A stretch of DNA of 64,000 bases. It comes from Bacteroidota bacterium (lineage in GTDB: Bacteria > Bacteroidota > Ignavibacteria > Palsa-1295). Positions within the stretch are counted from its first letter, which is position 1. The number at the start of each line of letters is the position of its first letter. Below the pieces are notes generated by a model that did not search any database, was not told the origin of the DNA, and saw only the letters and a list, made by a program, of their open reading frames with translations. Shown here one piece after another: positions 1 to 64,000 of this stretch. Location: positions 62,001 to 126,000 of the forward strand of contig JAFDZW010000006.1 in NCBI GenBank assembly GCA_018266755.1. Direction: 5' to 3'. A program made the position numbers and the translations under genes.

Positions 1-1497
1 TCGCCGTCAACCGATGTTAAGCCGTTCGGCAACATGATCCGCATCTGGGATGTATCATCAGGATCCAAGCTCAAGGAGTGGCATCTGACCAGCTTGCCAG
101 ACAGCTCTCACACGAACGCGATGAGCCGTTTCAGTCCGGATGGCACGCGCATCGCGACCACCGGTCAGGATTCGATTTACGTCTTCGATATCGCTTCCGG
201 TTCGCTTGTCACCCGACTTTCAGGCTTTGCGAGATCGTATGCGTTTGGCTCAGTCTACGGGATCCCGACTTCGCTCGATTGGAAATTCGATGGCACGCAG
301 ATCATCGGCGCCGAGGGTATTCGCCAGGATTCGCTGCCAAGCTATGTGATCGCGAACGCTGCGCTCGGCGATACCATTAAGACATTCAAACTCGATACGA
401 AACTGCCGTTCTTCAGCGAGAACAGAATGATCCACTACTCCCCCGATGGGTCGAAGTTCGTTGTTTCGAGCGACGATACTGCGGTGCGTGTCTGGGATAT
501 TGCTTCTGGCGCCATCCTCTGGCGTATTCAGCCCGGGCTGCGTGGCTCTGTGGATGCAGTGTTCTCACACGATGGAAAAACCGTCGTCACTGTCGGGTAC
601 GATTCCCTCGGTTCGAATTCCTACAACGTCAAACTCTGGGATGCTGCTACAGGCGCGTTCATCCGCTGGGTTGGTTCGGTCGGTTTTGCCAGTAAGACAA
701 TCGAATTCAGTCCCGACGACGCCCGGATCCTGGTCTCGGGCAATGCAGCGAATACTATCTTTCAGAACCCGGTCGGCGGCATCGAAAGCGATGTGTCCGA
801 TGCACCGTTCACCATCAACCCGAATACCGGTGGCAACGTCGTCGTCTATACTCCTGATCGGGGCGGCCGTGTCAACGATCTCATCGACGTCCCTGTGCTC
901 ATCGACGATCCCGGCAGCGCAATTGCAGGCGGGGCGACCCACGTTTCCTTTTCTCTCGCGTTCAATGCCACCATGCTGGGGCCGGTCGGTTCTACACCGG
1001 CAGGAAGCGTTGCTGCCGGGACGCGGGTTATGAACTTCAACTTGCCGATCGTCGCGACCGATACGGTATTGACGACACTTCACTTCAAAGTCGCTCTTGG
1101 GAATGATTCGCAAACAACAATGGCCGTGATCTCGCCGGCGACAGACGCACCTGCGGTGACAGCGACCAACGCAGACGGAGTCTTCAAGCTGCTCGATCTC
1201 TGCTATGCCGCAGGTACCCGACTGCTCAATCCTAATGGGACGGTATCGATGAACGTCGTACAGAACCCGGCGACAGACGATATTGTCGCAGATCTGTCGC
1301 TGATCGAAGACGGACGAACAACGCTCACCCTATGCGATCCACTCGGCCGAACTGTTGCAGTCCTGCTCAATGCCGACGTTCGACATGGGACGAGGCGCCT
1401 GCGGCTGTCCGGGTCGTCGCTCTCAAGCGGACGTTACTACCTGGTCCTCCAGACTCCGAATAATCAGATCGTAACGCAAGTGGAGGTCCAGCGATGA
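1..1497 (+). CDS. Secreted WD40-repeat / cohesin-like protein with T9SS-type C-terminal domain (5' partial)
   Basis: The reading frame is open from the first base of the window, so the true start lies upstream and the ATG at 34 is probably internal. WD40 blade ends are visible as IRIWDVSSG, YVFDIASG, VRVWDIASG and VKLWDAATG, giving at least four blades of a beta-propeller. After residue about 280 comes a cohesin-like beta-sandwich (DVPVLIDDPGSA...LTTLHFKV). The last 90 residues look like a T9SS type A sorting domain (NPNGTVSMNVVQNPA, LCDPLGRTV, LSSGRYYLVL). I infer a cell-surface or secreted protein exported by type IX secretion. The stop overlaps the start of the next gene by 4 bases (ATGA), so the two are translationally coupled. 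Confidence 0.8.
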   Translation, partial: SPSTDVKPFGNMIRIWDVSSGSKLKEWHLTSLPDSSHTNAMSRFSPDGTRIATTGQDSIYVFDIASGSLVTRLSGFARSYAFGSVYGIPTSLDWKFDGTQIIGAEGIRQDSLPSYVIANAALGDTIKTFKLDTKLPFFSENRMIHYSPDGSKFVVSSDDTAVRVWDIASGAILWRIQPGLRGSVDAVFSHDGKTVVTVGYDSLGSNSYNVKLWDAATGAFIRWVGSVGFASKTIEFSPDDARILVSGNAANTIFQNPVGGIESDVSDAPFTINPNTGGNVVVYTPDRGGRVNDLIDVPVLIDDPGSAIAGGATHVSFSLAFNATMLGPVGSTPAGSVAAGTRVMNFNLPIVATDTVLTTLHFKVALGNDSQTTMAVISPATDAPAVTATNADGVFKLLDLCYAAGTRLLNPNGTVSMNVVQNPATDDIVADLSLIEDGRTTLTLCDPLGRTVAVLLNADVRHGTRRLRLSGSSLSSGRYYLVLQTPNNQIVTQVEVQR

Positions 1498-3617
1498 AGC
1501 AACTCCTTCTTCTGTGCATGTTGCTTCTGGCCACATCCTCGTTTGCGCAGGATTCGCTCAGGATGCGCTATGGCTTCGAAGCCGGGTGGGGGGCTAATCT
1601 GCATACCGCCGATTTTCGGGCATTGCCCGGAGTACCGAACTGTTGCCCGCAATTCACCAACGGATCGGGTGGCGGGATCCAGGGAGGCGTGTTCGCGGCC
1701 TGGCCGTTGTCGAATTCACTTCTCTTCGGAGTCGCAGCATCGTACTGGGATCAGAGTGCAACGCTGACCAATGACCAACCGCTCTATATCATCTCGGACG
1801 GTGTCGGGCAGGACGGCGTTGATCGCCATACGGTGAGCGCGACCATCGGTACCGTCGGGCTCGAACCAACACTGTCATGGAATGCAATCGGAAGTCTGAT
1901 GCTCTCGGTCGGAGTGCGGGCCGGATTTGCTATATCGAAAAACTATTCGCAAGATGAACGTATCGTCCAGCCCGCAGGCACGGGGACGTTCCTTGATTCG
2001 CTTGGCAATGACACGCACAGCCAAGTTCGCAATCAGAACGCAGGACAGATCCCCGACGCTGCATCAGTATTGTTCGCTGCAACCGTTGGAGTCGGGTATG
2101 AGCTTCCCCTCAATAGCCAACACTCCATCTTCCTTGCGCCGCAAGTATCGTACGCGTTTGCGCTGAACAATCTGACCACCGTTACGTGGAAGCCGAGCGG
2201 ACTTCGTGCCGGGATCGGGCTGACCTTCTCCCCCGTCCCGGATAGACGGCAGTATGAGTTTGATACGACGATACTCCGAGACACGTCGGTGCGCTACGAA
2301 CGTACGCTCGCACAAGAGCAACTCTCACTTGTCACGACCGATCACTCGCGATCGGTGACGACGAATGGGAATATAATCTTGACCACGACGGTCCACCGCG
2401 AGCACTATCTCTTGCAGATCCCCGATCGACACGATATCACTTGCAGTGCACAGGCGGTGGGACTGGACGAGAATAATGCGGAACATCCGGTCGCAACACT
2501 TCGGATCGAAGAATTTCTAACGACGAATGCTCATCCACTCCTTGGGTTCGTCTTCTTCTCGGAAGGCGATAGTGTTCTCCCGACACGCTATCACACGCTC
2601 AGACGGGACGAAGCGGCCCACTATGAATTGCGGTCGCTGTTCTCGCTCGATGCGCTCGGAATCCACCACGAGGGATTGAATATCATCGGAAAACGATTGC
2701 AGCAATATCCGAATGCACACCTTACGATCCTCGGTTGCAACTCGGACCAGTCGGTTGAATCGCAAAACATTGCATTATCTGCTGCTCGTGCGAAAACAGT
2801 GTTCGAATATTTCCGCACGGTTTGGGGCATCTCGGAGAACCGGTTGATCGTGCAACATAGAAATTTGCCCGACCATCCTTCGAACCCTCGAACACCGGAC
2901 GGACAGGAAGAGAATCGTCGGGTTGAGTTGAGTTGCGATGTCCCTGAGGTACTGGATGTATTCCTCGCGAATGACACCGTTCGGACTCCAAACCCGCCAC
3001 AACTTCGGATCAAAATGCAATCTTCCTCGTCCGTTGGCGTGGCATCATGGCAACTCGATGTTCTTCAGGGCAACCGGCGACTCCATCATGCCGAGGGCAC
3101 AGGCGCAGTCCCGGCCTACCATGACTGGGACCTCGAACACGATCAAGCATCGATCCCCCGCTACGGCGAGCCACTGAGAATATTCCTGCGAACTGCCAAT
3201 ACCAAAGGCGACGTTGCGATCGACTCCGCTACTCTCCCAACGGAAGTACTCACTGTGGAGCAAAAGAAGTCTCGCCATGCAGGCGACGTGATCATCGATC
3301 GGTACAACCTTGTGCTGTTTGCATTCGGCACGTCGGCGATGACGCCTGCGCAAGAACGAGTGCTCACACTTGTGCGCTCGAAGCTCAAACCGACTTCGGC
3401 GATTGCGATCGAAGGCTATACGGACCGGTCAGGATCTGCGCAATCGAATAAGCGGCTGGCGACTGACCGTGCAACCTCCACGTCGACCGGTCTTGGCCGC
3501 AGAGATGCGACCGTCAAGGGAATTGGCGAGGATCGTCTATTGTACCCCAACGATACCCCGGAGGGGCGATTCCTATGCCGGACGGTCCAGATCACCGTCC
3601 GAACACCGATAGAATAA
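1494..3617 (+). CDS. Outer-membrane beta-barrel protein with two OmpA-like domains
   Basis: 707 residues. A signal peptide (residues 1-18, ending SSFAQ) is followed by a porin-like barrel to about residue 250. A first OmpA-like peptidoglycan-binding domain lies at about 345-480 (FFSEGDSVLP, LSAARAKTVFEYF, ENRRVEL). A beta-rich spacer follows, then a second, shorter OmpA-like domain at about 600-707 (FAFGTSAMTPAQ, IAIEGYTDRSGS, NKRLATDRA). The first domain has GCNSD where typical OmpA domains have GHTD; the second keeps YTD. It probably links the outer membrane to the cell wall. It overlaps the upstream WD40/T9SS gene by 4 bases, which suggests a surface protein paired with its anchor. Specific function is unknown. 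Confidence 0.8.
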   Translation: MKQLLLLCMLLLATSSFAQDSLRMRYGFEAGWGANLHTADFRALPGVPNCCPQFTNGSGGGIQGGVFAAWPLSNSLLFGVAASYWDQSATLTNDQPLYIISDGVGQDGVDRHTVSATIGTVGLEPTLSWNAIGSLMLSVGVRAGFAISKNYSQDERIVQPAGTGTFLDSLGNDTHSQVRNQNAGQIPDAASVLFAATVGVGYELPLNSQHSIFLAPQVSYAFALNNLTTVTWKPSGLRAGIGLTFSPVPDRRQYEFDTTILRDTSVRYERTLAQEQLSLVTTDHSRSVTTNGNIILTTTVHREHYLLQIPDRHDITCSAQAVGLDENNAEHPVATLRIEEFLTTNAHPLLGFVFFSEGDSVLPTRYHTLRRDEAAHYELRSLFSLDALGIHHEGLNIIGKRLQQYPNAHLTILGCNSDQSVESQNIALSAARAKTVFEYFRTVWGISENRLIVQHRNLPDHPSNPRTPDGQEENRRVELSCDVPEVLDVFLANDTVRTPNPPQLRIKMQSSSSVGVASWQLDVLQGNRRLHHAEGTGAVPAYHDWDLEHDQASIPRYGEPLRIFLRTANTKGDVAIDSATLPTEVLTVEQKKSRHAGDVIIDRYNLVLFAFGTSAMTPAQERVLTLVRSKLKPTSAIAIEGYTDRSGSAQSNKRLATDRATSTSTGLGRRDATVKGIGEDRLLYPNDTPEGRFLCRTVQITVRTPIE

Positions 3618-3692
3618 GCATGAGTGGGTCGAAATTCAACTACGGGAAAAACTGTTGTACCCTGCTCGTAATTCATGACTTCTTTGACCCCT

Positions 3693-5174
3693 ATGAAAAA
3701 TCGGACTCGCGTAGCGATCGTAGTCGCGGCTCTCGCCCTTTCGATCCAGTACATCGGTTGCGGTGGCGCCGAACTCTCGAGCGCAAAGCTCTATCGCCAG
3801 CAGCGCAATTACAATAAAGCGAACGAGCTTTTGCTGCAAGCGCTCAAGAACGACCCGCATAGCGACGAAGGCTGGGCGCTCTACGTCACGAACCTCTATG
3901 ATCTGAACCAGTACGAGAAGATCGCCAGCGTCATCGACTCGGCGAAGCTCTACGCAATCAAGAATCGCGCGACGGTCGAGAATATCCGCCACGAAACGTG
4001 GATTCAACTCTATAATGCCGGACTGAAATCCTACCGCGACAATCCGGACAGCAAAGAGCAGCAACAGTTCGCAATCCAGTATCTCGAAGCGGCAAAGCGT
4101 TTGGCACCGGAACAGCCGGAGACGTACGAGTTGCTCGGCGATGTGTATTCGGCTACGTCGGATACCGCTAAGGCAATCTCGACGTACGAGGATGCGCTTG
4201 CACAGGTTCGCACGTCGCACGATCAGGGTACGTCACTCGGTCTGACACTTCGCATGTCGCCGGAGTCGGTCGTCAAGGCAATCGGCGGCGATCCGAGCAA
4301 GAAGATCATGGAGCCGACCACCGAGACGGATTCTGCGATGATCTATAAATACACCTCGAACGAAGGCTACTTCTATTTCGAGAAGGCCGAGAAAGCCCCG
4401 CATAACTGGCAGCTTACCGGCTGGCGCTTCACGCCCTACGATGCGGTTGGGTTGCAGCCAATGCGCATTTCGATCAATACATACCTGAACCTCGCGGGCT
4501 ATTACTACGCAAAGGGCAATACTCTTCTGGCCGCTGGCAACAAGTCTGGCGCAGAGGATATGTATAATAAAGTGGTGCCGCTCTTGATCTCGGTGCAGCG
4601 TCTGGATCCGAGCGACGAGAACGCAACGAACATTATCCCGGACATCTACTCCAAGCTCGATGCGCCTGAGAAGGCAAAGGCAATGTACAAGCGCATGCTC
4701 AACGAACATCCGTCGAAGGTGCTGTATGCTGCGTACGGTGCGGTGCTCCTGAAGTCGCAGGACTTCCCCGGCGGCATCGAACAGTACGAGAAGGCACTGA
4801 GCATGGACCCCGCATTCGAGAACGCGCTTTATAATCTCGGCGTCGCGTACCAGAACTGGGCAGCCGAAATTCAAAAGAAAGACAAGAAGGCGGACGTGAA
4901 GGACAAACTCGAGAAGTCCGTCGGGTATTACGAGCGCGTACATTCGGTCAACCCTAAAGAGTACAACACGCTCTCGAACCTGTACCAATTATACGATGTG
5001 CTTGGCAACAAAGATCAGCAGGCGAAGACGCTTTCTGCGCTGGAATCGCTCAAGTCCACCGACGTCGCGAATGATAAATGGTACTGGAATACCATGATGA
5101 AGCTCTACGCGACCGCGAAGAAAGCCAAAGAGGCCGACGACGCAATGAAGCATTACGATAGCTTGAACAAATAA
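3693..5174 (+). CDS. TPR-repeat lipoprotein
   Basis: 493 residues from the ATG at 3693. An ATG at 3675 is also in frame, but the later one places a positively charged n-region (MKNRTR) right before the hydrophobic segment. The signal ends in YIGCGG, a plausible but imperfect lipobox, so a lipid-anchored periplasmic protein is likely. Tetratricopeptide repeats are seen near residues 25-60 (YNKANELLLQAL), 125-175 (LLGDVYSATSDTAKAISTY), 360-395 (YEKALSMDPAFENALYNLG) and 415-450. A non-TPR segment lies between about residues 190 and 265. The family usually scaffolds protein complexes. A GC-rich hairpin follows the stop. Confidence 0.8.
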   Translation: MKNRTRVAIVVAALALSIQYIGCGGAELSSAKLYRQQRNYNKANELLLQALKNDPHSDEGWALYVTNLYDLNQYEKIASVIDSAKLYAIKNRATVENIRHETWIQLYNAGLKSYRDNPDSKEQQQFAIQYLEAAKRLAPEQPETYELLGDVYSATSDTAKAISTYEDALAQVRTSHDQGTSLGLTLRMSPESVVKAIGGDPSKKIMEPTTETDSAMIYKYTSNEGYFYFEKAEKAPHNWQLTGWRFTPYDAVGLQPMRISINTYLNLAGYYYAKGNTLLAAGNKSGAEDMYNKVVPLLISVQRLDPSDENATNIIPDIYSKLDAPEKAKAMYKRMLNEHPSKVLYAAYGAVLLKSQDFPGGIEQYEKALSMDPAFENALYNLGVAYQNWAAEIQKKDKKADVKDKLEKSVGYYERVHSVNPKEYNTLSNLYQLYDVLGNKDQQAKTLSALESLKSTDVANDKWYWNTMMKLYATAKKAKEADDAMKHYDSLNK

Positions 5175-5180
5175 CCGCGC

Positions 5181-5201
5181 TGCGCGGCATCGCGCCGCGC
5201 A
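5181..5201 (+). terminator. GC-rich hairpin after the TPR lipoprotein gene
   Basis: Arms TGCGCGGC and GCCGCGCA pair perfectly over 8 bp around a 5-base loop, 6 bases after the TAA. No clear T-run follows, so it may be a weak terminator or an mRNA-stabilising hairpin. Confidence 0.35.
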
Positions 5202-5226
5202 CGCTACTCTTAATCACTAATCTTCC

Positions 5227-5556
5227 ATGGATACCAATAACGAACCACAGGGTCAGCAACTCCAGATCGAGCTCGGCGAGAAAGAAGCCGAAGGCATTTA
5301 CTCGAATCTTGCGATCATCACCCACTCGCCCGCCGAGTTCATTATCGATTACACGCGCGTGACGCCGGGCGTCCCGAAGGCACGCGTGCTTTCGCGCATT
5401 ATCATGACGCCGCAGCACATGAAGCTGCTCGTCAATGCCATGCGCGAAAATGTCGAGCGATATGAATCGCAATACGGCGAGATCCGTGTCGAAGGCGGCA
5501 ACGAACACCCCTTCGGCTTCCGTACCGGCCCGACCGGCGGCGAAAAAGTACACTAA
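5227..5556 (+). CDS. DUF3467 family protein
   Basis: 109 residues, soluble, no signal peptide. The sequence follows the DUF3467 pattern: a central segment YSNLAIITHSPAEFIIDYTR, then a proline-containing turn and VLSRIIMTPQHMKLLVNAM, with a conserved helix before YESQYGEI. The family is small, cytoplasmic, widespread in Bacteroidota and other phyla, and has no assigned biochemical function. It stands alone between the TPR lipoprotein and the EthD gene and is followed by a strong hairpin, so it is probably monocistronic. Confidence 0.8.
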   Translation: MDTNNEPQGQQLQIELGEKEAEGIYSNLAIITHSPAEFIIDYTRVTPGVPKARVLSRIIMTPQHMKLLVNAMRENVERYESQYGEIRVEGGNEHPFGFRTGPTGGEKVH

Positions 5557-5565
5557 TTAATCGGT

Positions 5566-5624
5566 AAAAGGATGAAGGATCGGCGATGATGGACGAACTC
5601 CTTCATCATGACCTTCATCCTTTT
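5566..5624 (+). terminator. Hairpin terminator after the DUF3467 gene
   Basis: Arms AAAAGGATGAAGG and CCTTCATCCTTTT form a 13-bp perfect stem, and the right arm ends in a short T-run (TTTTGTATTT). The loop contains further self-complementary GATGATG/CATCAT. It is the likely terminator of the DUF3467 gene. Confidence 0.6.
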
Positions 5625-5650
5625 GTATTTATCCTTCATCCGTTCTTCCA

Positions 5651-5977
5651 ATGGTAGTTCTGACCGCACTCTATAAGACGCCCGAGAATCCGACAGAATT
5701 CGATGCACACTACAACGATGTGCATACCCCGCTCGTCAAGAAGATCCCGGGACTCAAAAAACTCGAAGTCTTGAAGTTTTCTAAAATGCTCACACCGGCA
5801 ACGGCGTTGCTTGCCGAGCAGCCGTACTTGCAGTGCAATATGTACTTTGCCGACATGGACGCCTTCAAGGCCGCCATGGCATCCGACGAGAACAAAGCGG
5901 CCGGTAAAGACCTGATGAGTTTTGCGGCTCCGCTTGTTTCGATGTGTGTCGCCAAGCACGACGACATCGCGCTCTAA
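5651..5977 (+). CDS. EthD family protein
   Basis: 108 residues. EthD features are visible: an N-terminal strand VVLTALYKTPENP, FDAHYNDVHTPLVKKIPGL (the conserved HYxxxHxPL segment), and a C-terminal strand with aromatic residues. EthD-like ferredoxin-fold proteins dimerise. EthD itself is needed for ether degradation in Rhodococcus, but most homologues have no known role. The stop lies 22 bases before the ATG of a crotonase-family gene on the same strand, so the two probably form an operon linked to acyl-CoA or aromatic metabolism. That link is an inference. Confidence 0.75.
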   Translation: MVVLTALYKTPENPTEFDAHYNDVHTPLVKKIPGLKKLEVLKFSKMLTPATALLAEQPYLQCNMYFADMDAFKAAMASDENKAAGKDLMSFAAPLVSMCVAKHDDIAL

Positions 5978-5999
5978 TACTCCACCACCCCGTACGATC

Positions 6000-6857
6000 A
6001 TGCCGAAGAAAGACACAAATGAATTAAATCCGTACCAGGAGAAGCGATCGTTCGACTTCTCGCATATCATCTACGAGAAGAAAGATTACGTCGCAACCGT
6101 AACGCTCAACCGCCCAGAGGTACTCAACTGCTTGAACCTCACGACGCTGCAGGAGCTCTTGATCGCCTTCGAGGACGTCTCGTGGGACGACGACATTGCG
6201 GTGCTCGTGATCACCGGTGCCGGCGACCGTGCTTTCTGCACCGGAGCAGATCTGCGCGAGCAGGAGGAGTTCTTTCTCGGCAATCCGAACGACTACTACA
6301 AATGGATGCGCGTCTTTATCGAGATGCACGAGCGTCTGCGTAATATCGGCAAGCCGACGATCGCCAAGCTCAACGGGATCGTCGTCGGCGGTGGCAACGA
6401 ACTCAATATTTCATGCGACCTTGCCATTGCTGCCGACCACATCCATATCCGCCAGGTCGGTGCCGCCCGTGGCTCGGTTGCCGCAGCGGGCGCAACGCAG
6501 TGGCTGCCGCTGATGGTGGGCGACCGTCGTGCACGCGAGATTCTTTTCCTCTGCGAGGAGATTCCGGCCGCCAAAGCGCTCGATTGGGGGTTGGTGAATC
6601 AGGTCGTTCCGAAAGAACAGCTCGACGAGGCTACTGCCATCTTGTGCGAAAAGCTGTATAACAAGCTGCCTGAGTGCCTACGCTACACGAAGCAGAACCT
6701 GAACTTCTGGAAGGACTTGAGCTGGCATACGACGATCGGACATGCGCGCGATTGGCTCTCGATCCATAACCTCTCCGACGAGGTCACCGAAGGCATCTCG
6801 GCATTCAACGAAAAGCGCGGAGTGAATTATAAGAAGATCAGGCGGAAGAAAGCGTAG
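6000..6857 (+). CDS. Enoyl-CoA hydratase/isomerase family protein (atypical crotonase)
   Basis: 285 residues from the ATG at 6000; an earlier in-frame start inside the EthD gene is unlikely. Crotonase fold: VTLNRPEVLNCLN, oxyanion-hole segments GDRAFCTGADL and NGIVVGGGNEL. The Glu equivalent to crotonase Glu144 is present (GNELNISCD), but the Glu164 position is replaced in RQVGAARGSVAAAGATQW. That Gly/Ala-rich loop is more like the BamA/MenB branch than a classical hydratase. The substrate is unknown; ring hydrolysis or an isomerase-like reaction is as plausible as simple hydration. It ends in a basic tail (KKIRRKKA). Confidence 0.75.
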   Translation: MPKKDTNELNPYQEKRSFDFSHIIYEKKDYVATVTLNRPEVLNCLNLTTLQELLIAFEDVSWDDDIAVLVITGAGDRAFCTGADLREQEEFFLGNPNDYYKWMRVFIEMHERLRNIGKPTIAKLNGIVVGGGNELNISCDLAIAADHIHIRQVGAARGSVAAAGATQWLPLMVGDRRAREILFLCEEIPAAKALDWGLVNQVVPKEQLDEATAILCEKLYNKLPECLRYTKQNLNFWKDLSWHTTIGHARDWLSIHNLSDEVTEGISAFNEKRGVNYKKIRRKKA

Positions 6858-6867
6858 TTCTTTGTTC

Positions 6868-6936
6868 GTAGTCAGTAGTTAGTAGCCAGTAGCCAGAAAG
6901 GCTGGTACTGACTACTGACTACAAACTACTGGCTAC
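6868..6936. repeat. AGTAG/CCAG palindromic repeat between convergent genes
   Basis: Low-complexity inverted repeat built from AGTAGTCAGTAG- and AGTAGCCAG-like units. The left arm (GTAGTCAGTAGTTAGTAGCC...) is complementary to the right arm (...TGACTACAAACTACTGGC). It fills the gap between the crotonase and peroxiredoxin genes and runs over the peroxiredoxin stop codon (TAG, read from the complementary CTA at 6933-6935). It may act as a bidirectional terminator. Confidence 0.7.
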
Positions 6937-7421
6937 TTCAGAGCCTTAATGTCTGCTTGCAATTCGGCGCTGTGCTCCCTGACAGCGACCTTGTGATAAA
7001 TCTTTGCAATCTTGCCGTTCTTGTCGATCAGGAACGTCCAGCGTGCCGGCCATTTGTCATCCACCGGCACACCATATTCCGCACAGATCTTGCCGTCGGT
7101 GTCCACTAACAACGGAAAGTTTAGATGGTCTTTCTCGGTGAATTGTTTATGTTTTTCCTGCGAATCGAGCGAGACACCGAGAATTACGGTGTTCAGTCCG
7201 TCGAAGAGCGACTTATCGTCGCGGAAATTACACGCTTCTATCGTGCAGCCGCTCGTCATATCCTCCGGATAGAAATAGAGAATGACATTCGACTTGCCTT
7301 TGTAATCAGCGAGCGAGATCTTCGAGCCATCGGTCGAGATCGTCGAGAAATTCGGAGCAACATCTCCGACATGCAGTGTAACCATGAGTGTCGTTAATAC
7401 GGATAGTAAAAATGTCAGCAT
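6933..7421 (-). CDS. Peroxiredoxin (Bcp/PrxQ type)
   Basis: 162 residues from the ATG at 7421, which starts a short hydrophobic segment (MLTFLLSVLTTLMVTL); a start at 7385 would give a soluble form. The AhpC/TSA fold shows VGDVAPNF, YFYPEDMTSGC (peroxidatic Cys in a TxxC-like context) and a second Cys five residues later (CTIEAC), the Bcp-type resolving position. LIDKNGKIAKIYHKV is the usual C-terminal strand pair. It reduces hydrogen peroxide and organic peroxides with thioredoxin-type donors. The N-terminal hydrophobic stretch suggests membrane attachment or export, unusual for Bcp proteins. It lies convergent to the crotonase gene. Confidence 0.85.
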   Translation of the reverse strand: MLTFLLSVLTTLMVTLHVGDVAPNFSTISTDGSKISLADYKGKSNVILYFYPEDMTSGCTIEACNFRDDKSLFDGLNTVILGVSLDSQEKHKQFTEKDHLNFPLLVDTDGKICAEYGVPVDDKWPARWTFLIDKNGKIAKIYHKVAVREHSAELQADIKALK

Positions 7422-7505
7422 AGCACATGAGCGATTAGTGCAGATCCCTCTATCACAGTACGCGCCAGGCGCAACTGAGCCCGGCGGTGGAGTCACGAAA
7501 ACAAA

Positions 7506-8066
7506 CTACAATTCCTGCAACAACCCATTCGCGAAGAGCGTGGCATATTTTACCACGTCGGTACCGAGCTTTTCGATCCGCTGCGCCACAGCCGGATCGG
7601 CAATCACATCCGGCCCTGCGAAGAGCTTCCCACTGCTGGCGATCGAGACCTGATGCGGAATCGCCCAGGCTCCGAGGCTGCGCATCACCGTGCGTAATTG
7701 GGTAATCGCGTTGATCGCTCCGGTCGAGCCGCCCGAAACCCCGATGATCCCGACGATCTTATGATCGAAATCGTCCGAATTGCAAAGGTCGAGTGCGTTC
7801 TTGAGCGACCCGCTAAAACTATTATGATAATCGGGCGTCGCCAGGATTATCCCCTGTGCTTCGCGCACGAGCGAGCGAAATCGGTGCACCGACGGCGGAT
7901 ACGTTGTATCGTCAGGTCGTGCGTCGCACCACGGCAACGGTTCGGCAGCAATATCATAGAGCGTCGTCTGCGCGCCCATACGCTCGGCGGAAGCCAGCGC
8001 CAGCCGCAAGACGGCCGCCGTCCCGCTGTGCGGTCTCATATTGCCACAGATTCCGAGTACGCGCAT
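7506..8066 (-). CDS. NADPH-dependent FMN reductase family protein
   Basis: 186 residues. Flavodoxin-like fold of the NADPH-dependent FMN reductase family: the first strand and phosphate-binding loop LGICGNMRPHSGTA, then ILATPDYHNSFSGSLKNALD, which matches the family's flavin-contact segment, and IIGVSGGSTGAINA. Members transfer electrons from NAD(P)H via FMN to quinones, azo compounds, chromate or iron. The natural substrate cannot be told. The start lies 3 bases after the stop of the 3-hydroxyacyl-CoA dehydrogenase gene on the same strand, so the two are probably cotranscribed. Confidence 0.85.
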   Translation of the reverse strand: MRVLGICGNMRPHSGTAAVLRLALASAERMGAQTTLYDIAAEPLPWCDARPDDTTYPPSVHRFRSLVREAQGIILATPDYHNSFSGSLKNALDLCNSDDFDHKIVGIIGVSGGSTGAINAITQLRTVMRSLGAWAIPHQVSIASSGKLFAGPDVIADPAVAQRIEKLGTDVVKYATLFANGLLQEL

Positions 8067-8069
8067 TCG

Positions 8070-8924
8070 TTACTTCGTCTCCATGTAGTCGTAAAATCCT
8101 TTACCAGTTTTGCGGCCCAACCGGTTTGCTTCGACCATCTTTTGTTGCAACAAATGCGGGCGGAAGCGTGGCTCGCCGAAGAATTGGTCATAGACCGATT
8201 GCGTCACGGCCAAGTTGACATCAATCCCGATGAGGTCCATCAACTGATACGGCCCCATCGCGAAGCCGTTCGCCTTCATGATCCGATCCGTTTGCTCGAC
8301 TGTGCTGATCCCGTCGCCAACGATTCGGAATGCTTCGCCATAAAAATTGCGCGCCACGCGGTTGACAATAAAGCCGGGCGTATCCTTCGCGAGCACCGGC
8401 GTCTTGCCGATTTGCTTGACATAACTTTCCGCACGGTACATGACGTCGTCGGTCGTTTCCGAGCCGCGAACGATCTCGACGAGCTTCATGATGTGGGCCG
8501 GATTAAAGAAGTGCAACCCGACGACACGGTGCGGCTTCTTACAGGCGCTGGCAATCGCCGTGACCGCGAGTGAGGAAGTGTTGCTCGCAAAGATCGTTTC
8601 TTCACCGCAGAGCTCGTCCAGCCGCGAAAAGATTTCCTGTTTGATCTTCAGGTTCTCGACCGCGGCTTCGATCACGAGGTCGCAGGTCTTCAAGTGCTCG
8701 AAGTGCGAGGTGGTGCGAATGCGAAGGGCGGCAGCGTTCGATTCTGCAACCGTGATCTTCCCTCGGTCGCTCATCTTTTGCATGATCTCGCCGATATTGC
8801 GGTAAGCAAGTTGCAGGTATTTATCATGCAAGTCGTTGAGGACGACATCATATCCGGCGAGCGCCGACGCAAGCGCTATGCCGCTGCCCATCGTCCCCGC
8901 CCCGATCACTCCGATCGATTTCAT
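8070..8924 (-). CDS. 3-hydroxybutyryl-CoA dehydrogenase family protein
   Basis: 284 residues, the usual length of the single-domain-pair bacterial enzyme. The NAD-binding Rossmann motif is GAGTMGSGIA, followed by the acidic strand end VVLNDL. The catalytic His lies in HFFNPAHIMKLVEIVRG, and KDTPGFIVNR and the C-terminal dimerisation helices (MGPYQLMDLIGIDVN) are complete. It oxidises (S)-3-hydroxyacyl-CoA to 3-ketoacyl-CoA. With the nearby enoyl-CoA hydratases it would make two steps of beta-oxidation or of phenylacetate-type degradation. No thiolase is seen in the window. Confidence 0.9.
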   Translation of the reverse strand: MKSIGVIGAGTMGSGIALASALAGYDVVLNDLHDKYLQLAYRNIGEIMQKMSDRGKITVAESNAAALRIRTTSHFEHLKTCDLVIEAAVENLKIKQEIFSRLDELCGEETIFASNTSSLAVTAIASACKKPHRVVGLHFFNPAHIMKLVEIVRGSETTDDVMYRAESYVKQIGKTPVLAKDTPGFIVNRVARNFYGEAFRIVGDGISTVEQTDRIMKANGFAMGPYQLMDLIGIDVNLAVTQSVYDQFFGEPRFRPHLLQQKMVEANRLGRKTGKGFYDYMETK

Positions 8925-8985
8925 TACGTAGTAATAGGAAAATTGAGAATAAGAAAACGGCGGTTGATTCGGCTAAGTTCGGAGA

Positions 8986-10227
8986 CTACATCCGGATGAA
9001 GAGTCCACCCCGAATGATCGGGCCGTTGTCAAGCTGTTCCGATTGGGTGAATCCGGCCGACTTCAATCCTGCATCCACTCTGAGGCCCCATGTGTCGGCG
9101 ATGGGATGGAGCTTGGCGCTGAGTAGCAGCATCGCTCCCCTTCCTCCGGCCATCTTCCGATGAGCCCAAACATCGTTATAGATCACTCCCGGGGCGTGAT
9201 CGCCCAACTCAATCTCGGGCTGGTCCCAGAGTTCTACAAGGCCGCCGAGATCGAGAAACGATGTTCGATAGAGATGCGAAATATCCACCCCTACTCTCGA
9301 CGACGTATAGCCCCCGAATCCGTCGTAACAAACGTACACATTCCAAATGCGCTTTCCGGTATGCACAAGATTGGTGAACCGTACCTCCGCACCAAACGGG
9401 GTAAGATCGAGCCTCAGTGACGGCATGTAATGTACTCCGAACAACTCCAGCATCGGGAAACTCACTTCCTCGGTGCCACCGACAAGATACCGATTAAAGA
9501 ACGAGTTGGCCGAGAGCCAAAAGGCGGGATTCACAAAGTTCAGCAGTGCGTACTGTTTCAGTGTGTGCAGATCGATACGGTTCGATCTGTCCTGTATCGC
9601 GGCAATATAGTACGCTGCATCGTTCGATGTGTACTCCGCTTTATCGGTACCGAGGATATAGAGTGTCTCATCCAGAATTCCACCCATGTAGGCATACGCC
9701 TGGCGGTAGTGAATCATCCCCGTCTCGAGAAACACATTCCGGAGTTCGTCCGAGATCGTAATGTTGGCGCCCATGCCGGCGATCCGCATGGCGATGTCTT
9801 CATCGTCGGTGTACGATATCTCGCCTTGTTTCCAATTGGTCGATCCTCCCCCATTTCCGTAGGGTGGCGGCATATTGATTTGGTATGTCAACCTCGTGGC
9901 ACCATACTCACGCAGACGCCATCCGTGGCCGAATACTTCATGATTGACCACACCGATCAAATTGTCGGTTGGCATATCGATAAGCACCAGTTTGGCAAGA
10001 CGGTAGGCGATGCCTCCGGCCTTGTTGAGCACTCCTCGTTCGTTGAACAGCTTCGCCGGGAGCAGCAGATCTTCCGCTGAGAAAATCAATTTGTGCGCTG
10101 TGACCAGATCGGTTGTACCCATTCGCATGGAAAGAACCGGATCATAGATGATCCCGTAATCATACTGCGCAACCGCAGAGGTGCTTGTAAGAAGCACAAC
10201 CAACACTACGAACCAGGACCGTTTCAT
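8986..10227 (-). CDS. Putative envelope protein with HExxxH motif
   Basis: 413 residues with a clear signal peptide (MKRSWFVVLVVLLTSTSAVA, then Q). I do not recognise a named family. Near residue 97 is VNHEVFGHGWRLREYG, an HExxxH motif of the kind used for zinc by TldD-type peptidases; the rest does not look like TldD. The C-terminal half (from about 265) alternates short aromatic strands and turns (LRLDLTPFGAEVRFTN, GRGAMLLLSAKLH, GLFIRM) and could be a small beta-barrel or an outer-membrane-associated sandwich. It sits 8 bases after a crotonase gene on the same strand but shares no obvious pathway with it. Confidence 0.6.
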   Translation of the reverse strand: MKRSWFVVLVVLLTSTSAVAQYDYGIIYDPVLSMRMGTTDLVTAHKLIFSAEDLLLPAKLFNERGVLNKAGGIAYRLAKLVLIDMPTDNLIGVVNHEVFGHGWRLREYGATRLTYQINMPPPYGNGGGSTNWKQGEISYTDDEDIAMRIAGMGANITISDELRNVFLETGMIHYRQAYAYMGGILDETLYILGTDKAEYTSNDAAYYIAAIQDRSNRIDLHTLKQYALLNFVNPAFWLSANSFFNRYLVGGTEEVSFPMLELFGVHYMPSLRLDLTPFGAEVRFTNLVHTGKRIWNVYVCYDGFGGYTSSRVGVDISHLYRTSFLDLGGLVELWDQPEIELGDHAPGVIYNDVWAHRKMAGGRGAMLLLSAKLHPIADTWGLRVDAGLKSAGFTQSEQLDNGPIIRGGLFIRM

Positions 10228-10235
10228 GGAGAACG

Positions 10236-11024
10236 TTACTTGCCCGTAAACTCAGCCTTGCGTTTCTCGCGGAATGCAGCGACGGCGTTGGTATAATCCT
10301 CCGTGCGGCCCGCGGCTTCCTGCATATAGACTTCGTAATCGAGCGCTTCGTCGAGCGAGGTCGATGCGGCACGGTCCATCATTTTCTTGATGTATCCGTA
10401 TGCCTTCGTGGGACCTGTTGCGAACGTTGTTGCCGTTTTGATCGCTTCGGTCATCAGTCCCTCTGCCGGAACGACCGCATTGACAAGCCCAATCTGCAAC
10501 GCCTTTGCCGAGGTGACATCCTCGCCCGTCGCGGCCAGTTCGAATGCGCGTGCAACACCGATATTATGTACCAGAAACCAGCTTGAACCGGAATCCGGCA
10601 CCAAGCCGATCCGCACGAATACTTCGATGAGCTTTGCCTGCTCTGCCATGATGCGGTAGTCGCATGCCAGCACGAGCGAACAACCCGCACCTGCTGCGAC
10701 ACCGTTAATAGCGGCTATAATCGGTTTCGGCAGGTTGCGCATTGCGCGGATGAGCGGATTGTATCTGCGCTCGAGCGAATCGCGTAGCGAGCGCTTGCCG
10801 CCGCCGGTTGGCGCATCTTTGAGATCCTGCCCCGAGCAGAATGCTTTGCCATTCCCCGTCAGGATCACAGCGCGGACTGCATCGTCTTTCGCAATCTCTT
10901 TGAAGGCTGCCTGCAGATCGGTCGTCATCTGCTCGTTGAACGCGTTATAGACTTCCGGGCGATTCAGCGCGATGGTGCAAATACCGTCTGCTACACTATA
11001 TTGGATCGTTTGATACTCTGCCAT
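10236..11024 (-). CDS. Enoyl-CoA isomerase/hydratase, PaaG-like
   Basis: 262 residues, crotonase fold. Oxyanion-hole segments GKAFCSGQDL and NGVAAGAGCSL. The two catalytic Glu positions of crotonase are replaced (GCSLVLACD; IEVFVRIGLVPDSGSSWF). The VPDSG segment with the preceding IGL matches the PaaG subgroup (1,2-epoxyphenylacetyl-CoA isomerase), in which an Asp is catalytic. Isomerase rather than hydratase activity is therefore likely. Phenylacetate or a similar CoA ester is a possible substrate, but no paaABC or paaK gene is present in the window. Confidence 0.8.
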   Translation of the reverse strand: MAEYQTIQYSVADGICTIALNRPEVYNAFNEQMTTDLQAAFKEIAKDDAVRAVILTGNGKAFCSGQDLKDAPTGGGKRSLRDSLERRYNPLIRAMRNLPKPIIAAINGVAAGAGCSLVLACDYRIMAEQAKLIEVFVRIGLVPDSGSSWFLVHNIGVARAFELAATGEDVTSAKALQIGLVNAVVPAEGLMTEAIKTATTFATGPTKAYGYIKKMMDRAASTSLDEALDYEVYMQEAAGRTEDYTNAVAAFREKRKAEFTGK

Positions 11025-11060
11025 TGAAATCGTTATAAAAGTAATCCGCTCAATCTACAG

Positions 11061-11177
11061 GGTAATTGCGAGAAGTCCATTTTGGCGGACGACGAAGCAA
11101 TTTGAAATTGTGAAGATGAATACATGATCAACTTCTAAGATTGCTTCGTCGTCGCTACGCGACTTCCTCGCAATGAC
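11061..11177. repeat. Palindromic repeat, family B copy 1 (intergenic)
   Basis: Imperfect inverted repeat. The left end (GTAATTGCGAGAAG... CGACGAAGCAAT) pairs with the right end (ATTGCTTCGTCGTCG...TTCCTCGCAATGAC) around an AT-richer centre. The same arms occur in the copy inside valS at 36007-36102. It lies between two crotonase genes. Confidence 0.75.
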
Positions 11178-11196
11178 ATCTATTTCTCCTCAACTC

Positions 11197-11973
11197 CTAC
11201 TTCCCTTTCCACTCCGGTTTGCGCTTCTCGACGAACGCTGCCATTCCTTCTTTCATATCCTCGCTGGCGAAGAGGAGGTAAAAATTCTTCCGTTCGAACT
11301 CAAGCCCCATCTCGATCGTCGTATCGAACGACTTGAGCACCGCCTCTTTCGCCAATCGCACCGCGACGGGTGGCTTGGACGCAATCTCTTTGGCGAGTTT
11401 GATCGCTTCTTCGAGATAGAACTCGACCGGCACTACCTTGTTCGCAAGTCCGGCGGCGACCGCCTCTTCGGCTGTGATCGGGCGTCCCGTCAGCACAATC
11501 TCCATTGCCTTCACCTTACCGATCGCGCGTGTCAGACGCTGCGTGCCGCCGGCGCCAGGCATGACGCCGATGTTAATCTCCGGCTGCCCGAATTTCGCCG
11601 TCTCGCTTGCGATGACGATATCGCAATGCATCACGAGTTCGCACCCGCCGCCCAGGGCGAAACCACTGACTGCCGCAATGATCGGGGTCTTGCACTTGCG
11701 GATGCGATCCCACTTCGCGAACTGATCTCGGTAGAGCATATCGACTGCGCTTGCGTTCGCCATTTCCTTGATGTCGGCGCCGGCCGCAAACGCCTTCTCG
11801 TTGCCGGTGAGCACGATGGCACGGCAATCGGTGTCCTGATCGAGTTCGTCGAACGTCGAGACGAGCTCGTTCATCGTTTCAAGATTGAGTGCATTGAGCA
11901 CCGCAGGTCGGTTCAGGCGGACGATCGCTACGAAGCCGTCACGCTCCAGAATCAAATTCTTCAGTTCAGCCAT
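11197..11973 (-). CDS. Enoyl-CoA hydratase (crotonase, PaaF-like)
   Basis: 258 residues, the classic length. Both catalytic Glu residues are in place: GGGCELVMHCD (Glu144 equivalent) and FGQPEINIGVMPGAGGTQRL (Glu164 equivalent). The oxyanion hole is EKAFAAGADIKEM. It should hydrate trans-2-enoyl-CoA to (S)-3-hydroxyacyl-CoA, feeding the 3-hydroxyacyl-CoA dehydrogenase encoded about 2.3 kb away on the same strand. A TATCTTTG box at 11992-11999 lies 18 bases upstream of the start, so it probably has its own promoter with a very short leader. Confidence 0.9.
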   Translation of the reverse strand: MAELKNLILERDGFVAIVRLNRPAVLNALNLETMNELVSTFDELDQDTDCRAIVLTGNEKAFAAGADIKEMANASAVDMLYRDQFAKWDRIRKCKTPIIAAVSGFALGGGCELVMHCDIVIASETAKFGQPEINIGVMPGAGGTQRLTRAIGKVKAMEIVLTGRPITAEEAVAAGLANKVVPVEFYLEEAIKLAKEIASKPPVAVRLAKEAVLKSFDTTIEMGLEFERKNFYLLFASEDMKEGMAAFVEKRKPEWKGK

Positions 11974-11991
11974 AGAATAACAAATAGACTA

Positions 11992-11999
11992 CAAAGATA
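11992..11999 (-). promoter_or_regulatory. Putative Bacteroidota -7 box (TATCTTTG)
   Basis: The complement reads TATCTTTG, matching the TAnnTTTG -7 consensus of Bacteroidota housekeeping sigma promoters. It is 18 bases upstream of the enoyl-CoA hydratase ATG. No convincing -33 TTG was found at the usual spacing. Confidence 0.45.
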
Positions 12000-12009
12000 C
12001 CAAACAACG

Positions 12010-12040
12010 ACGCCCCTACTCCGCGAAGGAACAGGGGCGT
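12010..12040 (-). terminator. Hairpin terminator after the Bax-inhibitor-1 gene
   Basis: Arms ACGCCCCT and AGGGGCGT (8 bp) flank a 15-base loop. On the minus strand the stem is followed by CGTTGTTT. It lies 25 bases past the stop of the Bax-inhibitor-1 gene. Confidence 0.5.
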
Positions 12041-12064
12041 GAAATTCCGAACGAACGACGTCGG

Positions 12065-12769
12065 TCAGTCGCGGCTGCGCGAACCCATCAGGATACGCAG
12101 GATAAACAGGAACAGGTTCAGAAAATCAAGATACAACTTCAATGCAGCCGATGTCGGCGGAATCTCGATGGCTCGTTTAAGGATCAGTGACGTATCGACG
12201 AGCACGAACCCTGCGAAGATGATCGTCCCGACGATCGAGATCGCGAAGTCGAGACTCGACGAGTGCATGAAGATATTCAGCAGGATCGCCCCCATGATCA
12301 CGAACAAGCCTACCGTCAGGGTCGCGCCGAGGTAGCTGAAATCCTTCTTCGTGACGAATACATACGCCGTCAGGCCGGCAAAAACGGTCCCGGTCAGGAT
12401 GAGCGCATTATAGATCACGCCCGGGCCTGTACCCGGAATCAGCGAATGCGCAATCGCATACAGTAGCGGCGAGAGCACTACCCCGCTGATAAACGTGAAG
12501 AGAATCATCGTCGGCACCGCACGTGCCGGTTTGTCCGCGCTGCTTTGCGCGAGGAAAAACGCACCGATATAGACGATGAAGAGAATAATCCGGTGTTGAG
12601 CGGCTATGAATACGAGACTGGAATTCATCGCCAGGATCGAACCGCCAATCGCAGCAAGAATACCTGCCGTGAAATACGAGTACACCTTACGCACATACGC
12701 AAGCCGGGCTTTGCCGACAAGAGCGAGTGCATCGGGGGTAAATTGAAATGCTTGAGCGAATTGTGACAT
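12065..12769 (-). CDS. Bax inhibitor-1/YccA family membrane protein
   Basis: 234 residues with about seven hydrophobic segments, starting after a short cytoplasmic N-terminus (FTPDALALVGKARLAYVRKV). Family hallmarks are the YSYFTAGILAAIGGS first helix, AVPTMILFTFISGVVLSPLL, DFSYLGATL and, near the end, VLVDTSLILKRA plus ALKLYLDFLNLFLFILRIL. Bacterial members such as YccA interact with FtsH, and others leak calcium; which applies here is unknown. A family A repeat fills the divergent gap toward the M28 peptidase gene. Confidence 0.9.
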   Translation of the reverse strand: MSQFAQAFQFTPDALALVGKARLAYVRKVYSYFTAGILAAIGGSILAMNSSLVFIAAQHRIILFIVYIGAFFLAQSSADKPARAVPTMILFTFISGVVLSPLLYAIAHSLIPGTGPGVIYNALILTGTVFAGLTAYVFVTKKDFSYLGATLTVGLFVIMGAILLNIFMHSSSLDFAISIVGTIIFAGFVLVDTSLILKRAIEIPPTSAALKLYLDFLNLFLFILRILMGSRSRD

Positions 12770-12863
12770 GAGTATTGGTTTTCGACCTTATGATACGAAT
12801 TGACGTATGCTTTGGTTTCGGAAGCATACGGTTGATACTAGCTCCGGTTGGATGGTGTCGGCT

Positions 12864-12945
12864 GTCATTCTGAGCGAAGCGAAGAATCCCTTGATGAAAC
12901 CCCGTGAGGCTCCCTCCAGGGATTCTTCGCTTCGCTCAGAATGAC
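12864..12945. repeat. Palindromic repeat, family A copy 1
   Basis: 82-bp near-perfect inverted repeat. The left arm begins GTCATTCTGAGCGAAGCGAA and runs to AATCCCT (28 bp). The right arm is its exact complement, ending CTCAGAATGAC. The asymmetric centre (TGATGAAAC...GTGAGGCTCC) recurs in copies 2 and 3. It lies in the 264-base divergent gap between the Bax-inhibitor-1 and M28 peptidase genes, which otherwise shows no gene. Confidence 0.9.
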
Positions 12946-13033
12946 GTCGGGTTGAACTCGTAAGCAGACCACCCCCAAATTGTGGAACAATCCATCTAAC
13001 AGGGGTATTGTATAAGCCTACACGTACCGATCA

Positions 13034-14299
13034 ATGAAGAACCGACTCGCCACTCTCTGTCTTCTGCTTGCATGTGCAGGCACGACCTTTGCTCAAAAAA
13101 CAACGCCGGCGATCACAGCAGCCGACCTTCGCGCACGGCTCAATATTCTTGCCAGCGACTCGCTTGCCGGGCGCAGAACCGGCGAACCCGGCTGCGATAA
13201 AGCGGCGCGCTACATCGCGGGAGAATTCAAACGCTTTGGTCTCGAAGTCCTCGATCCGACCCAGACGTACTTGCAGGAGTACGAATTTTCCGAACACCAA
13301 TTCGACTCGACAAAAACGACGCCGACGAAGGCTGCCAATGTCGTCGGATTTCTCAAAGGATCGGACAAGAATCTCTCCCGCGAGGTTGTGATTATCGGCG
13401 CACATTACGACCACCTCGGTATGGGCGGACATAATGCGCTCGATACCGTCAAAAGTTTTCACTACGGCGCCGACGACAATGCCAGCGGCACAGCAGGCAT
13501 GCTCGAGCTCGCCGAGTATTTTTCCAAACATCGCAAAGAGCTCAAGCGCTCGGTCATCTTTATCGGCTTTAGCGGAGAAGAAGAAGGACTCTTTGGGAGT
13601 GCGAACTACGTCAAGCATCCGCTCTACTCGCTCGATCAAACACAGGCGATGATCAACATGGATATGATTGGCCGTCTCAAGGATAGCGTCTTGATCGTCG
13701 AGGGAATGGGGACGTCACCCGAATGGAAGAAGATCGTAGATCCGTCGCTGACGAAGAAGCTCCCCATCGCGTTTCACCTGAAGCCCGACGGCGAAGGTCC
13801 GAGCGATCATGCGTCGTTCTACCGCAAGAATATTCCGGTCCTGTTCTTCTTTACAGGGCTGCACAAAGATTACCACAAGGCAAGCGATACCCGGGATAAG
13901 ATCAATTACAACGGCGAGGAGCAGGTACTCTCGATCATAAAAAAGATCGTGGTAAAGACCGCCAATCTTGCCACGCGTCTCCCCTACACTATCGTGCCGA
14001 TTGACACATCGAAGAAGACGACAACGTTTCACGCATACGTCGGCGGCGTCCCCGATTACGGGTATGACGGCGAGGGGTTGAAGATCAGCGACATCACGCC
14101 CGGCTCACCTGCTGCTGCGGCCGGATTGAAGGCCGAAGACATCGTCATCCAGTTCGGCGATATGCAGATCAAAAATATTTACGACTACACGAAGGCCCTC
14201 TCGAAGCACAACGCGGGCGAAACCGTTCTCTTTACCGTCAAGCGAGGCCGAGATACCGTAGCGTTGAATGTGACGCTCGGGAATCGTCCGGCGCATTAA
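13034..14299 (+). CDS. M28 family zinc aminopeptidase with C-terminal PDZ domain
   Basis: 421 residues with signal peptide (MKNRLATLCLLLACAGTTFA). The zinc-site residues of M28 are all present: GAHYDHLG (His), GADDNASGTA (bridging Asp), FSGEEEG (catalytic and metal Glu), INMDMIGRL (Asp) and the late His in KDYHKASDT. A PDZ domain occupies about residues 335-415 (ISDITPGSPAAAAGLKAEDI). It probably removes N-terminal residues from peptides in the periplasm or outside the cell; the PDZ domain may bind substrate tails. Its 3' end overlaps a convergent membrane-protein gene by 62 bases. Confidence 0.9.
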   Translation: MKNRLATLCLLLACAGTTFAQKTTPAITAADLRARLNILASDSLAGRRTGEPGCDKAARYIAGEFKRFGLEVLDPTQTYLQEYEFSEHQFDSTKTTPTKAANVVGFLKGSDKNLSREVVIIGAHYDHLGMGGHNALDTVKSFHYGADDNASGTAGMLELAEYFSKHRKELKRSVIFIGFSGEEEGLFGSANYVKHPLYSLDQTQAMINMDMIGRLKDSVLIVEGMGTSPEWKKIVDPSLTKKLPIAFHLKPDGEGPSDHASFYRKNIPVLFFFTGLHKDYHKASDTRDKINYNGEEQVLSIIKKIVVKTANLATRLPYTIVPIDTSKKTTTFHAYVGGVPDYGYDGEGLKISDITPGSPAAAAGLKAEDIVIQFGDMQIKNIYDYTKALSKHNAGETVLFTVKRGRDTVALNVTLGNRPAH

Positions 14300-14840
14300 C
14301 GACCGGCGCGCTACTCGGCACGTCGGTTTGCGGCATCGTGAACAGCCGGTCATATCGTCTGATTGCGAAGCCTGCAATCAGGAAGAGCCCGCAGAATTCG
14401 ACGCACAGGATCCGCATATCCACAATCGCATTTGGGCTGAGGATTCCATACCCTACCGACACCATCCCTCCGTGGGTGAGATCGAACGCTGCGAATCGCT
14501 GCATGGGTGCAAAGAACACCATGAGCGCAGTGAGCAGCACCGGCACGGCAGTCGCTACGATCTGTCGCCGCTTGGTTGCAGATCCCATGGCTCCGTTCAG
14601 CCAGTACATCACACAGCCGACGACGATGAGTTCAAGCAGCAGCGTTTCGACATCAAGTCGGTCGAATGATTGCTGAAACAGGATATGCTGGCCGACATAC
14701 CGATAGCCCTCGTGCCACTGGAGCGTGACATCGTCAGCTACATTGGAGAAGAGTGCGGAATCGCTGTTGGAATACGACGGAAGAAAGACGAGGATCAGAA
14801 CGGTCAGAAGATTCACCGTCCACTGTGTAATCTTATTCAT
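14238..14840 (-). CDS. Hypothetical membrane protein
   Basis: 200 residues from the ATG at 14840, which has AAAGGA about 10 bases upstream; earlier in-frame starts lack this. Four hydrophobic segments are visible: about residues 7-24, 60-80 (LLLELIVVGCVMYWL), 95-115 (IVATAVPVLLTALMVFF) and 140-165. No family was recognised. The C-terminal 35 residues are polar (PQTDVPSSAPVVNAPDDS), and their codons overlap the end of the convergent M28 peptidase gene. Confidence 0.55.
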   Translation of the reverse strand: MNKITQWTVNLLTVLILVFLPSYSNSDSALFSNVADDVTLQWHEGYRYVGQHILFQQSFDRLDVETLLLELIVVGCVMYWLNGAMGSATKRRQIVATAVPVLLTALMVFFAPMQRFAAFDLTHGGMVSVGYGILSPNAIVDMRILCVEFCGLFLIAGFAIRRYDRLFTMPQTDVPSSAPVVNAPDDSRASHSTLRYLGLA

Positions 14841-14898
14841 GCATGAGGTTCCTTTCTTGCAGTATCTAACGCGCTGAAGGCTCGGAGGTTCCAGGTCG

Positions 14899-15666
14899 TC
14901 ACAGCTCCAAATGCAGCTCGATTGGGCAATGATCGCTGCCCATGACATCCATTTTGATCGGTGAATCGACGACGAACGGCATCACATCCGGTGTAACCCA
15001 GAAATAATCGATGCGCCAGCCGACGTTGCGTTCGCGGGCACGTGTGATCTGGTCCCAGTATGTGTACCACTCGGGATCGCGGTTGAATGCTCTGAAAGTA
15101 TCGACATACCCAAGCGCTTCGATCTTGTCGAGCCATGCACGCTCAATCGGGAGGAAGCCGGTGACATTCGAGTTTTCGTCCGGTCTCGCAAGATCGTTTT
15201 CTTTATGAGCCGTATTGAAATCCCCGGTCAGGATCAGCCTCTTCCCTTCTTCGCGAAGCGCCTGCCATTGTTCGAGGATCATCTCGTAAAACTCGAGCTT
15301 GTACTGCACACGCTCCGGCCCACGGCCGCCATTCGGATAGTAGATATTATAGAGCGTGAACTCGTCATAGTCGGCGCGGACGACGCGGCCTTCGACATCG
15401 AACTTCGGATGTCCGCAGCCGACGACCACATCCTTCGGCTCCTTTTTCGTATAAATCGCGACGCCGGAATACCCCTTCTTCTCCCCGCTGACAAAATGTG
15501 AAGAGTATCCATCGACATCGATCAGCGATTTCGGGAGCTGGTCCACCTGTGCCTTTGTCTCCTGCAGACAGAGGATATCCGGGCTCTCTGCTTTCATGTA
15601 CTCGAGCAGGCCTTTGCGTTCTGCGGCACGAATGCCGTTAACATTCCACGATGTGATCTTAAGCAT
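14899..15666 (-). CDS. xth: Exodeoxyribonuclease III
   Basis: 255 residues from the ATG at 15666, preceded by AAAGGAG at good spacing; an upstream in-frame ATG would add an unrelated tail. Endonuclease/exonuclease/phosphatase fold: MLKITSWNVNGIRAAERKG, CLQETKAQ (metal Glu), YNIYYPNGGRG, TGDFNTAHKE (Asp/Asn) and the final MGSDHCPIEL (catalytic Asp-His). It cleaves at abasic sites and removes 3' blocks in base-excision repair. The start codon lies inside the last codons of the upstream glycosyltransferase gene (8-base overlap), so the two are translationally coupled though functionally unrelated. Confidence 0.95.
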   Translation of the reverse strand: MLKITSWNVNGIRAAERKGLLEYMKAESPDILCLQETKAQVDQLPKSLIDVDGYSSHFVSGEKKGYSGVAIYTKKEPKDVVVGCGHPKFDVEGRVVRADYDEFTLYNIYYPNGGRGPERVQYKLEFYEMILEQWQALREEGKRLILTGDFNTAHKENDLARPDENSNVTGFLPIERAWLDKIEALGYVDTFRAFNRDPEWYTYWDQITRARERNVGWRIDYFWVTPDVMPFVVDSPIKMDVMGSDHCPIELHLEL

Positions 15667-16933
15667 GGAGTTCTCCTTTGCGCGAATGATGTAGCTCATG
15701 CCGCTTCGGCGACACAATTCGATGGATTCCAATGACCGACAGCATGATCAGGTACGGATCGACCTTCAATGCGCGATGACGCGATTGTACGAAAAAGATC
15801 ATCGCGATCGCCGTCGAATACACGAACAATGCGACAAGCAGGCTCCGTGCCTCGCGCGGGATCGACCACAGCCCGATCATCCCAAGCAAGACGAGCAGCA
15901 AACTGCCGATATTATACGCGGCGATCATCCATTCCGGAGCCTGAATATACACCCCAGCCGATTCGCGCAGCCACCAGTGGAAATAGAACTTCTTTACCGA
16001 GAGCTTCACCACCTCCCACGGATGGGCCAATGCCCAATCGACAGCAACATGAAACAGATACGAATCGCGTTCAACGCCGGAGGGGTGCAAGTTGAAATAT
16101 GCGGCACGTGCAGAGTCGATCGCCTTGCTTTCGGGCGTTTCATCGGCCTGTTGAAATTCTCCGGTTGCGGCAGGATTGTTGCCGAGAAACAGATTATAAC
16201 CCGAGTTCGAGCTGACGAGGACGAAGCGTCCGAACTGTCGATAGTTTCTGATCGTCCAGGGTGCGACCATCACGAGCGCAATCGCGATCGCGGCCGCATA
16301 GCCTTTGACAAAGGCGCGACGGTCGCTGAGATTATAGTACAACCATACGCCGAAGATCACGATGCCGACGAGGATATCCGGCCGCGTGAGGATCTGAATG
16401 CCGAGTAACAGTCCGAGGGTAATCCACCGCTTCCAACTCGGCGCTTCGCGCAATTGGTCCAGGATGAACACGGTTGCCGTCACCAATAAGATATTCAACC
16501 CGTCCGGGTCGATCTTCTCGGATAGGAGCCACAACGGGACATACGCGACATAGAGCAAGTAGCCATAGAGCGCGAGCGACGGCTTCGTGTAGCGCTTAAA
16601 GAAGTAGTAGAGGAAGAAACCGGATATCTGGAAAAAGAGCAACCCCGCGATACGCATCCCGAATGTCCCGATGCCCGCTTGTAGCAGTGCGTACAAGAAA
16701 TAGGCGTAGAGTGGCGGGATGAAGCACGTGGGCGAAGGCGTGAGGTCCCACGGAAAGATATACACAAAGCCCATGCCCTTGTGCATGTACTCTGCGATAG
16801 CATAGGGTTCGCCATAGACAACCGTGCTGCGCATCGTCAGGATCTGCACCAACAGCACGACGACAGCAATGACTGCGAGCGTCCGGCGTTCGGTCTTCGG
16901 TGAGTGCAGAAAGTGAAAGAAGTCTGCCGACAA
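15659..16933 (-). CDS. GT39-like membrane glycosyltransferase (ArnT/PMT family)
   Basis: 424 residues with about ten hydrophobic helices. The topology and the loop after the first helix (GEPYAIAEYMHKGMGFVYIF, then PPLYAYFLYAL) resemble GT-C fold enzymes of the PMT/ArnT group, which use polyprenyl-phosphate sugars at the periplasmic face. The canonical acidic pair (DE or DD) of that loop is not clear here. The second half has FVLVSSNSGYNLFLGNNP, a pattern common in this family. Acceptor and sugar are unknown. It lies 2 bases downstream of mtaB and overlaps xth, forming an mtaB-GT-xth operon. Confidence 0.75.
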   Translation of the reverse strand: MSADFFHFLHSPKTERRTLAVIAVVVLLVQILTMRSTVVYGEPYAIAEYMHKGMGFVYIFPWDLTPSPTCFIPPLYAYFLYALLQAGIGTFGMRIAGLLFFQISGFFLYYFFKRYTKPSLALYGYLLYVAYVPLWLLSEKIDPDGLNILLVTATVFILDQLREAPSWKRWITLGLLLGIQILTRPDILVGIVIFGVWLYYNLSDRRAFVKGYAAAIAIALVMVAPWTIRNYRQFGRFVLVSSNSGYNLFLGNNPAATGEFQQADETPESKAIDSARAAYFNLHPSGVERDSYLFHVAVDWALAHPWEVVKLSVKKFYFHWWLRESAGVYIQAPEWMIAAYNIGSLLLVLLGMIGLWSIPREARSLLVALFVYSTAIAMIFFVQSRHRALKVDPYLIMLSVIGIHRIVSPKRHELHHSRKGELHA

Positions 16934-16935
16934 TG

Positions 16936-18294
16936 CTATCGCAGAATGGGTAAGAGTGTGGGTTCGGAACGTCGTTCCAGTACTTCGACGATCGATGCGG
17001 TGACCTGTTCATCGCCCACCGCATCGAGCCGCACCTTCGCGGCGATCGCATCCGGCCCGATCTCGCTGCGCGCGATCGCGACACGGACGTAATTCTCGGT
17101 GAATCCTTCTGCAACAAGACTTCCGTCTCTGCCGCAGGCTGTTTCGTCTTCAATGAGTGCGGTGCGGAGCTGCCCGATCTGGTGTTCGTAAAATGCGCGA
17201 CGTTTCTTTTCGGATAAGATCCGAAGCGCGGCATTTCGCTCCTTGCGGATATCGTTTGCAACGCGGCCCGAAAGCGCTACAGCCTTCGTATCGGGCCGTT
17301 CGCTATACGAGAATACGTGCAAATAACTGATATTCAACTCGGAGAGGAATCGGTGTGTCTCGGCGAACAGCTCGTCCGTCTCGCCCGGGAAACCGACAAT
17401 CACGTCCACCCCGATTCCGCAATGCGGCATCATCGTCTTCACCCGTTCGATCCGTTCGCGATACATCGCCGTGGTATAACGGCGTTGCATCATCCGAAGC
17501 ACCGCGTCGGATCCCGATTGCAGCGGAATATGAAAATGCGGGCAGAACTTCGAGCTGGCCGCAACGATGGCAATGATCTCGTCGGTGAGCAGATTCGGTT
17601 CGATCGACGAGATTCGGATACGGGCTGTGATCTCGGGGTCGGCGTCGATGGCGCGAACGAGATCGACAAACTCCAGACCCAGCGCCTTGCCATAGTCTCC
17701 GACATTCACCCCGGACAGCACGATCTCGCGGAACCCGTCGGCGCAGAGGCGACGAGTTTCGGCGAGAATATTCTCGATCGGGGTCGAACGCGAAGCGCCG
17801 CGAGCCATTGGGATCGTGCAGTACGAACACGTATAGTCACACCCGTCCTGCACCTTCAGGAATGCACGGGTGCGCTCCGAGGTATCGGCGGTCGCTGCAA
17901 GATGGAAGTCGGTTGCCTCATCGATCGGCGACGAAAAGATCTTCGCCGTCTGTTGCTTCTCGAACGATTGCACGAACGAGAAAAGATCGAATTTTTCCTT
18001 TGCGCCGAGCACGACATCGACGCCCTCGATACTCGCGATCTCTTCCGGGCGAAGCTGCGCATAGCAGCCTGTTACGGCAATGAACGCATCCGGGTTTTCT
18101 CGCAATACACGCCGTACAATCTGACGGCACTCGCGTTCGGCGTTCGATGTCACCGAACAGGTATTGAGCAGATAGACGTCCGCTTCGCGGGTCGAACCCG
18201 CCGTTTGCCAGCCGCGCACGCGAAACTGCTCGACGATCGTCGAGGTCTCGGCGCTATTGAGCTTGCATCCCAGCGTGTGAGCGGATATCTGCAT
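16936..18294 (-). CDS. mtaB: tRNA t6A37 methylthiotransferase MtaB
   Basis: 452 residues from the ATG at 18294. The N-terminal UPF0004 domain carries the first cluster Cys residues (HTLGCKLNSAE, LLNTCSVT, VTGCYAQ). The radical-SAM cluster motif is DGCDYTCSYCTIP. A C-terminal TRAM-like domain ends the protein. HTLGCKLN rather than the MiaB/RimO-type start, together with IPMARGASRS, points to MtaB, which makes ms2t6A at position 37 of tRNAs reading ANN codons. The substrate of its RimO paralogue, ribosomal protein S12, is encoded at about 32.4 kb. Confidence 0.9.
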   Translation of the reverse strand: MQISAHTLGCKLNSAETSTIVEQFRVRGWQTAGSTREADVYLLNTCSVTSNAERECRQIVRRVLRENPDAFIAVTGCYAQLRPEEIASIEGVDVVLGAKEKFDLFSFVQSFEKQQTAKIFSSPIDEATDFHLAATADTSERTRAFLKVQDGCDYTCSYCTIPMARGASRSTPIENILAETRRLCADGFREIVLSGVNVGDYGKALGLEFVDLVRAIDADPEITARIRISSIEPNLLTDEIIAIVAASSKFCPHFHIPLQSGSDAVLRMMQRRYTTAMYRERIERVKTMMPHCGIGVDVIVGFPGETDELFAETHRFLSELNISYLHVFSYSERPDTKAVALSGRVANDIRKERNAALRILSEKKRRAFYEHQIGQLRTALIEDETACGRDGSLVAEGFTENYVRVAIARSEIGPDAIAAKVRLDAVGDEQVTASIVEVLERRSEPTLLPILR

Positions 18295-18356
18295 AAGGCG
18301 GGAAAACAGTGTTGTAGCACGTTTTGTCCCGTCGGCCAGATGCCTTCTTTGGCGGT

Positions 18357-18450
18357 AGTAGGACGGACACTTAGTCCGTCCGCGAGCGTAGCGAGCACTC
18401 CTTCGGCATCCTGTCACCCCAAAGAGGACGAACGAAGAGTCCGTCCTACT
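18357..18450. repeat. Palindromic repeat, family C (AGTAGGACGGA arms)
   Basis: The left end AGTAGGACGGACACTTAGTC pairs with the right end AGAGTCCGTCCTACT. Inside there is also a local hairpin GGACGGAC/GTCCGTCC and GCGAGCGTAGCGAGC. It lies in the 219-base divergent gap between mtaB and the esterase gene. No second copy was found in the window. Confidence 0.7.
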
Positions 18451-18513
18451 CTATAACCATGACACGAATATGTTGTTGGGACACCAGAGCCGCCCTATTG
18501 CTGTTAGCCTCGC

Positions 18514-19182
18514 ATGACCCCAAAAGAGCATCACATCAAGTCCGTTCGAACCGCCCGTCTCTACACACTCGGCTCGTTCGAAGGGAAAGGCAAGCATTTG
18601 TGGATCGCGACCCATGGGTATGCGAGCTTAGCCCGAGATTTCATCACCTGTTTCGAACCCATCGTCGACGACCGCACGCTCGTCGTCGCTCCGGAAGGAC
18701 TCTCGCGTTTTTACACGAAGGGTTTTGCCGGCGGGGTCGGCGCGTCGTGGATGACGAAAGAAGACCGCGAATTCGAGATCTACGATTATGTCGAGTATCT
18801 CGATCGGATTGCCGAAGGAATTATCGAACGGATGGAAGCACCTCCAGCGAGGATTACGGCATTCGGTTTTTCGCAGGGGTGTCCAACGATCACACGCTGG
18901 ACGGCGCTTGGCTCGGTGCAGCCCGACGAGGTGGTGCTGTGGTGCGGCGATACGCCGACCGATCTCGACTTCGAGGGATACACCGAGAAGATGAAGGATC
19001 GTACGACGTATCTCGCGATCGGGAGCTCGGACGAGGTCATCGCGAAACCCGTCAACGACCTCAGCATCAAGCTGATCGCCGACAAGGGCCTCGCGACGAC
19101 GCGATTCGATTTTGAGGGCGGCCACGCCATTCCGTCGGCTGCACTCGTCGCATTCAAAGCACAACTGCTCGCCAAGAAGTAA
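18514..19182 (+). CDS. Phospholipase/carboxylesterase-type alpha/beta hydrolase
   Basis: 222 residues, no signal peptide. The nucleophile elbow is AFGFSQGCPT (GxSxG). The oxyanion segment is WIATHGYAS, the acid is probably in AIGSSDEVIA, and the catalytic His is in FEGGHAIPSAAL. This matches the phospholipase/carboxylesterase (YpfH-like) group, which hydrolyses short acyl esters; the substrate is unknown. It is 48 bases upstream of yajQ on the same strand, but a TATTTTTG box (19192-19199) in that gap suggests yajQ may also have its own promoter. Confidence 0.85.
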   Translation: MTPKEHHIKSVRTARLYTLGSFEGKGKHLWIATHGYASLARDFITCFEPIVDDRTLVVAPEGLSRFYTKGFAGGVGASWMTKEDREFEIYDYVEYLDRIAEGIIERMEAPPARITAFGFSQGCPTITRWTALGSVQPDEVVLWCGDTPTDLDFEGYTEKMKDRTTYLAIGSSDEVIAKPVNDLSIKLIADKGLATTRFDFEGGHAIPSAALVAFKAQLLAKK

Positions 19183-19230
19183 CGGGCAGCGTATTTTTGC
19201 ACGAATCACTACACCAATCGATCTTCGATC

Positions 19231-19728
19231 ATGGCAAGTCAGTTTTCATTCGATGTCGTTTCCGAGTTCGACGAACAGGAAGTCGATAATGCGATCAATC
19301 AGGCAAAGAAAGAAGTCGAACAGCGGTACGACTTCAAGGGATCGAACACGACGATCGATCTGAACCTCAAGGACAAGACGATTACGATCCAAACCTCGGA
19401 CGACATGAAGCTCCGGGCGCTCACAGAGATCATCAACGGCAAGATGATCAAACGTAACGTCTCGCTGAAATCGCTCGACTACGGCAAGGCCGAGGCCGCA
19501 AGCGGCGGGTCGCTGCGCCAGGTCATCAAGCTCAAGAGCGGGCTCGAGAGCGACCAGGCGAAGCTGATCACGAAGTATGTGAAAGATACGAAGATGAAGG
19601 TCCAGGCGCAGATTCAGGGCGATGCCGTCCGCATCACCGGGAAGAGCAAGGACGACCTCCAGGCTGCGATCGCGTTGCTGAAGTCGCAGGACTTCCCGTT
19701 CCCGATCCAGTTCACGAACTATCGGTAA
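19231..19728 (+). CDS. yajQ: YajQ family nucleotide-binding protein
   Basis: 165 residues, the standard length. Diagnostic segments are FDVVSEFDEQEVDNAINQAK, YDFKGSNT, and the C-terminal QVQAQIQGDAVRI-like strand (VQAQIQGDAVRITGKSKDD) with ALLKSQDFPFPIQFTNYR. Two related RRM-like folds pack together. Family members bind c-di-GMP in Xanthomonas and ATP or tRNA elsewhere. No c-di-GMP enzyme is encoded in the window. Confidence 0.95.
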   Translation: MASQFSFDVVSEFDEQEVDNAINQAKKEVEQRYDFKGSNTTIDLNLKDKTITIQTSDDMKLRALTEIINGKMIKRNVSLKSLDYGKAEAASGGSLRQVIKLKSGLESDQAKLITKYVKDTKMKVQAQIQGDAVRITGKSKDDLQAAIALLKSQDFPFPIQFTNYR

Positions 19729-19780
19729 TCCTCTGCAGCTCCCCGCGTTCAGACGAGGCACCCCGTACGACCGCTGGCTC

Positions 19781-20584
19781 TTGCTTGCGGGCAGTATGAT
19801 CTCACTGGTATTGTTCGTGGGAAGCGTTCGGCTCACGACGTCGGATGACGACCTTCAGGCCGCGAAACCTGCGAAGAAGAAGCACCCGAAGCTCGATGTG
19901 ATCGTCCTCGACGCAGGGCATGGCGGCAAAGACCCCGGCGCGATCGGCACCAACGGCTACAAAGAAAAGCAAGCGACGCTTGCGATCGTTCTTCAACTCG
20001 GGAAACTGATCGAGAAGGAATTGCCGGACACGAAGGTCGTCTATACCCGTGCGACAGACAAGTTCATCGAGCTCTATCGTCGTGGTGAAATCGCCAACGA
20101 GCATAAGGGCAAACTCTTCGTCAGCATTCACTGCAACTCGACCCCGGAAAAACCGACCAAGGCCGGAGGGATGGCAACCTACATTCTCCGACCCGGAAAA
20201 ACCGATGCTGCGATTCGTGTTGCCGCCAGAGAAAATGCAGTGATCTCGTTCGAGAAAGATAAGTCGCGCTACGATGCGCTCTCCGATATCGACTTCATTC
20301 TAACCTCGATGTCACGCGCGCAGGACGTTCGCTTCTCCGAAAAATTCGCCTCTCAGGTTCAGAAGTCGTTGAAGAGCGGCGTCGGCCTCAAAAGTAACGG
20401 CGTCGAACAGGCCGGCTTCTTCGTGCTTGTCGGCGCGTCGATGCCGAATGCACTGATCGAGACTGCGTACATCTCGAACCCGAAGGAAGAAGCGCTCTTA
20501 AAGAGTGAAGACGGGCAGAAGAAATTCGCGCAAGCAATCCTCGAAGCTATCAAACAATATAAAGTGATCTACGAAGCCTCGTAG
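19781..20584 (+). CDS. N-acetylmuramoyl-L-alanine amidase (Amidase_3)
   Basis: 267 residues if the TTG at 19781 is used, 262 from the ATG at 19796; neither has an obvious ribosome binding site. The N-terminus is hydrophobic (MISLVLFVGSVRL), a signal peptide or anchor. The Amidase_3 catalytic domain shows all zinc and catalytic positions: VLDAGHGGKDPGAIG (His), a Glu in KEKQATLA, VSIHCNS (His), and ALIETAYISNPKEE (Glu). It cleaves the bond between muramic acid and the peptide stem during cell separation. The last 16 bases overlap the convergent waaA gene. Confidence 0.88.
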   Translation: MLAGSMISLVLFVGSVRLTTSDDDLQAAKPAKKKHPKLDVIVLDAGHGGKDPGAIGTNGYKEKQATLAIVLQLGKLIEKELPDTKVVYTRATDKFIELYRRGEIANEHKGKLFVSIHCNSTPEKPTKAGGMATYILRPGKTDAAIRVAARENAVISFEKDKSRYDALSDIDFILTSMSRAQDVRFSEKFASQVQKSLKSGVGLKSNGVEQAGFFVLVGASMPNALIETAYISNPKEEALLKSEDGQKKFAQAILEAIKQYKVIYEAS

Positions 20585-21843
20585 ATCGCCTCCATTACTC
20601 GGGTGATCGCGCCTCGGCTCGCCGACACATACTCTGCTGCGGCAGCTCCGACATCCTGCCGTTGATCCGAATGACTGACCCAATCACGCAATGCGCTCGT
20701 GAGGTCGGTCGCTGTGCGAACAACCATCGCACCGCCGGCGTGAATCATTTCTGCAATCTCGCGCGAGCGTTCGATACGCGGTCCGCACAGCACCGGCACA
20801 CCCCACACTGCCGCTTCGAGGGTATTATGTACTCCGGCGCCGAAGCCACCACCGACGTATGCAATGTCTGCAGATCGGTACAGTGCAAATAATTTTCCGA
20901 TGCTATCGACAATGATAACATCGTGGGTTGCGAATGCTTCGATATTCGACAACAATACCGCTCGATTGACGAAGCTTCGTTGCAGCGACGCGATATGCTC
21001 GGCGCCAATTTCATGCGGCACCACGATCAGCGCCAACCTCTCCCCAAGCCCATCCGATGCGAATGCTGACCGAATGAGTTCTTCATCCGGCTCCCACGTG
21101 CTTCCTGCAACGACGATCGTCTTGCCCCGGGAGCGCCACGATTCGATGATCCTCGATGGAATCGCTTGTTCTGTCTGGGCAGCTAAATCCTTGCGCTCGA
21201 TCACCTGGTCGAAGCGTGTATCGCCGGCAACACGAACACGCCCTTCGTTCACACCCAGCGCTTTGATCGCAGCAGCATCGCTCGCGCGGATAGCAAGTAT
21301 CGCATCCAGTTTCGAGTACGTTACTCGGTAGAGCGACGAAATGCCTGTTGTGTGTACCTTCCGTTCGTCAAACGTCGCGCAGATCAGCAGTGTCCTGATC
21401 CGCTGCTTGCGTAGTTCATCGACCAGCGTATGCCAGACATCGTAGCGTACAAAGATGAACAGATCGGGCCGTACGATCTCGACGAATGACCGCATGGCGC
21501 GGCGCGTATCGAAGGGCAGATATGAGATAAGATCGGGCTCGGCATACTTCCCTTTTGCATTGTCATATCCGCTTGCCGAGAAGAATGTGAGATGAATATG
21601 AAACTCCGGATGCTCGTTCTTCAGACGTTTGATAATCGGCTTTGCCTGTTCGAGTTCGCCGAAGGATGAGACGTGGATGACAATCCGTTTGCGACCTGCA
21701 TCGACCGCCCGGTAGTGAGAACGCAAGGTTTCAAGAAGCCCTCTTCTACCGTCAACCGATCGTTTGAGTTTCTGATCGAACAGCGCAACGAGCGGCAGCA
21801 GCGCCGTAACGAATCGCATCAACAATCCATACAGCGCGAGCAT
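20569..21843 (-). CDS. waaA: 3-deoxy-D-manno-octulosonic acid transferase
   Basis: 424 residues. An N-terminal membrane anchor (YGLLMRFVTALLPLVALF) is followed by the KdtA N-domain: GRRGLLETL, IHVSSFGELEQAKPII (conserved acidic catalytic area), LTFFSASGYDNA, and PDLFIFVRYDVW. In the last motif Tyr occupies the position usually written E-x-D-x-W, keeping Asp-Val-Trp. The C-domain has VAGSTWEPDEEL, VPHEIGAEHI and AYVGGGFGAGVHNTLE. It transfers Kdo from CMP-Kdo onto lipid A precursors at the inner membrane. Its presence indicates a lipid A-type outer membrane. Confidence 0.92.
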   Translation of the reverse strand: MLALYGLLMRFVTALLPLVALFDQKLKRSVDGRRGLLETLRSHYRAVDAGRKRIVIHVSSFGELEQAKPIIKRLKNEHPEFHIHLTFFSASGYDNAKGKYAEPDLISYLPFDTRRAMRSFVEIVRPDLFIFVRYDVWHTLVDELRKQRIRTLLICATFDERKVHTTGISSLYRVTYSKLDAILAIRASDAAAIKALGVNEGRVRVAGDTRFDQVIERKDLAAQTEQAIPSRIIESWRSRGKTIVVAGSTWEPDEELIRSAFASDGLGERLALIVVPHEIGAEHIASLQRSFVNRAVLLSNIEAFATHDVIIVDSIGKLFALYRSADIAYVGGGFGAGVHNTLEAAVWGVPVLCGPRIERSREIAEMIHAGGAMVVRTATDLTSALRDWVSHSDQRQDVGAAAAEYVSASRGAITRVMEAIYEAS

Positions 21844-21864
21844 GGTCTTCTGACTTCGGACGTC

Positions 21865-22794
21865 CTAAATATGGTCGGCGGCATGGTACGAACTTCGTAC
21901 CAGCGGACCCGCCTCGACGTTGCGGAAGCCCATTTCCATGCCGATATCGTGCAGCTCGTTGAACTCGTCGGGCGACACATACCGTGCGATCGGTAAGTGG
22001 TTCTTCGTCGGTTGGAGATATTGACCGAGCGTGAGAATATCGACCTTGATTTCGCAGAGGTCGGCCATCACCGTGAGGAGCTCTTCGCGAGATTCGCCAA
22101 GACCGAGCATGATGCCGGTCTTCGTCACAAAGCCTTCCTGCTTCGCCTGCGAGAGCACGCCAAGCGTCCAGTGATATTTGGCCTGCGGACGTACCTGACG
22201 ATACATCGACGGCACAGTCTCGGTATTATGGTTCAAGATGTCGGGCTTCGCGTCGAAGAGTACACGCAGCGACTCGGGACGAGCCTTGAAGTCGGGGATC
22301 AATACCTCGATGCGTGTCTGCGGGTTGACCTCGCGGACTTTGCGGATCGTCTCGGCAAACACACCGGCTCCGCCATCGGGAAGCTCGTCGCGGTTGACAC
22401 TTGTAATGACGATATGCCGCAGATTCATCAGACGTGTCGCTTCGGCCACTCGGTTCGGTTCGTCGGTATCGAGTGTCATCGGGCGGCCCGTTTTGACAGC
22501 ACAGAAGCCGCACGAACGTGTGCACGTATCGCCGAGAATCATAAACGTCGCCGTGCCGCTATTCCAACATTCGGCCACGTTCGGACATCGCGCTTCCTCG
22601 CATACCGTGTGCAGACCGTTGTCGCGCATGATGTGCGATAGGCGAGAATAATTTTCACCCGAAGGCATGCGCACCTTCAGCCACTCGGGCCGAGGGCTGC
22701 GCGCTTGCGACGTTTCCAGTACCGGCAGATCGAATTCCATACTGGGGCTGTAAACAGTCGGCAGGAAGGTTCGGTTTGGGAGCTCTCTGTACAT
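21865..22794 (-). CDS. lipA: Lipoyl synthase
   Basis: 309 residues. The auxiliary [4Fe-4S] cluster motif is CEEARCPNVAEC and the radical-SAM motif is CTRSCGFCAV. ELPDGGAGVF, HNTETVPSMY and KTGIMLGLGE are conserved, and the C-terminal R-S-S-Y ligand segment is intact (GPLVRSSYHA). It inserts two sulfur atoms into octanoyl groups on E2 subunits and GcvH. No lipB or target gene is adjacent. A family A repeat lies just upstream of its start. Confidence 0.97.
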   Translation of the reverse strand: MYRELPNRTFLPTVYSPSMEFDLPVLETSQARSPRPEWLKVRMPSGENYSRLSHIMRDNGLHTVCEEARCPNVAECWNSGTATFMILGDTCTRSCGFCAVKTGRPMTLDTDEPNRVAEATRLMNLRHIVITSVNRDELPDGGAGVFAETIRKVREVNPQTRIEVLIPDFKARPESLRVLFDAKPDILNHNTETVPSMYRQVRPQAKYHWTLGVLSQAKQEGFVTKTGIMLGLGESREELLTVMADLCEIKVDILTLGQYLQPTKNHLPIARYVSPDEFNELHDIGMEMGFRNVEAGPLVRSSYHAADHI

Positions 22795-22823
22795 AGTGAA
22801 TCCCTACGGACTTTTACACCAAC

Positions 22824-22906
22824 GTCATTCTGAGCGAAGCGAAGAATCCCTTGATGAAACGCAGTGAGGCTCCGCCGCAGGGATTCTTCGCGTTGCTCAG
22901 AATGAC
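22824..22906. repeat. Palindromic repeat, family A copy 2
   Basis: 83 bp with the same arms and centre as the 12864-12945 copy. There is one divergence in the right arm (CGCGTTGCTC for CGCTTCGCTC). It lies in the 268-base gap between lipA and the gyrA terminator, where no gene is seen. Confidence 0.9.
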
Positions 22907-22999
22907 GAAATGACTAGCATTCTAAGAAAACGATACTAAGTAACTGCCCCATTCATCAGCGACGGGACTTGAGTGTGGGCTTCCCCTCATGCGAATGTG

Positions 23000-23039
23000 A
23001 AAAAAAAAACGGGACGCATCCGTTTGGATGCGTCCCGTT
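23000..23039 (-). terminator. Rho-independent terminator of gyrA
   Basis: Perfect 14-bp stem (AACGGGACGCATCC / GGATGCGTCCCGTT) with a 4-base loop. On the minus strand it is followed by a run of about ten T. It lies 24 bases after the gyrA stop. Confidence 0.95.
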
Positions 23040-23062
23040 CATTCATGAGCTTGGTACTGCTC

Positions 23063-25582
23063 TTACGCCTCGAAGATGCCCGTCTGCTTCGGCGGCGGCG
23101 GACCCTTCGGGGTTTTCGGCGGAGTTGTGGCCTCCAGCTTTTCGAGTTCTTCGTCCTCGTCAGCCGGGACGTTTGCAACGGCTGCAACGCGGTCGCCATC
23201 GTTGAGTCGAACGACGCGCACGCCTTGCGTATTGCGCCCCATCACTCGAAGTTCGCTGACGTGCGCACGAATTACGAGGCCTTCTTTCGTCACGACGATC
23301 AGATCGTCATTATCGACGACTTCGCGCATCGAGACGAGCTTGCCCGTCTTCTCGGTTGCTTTCAGCGTGATGACGCCTTTGCCGCCGCGCTTGGTCAGGC
23401 GATAATCGCTGACGTCGCTGCGCTTGCCATAGCCCTGTTCGCTCACGACAAGCACTGTCGTGCCGGTGCGCTTCGGCGAGATCATACCGATGACGCGGTC
23501 ACCCTCTTCAAGCGTAATACCGCGAACACCACCGGCTGTACGGCCCATGTCGCGGACGTCGCGCTCGTTGAAGCGACAGGCCATACCTTCTCGCGTGCCG
23601 ATAATAATTTCCTGCGTACCGTCGGTCATGCGAACGTCGACGAGCGTATCTTTCTCGTCGAGCGTGATCGCCTGAATACCCGTGCGGCGGACGTTGCCAT
23701 AGGCCGAGAGCACCGTCTTTTTGATCGTACCGTGTTCGGTGACCATACTGACGTAATGCTTGTCGTCGAATTCCTTCACGGTAATGAACGCCGTGATGTG
23801 TTCATCCGCCGGCTTCTCGAGCAGATTTGCAATCGAACGCCCCTTCGATGCGCGGCCTGCCTCGGGGATCTCATGCACTTTCAGCCAATAACATCTGCCC
23901 TTATTCGTGAAGAACATGATGTAGTGGTGCGTCGAGGCGATGAACATATGTTCGATAAAATCGTCCTCTTTCGTTCCCGCACCGGTCACGCCTTTGCCAC
24001 CTCTGCCCTGTCGACGATAGCCCGATACCGGGAATCGCTTGATAAAGCCGGTGTGCGAGATCGTGACCACGACATCTTCTTCGGCGATCATGTCTTCGAT
24101 CGTGAAGTCTTTGGTGTCGTAGATCACCTCGGTGCGGCGCTTGTCGGCGAAGCGCTCCATCACTTCTTTCAGCTCGTCGGCAATGATCTTGAGCTGAAGC
24201 GTCTGGGATGCCAAAATTGCTTTGAGCTTTTCGATCAACTGAATGACCTCGCGGTATTCCGCTTCGATCTTCGAGCGTTCGAGACCCGTCAGACGTTGCA
24301 GTCGCATCTCGAGGATAGACTTCGCCTGGATCTCCGAAAGCTTGAATCGCTTCTGCAAATTCGTCGACGCCGTCTCGGTATCCTTCGACTTCTTAATGAC
24401 CTGGATCACCTCGTCGATATTATCGAGCGCGATGATGTAGCCTTCGAGGATATGCGCACGCTTCTCGGCAGCATCGAGGTCGAACTGCGTACGACGACGC
24501 ACGACCTCGTTGCGATGCGTCACGTAGTGATGGATGATCTCGCGAAGGTTCAGCACCTTCGGCACGCCGTTGACAAGCGCAAGCATGATGACGCCGAACG
24601 TCGTCTGCATCTGCGTGTGCTTGTACAGGTTGTTCAGTACCACTTTTGCAACGGCATCGCGCTTGAGGTCGAACACGATTCGGACGCCCTCTTTGTCCGA
24701 CTCATCGCGGATATCGGAAATGCCTTCGATCTTTTTGTCGCGGATCAGCTCGGCGATCTTCTCTTGCAGTGTCGCCTTATTGACCATGTACGGAATCTCG
24801 GTGACAATGATCGACTCGCGGTCGTTCTTCTGCGTTTCGATCGTCGCACGCGCACGGACGATCACGCGACCACGACCCGTGGCATAGGCATCGCGCACGC
24901 CGTCGTAGCCGTAGATCAGCCCGCCCGTCGGGAAATCGGGGGCAATGATGATCTTTGCGAGTTCTTCGCTGGTAATCTTCGGGTTCTCAATATATGCCAG
25001 GCATCCCTGAATCACTTCCCCAAGATTATGAGGCGGGATGTTCGTCGCCATACCGACGGCGATGCCGGTTGCGCCGTTGACGAGTAAATTCGGGAATGCG
25101 GCCGGCAACACGAGCGGTTGCTGCAGCGTATCGTCGAAGTTCGGACCGAAGTTGACCGTGTTTTTGTCGAGGTCCTTCAACATTTCGGTCGCCAGCGCCG
25201 TCATCCGGACTTCGGTATAACGCATGGCGGCTGCGGAGTCGCCGTCCATCGAGCCGAAGTTACCCTGACCGTCAACCAGCGGCACGCGCATCGAGAAATC
25301 CTGTGCCATGCGGACGATCGTATCGTACACCGCCGAATCGCCGTGCGGATGGTACTTACCGAGTACCTCACCCACAACACGCGCGCTTTTCTTGTATGGC
25401 CGGTTCGGGCCCATACCGAGTTCGTTCATGCCATAGAGCACGCGACGATGTACGGGCTTCAGGCCATCTCGTACATCCGGCAGCGCACGGCTGACGATGA
25501 CCGACATCGAATAATCGATGTAACTCTCGCGCATCTCGTCTTCGAGTCCGCGAGGTTGAATCTTCTCAGTGATAGTTGACAT
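23063..25582 (-). CDS. gyrA: DNA gyrase subunit A
   Basis: 839 residues. Catalytic Tyr near residue 120 in [10 protein letters not shown]. The quinolone-resistance region is [17 protein letters not shown] with the Ser and Asp found in sensitive gyrases. The C-terminal pinwheel includes the GyrA box as QGRGGKG and a second related TKRGGKG. Pinwheel blades repeat with a pattern like EGLVIR, GMACRF and GYGKRSD. It cuts and rejoins double-stranded DNA with GyrB to introduce negative supercoils. The tail is Pro/Lys-rich ([15 protein letters not shown]). gyrB is not in the window. Confidence 0.98.
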
Positions 25583-25870
25583 TCAGGGGTCCTAAACGCT
25601 TGAAAATACAGCGATTCTTGAAGTACGCATACAACACAATTTCCCACCCAAAAAGTCCGATTTGCAAGGCCTTTTTTGGTAAAATTGCCCCTCTGGGAAA
25701 GCGTTTTAGAGACTACCGGATCATGCGGATTTCGAGCGTATTCCGTAGGTAGTTTTTCAAGGCATTCGGCGCTGATTCCACCCATGACCTCTGCCTCCTC
25801 ACTCCGAACACTACCCTGGATAGGATTACCATCTGTTGCTATCTGCAAGGCAAGCCGTGAGCCTCCAGCA
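25583..25870. other. 288-base gap upstream of gyrA
   Basis: Lies between the gyrA start and the end of the aldehyde dehydrogenase gene, both on the minus strand. No tRNA cloverleaf, strong hairpin or promoter consensus could be assigned. An open frame on the minus strand runs through it into gyrA out of frame but looks spurious. It probably holds the gyrA promoter and leader. Confidence 0.4.
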
Positions 25871-27286
25871 TCATGGCTTTACCAACACCTTCACTTCGCA
25901 CATTTCCTGCATTGCCCACGTGACCCCTTCGCGACCGAAGCCGGAATCTTTCACGCCGCCATAGGGCATCGTGTCGATTCGGAAGGTATTGGTATCATTG
26001 ATGATTAGGCCGCCGAGTTCAAGTGTTTCATAGGCGTGACGGGTCTTTGTTTGGTCGGTTGTGAAGAGACCTGCTTGCAGACCGTATCTGCTCGAATTCA
26101 CCCGGGATAACATCGCGTCGAAGTCGTCGTAGGGTTCGACGATTACCACGGGTGCAAACGCTTCTTCGCAGGATATCTCGCAATCGGTTGGGACGTCGGT
26201 CAAGACCGTCGGCGAGATCATCCGCGGCGACAGTCTCTCCCCCGTATGCTTCTTTGCCCCTGCGGCAACTGCGCGTTCCACCCACGTCCAGGCTTTCGAT
26301 GCTGCGGCTTCGCTGATGAGAGGCCCGACGACTGTTGCGGCGTCGATCGGATCGCCAACCGTCACAGTTCCAGCGTAGCGCACGATGCGCTTTACAAGCT
26401 CACCGTAGAGCTCTCTGCGAACGAATAGGCGTTGTAGGCTGATGCACACCTGGCCTGCGTAGTAGAAAGCAGACGAGGCTAGCGTGGGGATCAGCTTCTC
26501 CCAATCGGTTACTTCATCCACAATGACTGCACCGTTGCCACCAAGTTCGAGCGTCACCTTCTTCTTCGGCGCCAGTGACTTGAGCTTCCAACCAACGGCT
26601 GCGCTGCCCGTGAATGACACCACTTTGATCCGATCATCCGTGACGAGTTCTTCGGCGACATCGTTCTCGCACGGCACTATATTGAGCCATCCGGGCGGCA
26701 AGCCGGCCTCCGTGAGAGTATCGGCAAGAAGAAAGGCCGTCAGCGGCGTCTGCGGGGCAGGCTTGAGAACGACCGAGCACCCACACGCGATTGCCGGGGC
26801 AACCTTGTGCATCACCAGATTCAGCGGGAAATTGAAGGGAGTGATCGCAGCGACGGGACCTGCGGGGAAATAGCGCATCGTTACGCTTCGACCGGCTGCA
26901 TTTGGCGCACCCATTGTATCGACCGGACGATCATCGTCCCACGTGCTCGCTGCCGTAGCCGAAGCGGACATCGTGAACACAGCTCGGTCCACTTCGACCC
27001 GCGAATACGTGATGGGCTTCCCTGCCTCGAGGGTGATGAGTCGCGCGAATTCCTCTTTGCGTTCTTGGAGCAGGCGTGCGGCCTTCGTGAGGATATCTGC
27101 TCGCTGTTGGGCGGTGAGCGAGTACTGCTTCGGTGCGTCGGCGGCAACACCGATTGCCGCACTCATCTGCGCAGAGTCTGCGTAGGTAACGCTGCCGATT
27201 GTAGAGGAATCGTAGGGGTTAATAACAGCCCGTTCACCGGCATTGCCAATGATCTCGCTGTCTCCGATAAGGGGGTGCCTGTTCAT
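25871..27286 (-). CDS. NAD(P)-dependent aldehyde dehydrogenase
   Basis: 471 residues from the ATG at 27286 (MNRHPLIGDSE); an in-frame ATG at 27337 would add 17 residues encoded by a hairpin. ALDH motifs are ITPFNFPLNLVMHKVAPAIA, FTGSAAVGWKL, the general-base Glu in TLELGGNGAVIV, and the catalytic Cys in YYAGQVCISLQRLFV. The Cys context (QVCIS) resembles the glyceraldehyde-3-phosphate/lactaldehyde dehydrogenase group rather than betaine aldehyde enzymes. It oxidises an aldehyde to an acid; the natural substrate is unknown. It lies 69 bases downstream of the truncated clpB. Confidence 0.88.
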   Translation of the reverse strand: MNRHPLIGDSEIIGNAGERAVINPYDSSTIGSVTYADSAQMSAAIGVAADAPKQYSLTAQQRADILTKAARLLQERKEEFARLITLEAGKPITYSRVEVDRAVFTMSASATAASTWDDDRPVDTMGAPNAAGRSVTMRYFPAGPVAAITPFNFPLNLVMHKVAPAIACGCSVVLKPAPQTPLTAFLLADTLTEAGLPPGWLNIVPCENDVAEELVTDDRIKVVSFTGSAAVGWKLKSLAPKKKVTLELGGNGAVIVDEVTDWEKLIPTLASSAFYYAGQVCISLQRLFVRRELYGELVKRIVRYAGTVTVGDPIDAATVVGPLISEAAASKAWTWVERAVAAGAKKHTGERLSPRMISPTVLTDVPTDCEISCEEAFAPVVIVEPYDDFDAMLSRVNSSRYGLQAGLFTTDQTKTRHAYETLELGGLIINDTNTFRIDTMPYGGVKDSGFGREGVTWAMQEMCEVKVLVKP

Positions 27287-27294
27287 AACAGAAG

Positions 27295-27329
27295 TGCCAT
27301 TTCTTGCAGAGTCAAACAAGAAATGGCAC
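27295..27329 (-). terminator. 13-bp hairpin between the clpB fragment and the aldehyde dehydrogenase gene
   Basis: Arms GTGCCATTTCTTG and CAAGAAATGGCAC pair perfectly around a 10-base loop. It ends 8 bases upstream of the aldehyde dehydrogenase ATG and begins 26 bases after the clpB stop. The minus-strand tract after it (TTCTGTTATG) is only weakly T-rich, so it may be a terminator or a translational control element. Confidence 0.5.
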
Positions 27330-27355
27330 AAAGGCATTGCCGCGAACGAAGGGCG

Positions 27356-28678
27356 TCAGCGCTTCGTGAAGGTGTACTGTCCCGCATCGGTATGGTCAAC
27401 CATGATCGTGTCACCGCTCATGAAATCGCCTGCGAGTATCTTCAGCGCCAAATTATCCACGATGTGCTTTTGGATGACGCGCTTGAGCGGGCGGGCACCA
27501 TAGATCGGGTCGTAGCCCGTTTTTGCGAGCCAATCGCGGGCGTTGTCCGTCACTTCGATCTTCAGACCTTCTTTCTCGCTCATCGCGATGACCGAAGCAA
27601 GCTGCAGATCGACAATGCGGCGAATGTCGCTTTGCATCAACGGCTGGAACATCACGATATCGTCCACTCGGTTCAAAAACTCCGGACGCATCACTTTTCG
27701 TAGTTCTCCGATGAGCGTGGTACGCAGCCCAGCCATGATCTGCTCGCGACTCGACTCCGTCATCCCCTGGATCTGCTGGGTGATGAGCTGCGAACCGATA
27801 TTCGAGGTCATGATGATGATCGTGTTCTTGAAATCCACCGTCCGACCCTGCGAGTCGGTCAGCCGCCCGTCGTCGAGTACCTGAAGGAGGATATTGAATA
27901 CGTCGGGGTGTGCTTTCTCGATCTCGTCGAGCAGGACGACACTGTACGGTCGGCGACGAACCGCTTCTGTGAGTTGCCCACCTTCTTCATAGCCGACATA
28001 TCCCGGAGGCGCACCGACAAGACGCGAGACGGAAAATTTCTCCATGTACTCGCTCATATCAATGCGGACCATCGCACGTTCGTCGTCGAAAAGAAATTCG
28101 GCAAGAGCTCGTGCCAACTCCGTCTTGCCGACACCGGTGCTGCCGAGGAAAATGAAGCTCCCGATGGGGCGGTTGCGGTCCTGCAAACCGGCTCGCGAGC
28201 GTCGGATCGCGTTCGAGACTGCGATGACCGCTTCGTCCTGACCGACGACACGCTCATGGAGGTTATCCTCCATTTTTAATAGCTTTACACGCTCACTTTC
28301 GAGCATTTTCGAGACCGGTATGCCCGTCCATTTCGAAACGACTTCAGCGATGTCCTCTGCGCCAACTTCTTCCTTGAGAAGCTGCTCGTCCTTCTGGATC
28401 TTCTCCAGTTCTTCCTGCTTTTGGCGGATGGATTTCTCGAGCTCGACGATGCGGCCATAGCGGATCTCGGCGACTTTGGCGAGGTCGCCTTCGCGCTCGT
28501 AGCGCTCGGCATCGAGTCGTGCTTGTTCGATCTCCTGCTTATGGGCGCGAATATCTTTGATGAGGTTCTTCTCGAGCTCCCAGTGTGTACGAAGTTGCGA
28601 GCGCTCCTCGACGAGGCTTGCGAGCTCCTTCTCGATCTCGGCGAGACGGAGTTTTGTGGATTCGATCAATGATGGCAT
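27356..28678 (-). CDS. clpB: ClpB-type AAA+ protein lacking the N-domain and NBD1
   Basis: 440 residues, about half of a normal ClpB (850-870). It begins inside the coiled-coil middle domain ([20 protein letters not shown], then [17 protein letters not shown]), corresponding to roughly residue 430 of E. coli ClpB. It continues through the complete second AAA+ domain: [10 protein letters not shown], Walker [14 protein letters not shown], Walker [11 protein letters not shown], pore loop [13 protein letters not shown], arginine finger region [12 protein letters not shown] and sensor 2 GARPLKR. An in-frame stop lies five codons upstream, and AAGGA sits about 10 bases before the ATG, so this reads as a stand-alone gene rather than a sequencing break. 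Without NBD1, disaggregation as known for ClpB is unlikely. It is either a degraded gene or a reduced unfoldase. Confidence 0.85.
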
Positions 28679-28765
28679 AGTCCGTATTCCTTACTGACTA
28701 CGATATACGAAGTTGCCGACAGTCAGTTTCCGCCCTCGCGGGCGATGCCGGCTGCCGAACGGGAC

Positions 28766-31189
28766 TTAATTTCGATAGATCAAACCGATCCGCGCCCCGA
28801 AGGTGGAAAGATGCCAGTTTAGATCGGTCACGGCATCGAAGAGGGGCATATTCAGATACAGTCCGGTAAGTAACGAGAAATTCTTGTTCAGCTTAAACTG
28901 GGCACCCGGCGAGAGTTCGAGCGCAAGCTGGAAATGCGTCGGATTTGGCAGCGATCCGCTTGCAACTGTGAGTGAGCGAACGCCGGTGCTTTTGCGCTCC
29001 GGGTCGATACTCGTGTTGTAATCGAGAGTCGCCGGGTAGAGTATCTCGCTAGTCTCCGTGTAGGAAGCGCTGAGCAAAATATCCGCCGACAGTCCGCCAT
29101 AAAAATACAGCTTCTCGGGGATGAAATAATGGTAGAACCCGCCTTTGAGCGAGAGATAGCTCAGCGAAATATTCGTCGAGAACTGCTCGACCACTTTGAT
29201 CTTCCGTGCACCGGCGGTGTCGCCGCCATAGTAGATCGAATCGTTTGCGAACGAGCTATGTAAGGCGTTCGCCGTTCCGTTATAGTTACTGAAGCCGATA
29301 CCGCCCGAGAGCATAAACTTCTTGCTGAACGGGTAGATATAGCTCAATGCGATACTGCCGGAGATCTGCGACGTAAAATCGTTGAACACATCGCCACCCT
29401 TCAAATAGCTGGGCGGATTGAACGTCACGTTCGAAATTGTCGCCGACGGAGTCGCCGTGAGCTGGATCGTCCATGACTTGCAGCTCGGACAAAGCAAGCC
29501 CTTCCCTTCGTAGACTTGGTATGTCCAGACGTTGTTGACCTGCGTGCGACAGATCACATAATACCCCTCGTTCTTCGCCACATCGACAACCTTCAAACTC
29601 ATAAACCCGCATTGTGCGGTATCGCGCACCTTGAAATAGAGCGGCAATTCGGGCGTCCCGGCATCGAATGGCGGGATCATTACCGGAGATTTGAAATTCG
29701 AACTATCGATCACCGTAATCGACTCGAGGCCCGCATCGAAGAGCCGGTCGTCTCGCGCAATCATTGCCAGCGGGCCGTTCGCATCGTCCGAGACGAGGTC
29801 GAGGACCGGATGCAACGTATCGGGTACGTCCGGGATAGTTTGTACCAATTGACCGCCGTTATTGCCATACGAATCGAAATTGTCCTCCGCCACACCAAAG
29901 CCGTAGGAGTAGAGTCCGAATGGTTGCTCGCACCGGATGCTGTGCGAACCGTAGCCAACCTCAATCTGGGCAATCGCATAGCGCGAGATGCCGATTGTCT
30001 TGAAATACTTTGGTGACAACGTCAGCCCATCGAGGCGCAACGAACTTAAGGCATCGGTCGGCACGACCAGATTGATAAAGTGGTGCCACGAACCCTTGAT
30101 CGGCGTCGCAAACCGATAGTAGTTTAGGAACTGCTCGGTCGGTGTAATGAAGAACATGTTCGGATCGCCTATCTTGATCGAATCAGCATCGGATCCCTGC
30201 GCATACTCCGCGACGATCACCGGCTTATTGGCCGTGATGAACGTATTCTCTTTGAGATGATTGTTCTCATAGAACTCTCCGGCATTCTTCAGCTTGGCAA
30301 CCACGTGATTGTCCACGAACACCTGCGTATTCGGTTCGCTGGCAACGACACGAATCACGTATTGCGCTTTTCCTTCCAAACGCCCTACATAGAACTGACG
30401 CCCCCAGCTTGGCACCGGCGGCTCTTGCTCCAAGAGCTGGTTGCAATAGAACACATCGGTCGGCACCTGGGCACACGTGTGACCGGCAAAAAACGCAATC
30501 GGCTTATTCGATACGACGAGCGTGCCGGTGAGGTCGCTGCGTTTCGCGGTATTATTGATGCTTTGGATCTGATAGACATCGCCTTTCTGCATCTTGACCG
30601 TATAGGTCTCTCCGGCGCGATGTCCTCCGCGCGTTTCCCCGCTAAGCGTGATCGTCACGAGTGTACCGTCTTCGGTGGCAACCCACGTCATCTGCGATGA
30701 GTACATATCCTGCTCGCTGAGCGGATAGTATCCGACGCCGCGATACACCTTCCCGAGTGTATTCGTCGGCAATGCAAGGTATGTATCCGTGCTCGCGGGA
30801 CGATGCGACAGCCCATACACTGCAATCGGGTTATCGGCTTCGACGTGGATACCCACCTTCTGGATCTGATCGCTGCCAAGGACCTGAACGACGGAGTCAA
30901 TATCGATCGGAAGGATCTCAGACGGTCCGATGGCAAAACGTTTTGTAATCCCGAGCCCAGGTACCGTAATCTGTCCGGTCGTGGCTTTGTCGCCGGTAAT
31001 GAAGAGCCTGAAATTCAATCCGGCAAAGCGTTCGAACCGCGCGTTCTGCGGGAAGCACACCCAGAAATCCTTCCCTCGCGATTCCTGAGAGATCACTCGG
31101 CCGGCATCGGGCTGCGCCATCGCAGCCGACACGGTCAGCAGTGTGAGCAACAGTAAACGAAGTACTCCGGCGGGTCGGACGATCTGCAT
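28766..31189 (-). CDS. IgGFc-binding-domain surface protein with C-terminal beta-barrel
   Basis: 807 residues with signal peptide (LLLLTLLTVSAAMA, then Q). Residues about 35-460 match the bacterial IgGFc-binding N-terminal domain (PF17517 type): GKDFWVCFPQNARFE, YGLSHRPASTDTYLALPTN, FAGHTCAQVPTDVFYCNQLL and SWGRQFYVG. After an Ig-like segment (about 460-590) the last 205 residues alternate amphipathic strands and turns (SGSIALSYIYPFSKKFMLSG, FYHYFIPEKLYFYGGLSAD, LSTFGARIGLIYRN), a likely 8- to 10-strand outer-membrane barrel. The architecture looks autotransporter-like, but export of the N-terminal part is not proven. A paralogue of the N-terminal part is encoded at 52915-55605. Confidence 0.75.
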   Translation of the reverse strand: MQIVRPAGVLRLLLLTLLTVSAAMAQPDAGRVISQESRGKDFWVCFPQNARFERFAGLNFRLFITGDKATTGQITVPGLGITKRFAIGPSEILPIDIDSVVQVLGSDQIQKVGIHVEADNPIAVYGLSHRPASTDTYLALPTNTLGKVYRGVGYYPLSEQDMYSSQMTWVATEDGTLVTITLSGETRGGHRAGETYTVKMQKGDVYQIQSINNTAKRSDLTGTLVVSNKPIAFFAGHTCAQVPTDVFYCNQLLEQEPPVPSWGRQFYVGRLEGKAQYVIRVVASEPNTQVFVDNHVVAKLKNAGEFYENNHLKENTFITANKPVIVAEYAQGSDADSIKIGDPNMFFITPTEQFLNYYRFATPIKGSWHHFINLVVPTDALSSLRLDGLTLSPKYFKTIGISRYAIAQIEVGYGSHSIRCEQPFGLYSYGFGVAEDNFDSYGNNGGQLVQTIPDVPDTLHPVLDLVSDDANGPLAMIARDDRLFDAGLESITVIDSSNFKSPVMIPPFDAGTPELPLYFKVRDTAQCGFMSLKVVDVAKNEGYYVICRTQVNNVWTYQVYEGKGLLCPSCKSWTIQLTATPSATISNVTFNPPSYLKGGDVFNDFTSQISGSIALSYIYPFSKKFMLSGGIGFSNYNGTANALHSSFANDSIYYGGDTAGARKIKVVEQFSTNISLSYLSLKGGFYHYFIPEKLYFYGGLSADILLSASYTETSEILYPATLDYNTSIDPERKSTGVRSLTVASGSLPNPTHFQLALELSPGAQFKLNKNFSLLTGLYLNMPLFDAVTDLNWHLSTFGARIGLIYRN

Positions 31190-31198
31190 CGGGGACGC

Positions 31199-31609
31199 TT
31201 AGTGGATGATAATAAATCGCTCGTCCTGAACTTCGACCTGCGAGCCGTCCACTCCGTACCGAGTCAGCCGTATGAAGTACGTGCCGGTCGCCACGGTGGC
31301 CGTATTGAACGGAAACGAATGAATGCCGTTCGGTGCGGTTTCGTCGGGTTGCAGTTCGACGACGGTTCGGTCGTTAATATCGACGATACGCAGCGAAGTA
31401 CGTTCTGCGTTGTGATTATAGTATTGGATCGTCATCGTCACGCCCTGACGAGCGGGCGACGGAAACGGAACAATGATATATGTATCGCGACGAGGACGCA
31501 ACGGACCACCGAGTACAGAGTCCTGCGTCCCGGATGTCGGCTGCGCCTGGAGCATCTGCGGGAGCGCACAGAGAGCAAACACGAAGAGTACAATGCTTCT
31601 TCTTACCAT
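31199..31609 (-). CDS. Small secreted protein made almost only of a T9SS-type sorting domain
   Basis: 136 residues from the ATG at 31609, which directly precedes a signal peptide (MVRRSIVLFVFALCALPQML, then QAQ). After a short linker the protein is a single beta-sandwich: IIVPFPSPARQGVTMTIQYY, TSLRIVDINDRTVVEL, TVATGTYFIRLTR and a C-terminal EVQDERFIIIH. This is the pattern of the T9SS type A C-terminal domain, here without a passenger. It starts downstream of rpsG behind a terminator and ends 10 bases before the IgGFc/barrel gene, so it is probably cotranscribed with that gene. Confidence 0.7.
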   Translation of the reverse strand: MVRRSIVLFVFALCALPQMLQAQPTSGTQDSVLGGPLRPRRDTYIIVPFPSPARQGVTMTIQYYNHNAERTSLRIVDINDRTVVELQPDETAPNGIHSFPFNTATVATGTYFIRLTRYGVDGSQVEVQDERFIIIH

Positions 31610-31690
31610 CCTAAACCTATGATAGTAAAAGCCATTATAGAACGGCATCCGTACGCGATTTGATTCAGGAAAAAGCCGTGGACTATCCAC

Positions 31691-31722
31691 AAAACAACAA
31701 AGCCGTCATTGCTGACGGCTTT
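31691..31722 (-). terminator. Rho-independent terminator of rpsG
   Basis: Arms AAAGCCGTCA and TGACGGCTTT form a 10-bp stem with a 4-base loop. On the minus strand it is followed by TTGTTGTTTTG. It closes the rpsL-rpsG unit. Confidence 0.85.
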
Positions 31723-31755
31723 GATGAGCGATAACTTCGATTGGCCTTCGGGCGC

Positions 31756-32226
31756 TTAGAAGCGGCTGAAGTGAGCGAATGCCTTGTTCGCTTCGGCCAT
31801 ACGGTGCGTGTCGTCACGCTTCTTGATGGTCGTGCCTTCGTTGTTGCTTGCAGCCAAGAGCTCGGCGGCAAGGCGGCCGGCCATCGACTTCTCTCCGCGG
31901 GCACGGCTATAGCCGATGAGCCAGCGAAGCGCGAGCGCCGTGCGACGCTCCGGACGGACTTCCGTCGGAACCTGGTAGGTCGCACCACCGACGCGGCGGC
32001 TGCGGACTTCGACTGCAGGCGATGCATTCGAAATAGCCTTCTTGAAAACTTCGAGACCGTTCTGGCCGCTCTTCTCCTGGATTGCATCGATGGCATCGTA
32101 AACGATGCGCTGAGCGACTGCCTTCTTACCGTCGTACATCAGCACGTTGATGAACTGAGCGACGAGTGTATCGTTGAACTTCGGATCGGGAACGCGTTCG
32201 CGCTTTAGTGCGGATTTTCTTCTCAT
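31756..32226 (-). CDS. rpsG: 30S ribosomal protein S7
   Basis: 156 residues, the normal bacterial length. It starts [19 protein letters not shown], continues with [20 protein letters not shown], the beta-hairpin region [19 protein letters not shown] and ends [17 protein letters not shown]7 nucleates the head of the small subunit and contacts E-site tRNA. It follows rpsL after a 120-base spacer. The usual next genes of the str operon, fusA and tuf, are absent, and a terminator follows at once. Confidence 0.98.
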
Positions 32227-32346
32227 TGGATTTTGATGCGATTTTTAGTTCTTTGTGTGAACGAACAAGATCGGCGCGGAGCCCTCTTGTCACCGTTCGC
32301 CCAAGGATCGCCCCCGGACGAACTCCGTTAAACTACTTCGTGCAGG

Positions 32347-32718
32347 TTATTTCGGACGCTTTGCGCCGTACTTCGAACGAGCCTGCTTGCGGTTCTGGAC
32401 TCCCTGCGTATCGAGCGTACCACGGATGATGTGGTAGCGAACACCAGGAAGATCCTTCACGCGGCCGCCGCGGATCATCACGATGGAGTGTTCCTGCAGG
32501 TTGTGTCCTTCGCCCGGGATATAGGCCGTAACCTCGATCCCGCTCGTCAACTTCACACGAGCAACCTTACGAAGCGCCGAATTCGGCTTCTTCGGAGTGG
32601 TCGTATAGACACGTGTGCAAACGCCGCGACGCTGTGGTGAATTTTTCAGCGCGGGCGACTTGCTCTTGAACACCAATTCCTCGCGACCGAGGCGTACCAA
32701 TTGATTGATCGTTGGCAT
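32347..32718 (-). CDS. rpsL: 30S ribosomal protein S12
   Basis: 123 residues from the ATG at 32718 ([14 protein letters not shown]); the longer in-frame extension upstream is not conserved in the family. The decoding-centre segments are [13 protein letters not shown] and [13 protein letters not shown], both with the Lys residues found in streptomycin-sensitive bacteria. The Asp after RVK is the residue RimO methylthiolates in other bacteria. It is the first gene of a short rpsL-rpsG operon. Confidence 0.98.
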
Positions 32719-32896
32719 CGAATAACTGTTTTCTTGCTGGATGCAATTATTTTTAAGCGAGGTGTAAACGAGTACCCCACTATTTAGGTTCAACGAAAAT
32801 GGGGTCTTGGGGGCAATAACGCATGCGCTGGCCAGGCATTCTTCGGAACGAGCATGCGAGGGAGCATACGCACATGATCCAATCTAAGCGTTTGTT

Positions 32897-33394
32897 TTAC
32901 TTGCGTTTAGTGCTCGTACGCAACGTAGGTTTCTCAGGCTTGGCAAGATTCCCCTCTTCCGCCTCTTCGGCAGTTCTTCGCTTCTTCGCTTGAACGGCGA
33001 GCTTTTCCATGCGCTCTTTGAACTGAGCCGGTGGGAATTCGCAGGCGGCCATTTCTTTGATCAGCTTCTCGGCCAGCGGCAGAGATAGCTGCGATGTGCT
33101 CTTGAAGTTCAGGCAGCCTTTCTGGAATTTGACCTTCGGCATCATCTTCCGGAAGTTCTCGTGCAGTGTCTTGCTGCCGTAGAGGACCATCGAATGCAAG
33201 CTCATGTGCTCTTTGCCAACGGCGAGGGCATACTTGAAGATATCGCCCTGCAAATATACGAGTGCCTCGCGACCCATGAACACGCTGACGACCTCGCGGA
33301 CCAGCGGATCACCCTTGAGGATCATCGTCCGGAGCTTGGCGATCACGGCGCGCCGTTCCGGCGGCAGGGTTTCGAGGAATTCCTTCGGTGTCAT
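32897..33394 (-). CDS. DUF1801 domain protein
   Basis: 165 residues, cytoplasmic. The N-terminal two thirds follow DUF1801 (YdhG-like): FLETLPPERRAVIAKLRTMI, VYLQGDIFKYALAVGKEH, SLHSMVLYGSKTLHENFRKM and NFKSTSQLSLPLAEKLIKE. The C-terminal 35 residues are a charged Lys/Glu/Arg tail (KKRRTAEEAEEGNLAKPEK), probably disordered. The family has an SRPBCC-unrelated small fold and is of unknown function; some members are annotated as iron-chaperone-like. It is a single gene between rpsL and a lipoprotein gene. Confidence 0.8.
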   Translation of the reverse strand: MTPKEFLETLPPERRAVIAKLRTMILKGDPLVREVVSVFMGREALVYLQGDIFKYALAVGKEHMSLHSMVLYGSKTLHENFRKMMPKVKFQKGCLNFKSTSQLSLPLAEKLIKEMAACEFPPAQFKERMEKLAVQAKKRRTAEEAEEGNLAKPEKPTLRTSTKRK

Positions 33395-33414
33395 AGGTAC
33401 CCACTATAACTGAA

Positions 33415-33443
33415 GAAGGCGGCAAGAATTCCCTGCCGCCTTC
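33415..33443 (-). terminator. Hairpin after the lipoprotein gene
   Basis: Arms GAAGGCGGCA and TGCCGCCTTC (10 bp) flank a 9-base loop. It lies 37 bases beyond the lipoprotein stop; the following minus-strand tract (TTCAGTTATAG) is only weakly T-rich. Confidence 0.55.
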
Positions 33444-33480
33444 ATAGAATCGAAATACGAGAAATGGAAATACGATTTGC

Positions 33481-33969
33481 TTACTCGTAGCGAATCGACT
33501 TCGGATTCGAGGCATCCGCGACCATGCAATGGACCGACGGATCCTTATCGCTGACAAGCTGCTTGCCATCGTTCGTATTGACGAGCGTGAACTTCTCGAC
33601 GTTCGGATTATCGATATCGCTGCGGCTGGCGGCTCTCCACACGTCTCCCTTTACGGTGTAGCCGACCTGACCGACCAAGAAATACCAATTAGTAGCCGAA
33701 AGCACGACGTTCGTGATCAGATCGCCGTCGCCGGCTTCGATGCAACGATCGACAGCCGTCTTCAGATTCGGTGAGCCCGTCGGAATGAAGATGATGATCC
33801 ATGCGATATCGTCGCCTTCGAAGGAGCCCTTCTTGACGAACTTGCCGCCCGTCTCGACATTACAGTTCTTCGTCGAGATCACGGTGAAGTCACCGATACG
33901 CTGGGTACAGCCGCCGATGAAGCCTGCAAGAATGAAGACAATGGCGAGCAGTTTGAGATTCTTTGTCAT
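33481..33969 (-). CDS. Predicted lipoprotein of unknown function
   Basis: 162 residues from the ATG at 33969 (MTKNLKLLAIVFILAGFIGG, then C), a good signal II sequence with lipobox IGGC. The mature part contains FTVISTKNCNVETG, IIFIPTGSPNLKTAVDRCIE, and TNWYFLVGQVGYTVKGDVW. The run of a repeated aromatic, an Asp/Gly-rich turn and a GQxGYxVxG strand is seen in small lipoproteins of Bacteroidota and Leptospira with no known function. Two Cys in the mature part could form a disulfide. A TATCTTTG box is 63 bases upstream. Confidence 0.75.
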   Translation of the reverse strand: MTKNLKLLAIVFILAGFIGGCTQRIGDFTVISTKNCNVETGGKFVKKGSFEGDDIAWIIIFIPTGSPNLKTAVDRCIEAGDGDLITNVVLSATNWYFLVGQVGYTVKGDVWRAASRSDIDNPNVEKFTLVNTNDGKQLVSDKDPSVHCMVADASNPKSIRYE

Positions 33970-34032
33970 ACTGATTGAAATTAGTGATGATGAACAAAAA
34001 CGATTTGACCGGGTAGCTCCCGAATCAATATG

Positions 34033-34040
34033 CAAAGATA
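34033..34040 (-). promoter_or_regulatory. Putative Bacteroidota -7 box (TATCTTTG)
   Basis: The complement reads TATCTTTG in an AT-rich stretch (TTGTTATATCTTTGC) 63 bases upstream of the lipoprotein ATG. Matches the TAnnTTTG consensus. Confidence 0.5.
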
Positions 34041-34104
34041 TAACAATTTAGAAACCTATTTCGGAATTTTGATTCTCAGTACAAACTCCCTGGCTCCTGT
34101 TTCC

Positions 34105-34764
34105 TTACTGCAAGATTACTGTATCGAGTTGTGAAACGGTAGGGATAACCGCTCGATGTGGGTGTTGTGCAAATGCGCCAGCCAGGGTCGGGCCACTCGT
34201 TACCGCAATAAAATCAATCGCTGCGGCCTGGGCCGCTTGAGCGTCGTGGATCGTATCTCCGGTATAGAGTGCGTGTTGCGGGGCAATACCCAATTGCGCA
34301 ATCGCCTTCAGGAGGCCTTCCGGGTGCGGCTTATGGACAACGACATCGTCGCCGCCGACGATGACGCTAAAATGACGCTCCACGTTATGCTTGCGAACAA
34401 TCTCGAGAAGCGGCTGGCGCGATTTGGTCGAGACGATGCCAAGAAGTACACCATTGTTCACAAACCGCTCCAACATATCGGCCACCCCTGAATAGAGGCT
34501 GCTGCTTTCAACTACCCGGGTGGATGCTACTTCGTAAAAGTGCGTCCGAAACCGCCGGACGTATTCGTCATCGTCGCGGTCAGTAAACGACTTGCAGATC
34601 ACCTGCAACGGAAGACCGATCAGCGCGCGAATTGCGTCATCGGCAACCGAATCATGCCCCAGCGAACGGAGCGCATGGTTCACACTCTCGCAAATCCCAA
34701 CCGACGAATCGCCAAGGGTGAAGTCGAAGTCGAAGAGGATGGCAGTGTAGTCAGTCCGTTTCAA
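34105..34764 (-). CDS. HAD-superfamily phosphatase (phosphoglycolate phosphatase-like)
   Basis: 219 residues. HAD motif I is ILFDFDFTLGDSS (nucleophile Asp and general acid Asp). Motif II is LGIVSTKSR, motif III includes a Lys in HKPHPEG, and motif IV is YTGDTIHDAQAA. An alpha-helical cap (SVGICESVNHALRSLG onward) places it with Gph/PpaX-type subclass I phosphatases. It would dephosphorylate a small phosphorylated metabolite such as phosphoglycolate or pyrophosphate. The start overlaps the 3' end of the HIT gene by 14 bases, so translation is coupled. Confidence 0.88.
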   Translation of the reverse strand: MKRTDYTAILFDFDFTLGDSSVGICESVNHALRSLGHDSVADDAIRALIGLPLQVICKSFTDRDDDEYVRRFRTHFYEVASTRVVESSSLYSGVADMLERFVNNGVLLGIVSTKSRQPLLEIVRKHNVERHFSVIVGGDDVVVHKPHPEGLLKAIAQLGIAPQHALYTGDTIHDAQAAQAAAIDFIAVTSGPTLAGAFAQHPHRAVIPTVSQLDTVILQ

Positions 34765-35161
34765 GATCGTTCATTGCTAAGACCAATCGCTCTGCAATAG
34801 GTGCCAGATCATCTAGTGTGGCCGGACGAAGGCGATTCGGGTCAAGCTCCGCGACGTTATATACGGGCACGAGATGTAAGTGAACATGACGAACACTAAA
34901 CCCTTCAATCACTAATCCAACTCGCGGAGCATCGAATGTCTTCTTGATGACGGCAGATAATTTCTGAGCATGCCGGAAAATTGTAGAGTATTGCGGCTCT
35001 TCCATGTCAAACACATAGTCAATGTGTTGCTTTGGGACGAGCAGGACGTGACCGGGATTGATGGGTCCATTTGAGAGGAATGCCAGAAACTCGTCATTCT
35101 CCCACAATTTGTGGGAGGGCGCCTCATCACGGATGATTTTGCAAAAGATACAATCGTCCAT
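34751..35161 (-). CDS. HIT family protein
   Basis: 136 residues from the ATG at 35161 (MDDCIFCKIIRDEAPSH); an ATG two codons earlier is also possible. The histidine triad is HVHLHLVPVY, and the CIFC segment with downstream features suggests a zinc-binding HinT/Fhit-like member. NPGHVLLVPKQHIDYVFDM is conserved. HIT proteins hydrolyse nucleoside phosphoramidates, dinucleoside polyphosphates or aminoacyl-adenylates. The latter fits its position directly after valS, whose stop codon it overlaps, but this link is an inference. Confidence 0.9.
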   Translation of the reverse strand: MDDCIFCKIIRDEAPSHKLWENDEFLAFLSNGPINPGHVLLVPKQHIDYVFDMEEPQYSTIFRHAQKLSAVIKKTFDAPRVGLVIEGFSVRHVHLHLVPVYNVAELDPNRLRPATLDDLAPIAERLVLAMNDLETD

Positions 35162-38049
35162 CAGCATACCTGCTGCTCCAACTTCACCATTTGCGCTTTG
35201 AAGCTTTCGAGCTTCTCTTTCTCTTTTGCGACAATGTGGTCCGGTGCGCGAGCGATGAAATTGGCGTCGCCGAGCTTGTTCGTGATCTGCTCGACGCTCT
35301 TGGCCAGGCGTTCGATCTCCTTTTTCAGTCGGTCTTTCTCCTTGGCTGCTTCTTCGGCATTGAGCGTCTCGAGCTTCATGAAAAGCTGACCTCGGCCACC
35401 GATGAGCTCGGTCGAATATTCTTTCGGAGAAAGCTCCGCGCCTCCGTCGAGTTCGATCGCCAGCCCTTCAGCGCGACACAGCCTATCAATGATCGTTCGT
35501 GCAGAATCAGCAAGTTTCAGATCGGCGTCCGACTTCATGCGCAGCACGAACTCCGCCGGCTTGCTCGGTGCGAGTTTCGCATTCGCGCGAAGCAAGCGGC
35601 CTGCTTCGACGATCTTCTGAATAAACTCGAAGTTCGCTTCGGCAGCGTCGTCGATCTTTCCTTCATCGGCGCTGATGTAGTCGTCTTTGCCGATGAGAAT
35701 CGCATCGTCCGTACCCGTGAGCGCATGCCAGAGTTCTTCGGTCACGAACGGCATCACCGGATGCAGCATCCGCAGGATGCCCTCGAGGATCTCGACGGCA
35801 AGCGGAGTGGATTCCGGCTGCAGCTTGACGATCTCGAGATACCAATCGCAGTAATCTTTCCAGATGAAGTCGTAGAGGATTTTCGTTGCGTCGTTGATGA
35901 GGTAGCCGTCGAGTGACTTGCGGATTTCCTTCGCGGCGCGATTGGCGCGCGAGAGGATCCACTTGTCGGCGAGGGATGAAGCCGGTGCAGAGGCAAAACC
36001 TTTGGTGTCATTGCGAGGAGTCCGCGAAGCGGATGACGCGGCAATCTGAGAACTCTCGGTTTTCCCAATCATTCCAGATTGCTTCGCTTCGCTCGCAATG
36101 ACATTTTGAAGCTCTGTATCGGAAGACTCGAACTTCGGTTCCGGATGCGTCGAACGATACTCGTCGCGCTTCATGATGACGAAACGCGTGGCATTCCAGA
36201 GTTTGTTCGCGAAGTTGCGGCCGATCTCGCAGCTTTCTTCGCCGAAGCGAACGTCCTGTCCGAGCGGCGCGAGATAGAGTAGCGTGAAGCGGACGGCGTC
36301 GGTGCCGTACTTCTGCACCAAGTCGATCGGGTCGGGCGAATTGCCGAGCGACTTCGACATCTTGCGTCCCTGCTGGTCGCGGATGATATTATGGAAGTAC
36401 ACATCACGGAACGGGATGCGGTCTTCCATCGACACGCGCGGCGAACCGTCTGCCTTCGGCATCCCCTCCGTGAATTCGATGCCGCCCATGATCATTCTGG
36501 CAACCCAGAAAAAAATGATGTCAGGCGCAGTCGAGAGCAAATTGCCCGGATAGAAGGTCTGAAGATCGACCGTATTCTCCGGCCATCCGAACGTGGCGAA
36601 CGGCCAGAGCCACGACGAGAACCACGTGTCAACGACATCGGGGTCTTGCGTGAGCGGTCCGGTATAACCGGCCGTCTTCGCCTCAGCTTCGACCTCGCCG
36701 AGGTCGCGACCGACGAATATCTCGCCGTTCTCGCCGTACCACGCGGGAATGCGTTGCCCCCACCACAACTGGCGTGAGATACACCAATCCTTTATATTGG
36801 TCATCCAGTGACGGTAGGTATTGATCCACCGCTCCGGATGAAATTTGATCAGTCCATCCTCGACAACGTTCAACGCAGGCTCAGCAAGCGGCTTCATCTT
36901 GACGAACCACTGATCGCTTAGATACGGCTCGATCATCTCGCCGCCGCGCTCTGAGTATCCGACGGAATTCGTGTAGTCCTCGATCTTTTCGACAAGCCCA
37001 AGCTCCGTCAGGTCCTCGATGATTTTCTTGCGCGCAACGAAACGGTCGAGACCGGCATACTTCCCGCCGTTCTCGTTGATCGTTGCGTTCGGATGCATCA
37101 CATTGAGCTGCTCGAGGTTGTGACGCAAGCCAATTTCAAAGTCGTTCGGATCGTGCGCCGGCGTGATCTTCACGCAGCCGGTACCGAACTCCTTGTCAAC
37201 ATAGTCATCGGCGATGATCGGGATCTCGCGGTCCATCAGAGGAAGGCGAAGCTTTCGTCCGACGAGATTCTTGTAGCGTTCGTCCGACGGATTCACGGCG
37301 ACCGCCACGTCGCCGAGCATCGTCTCGGGGCGCGTGGTCGCGATGATGATCCACTCCGGCTCCCCTGCGTTGCGATCAATGAGCGGATAGCGGAAGAAGT
37401 GCAGCTTGCCTTGCGTCTCCTTATAGATCACCTCTTCGTCACTGAGGGCCGACTGTGCGAGTGGCGACCAGTTGATGATGCGCTTGCCTTTATAGATCAG
37501 ACCCTTCTTGTAGAGGCGCACGAAGGCCTCGGTCACGGCCTTGTAATAGCCTGAGTCCATCGTAAAGACGAAGCGGCGCCAATCGGGTCCGCAGCCGAGC
37601 GCGCGAAGCTGCTTCTCGATAAAGTCGTTGTGCTTGTGCTTCCACTTCCAGACCTCGGCGATGAAATCCTCGCGGCCGAGATCGTAACGGGTCTTGCCCT
37701 GCTCGCGGAGTTGCTTTTCTACTTTCGTCTGCGTCGCGATACCGGCATGGTCCGTCCCGGGCATCCAGAGGGATTCATGGCCAAGCATGCGGTGATAGCG
37801 GATATAGGTATCCTGGATCGTATTATTGAGAGCGTGACCCATGTGCAGAATACCCGTCACGTTCGGCGGCGGCATGCAGATGACGAACGGCGACTTATCG
37901 ATCGCGCGGCGACCGGTCGGGTCCTGCGGTGCCTGGTCGGGACGGTAGGCATAGAAGAGCCCGCCCGACTCCCAGTTCGAGTACCATTGCTTCTCTACTT
38001 CCTGCGGGGCATAGGCCTTCGCTAACTCTCGCTTTGCGGATTCAGACAT
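35161..38049 (-). CDS. valS: Valyl-tRNA synthetase with an in-frame palindromic insertion
   Basis: 962 residues. Class I signatures are PPPNVTGILHMGHAL (HIGH motif, about residue 68) and GRKMSKSLGNSPDP (about 561). The editing domain shows TTRPETMLGDVAVAV. The tRNA-binding C-terminal coiled coil (KEKDRLKKEIERLAKSVEQI) is complete. Between the catalytic domain and the anticodon-binding domain, residues 650-681 (VIASEAKQS...RTPRND) are encoded by a family B palindromic repeat. The insertion keeps the frame and sits in a linker before LADKWILSRAN, so the enzyme is probably active. Essential gene; the HIT and HAD genes follow with overlaps. Confidence 0.97.
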   Translation of the reverse strand: MSESAKRELAKAYAPQEVEKQWYSNWESGGLFYAYRPDQAPQDPTGRRAIDKSPFVICMPPPNVTGILHMGHALNNTIQDTYIRYHRMLGHESLWMPGTDHAGIATQTKVEKQLREQGKTRYDLGREDFIAEVWKWKHKHNDFIEKQLRALGCGPDWRRFVFTMDSGYYKAVTEAFVRLYKKGLIYKGKRIINWSPLAQSALSDEEVIYKETQGKLHFFRYPLIDRNAGEPEWIIIATTRPETMLGDVAVAVNPSDERYKNLVGRKLRLPLMDREIPIIADDYVDKEFGTGCVKITPAHDPNDFEIGLRHNLEQLNVMHPNATINENGGKYAGLDRFVARKKIIEDLTELGLVEKIEDYTNSVGYSERGGEMIEPYLSDQWFVKMKPLAEPALNVVEDGLIKFHPERWINTYRHWMTNIKDWCISRQLWWGQRIPAWYGENGEIFVGRDLGEVEAEAKTAGYTGPLTQDPDVVDTWFSSWLWPFATFGWPENTVDLQTFYPGNLLSTAPDIIFFWVARMIMGGIEFTEGMPKADGSPRVSMEDRIPFRDVYFHNIIRDQQGRKMSKSLGNSPDPIDLVQKYGTDAVRFTLLYLAPLGQDVRFGEESCEIGRNFANKLWNATRFVIMKRDEYRSTHPEPKFESSDTELQNVIASEAKQSGMIGKTESSQIAASSASRTPRNDTKGFASAPASSLADKWILSRANRAAKEIRKSLDGYLINDATKILYDFIWKDYCDWYLEIVKLQPESTPLAVEILEGILRMLHPVMPFVTEELWHALTGTDDAILIGKDDYISADEGKIDDAAEANFEFIQKIVEAGRLLRANAKLAPSKPAEFVLRMKSDADLKLADSARTIIDRLCRAEGLAIELDGGAELSPKEYSTELIGGRGQLFMKLETLNAEEAAKEKDRLKKEIERLAKSVEQITNKLGDANFIARAPDHIVAKEKEKLESFKAQMVKLEQQVC
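36007..36102 (-). repeat. Palindromic repeat, family B copy 2, inside valS
   Basis: 96 bp bounded by GTCATTGCGAG and CTCGCAATGAC. The arms continue as CGAAGCGGATGACGCGGCAATC and GATTGCTTCGCTTCG. The limits coincide with codon boundaries of valS, giving exactly 32 codons and no stop in the valS frame. Confidence 0.9.
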
Positions 38050-38359
38050 TCAGTATCGTAACGTAGTAATTGTCAAACGATAACGCATATACGGGTGGGA
38101 AGTTCGACGGCGTAGCGGAGAAATTACAGGCCAGTACGACTCTGAATTGAGCGAGAAAGATATTTACCCAACGGTCATTCTGCGCAGAGCGAAGAATCCC
38201 TGCGGCGGAGCCTCACTGTGTTTCATCGAGGGATTTTTCGCGGAGTTTACACTGAGCACAGCGAATGTGCTCAAAATGACAGTACCTCGGAATGAAGTAA
38301 TGACTTATTTCGACCATCATCGGCTCAGAAACGACTAAGAGACGGAGGGTCGACCTGTG
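38050..38359. other. 310-base gap upstream of valS
   Basis: Holds the family A repeat copy 3 and, next to valS, about 120 bases that should carry its promoter. No gene, tRNA or T-box-like specifier structure could be supported. Small frames across the repeat are spurious. Confidence 0.5.
38174..38280. repeat. Palindromic repeat, family A copy 3 (inverted, expanded)
   Basis: 107 bp, GTCATTCTG...CAAAATGAC. The centre (GGAGCCTCAC...GTTTCATC) is in the opposite orientation to copies 1 and 2. The right arm carries about 20 extra bases (ACACTGAGCACAGCGAATGT) and several mismatches, so the stem is degenerate. Confidence 0.8.
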
Positions 38360-39241
38360 CTATCGGATGACCAGGACTTTTGTCGATCGGTTCTCTATAC
38401 GGCAACGGTAGCAGCCGTTGGGGATCGTCGCGAGGCTTATCTCGGTATGCGACGCACCCCCAGGAACAACCTCATCGGCGATCGTGCGTCCGAGTAGATC
38501 GGAAAAAAGAAGATGACACTGCGTCTCGACTGCTGGGAATGTAACATCGAGACGGTTTCCGTCAAGCGATGTTCTTAGTGGGAACGTTGCATCGGACGTC
38601 GTGGCGCCGCTTACATCTAATGAATCGAACAGAACCCTTGATATCTCGAATTCGACGGCGCTGCTCGGCAGGAACGTGCCAAGCATCGTGTCGGTCACAT
38701 CGATCTGATAGCCGGAGCCACTGTGGTCGCTATACGAAGAATCCAGCCGCGTTATATGACCTCTGAGAGCATCGCCGGTGAGCGAGAGAACATACGTCGA
38801 GTCGGTCGTTTGCATGTGCAGCCCTTCGAGATTGATCGCAATTTCGCTGGCGGGTCCGTTGCCCCTGTCGAAGAGTGAGACTGAGACGATGGTGTGCGTC
38901 AGACGATCGAGTCCAAGGGTAATGATAGAGCCGCCGCGCAAACGATCGAACATCGCTACTGTATCGTTGACGGTAACCGTGCTGAACAATTGCCAGTAGG
39001 ACGTGCTTTCATTCACAGTATCGCTGCCTGTAGTAACAGTCCAGTTTCCTGTTTCGCCGTAATCGGTCTTTTCGGTCCAGGAATGGCTGAGTGGGATATC
39101 GGTCACTCTGAGGCTCCAAGTACCATGCTTAGTTTGTGCAACGGAGCTGCCAACAACAAGCGATGCAAGGAATATGAGTACGAGCGTAAGTTTCACGAGA
39201 TCTTGTAGCTTCTTTGATAGGAAACACTCACAACGGTGCAT
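38360..39241 (-). CDS. Secreted protein of unknown function with T9SS-type C-terminal domain
   Basis: 293 residues. The hydrophobic signal (LTLVLIFLASLVVGSSVAQ) is preceded by a 17-residue polar, Cys-containing stretch, so a start further downstream is possible. The mature part is Ser/Thr/Asp-rich with no recognised domain (SHSWTEKTDYGETGNW, TYVLSLTGDALRGHITRLDS). The last 75 residues look like a sorting domain: FPAVETQCHLLFSDLLGRTI, TEISLATIPNGCYRCRIE and KVLVIR. Cell-surface or released protein by inference. Divergent to the GH108 gene. Confidence 0.65.
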   Translation of the reverse strand: MHRCECFLSKKLQDLVKLTLVLIFLASLVVGSSVAQTKHGTWSLRVTDIPLSHSWTEKTDYGETGNWTVTTGSDTVNESTSYWQLFSTVTVNDTVAMFDRLRGGSIITLGLDRLTHTIVSVSLFDRGNGPASEIAINLEGLHMQTTDSTYVLSLTGDALRGHITRLDSSYSDHSGSGYQIDVTDTMLGTFLPSSAVEFEISRVLFDSLDVSGATTSDATFPLRTSLDGNRLDVTFPAVETQCHLLFSDLLGRTIADEVVPGGASHTEISLATIPNGCYRCRIENRSTKVLVIR

Positions 39242-39363
39242 AGTTACAAGCGAGATGGGCAGCGAATTATGAAATAGGATTCATTCTACTGCACCGGCAA
39301 CCGGCAATCATGTTGAAACAGTGAGGCTGGTAATGACCATACGTAAATGCCTCGATCGTTTCG

Positions 39364-39371
39364 TATCTTTG
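39364..39371 (+). promoter_or_regulatory. Putative Bacteroidota -7 box (TATCTTTG)
   Basis: TATCTTTG 22 bases upstream of the GH108 ATG, followed by AAAGGA (39379-39384) as ribosome binding site. This implies a leader of about 16 bases. Confidence 0.5.
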
Positions 39372-39393
39372 CTGACAGAAAGGAACCTACATA

Positions 39394-39945
39394 ATGTCAG
39401 CATTCAACGATGCACTTGCCTTTACCCTGAAGTGGGAGGGCGGCTATTCCAACAATCCGAACGATCCGGGTGGGGCGACGATGAAGGGCGTCACACAGCG
39501 AGTATATACGGCATACCTGCAATCACACGGGTTACCGAATACCGACGTGCGCAACATCACCGACGACCAGCTCAACGACATTTATGCATCCGAGTATTGG
39601 TCTCCGTCGCATTGCCAGTCGATGCCCGCACCGGTCGGAGTTGCCGTGTTCGACCTTGCCGTCAACGGCGGCGTCGGTCGCGCAGTGAAGATGTTGCAGA
39701 GCACGCTCGGCGTCACTGCCGACGGGATCTTCGGTCCAGGCAGTCTTGGAGCACTCAATGCGCAAACATCGAATGCCGCCGATACATCTGCGTTCGTAAC
39801 GAACTATCTCAATGCCCGAGAGAACTACTACCGAACGCTCGCGACACAGAACCCGAAACTGCAAGTCTTCCTCAAAGGCTGGCTCAACCGTGTCGAAGCA
39901 TTGAAAACGTATCTGGCCAACTATCAGCCATCCCAACCGGCGTAA
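39394..39945 (+). CDS. GH108 family N-acetylmuramidase (endolysin-like)
   Basis: 183 residues. The GH108 catalytic segment is KWEGGYSNNPNDPGGATMKG (Glu after Trp). The C-terminal half is the peptidoglycan-binding partner domain of this family (FDLAVNGGVGRAVKMLQ, DGIFGPGSLGALNAQ, NARENYYRTLA). It should hydrolyse the muramic acid-glucosamine bond of peptidoglycan. There is no signal peptide, as in phage endolysins that exit through holins or in gene-transfer and secretion-coupled enzymes. No phage gene, holin or integrase lies nearby. The start is supported by AAAGGA and a TATCTTTG box. Confidence 0.85.
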   Translation: MSAFNDALAFTLKWEGGYSNNPNDPGGATMKGVTQRVYTAYLQSHGLPNTDVRNITDDQLNDIYASEYWSPSHCQSMPAPVGVAVFDLAVNGGVGRAVKMLQSTLGVTADGIFGPGSLGALNAQTSNAADTSAFVTNYLNARENYYRTLATQNPKLQVFLKGWLNRVEALKTYLANYQPSQPA

Positions 39946-39951
39946 CCCCGC

Positions 39952-41100
39952 TTAAAAGCTCCAGCGCAGACGAAGGAAGAACGCGTTTGCCGCGGCGGCG
40001 TATGGCCCCGTCGCATTATTGAAGAAGGATTCGAGCGTAAGATCGGCATCGACGTTCTCCGCGAGCGAATACGCAATGCTTGGGAACAGGATGAGCGATC
40101 CGTTGGTCGGCGAGTAGAGAACCGCAGCCGTCGCGGTGAAGAGCGGTGTGAAGGCCTTCGAAGCCGATAGATACCCCGTGTATCGAAACGGCATCAACTG
40201 CCGTGCGGTGCGGGTCGCGTCGAAGAGCTCCCCCCCGGAAGCCGCCGATGCAGGCACGTCGCTGCAATACAGACCTGAAAGTGTGAGGAAGTAACCGCCG
40301 ATCACATGATCGAACGTCATGGATGCCGTCACCGCCGAAGTGTGCCCGGAACTGGCGCCGAAGTAGCTTGCCTCCCCCTTCCAACCTGCATCGCCTATAT
40401 TGCCCGCAAAGCCGACACCCGCAACAGGGCTTCCGCGAAAGGCCCCTGCAAGTGCCTGCAGATCGTATCCGCCGACATTCCACATCGCTCGAACCGCTGC
40501 CGTCATATCTCTCCACGCTCTGTTCTCGAACGCCCCTTCGACTGACAAGCCTGGCTCGATCGTATAGCGGGCTCGCACGGCCTCGGCCCCCGGCCCTTCT
40601 TCGTAATCGAAGTCGAAGACATTGTACGAATTGAAAATGTCGTTTGGTGTCCAAATGGTATTGATCCCCCAGTTCAACCTCTGAATACCGGCACGAACGG
40701 AAAGATCGCCATCCGTTTCGTCCAAATACAATCGATCTAGCATCGTATGAAGAATCAACGAGCGGTTATGTGCCCACATGATCGATTCATTCGATGAGCC
40801 GACCAACTGCGACGCATCGCTGACATAGCGAACTCCCTCACCGTAGTAAAGTCTGGTGCGCGCTTCGGCGTGTAACTCAAGTCTCGACCCGATCGAGACC
40901 GAGAGCCCAAGACGATTATGTAGTTCGCCGAGTGTGACAACGGTATCGATGCTTCTCGCGAACTGGAAGATCGTCAGTTGCTTGAGATAGCCGCGGAAAT
41001 CATGGACCGAAATATCCCGTCGCGAACTATCATCCTGCGCCCGAGCAACGCCGCTCAGTGACAGCAAGATGAATGCGAGAACTCCGAACCGTCGGATCAT
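39952..41100 (-). CDS. Outer-membrane beta-barrel protein, last gene of LolA-like/ABC operon
   Basis: 382 residues with signal peptide (MIRRFGVLAFILLSLSGVA, then RAQ). The rest alternates beta strands and loops: FRGYLKQLTIFQFAR, RLELHAEARTRLYYG, GDLSVRAGIQRLNWGINT, TPNDIFNSYNVFDFDYEEG, and a terminal aromatic strand ANAFFLRLRWSF ending in Phe, the usual barrel end signal. The RLNWG and TPNDIF segments resemble barrel proteins found beside LolA-like and MMPL/ABC exporters. The start overlaps the end of the ATPase gene by 4 bases. It probably forms or supports the outer-membrane step of that transporter. Confidence 0.75.
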   Translation of the reverse strand: MIRRFGVLAFILLSLSGVARAQDDSSRRDISVHDFRGYLKQLTIFQFARSIDTVVTLGELHNRLGLSVSIGSRLELHAEARTRLYYGEGVRYVSDASQLVGSSNESIMWAHNRSLILHTMLDRLYLDETDGDLSVRAGIQRLNWGINTIWTPNDIFNSYNVFDFDYEEGPGAEAVRARYTIEPGLSVEGAFENRAWRDMTAAVRAMWNVGGYDLQALAGAFRGSPVAGVGFAGNIGDAGWKGEASYFGASSGHTSAVTASMTFDHVIGGYFLTLSGLYCSDVPASAASGGELFDATRTARQLMPFRYTGYLSASKAFTPLFTATAAVLYSPTNGSLILFPSIAYSLAENVDADLTLESFFNNATGPYAAAANAFFLRLRWSF

Positions 41101-41786
41101 GCTGCGTTCGGGACATCGGAGACCACACGTCCGTCCTCGAGCGTGATTACCCTCCGGGCCCGTTCGATCACCCGTGCATCGTGCGTCGAGAACACGAACG
41201 TCATTTGCTCCTCACGGTTGAGCGTGAGCATCATGTCCAGGAGCGTCGAGGCGGATTTCGAATCGAGATTCGCTGTCGGCTCGTCGGCAAGCACGAACTG
41301 TGGTTTCGAGGCGAGCGCCCGGGCGACCGCAACGCGTTGTTGCTGTCCTCCGCTCAGATCCGAAGGTCGTGTGTCCCGCTTGTCCTCAATACCTACTTCT
41401 CGCAATAGCTCCACCACACGCGCCGTACGCTCGCTCTTCCCGCGGCCTTGCAGTAACATGATAAATTCGATGTTTTCCCCTGCGGTCAGGACAGGAATAA
41501 GATTGTACGACTGGAACACAAAGCCGATGTTCTTGAGGCGGAAATCGATCAGCTCATTATCCTTGAGCCCCGTGATGTTCACCCCACCGACTTCCACATG
41601 TCCAGTGGTAGGCTTGTCAAGTCCTCCAATCATGTTCAGCAGCGTCGTCTTCCCGCTACCCGACGGACCGACCAACGCAACAAACTCTCCCTTCTCAATA
41701 TGCAGATGCACGTTGTTCACCGCATGCACCGGCACAGCCTCCTGATAGACCTTCGAGACGTTGTGCGTATCAATGACTGTTTGCAT
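41097..41786 (-). CDS. ABC transporter ATP-binding protein (LolD/MacB type)
   Basis: 229 residues. Walker A ALVGPSGSGKTTLLN, Q-loop FVFQSYNLIPVLTA, signature DLSGGQQQRVAVARAL, Walker B FVLADEPTANLD and H-loop VFSTHDARV are all intact. The subgroup (HAVNNVHLHIEKGEFVAL, GGLDKPTTGHVEVGG) is that of LolD/MacB/FtsE ATPases that work with FtsX-type permeases. It energises the two permeases encoded just upstream. It starts 3 bases after the second permease gene ends. Confidence 0.93.
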   Translation of the reverse strand: MQTVIDTHNVSKVYQEAVPVHAVNNVHLHIEKGEFVALVGPSGSGKTTLLNMIGGLDKPTTGHVEVGGVNITGLKDNELIDFRLKNIGFVFQSYNLIPVLTAGENIEFIMLLQGRGKSERTARVVELLREVGIEDKRDTRPSDLSGGQQQRVAVARALASKPQFVLADEPTANLDSKSASTLLDMMLTLNREEQMTFVFSTHDARVIERARRVITLEDGRVVSDVPNAA

Positions 41787-41789
41787 AGT

Positions 41790-43007
41790 TCATTTCCGAA
41801 TTGCTTCCGCCGGTTGAAGTTTCAACGCTTTTCGCGCTGGGAACATCGCCGACAGAAATGCGGTGACGGCCACGAGCACCAGCACCAGAACATAATGCTC
41901 CGCCCCGAGCTTCGGGTACACGACGTCCTCATACCCGAACGCACGCAACGATTGCTGAAATGCGCTGATGTCGATCCCATACTTGCCGAAATAACTGACC
42001 GTCGCGAACGTCATTAGCATCCCGACCGGACACCCGACGAGCACAAGAAAGAACGTCTCGGAGACGATCATCCCGAACACGCGCCGACGGTTCATTCCGA
42101 GCGCAATCAGCATCCCGATCTCGCGGGTGCGCTCGAGCACCGCCATGAGCATTGTGTTCACGATCCCGAACGCCATCGCCAGCAGCACGATACCCATGAA
42201 GATATACATCGTCATATCGATCGACGAAACGACCAGGTCGAGCTCCGGCGAAATGCTCCGCCAGTCTTGCACGAGCAACTGCGGGAATTTCTTGGCGAGC
42301 TCGGGCGCGACCGTATCCACTTGCGTCGAAGTGTGTAGTAAGACCGCGATCTCCGTGCACAGAGAATCGACGCCGAAAAGTCCGTCCAGATCGCTCGAAA
42401 GCGCAAAGACATTTCGCTCGTCGTACGGTTCGTTTTTCGTTCGGAAGATGCCCGCAACGCGAAACGCACCCGCGACGATGTTCCCGCTCGTGTCGAGCAG
42501 CGTTACCACCAGCTTCGAACCGATCCGCGCCTTCAGTTTCTGTGCAAGCTTCTGCCCGACGAGCAGTTCGTTGTGTTTCTGCCCCGGGAAATATTTCCCG
42601 TCGATGAGTTTGGTCGGCAGCTTCGTCACCCGCGCTTCGTCCTGCGGGTCTACCCCATTCACTTCCACGCCGGTGCTTCCGTTGGCCGAGCCGATCATTC
42701 CACGCGCGATCAGCCGCGGAGAGATCGCCGCCACTTGTGGCAACGATCGAACGACGGACGTCACCCGAGCAGCATTCGGGATACTGAAGCGAACATCCTC
42801 ATCGTCCTTGAACTTCGGATGATGGATCTGGATATGGGAGATCTCGGTCTCGATCGCGCTGGCAACGCGCTCCTCCCCGAACCCGACATAGAAGCTCATA
42901 ACGAACATCCCGGCCCAGAGTCCGAGCGCGACCGACATGATAATGACCATGCTCCGGGCAGGATGCCGCCACACGTTGCGCCACGCTATGGTCAGGAGCC
43001 TCGTCAT
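41790..43007 (-). CDS. ABC transporter permease, FtsX/MacB family (second of pair)
   Basis: 405 residues. N-terminal transmembrane helix (WRHPARSMVIIMSVALGLWAG) with MacB-like periplasmic domain (to about 265), then three C-terminal helices of the FtsX domain (MDMTMYIFMGIVLLAMAFG-like, RTREIGMLIALGMNRRRVF with the conserved coupling helix, and ending in the typical PARKALKLQPAEAIRK). LolC/E- and MacB-type permeases move lipoproteins or hydrophobic molecules from the inner membrane outward rather than across it. Start overlaps the first permease gene by 4 bases. Confidence 0.9.
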   Translation of the reverse strand: MTRLLTIAWRNVWRHPARSMVIIMSVALGLWAGMFVMSFYVGFGEERVASAIETEISHIQIHHPKFKDDEDVRFSIPNAARVTSVVRSLPQVAAISPRLIARGMIGSANGSTGVEVNGVDPQDEARVTKLPTKLIDGKYFPGQKHNELLVGQKLAQKLKARIGSKLVVTLLDTSGNIVAGAFRVAGIFRTKNEPYDERNVFALSSDLDGLFGVDSLCTEIAVLLHTSTQVDTVAPELAKKFPQLLVQDWRSISPELDLVVSSIDMTMYIFMGIVLLAMAFGIVNTMLMAVLERTREIGMLIALGMNRRRVFGMIVSETFFLVLVGCPVGMLMTFATVSYFGKYGIDISAFQQSLRAFGYEDVVYPKLGAEHYVLVLVLVAVTAFLSAMFPARKALKLQPAEAIRK

Positions 43008-44218
43008 CGCTTCATGCTCAATACAGGGTCAATACGGCGTGCTTTGAACAGCGGGTAGAGCCCGATGAGGATCGACACGACGAACACGATCGACGCCTGC
43101 TCGGTGAAGATCCGAAGTTCGACGGTCGTCGGCATGACCGGCTCGAAGCCGAATTGTGCGTACACCTCGGCGATCCGCCCGGTGAAGCGGATCGGGTGGT
43201 CGTGCATGAACCACACGACCGGTAAGCTAACGATCGCTCCGGCGAGCGCACCGAGCAACGAAGTCGCAAGCGTCTCGCCAAAGAGCATCATCGCGATCGC
43301 CCGTCGCTTCATCCCGACTGCAACAAGCATCCCAAGCTCGTATGTCCGCTCGTTCATCATCATGAGGGCGGTACCGAAGATGCCGAAGGCGATCACACAA
43401 TACAGGATACCGATCATGATCCAATAGAACATACCATCGGCTTCCATGTGGGTCTTGATCTCCGGCATGAGCGTCTCCCACGTCATCACCTCGTACGAGC
43501 TTCCGAGCGTATGCTGCAGCGAGGAGTCGATTTCATATAGTTCTCGCTCATCGCTCAGAGACAACGCGAGTGCTGTGACCCGGCCATCTGCTCCGAGAAA
43601 ATCTTGCATCGCGGGAAGCGGCAGGAACAACGTTGACGCATTCAGCGGCGGGGACGCGAAGGACACGATCCCGATCACCGGATACTTTGCGGCTGCTTGC
43701 ACACCCTGATATCCTTGGCTCAGCATCACCACGGTATCACCGACATGCAGCGATAACTTCTTTGCAAGCCCGGCAGCGACGAGTGCGCCGCGATCATCGA
43801 CGGTGAAATACCGTCCCTCGACGACCCGACTGCGAAGACCGGTAAGCTGGTCCTCACCCGTGGGATCGGTACCCACGCACAAACATCCTTTGGTATCGCC
43901 GGTGCCGGTCGCAAGCACGAACGACTCCAACCTCGGCAGTACTACCTTCACGCGGGCGTCTTGGCGGATCGCACGGGTTACGTTGCTATCGAGTGCGAAG
44001 CTATGATCGATCGTTTGCTCGTCCCAGTAGCCGGCACGGTGCACCTGTATCCAACCGGAGTGAAAGCTCACGACATTTCGGATCAGTTGTTCGAACGCCC
44101 CCTGCTGCAACGAACGCATGACGATCGCAAGAAGGACGGCGAAGAGTACCGACGCCATCGTGATGAACGCACGGCGTTTGTTCCTCCAGATGTTTCGCCA
44201 TACCAGACGGCCGATCAT
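43004..44218 (-). CDS. ABC transporter permease, FtsX/MacB family (first of pair)
   Basis: 404 residues with the same layout as the next gene: N-terminal helix after WRNIWRNKRRAFITMASVLF, a periplasmic domain (KGCLCVGTDPTGEDQL, VMLSQGYQGVQAAAK), and three C-terminal helices with ERTYELGMLVAVGMKRRAIA and FKARRIDPVLSMKR. The two permeases are clearly related but different, so a heterodimer like LolCE is likely. The start overlaps the LolA-like gene by 4 bases (ATGA). Confidence 0.9.
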   Translation of the reverse strand: MIGRLVWRNIWRNKRRAFITMASVLFAVLLAIVMRSLQQGAFEQLIRNVVSFHSGWIQVHRAGYWDEQTIDHSFALDSNVTRAIRQDARVKVVLPRLESFVLATGTGDTKGCLCVGTDPTGEDQLTGLRSRVVEGRYFTVDDRGALVAAGLAKKLSLHVGDTVVMLSQGYQGVQAAAKYPVIGIVSFASPPLNASTLFLPLPAMQDFLGADGRVTALALSLSDERELYEIDSSLQHTLGSSYEVMTWETLMPEIKTHMEADGMFYWIMIGILYCVIAFGIFGTALMMMNERTYELGMLVAVGMKRRAIAMMLFGETLATSLLGALAGAIVSLPVVWFMHDHPIRFTGRIAEVYAQFGFEPVMPTTVELRIFTEQASIVFVVSILIGLYPLFKARRIDPVLSMKR

Positions 44219-44994
44219 TTCACCGTTTGCATTGACTCAGTGCGGAATAGTTCGTCCTTGAGGGGCAGGTCGAACTTCAAATCCGTGTAGCTCAGAATCG
44301 TCTTGTTGCCGGGTTTGTCGGCCGGGACCATTTCCAGCCGTGTGACGACCATTCTGCCGCCGATCTTCTTCACATCCGAACCGGAGAGCGTATTCACAAG
44401 CGAACCGTCTTCATCGTAGTACTCGGCTCGGAGGATCAGTAGTTCTTTCTTCTCGATCCAAAGAATGACCTTCCCCCACACGACTGCCGCTTCCTTCTTG
44501 GGGATCAGCTGAACCTTATAGCAAGACTCACCCTCGATGGACGCTTCACCGAGCAGCGTGTGCGTGTAGTCGTCCACAACGCTCGCTTCGCGGACGAGAT
44601 CGTCATTCGTGAAATCGGTACCCATCCACGACTCGCTCATCATCGAAGGCGGGAGCTTCACCGTGCGCTCAATGCTCGGTAGCCAATTCCACACTTCACG
44701 TTTACGCTTGAGAAAGACCGTCCCCTTTTCGCGGGCCGGGGCGGTGACCAGCACCAGCGCAAGGTCGCTTCCCTTCGACCAGGTGTGCATCATCATCTCC
44801 CGAGAATAGCTTGGGCGGACGATACGGATCGTGAGGGTGGCCTCCGAGCTTTTGCCGCGCTGTTTTTGGTCGGCTTGCCGGACGATCTCTGTGGCGTTCT
44901 GGGCAATAAGACCCGATGCGGAGGAGAGAAGCATCAGCAGTGCGCCACCGATCGCCGTTACCAATGACTGGCGTCTGTGTTTTGACTGGAACAT
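44215..44994 (-). CDS. LolA-like outer membrane lipoprotein-sorting protein
   Basis: 259 residues with signal peptide (AIGGALLMLLSSASGLIAQ). The mature part is an incomplete barrel of the LolA/LolB-like family (PF17131 type): ATEIVRQADQKQRGKSSEAT, RDEM-like MMMHTWSKGSDLALVLVTAP, GTVFLKRKREVWNWLPSIER, SWMGTDFTNDDLVREASVVD and FDLPLKDELFRTESM. This fold carries lipid-modified or hydrophobic cargo through the periplasm. It is the first gene of a five-gene operon with two permeases, an ATPase and a barrel protein. It may be the periplasmic carrier of that system. Confidence 0.88.
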   Translation of the reverse strand: MFQSKHRRQSLVTAIGGALLMLLSSASGLIAQNATEIVRQADQKQRGKSSEATLTIRIVRPSYSREMMMHTWSKGSDLALVLVTAPAREKGTVFLKRKREVWNWLPSIERTVKLPPSMMSESWMGTDFTNDDLVREASVVDDYTHTLLGEASIEGESCYKVQLIPKKEAAVVWGKVILWIEKKELLILRAEYYDEDGSLVNTLSGSDVKKIGGRMVVTRLEMVPADKPGNKTILSYTDLKFDLPLKDELFRTESMQTVK

Positions 44995-45060
44995 AGCACA
45001 AACTTACGGCAATCGAGCCGACGCTGTGGCAAACTTGCTCCGGTGGGCACGCCGATGATG

Positions 45061-45480
45061 CTAATTGATCAGGATTTCGGTTGAGACTTCCATTGCTTTG
45101 CGCAACATCGTCGAAACCCCACAGTACTTCTCCTGCGAAAGCGAGACCGCACGCTCGATCTTGTCGCGCGAGGCCTCGAGCCCTTCGCCGGTGAAACGGT
45201 AGATGATCTTCATATCCGTATAGACCTTCGGATGCTCATCGCCTCCGTCGGCTTTGACGTCAATGGAGAACGAGTCCGGCTTGACCTGCATCTTCTCGAG
45301 CATGAGCACCACGTCCATTCCCGTGCAGCCTGCGGTCGCAAGCAGTAGTAATGGTTTCGGTGTCGGACCCTTCATGGGGCTGCCGTCCTTATGGGCGCCG
45401 TCCAGGGTGATGTGAAATCCCTCTATGGTGCCGTCGAACTCGAAGCCGCCCTTCCATTCACATGTCGCTTCATGATGCAT
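45061..45480 (-). CDS. OsmC family peroxiredoxin-like protein
   Basis: 139 residues. The two redox Cys of OsmC/Ohr-type proteins are present: LLLLATAGCTGMDVVLMLEK and SQEKYCGVSTML. N-terminal strands contain the HHEATCEWKGGFEFDG pattern typical of the YhfA-like branch. It probably reduces organic hydroperoxides. The first bases overlap the end of accC by 11 bases, so it is translated from the same mRNA. Confidence 0.88.
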   Translation of the reverse strand: MHHEATCEWKGGFEFDGTIEGFHITLDGAHKDGSPMKGPTPKPLLLLATAGCTGMDVVLMLEKMQVKPDSFSIDVKADGGDEHPKVYTDMKIIYRFTGEGLEASRDKIERAVSLSQEKYCGVSTMLRKAMEVSTEILIN

Positions 45481-46942
45481 TGTTCACTCCTACAAATAGT
45501 TGTCGTTGCCTGTTCATCTGTGCATGCTGAGCGGCGGCAAGCAACGCAGGCGTTTGCTCCTGGAGCAATGCGCCATAGATCGCATCCTTGCGCTCAGCGG
45601 TAAATTCTTCTTCTACAAACTTTGTCGAGAGAGCTCCGCTCTTGAATGTGTCGTTACCCATCACAAAGCGGTGGAACGGGATCGTCGTCGACACGCCGGC
45701 CACACGCATCTCCTCGAGTGCGCGCTTCATGCGGGCGATCGCCCCGTCGCGGGTCATGTCCCAGACGATGAGCTTCGAGAGCAGCGAGTCGTAGTATCCC
45801 GATACTTCGAGGCCCGGATACATCGCACTGTCGTTGCGAACGAATGCGCCGCTAGGGTGGCGAACATGCGAGATCGTCCCGAGACTCGGCAAGAACTCGT
45901 TCCAAACATCCTCTGCCTGAATGCGTACTTCGATCGCATGCCCGCGAAGGACAATATCCTTCTGCTTGAATGGCAGCTTCGCGCCTTCGGCAATACGGAA
46001 TTGCTCGCGCACCAGATCGTACCCGGTGATGAACTCCGTGATCGGATGCTCCACCTGCAGACGAGTGTTCACCTCAAGGAAGTAGTATTTCCCGTTCTCA
46101 TCGACAAGAAACTCAACAGTCCCGGCGCCTTCATACTTCGCTTCTCGCACCAGTGAGATCGCTGCTTCGCCCATCTCCTTGCGAAGTTCGGGCGTCAGGA
46201 CGACCGACGGCGCTTCTTCAACAAGCTTCTGATGCCGACGTTGGATCGAGCACTCGCGCTCGCCGAGATAGACGGCGTTGCCGTGAGTGTCTGCGAGCAC
46301 TTGAAATTCGATATGTCGCGGCCTCGTGATATACTTCTCGACGTACACTCTGTCATCACCGAATGCACTCAGCGCTTCGCCCTGTGCACGAGCGAGCGAG
46401 CTTTCGATGTCCTCTTCCTTCTCGACCACGCGCATTCCTTTGCCGCCACCGCCTGCTGCGGCTTTGAGCAGGACGGGATATCCGACGCGCTTCGCGACCG
46501 CCTTTGCTTCGCTGGCGTCGTTGAGCGCTTCCGTCGTACCGCCCGGCGTCGGGACCCCAAGCTTCTGCGCGATCACGCGGGCCTTCGTCTTATCGCCGAG
46601 CAGGTCGATCGCTTCGGGCGTGGGGCCGATAAACACGATCCCGCGGTCTACACATGCCTGCGAGAACGCCGCGTTCTCTGAGAGGAAGCCATAACCGGGA
46701 TGCACCGCATCGGCCTTCATCTTCAAGGCAGCATCGAGTACTTGCTCAATATCGAGATACGATTCGCGCGGGGTGTTTCCGGCGAGGCGCGTGTACGCGT
46801 CGGCCTCTCGGACATAGAGCGCCGTTTCGTCATGCGGCGAACAGATTGCTGCAGCACGGTACCCGCACTCATGTGCCGAACGGATCACGCGACGCGCGAT
46901 CTCCGAACGATTGGCGACTAAGATCGTCTTGAATTGTTTCAA
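45470..46942 (-). CDS. accC: Biotin carboxylase (acetyl/acyl-CoA carboxylase subunit)
   Basis: 490 residues against about 450 for E. coli AccC. ATP-grasp motifs are complete: ILVANRSEIARRVIRSA, YGFLSENAAFSQ, LLKAAAGGGGKGMRVV, ERECSIQRRHQKLVEEAPS, FLEVNTRLQVEHPITE. The extra 40 residues are C-terminal (KDAIYGALLQEQTPALLAAA) and do not contain a biotinyl MKM motif, so it is a biotin carboxylase without fused BCCP. It carboxylates biotin on a carrier using bicarbonate and ATP. No accB, accA/D or pccB is in the window, so fatty acid synthesis or propionyl-CoA use cannot be decided. Confidence 0.92.
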   Translation of the reverse strand: MKQFKTILVANRSEIARRVIRSAHECGYRAAAICSPHDETALYVREADAYTRLAGNTPRESYLDIEQVLDAALKMKADAVHPGYGFLSENAAFSQACVDRGIVFIGPTPEAIDLLGDKTKARVIAQKLGVPTPGGTTEALNDASEAKAVAKRVGYPVLLKAAAGGGGKGMRVVEKEEDIESSLARAQGEALSAFGDDRVYVEKYITRPRHIEFQVLADTHGNAVYLGERECSIQRRHQKLVEEAPSVVLTPELRKEMGEAAISLVREAKYEGAGTVEFLVDENGKYYFLEVNTRLQVEHPITEFITGYDLVREQFRIAEGAKLPFKQKDIVLRGHAIEVRIQAEDVWNEFLPSLGTISHVRHPSGAFVRNDSAMYPGLEVSGYYDSLLSKLIVWDMTRDGAIARMKRALEEMRVAGVSTTIPFHRFVMGNDTFKSGALSTKFVEEEFTAERKDAIYGALLQEQTPALLAAAQHAQMNRQRQLFVGVNNAS

Positions 46943-48705
46943 TGGTCTCGTAGGATCAGTACCTTCCGCATCACAACCCCGCTACTGCGTCTGTCACGCA
47001 GGAAGTACAATCCGGGAGTTAGATGCTCGGTAGGAATAAGAAGATTCACATCGGCATGCGACACGCACACACCACGAAGATCATATAACACCGTTTCGCT
47101 GCTCGCGGCCAGTATCGGTTCGCCCAGCAAGACAACGATCGAACTCGTCGGCTGCGTCACCCCCACAGTTTCAGGCCGCACAGCGGCAGGATCGGGGAGT
47201 TGAAACGCCGAGAAGACGAGATAACTGTACTGCTGGCTCTGGCTGAAGAGCGTATCGAACGCACTCTCCTGCGGCGCGAACGCCGATTGCCCGAATTCAT
47301 CGGACGATACCAGCAGCGGCATCCCGAACTTGAGCGATGCGCGAAGTCGGTGGCCTTTGCGTATGGTGTGTACGACCGGGTTCAACCGATACGCGATCGT
47401 CGCACGCCCGGCCTTATCCGTTCGTACTTCCGATGCGCCCCGCGTGAACATCACAGTATGTCCTGTATCGTCAACATCCCACAGAAGTATGTTTGCCTGA
47501 TATCGCAATCCACTCGAACCGAGTTGAAGATACGCACCGGCGTTCATGAAGGTCCGGTCGGAATCGAGCGGTGGGGTCGTGAAATAGTAGGTAAGATCAT
47601 TCGTCAGATTTTGGATGTACGCAGACGATGCCACTAGCGGCTGTGACTGCGGCTGCTCCATCAGCGACCCGCCGGGTCCGAAGAAATAACGCTTCGTGAA
47701 TGTCTGTGGCTCAAGGTTCGCGTGCAGCTGTGCGTTCGATGTCGCAAACGATGAGGAATTATCCGTCTCGTAGAACGTGACGGCGGAGTCGGGGTTCATG
47801 ATGTTCTCCGTCGTATCGCCCCGAAGCCACCTGTTATAGAAGCGAAGTGTCAGCGCCAGACGTTCATCGCCGATCGCTCCGCCTGGTACGGAGTGGTCTC
47901 CTGCCCAAATGAGGAGCTTCTTCGGTGTACGGATAGAATCGTATGCATGAAGTACTGCTCCCGTCCCGAATAGTTGATCATACCAACTGCATTGCAGAAA
48001 GATCGGAATATTCACCGAGCGGATCTTTGCGCCGAGGTCGCGCTTACCGAGCAGTTGGGTCAGGCTCGAATAATTATCCGCGCTGATCGTCGGGATGATG
48101 GTGTCGGTGATATACTTCCCCAGATTGACGCGCCCCAACTGTTGCGCCCCGTTCACCGCAGCCACGAACGCATAGTTCATGCAGCCGTTGAACGTGAAGG
48201 TCTCGGCGTAGTTCGGCACGGCGATGATCGGCACCGCACACTTCACCGGCACGTGCTTTGCGATCGCACCCCACGTCGTGAGGCCGCCCTGCGATGCGCC
48301 TTCCATGCCAACACGAGTACTATCAACGTCCGGAAGACGGCGCATCCAGTCGATGATCTCCGCCACATCTTGAAGCTCTCTGTCGCCGGTGAACCAATTA
48401 AACTGTCCACCAGACTGATTGCCTGCAGGCGCGCCAATACCCTCGCCTCGCACGGTATAGGCAACGACGAAGTAGCCTGCATTCGCGTAGACCGTCGCAA
48501 CAGCATCGTAGTCGGCTTTCGAGCCACCGAAGCCATGCACACACAGGATCGCCGGATACCCACTCGCGGGCATGGCGCTCGCCGGCACGTAGTAGCTCAG
48601 TGCGAGCGAGACGGAATCGCTCGTAACGAATACGGTATCAATGCGCGATGCGAATGCGGCGTCGGCACTCCAGAGCAAGCACAGAAGTATGAGTATTCGT
48701 CTCAC
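46939..48705 (-). CDS. Secreted S15/CocE-type acyl hydrolase with T9SS-type C-terminal domain
   Basis: 588 residues with signal peptide (MRRILILLCLLWSADAAFA). An alpha/beta hydrolase domain of the X-Pro dipeptidyl-peptidase/CocE family follows: ILCVHGFGGSKADYDAVA, nucleophile GMEGASQGGLTTWG (about residue 135), WAGDHSVPGGAIGDERLAL (acid/His region). A jelly-roll C-domain (about 340-490) is typical of S15 enzymes. The last 80 residues resemble a sorting domain (ETVLYDLRGVCVSHADV, LTPGLYFLRDR, RKVLILRDH). Peptidase or esterase at the cell surface by inference. It overlaps the accC start by 4 bases. Confidence 0.83.
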   Translation of the reverse strand: MRRILILLCLLWSADAAFASRIDTVFVTSDSVSLALSYYVPASAMPASGYPAILCVHGFGGSKADYDAVATVYANAGYFVVAYTVRGEGIGAPAGNQSGGQFNWFTGDRELQDVAEIIDWMRRLPDVDSTRVGMEGASQGGLTTWGAIAKHVPVKCAVPIIAVPNYAETFTFNGCMNYAFVAAVNGAQQLGRVNLGKYITDTIIPTISADNYSSLTQLLGKRDLGAKIRSVNIPIFLQCSWYDQLFGTGAVLHAYDSIRTPKKLLIWAGDHSVPGGAIGDERLALTLRFYNRWLRGDTTENIMNPDSAVTFYETDNSSSFATSNAQLHANLEPQTFTKRYFFGPGGSLMEQPQSQPLVASSAYIQNLTNDLTYYFTTPPLDSDRTFMNAGAYLQLGSSGLRYQANILLWDVDDTGHTVMFTRGASEVRTDKAGRATIAYRLNPVVHTIRKGHRLRASLKFGMPLLVSSDEFGQSAFAPQESAFDTLFSQSQQYSYLVFSAFQLPDPAAVRPETVGVTQPTSSIVVLLGEPILAASSETVLYDLRGVCVSHADVNLLIPTEHLTPGLYFLRDRRSSGVVMRKVLILRDH

Positions 48706-48711
48706 GCGGTG

Positions 48712-51201
48712 CTATTTCAGCTCAACGATGGTCACGCCCATACCGCCTTCGGTGCGTTCGCCAAATCGGAACGAGGCGACGATGGGCTCGGTACGAAGAT
48801 ACTGCTGAATGCGGCGTCCGAGTGCGCCGCTTCCGGTGCCATGGAGGATCTCCACCTTATTCAACCCACGCGCGTTCGCATCGTGAATGAACTTCTCGAC
48901 CTCCATCACACCTTCGTCGCCATATTTCCCGCGCAGATCGATACGAGGTTTGAACATCTCGTCGAAGTAGGTACCGACCTTTGCGATCTGCTTCCGTTCC
49001 TCGCGCCGTGCATCGGCATTCGAGACAACTTCCAATTGCGACGCCTTCGTGCGCATCTTGAGCGAACCGAACAGCACTTCGATATCCTTCCCATCGATCG
49101 AGAGCACCTCGCCCGCTTGCGACGGGTTCGAGAGCATCCTGACTTTCGCACCAACCTCGAGCTTCAGGTCGGCGTTTGTCTTCGCGACGCTCTTGTCAAT
49201 GTGTTCTTCGAGCGAATCCGCAAGTGCCTTCAGTTCTGTCTTCTGCTTCACCCGCAGTGTCGCCAGATCCTGCTCGGACTGCGTCGGCCCGCTCGGCGTG
49301 GCAGCTTCGCGCGCTTCGCGGATGGCGCGCTCGACATAGCTGTTCGCCTTCGATAAGATTTCGTCGGCTTGACGGGATGCGGTCGAGAGTATCTTTTTTC
49401 GCTCCGATGAGATCTCGTCATTGCGTCGCTCGAACTCCAGTCGTTCAAAGCGAGCTTTGCCAAGTTCTTTATCAAGTTCGATATTTCGCCCCGCAAGCTC
49501 TTGCTCCTTCTCGCTGAGCGAATCGATGAGTTGTTGGAGACGATTCGTCTTGCCGCCTGCAAGCTCGCGAGCGCGGGCGATGATTTTCTTCGGAAGTTCG
49601 TAGCGTTCGGCAATGTCGAACGCATGCGACGACCCCGGCACGCCCATACGGAAGCGGTACGTCGGCTGTAGTGTCTCTGCGGAGAATTCCATTGAGCCGT
49701 TGACCGCTCCTTCGACCGACTCCGCAAAACCGGCCAAACGGCCGTAGTGCGTCGTTGCGATCGTAAAACCTGCAGCACGCGTCAGATGCTCGAGGATGCT
49801 CTCAGCAAGCGGGCCACCCTCTTCCGGTGCTGTACCCGATCCTATTTCATCGAGCAACACAACGCTGTGTTCGTTCACTCGTGAAAGGATCTCTTTGAGC
49901 GACTTCACATGCGAGCTGAAGGTTGAGAGATCGTCCGCAATAGACTGCGAGTCACCGATATCAACATAGAGCCCGTCGAGGCTCGGCACTTCGGACGGTC
50001 CTTCCACCGGGATCGGCAACCCAGCCTGCGCCATCAAGAGCGCCAGCCCGGTCGTCTTGAGCAGCACTGTCTTACCACCGGCATTCGGGCCGGTGAGCAC
50101 CAGCGTATGCTTCTCGTTATCAAGTTCGATCGAGAACGGGACGGTCTTCTCCTTACCAAGTTTCGCGATCAGGAACGGGTGACGCGCTTCTTTGAGCACG
50201 AGTCGCAGATCGTTCGGTCGCTTCTGCTCGGGTAATGCGGGCGTGGATGCCCAGATACTGTTCGCATAGCGAGCTTTTGCGTACACTGCTTCGAGATGGC
50301 CGCAGAGTTCGGTGGACTTCATCAACGGACGCACCGAGTTACGGAGCCGTTCGGTCAATTCTCTGAGGATCCGGTCGATCTCGCGCTGCTCGGTAAACTC
50401 GAGCGAGCGCATCTCGTTGTTGAGGTCGATGGTCTCCGAAGGCTCGATGTAGATCGTCTGCCCCGTCTGCGAAACGGAGTGGATCATCCCCTGCACCTTG
50501 CGCTTATTCTCGGCCTTGACCGGAATGACGGCTCTTCCGTCGCGCTGCGTGATGATCTGCTCCTGCAGAATATCCTCTTCGCTATATTTCTTGATGAGCG
50601 CGGCAAGCCTGTTGCGCAACCGCTCGCTCGTCGCGACGATCTCGCGGCGGATCGAATGCAGCTCTGAGCTCGCATTGTCGCGCACATTCCCATTCTCGTC
50701 GAAGACGGCATCGAAGGCCATCTCGAGCAGGCGGTCTTCGAAGAGATGAATAGCCGAACGCCAGAGCGTCGGGACACCTGCATTGCGTTTTGCGAAGAAC
50801 TCGCGCAGCAGTCGCATCGTCTTCATCGACTGCACGAGCGGCAATCCCTCGTCCTGATAGATCGTACTGCCTTCGATATCCACCTTGTGCAGTGTCGTTC
50901 GGATATCGCTCAGCCCGGCGAACGACGGCATCTCCCCTGCTTCGATGAGTCCGCGGAATTCCGAGATCTCGGAGAACGACCGCTCGATCTTCTCACGGTC
51001 GAGCGACGGCACGAGTTCATTAGAAAGTGCAAGACGTCCGAACACTGTAGAAGAGTGGCGCAGATGCGCGTCGAGGATTAGTTGGAATTCCAACTTCTCG
51101 GCGGCATGGCGGAACGACGGCGGAATGCGGCGCAAGAATGCGCTGTGCAACTCTGTAGATTCGCTTTGTGCGATCGTCTCGGGAGAAACGTCAGTGGTCA
51201 T
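48712..51201 (-). CDS. mutS2: MutS2 endonuclease/ribosome-rescue factor
   Basis: 829 residues from the ATG at 51201, which overlaps the cvpA stop; a longer frame upstream is not MutS2-like. The core lever and clamp regions precede the ATPase: Walker A VLTGPNAGGKTVLLKTT, STFSSHVKSLKEIL, Walker B VVLLDEIGSGTAPEEGGPL, and GFTIATTHYGRLAGFAE. A long coiled coil follows, then the KOW-like segment and the C-terminal Smr domain (PRIDLRGKYGDEGV, EILHGTGSGALGRRIQ). The Smr motif HGxGxGxL is kept but the following Arg is Gly. Family members suppress recombination or split collided ribosomes. Confidence 0.93.
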   Translation of the reverse strand: MTTDVSPETIAQSESTELHSAFLRRIPPSFRHAAEKLEFQLILDAHLRHSSTVFGRLALSNELVPSLDREKIERSFSEISEFRGLIEAGEMPSFAGLSDIRTTLHKVDIEGSTIYQDEGLPLVQSMKTMRLLREFFAKRNAGVPTLWRSAIHLFEDRLLEMAFDAVFDENGNVRDNASSELHSIRREIVATSERLRNRLAALIKKYSEEDILQEQIITQRDGRAVIPVKAENKRKVQGMIHSVSQTGQTIYIEPSETIDLNNEMRSLEFTEQREIDRILRELTERLRNSVRPLMKSTELCGHLEAVYAKARYANSIWASTPALPEQKRPNDLRLVLKEARHPFLIAKLGKEKTVPFSIELDNEKHTLVLTGPNAGGKTVLLKTTGLALLMAQAGLPIPVEGPSEVPSLDGLYVDIGDSQSIADDLSTFSSHVKSLKEILSRVNEHSVVLLDEIGSGTAPEEGGPLAESILEHLTRAAGFTIATTHYGRLAGFAESVEGAVNGSMEFSAETLQPTYRFRMGVPGSSHAFDIAERYELPKKIIARARELAGGKTNRLQQLIDSLSEKEQELAGRNIELDKELGKARFERLEFERRNDEISSERKKILSTASRQADEILSKANSYVERAIREAREAATPSGPTQSEQDLATLRVKQKTELKALADSLEEHIDKSVAKTNADLKLEVGAKVRMLSNPSQAGEVLSIDGKDIEVLFGSLKMRTKASQLEVVSNADARREERKQIAKVGTYFDEMFKPRIDLRGKYGDEGVMEVEKFIHDANARGLNKVEILHGTGSGALGRRIQQYLRTEPIVASFRFGERTEGGMGVTIVELK

Positions 51202-51706
51202 TCTGGGTGGAAGGCTGAACAGGACGGTCGTTGAAGAACTCGTCCGATGTGCTCGTTGCCAGCGGTTTGATCTGTGCAACGACAAGTGAAGTAGTATGTA
51301 GTGCGGCCGGATAAAGTACCGCACCTTTCATCGTGCTGCTCGACGGCACGTGGAACAGACGGAAGAATGCGGCGACCAAGCCGATCACAAGCAGCATCCG
51401 AAGTCCGCCGAGGCCGGCCCCGGCGATCCGGTCGAGCCCAGAGATCACACCTTTCTTCGGTTTGATGCGCTTAATGATGGACGAGCCGATCACCATCAAC
51501 ACCAGAAACACGATGAAGAAGCCGATCACAGGGTGCAGATACGACGAGCCCAGCAGTGCCTTGCCGACGACAGTCCCGATGGCCGAAGCCACGAACAATG
51601 CCGCGACAAAGAGAATGAAGGATGCTACGATATCCACCGCACCGCGGCGGTAGCCTTTGTAGATCGCCAAGGCGAGCAAGATACCGATCACGATGTCGAT
51701 CGTCAT
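51191..51706 (-). CDS. CvpA family membrane protein
   Basis: 171 residues with four hydrophobic helices. It starts MTIDIVIGILLALAIYKGYR with the conserved Gly-Tyr-Arg-Arg-Gly turn and continues VDIVASFILFVAALFVAS, PVIGFFIVFLVLMVIGSSII and GGLRMLLVIGLVAAFFRLF. CvpA was named for colicin V production; homologues affect envelope integrity. It lies between yqeY and mutS2, overlapping mutS2 by 11 bases. The C-terminal 45 residues are polar and cytoplasmic or periplasmic. Confidence 0.88.
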   Translation of the reverse strand: MTIDIVIGILLALAIYKGYRRGAVDIVASFILFVAALFVASAIGTVVGKALLGSSYLHPVIGFFIVFLVLMVIGSSIIKRIKPKKGVISGLDRIAGAGLGGLRMLLVIGLVAAFFRLFHVPSSSTMKGAVLYPAALHTTSLVVAQIKPLATSTSDEFFNDRPVQPSTQNDH

Positions 51707-52165
51707 TTACGACGCCAGCGCTGCAAGCTTCTCTTTGACGACTTCCTGTACGGTCTTGCCGTCAGCCTGTCCTTTGAGTTCTTTCATCAGCGGACCGATG
51801 ACCTTGTTCGTATCGGCAGGGCCTGCGGCACCGGTGCTTGCGATCATCGCCTCCACTTTCGCAGCGATCTCCTCGCGCGAAAGCTGCTTCGGCAGAAACT
51901 CCTGGATAATAACGAGCTCGTGTTGCTCCTTCTCGGCAAGCTCCGGACGGTTATTTGTCTGATAGATCTCGATGGCGTCCTTGCGCTTCTTTGCGGCCGA
52001 CATCAAGAGCTTCATCTCATCGTCGGCGTTCATCTCGCGGTCTGCGCCGCTTTTTTCAAACTCGAGGATGAGTGCGCGCAGACTGCGCAGTGTTTCGGTG
52101 CGAAGCTTCTCGCCCGATTTCATGGCGGCCGTGAGTTCGGTCGTGATACGTTCCTTCAGCGACAT
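51707..52165 (-). CDS. GatB/YqeY domain protein
   Basis: 152 residues. It matches the YqeY family: MSLKERITTELTAAMKSGEK, LRSLRALILEFEKSG, RKDAIEIYQTNNRPELAEKE, IIQEFLPKQLSREEIAAKVE, MGPLMKEL-like IGPLMKELKGQADG and VQEVVKEKL. The fold is shared with the tail domain of GatB, suggesting tRNA contact, but its role is unknown. The stop is adjacent to the cvpA start with no gap, so yqeY-cvpA-mutS2 is one operon. Confidence 0.93.
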   Translation of the reverse strand: MSLKERITTELTAAMKSGEKLRTETLRSLRALILEFEKSGADREMNADDEMKLLMSAAKKRKDAIEIYQTNNRPELAEKEQHELVIIQEFLPKQLSREEIAAKVEAMIASTGAAGPADTNKVIGPLMKELKGQADGKTVQEVVKEKLAALAS

Positions 52166-52203
52166 AACGATTGCAGAATGGTATTGAGAGCCCTATAACA
52201 AGA

Positions 52204-52878
52204 TCACATCTTGTTAGGTACCCGCAATTGCGCACCGTTTACCGCTCGTCCGGCATCCCTGGCAAGGAACTGGCAAAGGGCCGCGATGTCCTCCGGCGTT
52301 GTCCATCGCGGAATATCTTCGGGTGAACCCCACGAGAGATTGGCAGGGGTGTTGATAACGGTCGGTATGATACAATTCGCAGTGACGCCGTATTCCTTTG
52401 TTTCGAGAGCGATCGTCTGGGTAAATGCGATCACTGCGGATTTTGCCGCGACATACGCCGACTTCTTCGGATCGGGATGCAGCGCCGTCTCGGCGCCGAT
52501 CGTGACGATCGAACCACGACCGAGCGGCTTCATGAGTTTGGTTGCCTCTTTGACGGTGACGAATGTGGAAACAATATTGAGATCAAGCACAAAACGGAAA
52601 TCCTCGATCGGCATCTCTTCGTGCGCCGCCCAGGGCTTCAGGCCGCCAATGGTTGCAATCAGTTGCATCGGTGCGCCGAGTTTCGCGGCAAGCACACCAT
52701 ACGCCTCGCGAACGGATTGCTCGTCCGTACTATTGATCTTCGCGAATGCGAAGCGCTCGTGCGTGAAACCGTCGTCGAGCACATCGAAGCCCGCGACATT
52801 CCATCCCGCTGCGAGATATGACTCGCGGATACCGCGACCGAGACCGCCGGAAGAGCCCGTCAGAAAAAGCGTGTCCAT
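52204..52878 (-). CDS. Short-chain dehydrogenase/reductase
   Basis: 224 residues from the ATG at 52878 (MDTLFLTGSSGGLGRGIRES), which puts the Rossmann strand at the N-terminus; an ATG at 52911 would add 11 residues. The cofactor motif is TGSSGGLGRGI. The catalytic Tyr-Lys pair is in YVAAKSAVIAFTQ with the Ser in TIGAETALHPDPKKS nearby, and the structural motif NIVSTF. It reduces a carbonyl or oxidises an alcohol using NAD(P)H; the substrate is unknown. It follows the T9SS/IgGFc gene by about 40 bases on the same strand. Confidence 0.85.
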   Translation of the reverse strand: MDTLFLTGSSGGLGRGIRESYLAAGWNVAGFDVLDDGFTHERFAFAKINSTDEQSVREAYGVLAAKLGAPMQLIATIGGLKPWAAHEEMPIEDFRFVLDLNIVSTFVTVKEATKLMKPLGRGSIVTIGAETALHPDPKKSAYVAAKSAVIAFTQTIALETKEYGVTANCIIPTVINTPANLSWGSPEDIPRWTTPEDIAALCQFLARDAGRAVNGAQLRVPNKM

Positions 52879-52914
52879 ATGGTGTATATGCGTTGCGGCG
52901 TCCGCGCCCATTCG

Positions 52915-55605
52915 TCACTCAATGACGACCATGCCGCTACGATGTTCGTTGCCAAAGACGAAGCGGTAATAATACACACCGGCCGCTAATGACGCAGGCA
53001 GTTGGTATCGCACCTGGTGTTCGCCTGCCTGCTCGAGGTGCTGCATGATCGGAGTTGCAACTACTTGTCCGAGTGCGTTCAGAAGTTGAAGTTCCATCAC
53101 GCCGCTCGTCGGCAGTGTGTACGAGAATTCGAGCGATTGTCCGCGATGCGCCGGGTTCGGCGAGACCTCACGAATGGCAAGCGAATTCCCCGAGCCATAT
53201 TCCGGCGTTACTCCGCTTTCGAGACCGCAACCATACACCAGCAACGTTAGCGTCGTGCCGTCGGTAAAGTGGACAGTGAAGAACGAGCTGTCATTACCGG
53301 TTTGCGTGGGTGTGAACCGCACAGAAATATATGCGCTTGCGCCGGATGAGACGGTGATCGGGTTTGCCGAAGTGACAGAAGTTACGATATTGAAAGACGT
53401 CGGTGGGGTGCACCATACCGAATCGATGACCTTGTCACCGATCCCCAAATTCGAGATCTTTACCGAATCGATCTGCGACGTCCCGACCGCGATGCACGGT
53501 ATTACGAATCCTTTGCCGACCGGCCCCGAACCGGCGAGCAGAAGCTGAGCAAAATGCATGCAATCGGCGTCGAGCAGTAACGTGGTACTGTATGCCCCGG
53601 AAATACTCGAAACGAATTGAACATGGACGACGATGGAATCACCAGCAGCGAGCGAAGACGACGGTTTGTCGAGCAGCGTGAACCCTGCAGACCCCGACGG
53701 ATCGAGCTTTAGGTTGCTGAGATTGATTGCCAGTTTTCCGGTATTCACTAACGTCAGGGAAAGCGTATCGGGCGTATTCGCGACAAACTCTACGTTGGTC
53801 TTTCCATGAGCTGCAAGAGCCGCTCCTGCGTCGATGGCAATGTCGATGGTCGTCATGTTGCCTGCGAGGTCGGTGACGGTAAGCCTGACGAAGGCTTCTC
53901 TCGTACTATCGAGCGATGCAACGGAAAAGCTCGCACTATCTTCAGCTGTCACCTCCAGATCGTTCAACGACGGGTTAAACCCGACATTGTAGAGCGAGTC
54001 GATCACGATCGCTCCCAAACCGGAATGGCTCGATCCAGCCTCGCGCAACTGAACCAGGCCGCCAAAACAGCCCGATGCTTGAAGACTTGCGTCCGGAGCC
54101 ACCGTATCGAGTAAGAACAGTGCGCGATGTCCGAGCGCCGAAGGCCACGCGTAGCTGTCGTCGGTCGTATAGCCATACGATGAAACGCCTACCTCGGCCG
54201 TTGAGGTAATGGTATGGCCGCCCGCACCACCACCCGCACTATTGAACTTGACTTGGATATGCTCCCAAGTTGAATTACCGATCTGTTTCTTGACTCGTGA
54301 CGTGCCCAACAATTGATTGACGCCAATTCCATCGACCATGACTTTCGAGTCATTGGCGACCGGAGTAAAGATATTTATATAATTCGTAAAGTCGGGCTGC
54401 CCCGCACCAAGCGACCCTCCAAGTGCAGGAATTATGCAACTTGCGCTTGTTGAGTACTGCTCGACCGGCTCCAGCACCATCATTGCCGGGTCACCGGAAT
54501 TTCGCTTGCTCACCGATGGTGCGGTATGGGTGGAGGACTCGATATACTGCACGAGTAGAAATGGTGCAGTACTTGTCCATTCGGAAGCGTCGGAAATATC
54601 ATATAGAAACAACGGAGCCATCTTCGTGTCGATCGAATAGACCGAGGATCCGTTGCGCATGATCGCCTGCGATGGCTGAGTTCCGATAATGAGAAATGCA
54701 TCTCCACCGTACTGTCTTCCGGCAAACGGGCCGGAAAAATAGTGCTGTCCCCATGCTTGGGTGGGCGGAAGCATTTCGAGAACGTAGTCGCACGATGCAT
54801 CGGGAGCAGGAATGTTGGGACAGACGGACGCACCCATCACGCCGACCGGATGATTCGCGTGGACGAGCGTACCGGTAAGATCCGGGACACTCCCGGAAAC
54901 CGGACCGACGGACTGGAACTGCACGCATTCGCCGCGCATAAGCATTACCGTGAAGGGAGTCCCGGCCGCATGGGCAACTGCCGTAGGCTTCCCGTTCTGG
55001 CGGATGTCAAAGCTGGGCGTGATCGTAACAGTCGTGGAATCATGATTCGCCACAACGACAAACTCGGAAGGCATATCAGCAAGACTCGGATCGACCAGGA
55101 ACGCACTGTACGCTGCGACTACATAGTCCTTCCCCCACCCCGAAGCCGGCAAGCTCGACATCCCGTCACTGGTGAACGGCGCTCGTGAAAGAAAAGAAAC
55201 GGCGATATCTGCGTCCGGTGACCAGACATGGACAGTCTTGTTCTCTATTATCCCCGAACTCTGTAATTCGATCGACTTCCCGAAGTCATTGACGCTCGAC
55301 GCGAGCGCAACGAACGAATTTGCGTTCACGAGACGCTGAAGCACAGGGCCGTTGCCAAACTGCGCGTATACAGTGGCATTATTCGGAGAGGATATATACA
55401 GGTAAAAGTATCGGGTTGGGTCAACATTTGCCTGAAAATTCTGCGGAATCGCGAACCAGTAATCCCTGCCGAGTTTGGAGGCATTTGCAAGCGAACTTGC
55501 GCGATCCGATTTATGGACGGTTACGTGGATCGGTTGCTGAGCGAAGCTCGTCGCCGCGGCGATGAGGAGGATTTGAAACAGCCACAACTGTGCGAGGGGC
55601 TTCAT
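52915..55605 (-). CDS. IgGFc-binding-domain surface protein with T9SS-type C-terminal domain
   Basis: 896 residues from the ATG at 55605, which directly precedes the signal peptide (LWLFQILLIAAATSFAQ). Residues about 35-470 are the same IgGFc-binding domain as in the protein encoded at 28766-31189: GRDYWFAIPQNFQANVDP, SGWGKDYVVAAYSA, HANHPVGVMGASVCPN and QAWGQHYFSG. An ASH-like beta region occupies about 540-800 (KTNVEFVANTPDTLSLTLVN, VHVQFVSSISGAY). The last 80 residues are a clear T9SS type A domain: EVSPNPAHRGQSLEFSYTL, LQLLNALGQVVATPI, LAAGVYYYRFVF. It is probably secreted and anchored by type IX secretion. Confidence 0.85.
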   Translation of the reverse strand: MKPLAQLWLFQILLIAAATSFAQQPIHVTVHKSDRASSLANASKLGRDYWFAIPQNFQANVDPTRYFYLYISSPNNATVYAQFGNGPVLQRLVNANSFVALASSVNDFGKSIELQSSGIIENKTVHVWSPDADIAVSFLSRAPFTSDGMSSLPASGWGKDYVVAAYSAFLVDPSLADMPSEFVVVANHDSTTVTITPSFDIRQNGKPTAVAHAAGTPFTVMLMRGECVQFQSVGPVSGSVPDLTGTLVHANHPVGVMGASVCPNIPAPDASCDYVLEMLPPTQAWGQHYFSGPFAGRQYGGDAFLIIGTQPSQAIMRNGSSVYSIDTKMAPLFLYDISDASEWTSTAPFLLVQYIESSTHTAPSVSKRNSGDPAMMVLEPVEQYSTSASCIIPALGGSLGAGQPDFTNYINIFTPVANDSKVMVDGIGVNQLLGTSRVKKQIGNSTWEHIQVKFNSAGGGAGGHTITSTAEVGVSSYGYTTDDSYAWPSALGHRALFLLDTVAPDASLQASGCFGGLVQLREAGSSHSGLGAIVIDSLYNVGFNPSLNDLEVTAEDSASFSVASLDSTREAFVRLTVTDLAGNMTTIDIAIDAGAALAAHGKTNVEFVANTPDTLSLTLVNTGKLAINLSNLKLDPSGSAGFTLLDKPSSSLAAGDSIVVHVQFVSSISGAYSTTLLLDADCMHFAQLLLAGSGPVGKGFVIPCIAVGTSQIDSVKISNLGIGDKVIDSVWCTPPTSFNIVTSVTSANPITVSSGASAYISVRFTPTQTGNDSSFFTVHFTDGTTLTLLVYGCGLESGVTPEYGSGNSLAIREVSPNPAHRGQSLEFSYTLPTSGVMELQLLNALGQVVATPIMQHLEQAGEHQVRYQLPASLAAGVYYYRFVFGNEHRSGMVVIE

Positions 55606-55713
55606 AGAGAATAATCCGATGATGAAATACTGGACAATAATAACAAACACCTTGACCACGATTTTGTTACTCTAAAACATTTCTGAGTTACAATATCCCA
55701 TATTCTACGACCG

Positions 55714-55721
55714 TATCTTTG
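55714..55721 (+). promoter_or_regulatory. Putative Bacteroidota -7 box (TATCTTTG)
   Basis: TATCTTTG 25 bases upstream of the ATG of the first gene of the envelope operon at 55747, in the 141-base divergent gap. A TTA at 55688-55690 could be a degenerate -33 element. Confidence 0.5.
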
Positions 55722-55746
55722 TCAACCGGATCACGGACATGCGTTC

Positions 55747-56820
55747 ATGCAATTCGCCCAAATTAGACATATCATTATCGTTACCGCCTTGCTGCTGACA
55801 GCGGCAGTAGTGGCTCGGTCGCAGACAAACGACTGCGAGCCCTGCAAGCGGCCCGGCGCCATGGCCAGCTTCTCCGACTCGACGATGGACGTCCAGTTCT
55901 CCGACGGTACGCTCTTGCGGGGCGTCCGGTCGGCCAATCGCACCATCATGAGCGTCGGCGGACTCGACCGGCAGGCCATCCGACTCACCTATCTCGAAGG
56001 AGGCCGCTGCCACGACACGACAGTGGATGCCGCGTTCGTCAGTTCATTTTTACACGAAGGCATCGGCGGAACGCATGATCCGCTTCGCTATCCCGTACTG
56101 CCTGCTCGTGAAGTATTCAACCATACCCTCACCAAAGACGAACGCAGTTTTGTAGAATTCACCGGGCTTGTCGGCTACGGTGGCAGCGATACGTCGGGGC
56201 GCAAGATCGGTTTTACCTCAACCTACTTCGCACTCGAAGCCATATTCGCACCACTTGGCGACGCACTCGGCGATCATTTCACGGCAGCCGTCGGCGGCGG
56301 GGCGCTCTTCGAAGGTGGGCGAACACGATTCCCATTGTACCTACAGCTTCGATACGACTTGTTCGCGCACGGGCAATACCAGACGATCAATACCTTCTTA
56401 CCGGATAGTTGTGCATTTCGCACGCCACTCGGCCTAACCGCAGCCGTTGCATCCGATGGGTATGAAGCACGTCCGACCGGCTCTGCCGAAGACTCAAGCG
56501 TGATCTTGCAAGAGGATCATGTGCTTATTCGGCCGTCATTCCGCCCGTTCGCGTATATCGAAGGTGGTACGCTCTTCGATAGCAAATTTACCGGAAGCGG
56601 AACACCCGATAACGTAGTCAACCCAGAAGCACGGAAACCGATCTTGCTCGGCGCCGGGATTGGCGTACCGATCGCCGATATTCTGATTCTGACGCTCGGG
56701 TATCGCTACATGCAGCTACATCTGGCAACGCCGTGTGAGGAATGCGTCGATCGTTCCGTCATCAATAGAAACACGGTGCATAGTATCACACTCAAAGGAG
56801 CATACCGACTCTCATGGTAG
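55747..56820 (+). CDS. Putative outer-membrane protein, first gene of three-gene envelope operon
   Basis: 357 residues with signal peptide (IIIVTALLLTAAVVARSQ). No named family was recognised. Four Cys lie in the first 100 mature residues (NDCEPCKRPG) and near the end (TPCEECVDRS), in CxxC pairs that could bind metal or form disulfides. The middle shows strand-turn alternation expected of a barrel (FTAAVGGGALFEGGRTRFPL, YLQLRYDLFAHGQYQ, LILTLGYRYMQLHLATPCEE). The next gene starts 7 bases before this stop codon. Confidence 0.6.
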   Translation: MQFAQIRHIIIVTALLLTAAVVARSQTNDCEPCKRPGAMASFSDSTMDVQFSDGTLLRGVRSANRTIMSVGGLDRQAIRLTYLEGGRCHDTTVDAAFVSSFLHEGIGGTHDPLRYPVLPAREVFNHTLTKDERSFVEFTGLVGYGGSDTSGRKIGFTSTYFALEAIFAPLGDALGDHFTAAVGGGALFEGGRTRFPLYLQLRYDLFAHGQYQTINTFLPDSCAFRTPLGLTAAVASDGYEARPTGSAEDSSVILQEDHVLIRPSFRPFAYIEGGTLFDSKFTGSGTPDNVVNPEARKPILLGAGIGVPIADILILTLGYRYMQLHLATPCEECVDRSVINRNTVHSITLKGAYRLSW

Positions 56821-58787
56821 CCATTCGCACCAGATCGTTCTATGCCCTGCTTGCGATGGCTGTGATCGCGGGGCTCAGTTGCCAGCTTCCGACACAACCA
56901 GGGACGAACACCGTTCCGGTCAAACTGCGGTTGCTCGTTCGCGATTCGTCCGGCATCGCCATGCCCGGCGCGCATATTGCACTCTACCGCGCAGCCGATA
57001 GTTCGCTTGTCGTCCCGAATACGATCGACGATGCAGCATCGACGAGTTTCTATTCGCTCACAGTCCCGATCCTCGGCGAGCGATATTTTGCAGTTGCGGA
57101 GCCGCCAGTATCTACCGCTTTGACGAAGTACTCGCCCGCACACGATACCATCCGCTTTGTCATGCCCTGTACCGATCACAGCGAGACATTCGTGTTCGAA
57201 CGTCGCGACAGTATTCCCTGCGGCACCACGACATTCGAGCGGACGGTGGATCTTGGCACGATCTGTGTCGACAAAGACACCGCGCTAACATTTACCGCCG
57301 GTGATTTTACACATGGCTGTAGCCCCAGCGCGTCGATCGTATCGATTACGTCGCCAACGATCGCAGGGCTGACCATCACGCCGTTCTTCCGTTCGCCCGA
57401 AACCCCGATCACCAACTTCCCTGCGACCTGGGCTTCCGCCCGACCGCTCGCCGTGCGAATCGCATTTACGTCTATTCTGCATCAACCGGTGACCTTCGAC
57501 GGCAACGACATTGTCATCGATGCCTCGCCGTCGGTGAAGATCACCATCCATCTCAAAGGCAAAGGCATTGTGTGCGATAATTGCGATTGTCCTTCGTATG
57601 ATTCGGTCAGCTTCGGACTCGACAAGAGCGGGAAAGATACGAATGCGGCAGATATCGGCGATCCGACGAAGACCACGACGATCGACCTCTCCGCAATCAA
57701 CAACTCGAACGACGCTGGCTGCGACGTGCTCTTCACCCGCATTAAGAACTTTTCGAATCCGCAGCTCAATCTGCGTTCCTTCTCGGGCTCGTCGGGCGGT
57801 GGTAGCGTAACGCTGAGCTCGCATGCGTCGCTTGGGTCGATGGTCGTCGACTTCACGGCGCAGACACGAGGCGAGTTCGTCGATACTGCATTCTACAAGG
57901 TACAGAAACGCTCGCAAAGCGGCGCCATCACCGATTGCGATACGCTCCCGGTTATCTATCACGGCAAGGTCGGGCAAGGACTCTGCAGTATCGACACACC
58001 GAGCACGAACTCGTCGACCGATTCGTATCTGAAAAATGATACCATCACCAACTGCGTCGGCGAGGATAAGAACAGTCGCTACATTTGCATCAAAAATACC
58101 GGCGACGGCAAGCTGCACTTCACGTTCACCTATGCGCAGAACGATCCGCAATTCGAGATCCACTACGACCCCACCGGCATCGTCTATCGGGGAGAGGACG
58201 TCGTGATTCCCGTAGGCGGATCCCAATGCTTCACACTGCATTTTATTCCCGACGCAGGGAAGGTATTCGCCACTACGCCGCCGACAACGATCTTCAAGAA
58301 TTCCATCGATCCGTGCTCGATCACACTACCGGTAGTCGGGCAGGCGCTTCCGCAATGTATCCACTGTCTCGACGGCGCGATCAGCCAGTATGCGATCACC
58401 ACCACATCGTATGGCGGATTTATCTTCCAGGCGAACGATCAGTTTACCTTCAATTCCGATCCGAACGTAACGCCCGATATCTACGCGTCGAATGTCGGCG
58501 CGACATCGTTGACGCTTGTGTCGAATAGCGGGACGCAGTTTCAGAAGGTACAGTCGAACTATACACCATCGAAGCCGGGGATCAAGTTCTGCGACGATCC
58601 AGTTCCGCCCGCGGCACAGACACTCTGTACGAGCGGCGGCGGTAGTTCGACCATCACGGCGAATGTACACGACCTCATCCTCTTCAAGAGTTCGGCGGGC
58701 CGGTGCGGACTGATCTACATCGACAACATCTATCAATCGAACGGCATCTGGGTCGCGGTATTCCAGGCCTCATACCCTATCAATTAG
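56814..58787 (+). CDS. Cys-rich predicted lipoprotein, second gene of envelope operon
   Basis: 657 residues. The signal ends in AGLSCQLPTQ, a weak lipobox followed by a Pro/Thr linker. The mature protein is a string of beta-sandwich-like segments with paired Cys: VKLRLLVRDSSGIAMPGAHI (carboxypeptidase-regulatory-like start), IVCDNCDCPSYDSVSFGLD, SNDAGCDVLFTRIKNFSN, CVGEDKNSRYICIKNTGDGK and SGGSSTITANVHDLILFKSS. The repeat of CpSYDSVSFG-like and ASH-like blocks suggests extracellular structural domains. No enzyme motif was seen. It starts within the previous gene and ends 1 base before the next, so all three genes are coupled. Confidence 0.6.
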   Translation: MVAIRTRSFYALLAMAVIAGLSCQLPTQPGTNTVPVKLRLLVRDSSGIAMPGAHIALYRAADSSLVVPNTIDDAASTSFYSLTVPILGERYFAVAEPPVSTALTKYSPAHDTIRFVMPCTDHSETFVFERRDSIPCGTTTFERTVDLGTICVDKDTALTFTAGDFTHGCSPSASIVSITSPTIAGLTITPFFRSPETPITNFPATWASARPLAVRIAFTSILHQPVTFDGNDIVIDASPSVKITIHLKGKGIVCDNCDCPSYDSVSFGLDKSGKDTNAADIGDPTKTTTIDLSAINNSNDAGCDVLFTRIKNFSNPQLNLRSFSGSSGGGSVTLSSHASLGSMVVDFTAQTRGEFVDTAFYKVQKRSQSGAITDCDTLPVIYHGKVGQGLCSIDTPSTNSSTDSYLKNDTITNCVGEDKNSRYICIKNTGDGKLHFTFTYAQNDPQFEIHYDPTGIVYRGEDVVIPVGGSQCFTLHFIPDAGKVFATTPPTTIFKNSIDPCSITLPVVGQALPQCIHCLDGAISQYAITTTSYGGFIFQANDQFTFNSDPNVTPDIYASNVGATSLTLVSNSGTQFQKVQSNYTPSKPGIKFCDDPVPPAAQTLCTSGGGSSTITANVHDLILFKSSAGRCGLIYIDNIYQSNGIWVAVFQASYPIN

Positions 58788-58788
58788 C

Positions 58789-60747
58789 ATGAAGCGCGCC
58801 ACGGCACTCATCATCACTATACTCTGGATCGCCGATGCTCGGGCGCAACTCAATACGTCCGCCGACGACTACGCCCCTGCATTCCGCAGCTTTGCGAATG
58901 GTCGTACAGAATTGTGGTTCACCTCTGCCCGAGCGACGAAGCAAGGCCGTTCGCGTTCGATCTTCATGCTTGAGTCCGACTCGACCTGTCCTGCAAATAC
59001 GCTTGAAGTATCTTCGCCGATCAACCAATCGCACGGCCGCGAGAATGATGTACTACTCGACGGAACGCCGTCGTTCGCATCGTGCGACCCGTCGCATGGG
59101 GTGTTCACCTCGAATCGCACCGTAAACGGAAAATACTTCGGCACCGACATATATGAGATGAGAGAACACAACGAGCAGTGGACCGTGACTCGTCTCGATG
59201 CCGTCTGCTCGAACGATTGGGACGACTCCCCCGCGCTCTCGGCCGATGGCACACGCCTCTATTTTTCATCCGATCGCTTGAACCCCGGCAATCGAACGGC
59301 CGATCTGTTCATCAGTACGTTCGAAAGCGGTGCGTGGACGAAACCGCGACCGCTCGATGCAATCAATACCACAGAGTTCAGCGAAGAGACACCCTTTGTC
59401 GGCGACGACGGCTACCTTTATTACTCATCGAACAAGACCGGCGATTACGATATCTATCGTGTTCATCTCACGGCCGATGGCATGCCGAGCGGCACACCGG
59501 AGGCAATGCCCTACGACGCGATCAACTTCAAAGGCTCCGACGAAACGCATCCGTGCATCTCTCCCGGCGGCTCGTTCTTTCTGTTTTCGACGAATGCCGG
59601 AGCGAACGGTCGCAAGAAAGATTTCGATATTCGTTGGGTGCGCTCGACCAGCGAACAAGCACAGATCGAACTCGATACCAGAAAGCGCCGGCATCAATCC
59701 ACGGAACATGCGTCGGTACTCGTACATTTTACAACAAACGGCTACGAGAAAATCATACGGTCCCCTGTTACGGGACCAATGCAGTTGAAGCCCGATGATT
59801 TTCTTCCCGAGTCTCCGTCGCCGATGAACGATCCGAAGTTCTTTCAAACAATCCTCCGCGCCGAGCCGGATTCGGGGCGCTTCATCAGTGCCGTCGATAC
59901 GATCGTCTCCTCTCGTCTGTGCCGCAACACGCTCCAGCATACGCTCTTCCTGTGGGATACATCAGTCTACTACGAACCGAGTTGCATCGACACATTTCCT
60001 ATCAAGAAGGTGCAGTACTTCGTCACAGGTTATTGGTGTCCCACGACAAAGCGGTTCGCGAAGTACGAAGATTGCCCGACACTCTTCATCGACTCGGCCT
60101 GCGAGCAGCCACCATGCACGAATAACGATCTGTACAGTTTCAAGATCACAACCGACCCCACGCATAGTGAGTGTATCGACTACAACGAGTTCGACACCAA
60201 AGGGAAACAATTTGCGACCGATGTTGACGATGCGATCGACGAGCACCTCAAGGCAATGGAATCGGCCTTTGGCAGTGCATGTCTTCGGCGAGCAGTTGCA
60301 AAACGCAAACCCGTGCAGGTCGTGGTCGAAGGCTTTACCGATCCACGTGGCTACGGAAGCGATTGCCACTATTTCGGCGCGACGATCGACTTCACGAAGA
60401 GCTTCGTGCAAGTGCCCGATACGATGAAGTCGCACTTCCGTCACGACACGCCGATGAAGAAATATGGGTATGGCGGCAATCAATTACTATCCGAACTGCG
60501 CGCCTACAACCTCGCCGTACTCCTTGATAACCTCTGGACCGAACAGATCGCCCAGTACCGCGAGCTCAAAGCGTCGGGTTTATTAACCGTGCTCGCCGTC
60601 GGTCGCGCAGTCGATCAACACGACATCCCCTTCGACCGGCGCCGTTCGGCCGAAGTGCGCATCAGCTCGTTCACCGACGAACCGATCGTCCGCACCGAAG
60701 TACCCGAACCCGGCGCAACAGTCGTGGTGTGCGAAGATTGTCGGTAA
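58789..60747 (+). CDS. PD40 beta-propeller protein with atypical OmpA-like C-terminal domain
   Basis: 652 residues with signal peptide (ATALIITILWIADARA). PD40/WD40-like blades occupy about 20-300: DDSPALSADGTRLYFSSDR, SEETPFVGDDGYLYYSSNKT, DETHPCISPGGSFFLFSTN. From about 490 an OmpA-like domain can be followed (VQVVVEGFTDPRGYG, then NQLLSELRAYNLAVLLDNLW, then DRRRSAEVRISS). About 35 residues are inserted between the TD motif and the LSxLRA helix. PD40-OmpA proteins bind peptidoglycan and often sit with T9SS barrels. Third gene of the operon. Confidence 0.72.
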   Translation: MKRATALIITILWIADARAQLNTSADDYAPAFRSFANGRTELWFTSARATKQGRSRSIFMLESDSTCPANTLEVSSPINQSHGRENDVLLDGTPSFASCDPSHGVFTSNRTVNGKYFGTDIYEMREHNEQWTVTRLDAVCSNDWDDSPALSADGTRLYFSSDRLNPGNRTADLFISTFESGAWTKPRPLDAINTTEFSEETPFVGDDGYLYYSSNKTGDYDIYRVHLTADGMPSGTPEAMPYDAINFKGSDETHPCISPGGSFFLFSTNAGANGRKKDFDIRWVRSTSEQAQIELDTRKRRHQSTEHASVLVHFTTNGYEKIIRSPVTGPMQLKPDDFLPESPSPMNDPKFFQTILRAEPDSGRFISAVDTIVSSRLCRNTLQHTLFLWDTSVYYEPSCIDTFPIKKVQYFVTGYWCPTTKRFAKYEDCPTLFIDSACEQPPCTNNDLYSFKITTDPTHSECIDYNEFDTKGKQFATDVDDAIDEHLKAMESAFGSACLRRAVAKRKPVQVVVEGFTDPRGYGSDCHYFGATIDFTKSFVQVPDTMKSHFRHDTPMKKYGYGGNQLLSELRAYNLAVLLDNLWTEQIAQYRELKASGLLTVLAVGRAVDQHDIPFDRRRSAEVRISSFTDEPIVRTEVPEPGATVVVCEDCR

Positions 60748-60789
60748 AGCAGCGAGGTCTGATGCTTCACTGAAAATCCTTGCACACAA

Positions 60790-60857
60790 CGAAGAAACGC
60801 AATGGCGGGGCCTCAGTGTGTTTCGGCGAACGATTAATCGCCGCTCTCAGAATGGCA
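60790..60857. repeat. Degenerate family A palindromic repeat (copy 4)
   Basis: AACGAAGAAACGCAATGGCG then GGGCCTCAGTGTGTTTCG ... CTCAGAATGGC matches the reversed centre of copy 3 (GCCTCACTGTGTTTC) and one family A arm end. Much of the stem is lost. Confidence 0.5.
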
Positions 60858-61053
60858 TCGTTGTAATCGTTGAAACTGAACAACAGCCATGTTTCCCAAC
60901 GAGAACTTCTTATTCCGATCACAGGCAAAGTAATTCAACACATCCGATTCAACCAATTTGCTATTTTGTGATCGCCGCCACTCGCTTGGTCGAAGTGAGG
61001 ATATGCAAGTATAGACTCTGGAGCGCCTCGTGTCGAGAGTCTGATAGAAATGG

Positions 61054-61080
61054 AAAGACCGCGTTTGAAACGCGGTCTTT
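61054..61080 (-). terminator. Hairpin terminator of the C-terminal processing protease gene
   Basis: Perfect 13-bp stem AAAGACCGCGTTT / AAACGCGGTCTTT with a 1-base centre. It lies 24 bases past the protease stop and could serve both convergent transcripts. T-runs beyond it are short. Confidence 0.75.
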
Positions 61081-61104
61081 CTATAGTACAGAGATCGTAA
61101 AGAC

Positions 61105-62769
61105 TTATTTGAAAAACTCGGCCATCTTCTGCGCTTCGCCGACGAGGGTGTAGGCTTTCTGGAATTGCTTGTCGCTCTTTAAGAGAATCTTCGCACGGAC
61201 GTCGTACCCGAAGAGCTGGTAGCCGATCTCGGCGCGGATCCAGTCCTTGAGGAAATTGCGATCTGTTTCGAGTTCTTTATCGTCGAGCTTTGTACGCTTA
61301 TCGACGGTTTTGCCTGCTTTCTCCTCGGCTTTTGCAATCTTGTCTTTGGCCTTTGCTATCAACGAATTGATCGTTTCGTCGGAGACCGTGAAATTCTTCA
61401 AATATGAATCGGCCGTGTACTGCTTATGCATCGACGCACCGTTCGAGCTGACGTAATCCTTGGTATAGTCATACACCACAGCCGAAGCGAAAACTTCGAT
61501 TCCCGATTTCGTCAGTGTATCGGCCTTCACGATAAAGTCCGGCGTGATGCCGCCGCCACCAAAGATCATACGGCCGCCGGCGGTCTTGAACTTCGGACGC
61601 GAAGAGTCCGCCTGGTTCACGTCGATACTATGCGAGAAATTATCTTCGTCATCACCGTCAGGATTCACAATCCCCTTCACATACTTCGCGCCGTCGTATG
61701 GGCGTTGGATGGAGCGGCCGCTCGGCGTGTAGTACCGCGAGATCGTCAGGCGAATGGCGCTGCCGTCGTCGCCCAACGGGAATTGGCGCTGCACAAGCCC
61801 TTTGCCGAATGTCGTGACTCCGACGATCGGTGCACGATCGAGATCCTGCATCGCACCGCTAAAGATTTCGCTTGCGCTGGCCGACCCATTGCTCACGAGC
61901 ACCACGAGCGGAAGCTTTTCGTATGCCTGCCCCGGATGAGAGAAATCGACCTCGTCGAAGCTCGATACGCGGCCTTTGGTATAGACGATCGTCTTTGTAC
62001 CGCCAATGAACTCGTCGGCGATCTCAACAGCCTGTTCGAGATATCCGCCCGGATTTCCACGCAAGTCGAGGATCAGCGACTTCATCCCTTGCGCTTTCAG
62101 ATCTTCCAGTGCCTTTACCATCTCGTCATGCGAGGTCTGGATGAAATGCGTCAGTGCAATGTATGCCGTCTTATCGTCAACCATGAAGTGCGAGGTGACG
62201 CTGGAAAGCGGGATAACATCACGGGTAATCTCAAAATGGAGGAGGTCAGGCGAACCGCTGCGCACAACGGATACCGTTACACGTGTCCCCTTCGGCCCGC
62301 GAAGGTTCTTTTTGACGGAGTCTTCGGTAAACCCTTTCGTCGCACGGCCGTCGATCAGCACGATCTTATCGCCGGCAAGCAAACCGACCTTCTCGCTTGG
62401 GCCGCCGGGAATAACCTGTTCGACAAGAATGGAGTCGTGGTTCAACGCGAACGACACGCCGATTCCCTCGAAGTTGCCTCGGAAATCTTCGTCTGACTGC
62501 TTCACGTTCGTCGGCGGCATATACACCGAATGCGGGTCAAGCTCTTTGAGCAACCCGACGATCGCGGCTTCGTTGAGCTTGCCGAGATCGACCTTGTCGA
62601 CGTAATACTGCGAGACGAGGGTGAACACCTCTTTGAACTTTACCAGCTGCTGGTACTCGTTATCGAGGGAGAACGCTTGCTGAATACGGGAGCCAAGCAG
62701 TGCGCTGCAAACCACAAGCACGACTGCGAGCGAGGCAAGTCGGCGCTTACTGTACAAAAACGATTTCAT
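61105..62769 (-). CDS. ctpA: C-terminal processing peptidase (S41 family)
   Basis: 554 residues from the ATG at 62769 (MKSFLYSKRRLASLAVVLVV), an N-terminal signal or anchor with AGAAGGAAT upstream; an in-frame ATG at 62805 adds an unlikely 12 residues. A PDZ domain lies at about 85-170 (VIPGGPSEKVGLLAGDKIVL). The S41 domain has SLILDLRGNPGGYLEQAV, the catalytic Ser in VSNGSASASEIFSG (about 293) and the Lys in TTFGKGLVQRQ (about 318). A 150-residue helical C-terminus with Lys-rich coiled coil follows. It trims periplasmic proteins or activates cell-wall enzymes. It shares a strand with the lytic transglycosylase gene 63 bases upstream. Confidence 0.93.
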   Translation of the reverse strand: MKSFLYSKRRLASLAVVLVVCSALLGSRIQQAFSLDNEYQQLVKFKEVFTLVSQYYVDKVDLGKLNEAAIVGLLKELDPHSVYMPPTNVKQSDEDFRGNFEGIGVSFALNHDSILVEQVIPGGPSEKVGLLAGDKIVLIDGRATKGFTEDSVKKNLRGPKGTRVTVSVVRSGSPDLLHFEITRDVIPLSSVTSHFMVDDKTAYIALTHFIQTSHDEMVKALEDLKAQGMKSLILDLRGNPGGYLEQAVEIADEFIGGTKTIVYTKGRVSSFDEVDFSHPGQAYEKLPLVVLVSNGSASASEIFSGAMQDLDRAPIVGVTTFGKGLVQRQFPLGDDGSAIRLTISRYYTPSGRSIQRPYDGAKYVKGIVNPDGDDEDNFSHSIDVNQADSSRPKFKTAGGRMIFGGGGITPDFIVKADTLTKSGIEVFASAVVYDYTKDYVSSNGASMHKQYTADSYLKNFTVSDETINSLIAKAKDKIAKAEEKAGKTVDKRTKLDDKELETDRNFLKDWIRAEIGYQLFGYDVRAKILLKSDKQFQKAYTLVGEAQKMAEFFK

Positions 62770-62832
62770 AGATATCGGATTCCTTCTCTTGAATTTGCAA
62801 CACACCCCCTGCCGCCGAAGTTCAGCCGAGGC

Positions 62833-63777
62833 TTAGCGGACGGTCGTTCTGGACGTATCGTCGGCCGGCACCGTAATCGTGAACGTCCCGCTCGGGATAC
62901 GGCGACTGACAAGCCAGGGATTGTAAATTTTCACATCCTTATACGAATACCCCAACCCCACTGCCCAGTCTGCGATGCTTTCGATCGGCCCGTTCACACT
63001 AATTGATTTGACATTGTGCAGGCTGTATCGCGGCACGTGACCGAACTTGAGTCCATATCGGTCACCATGTTCGAGCAATTCCTTTATTGCTGCGATACGG
63101 AACACATATCGCATAGTTTCCTCGTTGATATAGAGGTTCCAATAGTTCGTTTGGTGTTGGTACCGCAGCACCTCCGCGACATTGTCCTCGCTCATGTTAT
63201 ACGCAGCGCAGGCAAGCAAATAGTCGTTAAACTGGGCCTTCAGTGTTGCGAGATACCTGATCGCAGCACCTGTCGATTTGTACGGATCGAGGCGTTCGTC
63301 AATGTCGTCGTCAACACGCAGGCCCCACCGCTGGGCCGTCGGCGGGATCATCTGCCAAAAACCATGAGCCTTCGCCGGCGATTCGACGTTTCGCACGCCG
63401 CTTTCGGCAACCATCAGGTACTTCAGGTCGCGATCGAGGCCGTTCGCGTCGAGCGACGAATCGATCATAGACTCCCACCTGCCCAGACGTTTCCACCACA
63501 GGATTAATTGATCCGAATTGACGAGATTATAATAGAATTCGCGCTCAAACCGCTCCCGGACCTCCCAATCTTCAAGCAGCGGCAGTTGCTTGCCGAAGAG
63601 AACGACATTCGTCGGAGGGGTTACCGCAGTAACCGATATCGTATGCGAGCCGATCGTATCCACAAGGACCGAAGCGCCCGCACCCGAGACATTTCCGTTG
63701 CGATTAAATAGAAAGAACAGCAGTGCCAGCGGCACAACACCAAGCAGCAGACCGTATGAAAAATATTTGATCTTCAC
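62833..63777 (-). CDS. Membrane-anchored lytic murein transglycosylase (SLT domain)
   Basis: 314 residues. A single N-terminal membrane segment (YGLLLGVVPLALLFFLF) is followed by an SLT domain. The catalytic Glu is in YLMVAESGVRNVESPAKAHG (about residue 120), then FWQMIPPTAQRWGL, the Asp/Lys-rich DERLDPYKSTGAAIRYLATL and LACAAYNMSEDNVAEV. The C-terminal segment (ISVNGPIESIADWAVGLGYS) may be a LysM-like peptidoglycan-binding element. It cleaves glycan strands with 1,6-anhydro ends. Together with the protease gene it forms a cell-wall-related pair. Confidence 0.88.
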   Translation of the reverse strand: MKIKYFSYGLLLGVVPLALLFFLFNRNGNVSGAGASVLVDTIGSHTISVTAVTPPTNVVLFGKQLPLLEDWEVRERFEREFYYNLVNSDQLILWWKRLGRWESMIDSSLDANGLDRDLKYLMVAESGVRNVESPAKAHGFWQMIPPTAQRWGLRVDDDIDERLDPYKSTGAAIRYLATLKAQFNDYLLACAAYNMSEDNVAEVLRYQHQTNYWNLYINEETMRYVFRIAAIKELLEHGDRYGLKFGHVPRYSLHNVKSISVNGPIESIADWAVGLGYSYKDVKIYNPWLVSRRIPSGTFTITVPADDTSRTTVR

Positions 63778-63787
63778 GAAGTAGAGA

Positions 63788-64000
63788 TCACCAGCCGAGC
63801 GACCGCATCTCGCCCGAGACCTCGAGCGTTCCGATCACGTCCTTCATAGACGAACAGCCCTGCGATGTGAGCAGTTGCGTCAGTTCGTCACGGACACGGA
63901 TCGACGCATCCGGATGCACAAAGTTCATCGTACCGATCTGCACCGCACTCGCGCCGACGATGAAGAATTCCATCGCATCGGAAGCAGTGGCAATCCCACC
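63788..64000 (-). CDS. pyrD: Dihydroorotate dehydrogenase, C-terminal end (5' part outside window)
   Basis: About 70 residues are visible. The frame is open to the window edge and reads GGIATASDAMEFFIVGASAV then QIGTMNFVHPDASIRVRDEL, the last FMN-binding and C-terminal part of class 1B PyrD. It oxidises dihydroorotate to orotate in pyrimidine synthesis. The stop is 10 bases before the transglycosylase start on the same strand, so the two may be cotranscribed. Confidence 0.85.
   Translation of the reverse strand, partial: GGIATASDAMEFFIVGASAVQIGTMNFVHPDASIRVRDELTQLLTSQGCSSMKDVIGTLEVSGEMRSLGW

Follow-up and report, generated by a model that had tools for sequence, protein, structure and literature searches.

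An in-frame palindromic repeat in the valyl-tRNA synthetase linker of an Ignavibacteria bacterium, with evidence favoring recurrent capture of repeats at one loop

Introduction

Palindromic repeats that code for protein are best known from Rickettsia. A valyl-tRNA synthetase gene (valS) from a Bacteroidota bacterium of the class Ignavibacteria (genome G000, 3.55 Mb) appears to contain such a repeat, and the locus raises the question of how a repeat came to be read as part of an essential enzyme, and whether it arrived there once, in an ancestor, or is one of several repeats captured by the same loop. The gene lies in a stretch of 64,000 nucleotides (G000, contig C6, positions 62001-126000), referred to herein as the window, and was compared with its counterparts in related genomes.

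Results

The repeat within valS

The valS product contains the Pfam domains tRNA-synt_1 (2.8e-132), Anticodon_1 (3.4e-33), and Val_tRNA-synt_C (8.8e-12), and its nearest solved structure is the ValRS of T. thermophilus (1gax, E 7.5e-198). The features of the locus are as follows.

35161..38049, minus strand: valS, valyl-tRNA synthetase, 962 aa, assigned by its Pfam and 1gax matches
36006..36103, minus strand: 98-bp palindromic repeat (inverted REP dimer) with a 12-bp terminal inverted repeat, TGTCATTGCGAG / CTCGCAATGACA
36007..36102, minus strand: 32 in-frame codons from the repeat, residues 650-681 of ValRS
36076..36103, minus strand: simple arm, TGTCATTGCGAGCGAAGCGAAGCAATCT, read as VIASEAKQS, from the sequence
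36006..36047, plus strand: hairpin-bearing arm, TGTCATTGCGAGGAGTCCGCGAAGCGGATGACGCGGCAATCT, of the GACGCGGCAATC subtype

The core of the repeat, running from GTC to GAC (GTCATTGCGAG...CTCGCAATGAC, 96 nt), consists of 32 sense codons with no stop and is translated as VIASEAKQSGMIGKTESSQIAASSASRTPRND between the catalytic and anticodon-binding domains, within a minus-strand ORF of 962 codons. An earlier note on this DNA had claimed an in-frame palindromic insert of exactly 32 codons, with its boundaries on valS codon borders, in the linker between these two domains of an essential enzyme, and the sequence is as it stated. The inverted repeat does, however, extend one base farther on each side (T...A), like the other full copies in the genome, and the repeat unit is therefore 98 bp, which is not a multiple of three. 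Hence the claim of exactly 32 codons fits the repeat core but not the unit.

The predicted RNA fold of the insert (−48.4 kcal/mol) is far more stable than those of shuffled sequences (−26.7 ± 3.3; z −6.6; 0/200 as low), folding of the strand as DNA gives z −5.3, and the 12-bp terminal inverted repeat is stronger than those in all shuffles of the linker. That valS carries a real palindromic repeat in frame, far above the level expected by chance, is confirmed.

In an AlphaFold model of ValRS that is otherwise confident (26-row alignment, mean pLDDT 86), residues 659-681, which make up most of the insert, have pLDDT values below 50, residues 644-657 form a low-confidence helix, and confident helices (604-634 and 693-714) lie on either side. 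The same two domains of the T. thermophilus enzyme are connected by only a few residues at the corresponding place. As judged from the model, the insert probably sits in a permissive, disordered linker.

A dispersed repeat family

Copies of the repeat in G000 were gathered through sequence searches, and the whole-genome count of the arms called for by the earlier note gave 42 matches (21 + 21) to the 11-mer GTCATTGCGAG, compared with 4 (2 + 2) for the reversed control. These matches define about 26 places, two exact ends being present at about 15 of them, and one further match is a chance occurrence inside a normal gene. Full copies have a T before and an A after them and share the two-arm architecture of the valS insert, with an outer stem (TGTCATTGCGAG), an inner stem around GAAGCAATCT, and a variable center. 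Usually one arm, and in some copies both, carries an extra hairpin (GGGCTTCAGCCC, GTCCGCGTGCGGAC, GCGCGTTAGCGC, and others) in which the sequence varies but self-complementarity is kept. Short copies measure 96-138 bp, and there is also a long form of about 167-168 bp with extra internal sequence (loci L169, 1348-1797 and 3289-3456, L174, and L175), three copies of which are clustered on contig C5 near 1.385 Mb.

The copy in valS is the only clearly intragenic one among the 26 GTCATTGCGAG-type (GCGAG) places, the rest being mostly intergenic, where other spanning ORFs of at least 100 aa were dismissed as spurious or terminal by composition and position rather than by homology. The earlier note also pointed to a related intergenic copy in the window, which is indeed present, as are copies of a sister family, GTCATTCTGAG...CTCAGAATGAC.

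11062..11177, no strand assigned: related copy of the same repeat family, intergenic and partly decayed
12864-12945, 22824-22906, and 38174-38280: sister-family copies, whose usual length is 83 or about 107 bp

The sister family is the more numerous in G000 and is the most abundant dispersed palindrome among those looked at; its copy at 38174 has an additional segment. The pattern GTCATTNYGAG, which includes the sister family, occurs 321 times in G000 and 9 times in the control, and none of 29 CTGAG elements inspected (0/29) falls within a long ORF that is clearly a genuine gene. The exact 26-mer of the simple arm is also found in four related genomes (G006, G007, G008, and G012) and in six more genomes of the phylum sample. 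Target-site duplications were not evident by eye in the full G000 copies, the consensus element had no match among plasmids, and a literature search with the literal repeat sequence returned only apparently unrelated primer or sequence matches. Two other repeats were noted in G000, an inverted repeat unrelated to the element (AGTAGGACGGACACTTAGTCCGTCC / GGACGAACGAAGAGTCCGTCCTACT) around the boundary of two ORFs at 18357-18450 of the window, and paired CCCCGCCTTGAAAAGGCGGGG palindromes, the repeat of the G007 valS gene, at C5:1025416-1026186 and C6:195219-195840.

Relationship to known repeats

REPs with a CGTC or TGTC tag have stems that start with AT, form dimers, and occur in frame in many bacterial species, with tRNA synthetases among the host genes; they have no dedicated flanking transposase and are found in Chlorobi and Bacteroidetes among others (PMC3733652). 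Rickettsia RPE-4 and RPE-6 count among these tagged dimers. The Rickettsia parallel drawn in the earlier note holds, but in-frame palindromes are not unique to that genus. The valS element resembles these REPs in its terminal tag, AT stem start, opposite-orientation dimers, and mostly intergenic distribution with some copies in genes, as judged from the published description. Both ends of the valS element and of full genomic copies read TGTC-ATTGC...GCAAT, C or T precedes GTC in most of the copies found in relatives and in the sister GTCATTCTGAG family, and the 42 11-mers spread over about 26 places are in keeping with the high, dispersed copy number of CGTC REP dimers. The element differs in that its arms often have an extra, sequence-variable hairpin and its tails are CT(A/G) or CC/CCC, not CCA. 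Compared with the published stem of 8-9 bp and loop of 4-5 nt, the simple arm can be accommodated only if its stem is interrupted, and the hairpin arms are longer.

The Rickettsia elements RPE-4, RPE-6, and RPE-7, as described for the R. japonica genome, are found in frame in conserved genes such as PheRS beta, IleRS, and DNA polymerase III, with an ATGAC motif and with different groups at the same site (PMC3767692), and their in-gene inserts are 68-192 bp in length at solvent-exposed sites (PMC3767692; PMC2229807). The valS element is similar in insert length, in its ATGAC palindrome ends, in being read in frame in conserved genes, and in having different groups at the same site of an ortholog, although it comes from a different phylum and, apart from the shared ATGAC terminal motif, the likeness is one of description. 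Insertion of the RPE type in conserved genes was found here in valS, metG, Eco57I-like methylases, and E2, AsnB-like, and methyltransferase-like genes, with disorder predicted for valS only. A difference is that the GTCATTGCGAG family in G000 is overwhelmingly intergenic.

REPINs mobilized with RAYT (GTAG-type; PMC3116915) are likewise short inverted REP pairs that are dispersed and non-autonomous, but the valS insert has no GTAG tag and the RAYT-like genes of G000 are not flanked by the element. Searching G000 for the Y1_Tnp family gave five (RAYT-type) matches, none of which is flanked by a pair of copies; at one of these loci a copy does occur at a distance of about 0.6 kb, on the far side of a GroES-like ORF. 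The same search of G006, which has three clear in-gene copies, detected no Y1_Tnp gene. A RAYT/REPIN origin is thus unsupported.

The valS linker in related genomes

A valS gene is present in 13/13 family genomes examined, and the closest named relative found is an 'Ignavibacteria bacterium' MAG with 70% identity. The linker, measured from GRNFANKxxNA...MKR to L(A/S)DKW, spans 43-65 aa among family members, compared with 34 aa in three genomes from another family of the class. The clean gap of 32 codons that the earlier note expected in relatives was not seen at valS in any of the family members examined, since the linker of each relative differs (43-65 residues).

Two relatives, G006 and G012, have the same kind of element in valS, starting at the identical codon after DTELxN. 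The G000 and G006 inserts have the right arm in common, with a compensatory change in the hairpin, as well as the ACAC.AAA flank and peptide ends of the form IAAS(S)xSxTPRNDTK, while their centers are unrelated. From these sequences, they most likely represent one shared insertion. The valS tree places G000 with G006 and with G002, which lacks the element, and puts G012 in the other clade, implying either that this codon received an insertion twice or that a single insertion was followed by many losses. Two independent insertions at one codon would need an explanation, either a small permissive window or common ancestry. The three carriers (G000, G006, and G012) are also the top three of the 13 genomes in number of GTCATTNYGAG matches (321, 174, and 129), a coincidence noted post hoc that has a chance of 1 in 286 if the genomes are independent, which G000 and G006 are not.

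Four other relatives (G007, G008, G010, and G011) have unrelated inverted repeats at the valS site, three of which are clearly abundant in their own genomes. The G007 repeat (CCCCCGACTTTTCAAGGCGGGGG...CCCCCGCCTTGAAAAGGCGGGGG) has 32 strand-matches (16 sites) in G007 and none in the control, and the GGATAGTGGA / TCCACTATCC arrays of G008 and G011 have 37 and 31 matches in their own genomes and 0 in 8/13. The AGTGGCGAGTG inverted repeat of G010 has few relatives within that genome. The inverted repeats of G007, G008, and G010 are stronger than those in all shuffles, and that of G011 by itself is not (p 0.11).

Could all of these linkers descend from a single insertion in the ancestor of the family, which has since diverged or been replaced in the separate lineages, as has been suggested for RPE-4, RPE-6, and RPE-7 of Rickettsia? 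The common start codon in G000, G006, and G012 is what such a history would give, every family member has a linker longer than the 34 aa of the other family, G001 retains an in-frame TCATTGCGA 9-mer in its linker, and the same pattern has been described in Rickettsia, where the choice between a hot spot and a single diverged insertion was left open (PMC3767692). Against this, most of the other linkers have no significant similarity to the element, several hold the unrelated and mostly abundant repeats described above, G012 belongs to a different clade and has its right arm read in another frame, and many parallel losses would be needed. Eroded remnants were looked for in the other linkers and gave only weak matches (G001, G003, and G011; p 0.02-0.05), which are mostly inconsistent in position and frame, and for this reason we do not adopt an ancestral origin, which we regard as unlikely. 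Recurrent capture or replacement of repeats at one loop is favored over a single origin. Different REPs are known from nearly the same site of recB in X. campestris and X. oryzae (PMC3733652).

G000 has a single copy of the GACGCGGCAATC arm subtype, the one at the valS locus, while G006 has six and G002 has two, and since the subtype is nowhere else in G000 the insertion is not recent there and must have been inherited or acquired. Horizontal transfer or gene conversion from a G006-like relative would account for this distribution and for the placement of G000 by G002 and G006 rather than by G001, its genus mate by database label. The identity between the G000 and G006 valS genes, however, stays at 84-89% throughout and does not change abruptly around the insert, and the key forks of the tree are only modestly supported (83/79 and 87/83), with G001 being partial, which makes transfer improbable.

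In-frame copies in other genes

The clean empty sites that are lacking at valS are provided by metG and the Eco57I-like methylases. The G006 metG gene has the element in frame in the loop after FPAMxxxxN, which is 44 aa compared with 12-13 aa in seven relatives, and in four more genomes the loop has 20-29 aa of other sequence. Different short repeat-like inserts were observed in the metG loop before KLSKS in G012, G007, G009, and G002 (L240-L243), such as GTCGGGCGCCCTCGCCCGAC in G009 and a CATCCCTCATCC array in G007. The loop before KLSKS is apparently a second capture site besides valS. The element is also in frame in an Eco57I-like methylase of G006 and, elsewhere along the protein, in the homologous methylase of G005, each being empty at the position where the other is filled.

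Half-elements are in frame in an E2 acyltransferase of G007 and an asparagine-synthetase-like (AsnB-like) gene of G315, and a copy lies within a gene of G177 that resembles a DNA methyltransferase, all three genes being named by reading their sequences. The earlier suggestion that the repeat family can seed protein segments is upheld by the in-frame copies in relatives. A further G006 copy adjoins an outer-membrane-protein-like gene (L186, around 1076), where the repeat end GCAATGACA may supply the ATG start.

Seven intragenic cases were identified by DNA pattern rather than by peptide (valS of G000/G006, valS of G012, metG, the G006 methylase, and the genes of the E2, AsnB-like, and methyltransferase-like types), and in 7/7 the arm is translated as VIASEAKQS, although five read-outs are open. 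If the count is limited to the three sense frames, the probability of this by chance is about 5e-4. Selection may therefore tolerate the VIASEAKQS peptide best, and the constant frame also accounts for the repeat boundaries falling on valS codon borders.

Discussion

We propose, with a probability of roughly 0.86, that a non-autonomous REP dimer landed in the ValRS linker and was kept as a tolerated in-frame loop. The element would consist of two facing CGTC/TGTC-type REP units with their tags on the outside, palindromic and with no gene of its own, and would presumably be moved by an enzyme acting in trans. Having landed in the loop that joins the catalytic and anticodon-binding domains, it would be translated as a 32-residue loop that is most likely near-neutral. 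Survival inside a gene would require a suitable length and frame, stop-free reading, and a permissive loop, probably under purifying selection, and we suggest that the valS insertion survived because the frame was kept, no stop was introduced, and the linker is permissive and probably disordered.

The strong hairpin, the peptide ends kept between G000 and G006, and the single reading frame in the seven unbiased cases could instead be taken to mean that the repeat was retained for a useful mRNA hairpin or peptide, in regulation of valS or as a new interaction surface. Yet most valS orthologs have other sequences of other lengths in its place, the central part is wholly different between G000 and G006, the insert is mostly disordered by prediction, and the one RPE-bearing enzyme that has been assayed, the Gmk of Rickettsia, is active with altered substrate affinity, the RPE being judged neutral or slightly detrimental (PMC2229807). 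A useful function is hence very improbable, and the valS insert is best viewed as one that a permissive loop tolerates. Dispersed repeats often cause misassembly, but an assembly error at this site, the artefact envisaged in the earlier note, is rejected because G006 has an orthologous copy with its own substitutions, and the preserved reading frame and the restriction of the subtype to valS in G000 also speak against it.

A broader proposal is that the valS linker and the metG loop before KLSKS are, in this family, true hot spots that time and again capture whichever palindromic repeats are active in a lineage, with mobile repeats rather than point mutation as the main source of new residues in them, and this we hold tentatively, at somewhat less than even odds.

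In-frame repeats of this type are already known, and the novelty here lies in the organism and in the comparison among relatives, which points to recurrent capture at a single loop. The presence of unrelated repeats, several of them abundant, in the same ValRS loop and apparently in a MetRS loop favors repeated capture or replacement, and the family offers a cleaner test of a hot spot versus a single origin than does Rickettsia. The pairs of filled and empty sites, together with the VIASEAKQS reading in 7/7 cases, are useful for understanding how short repeats become protein segments.
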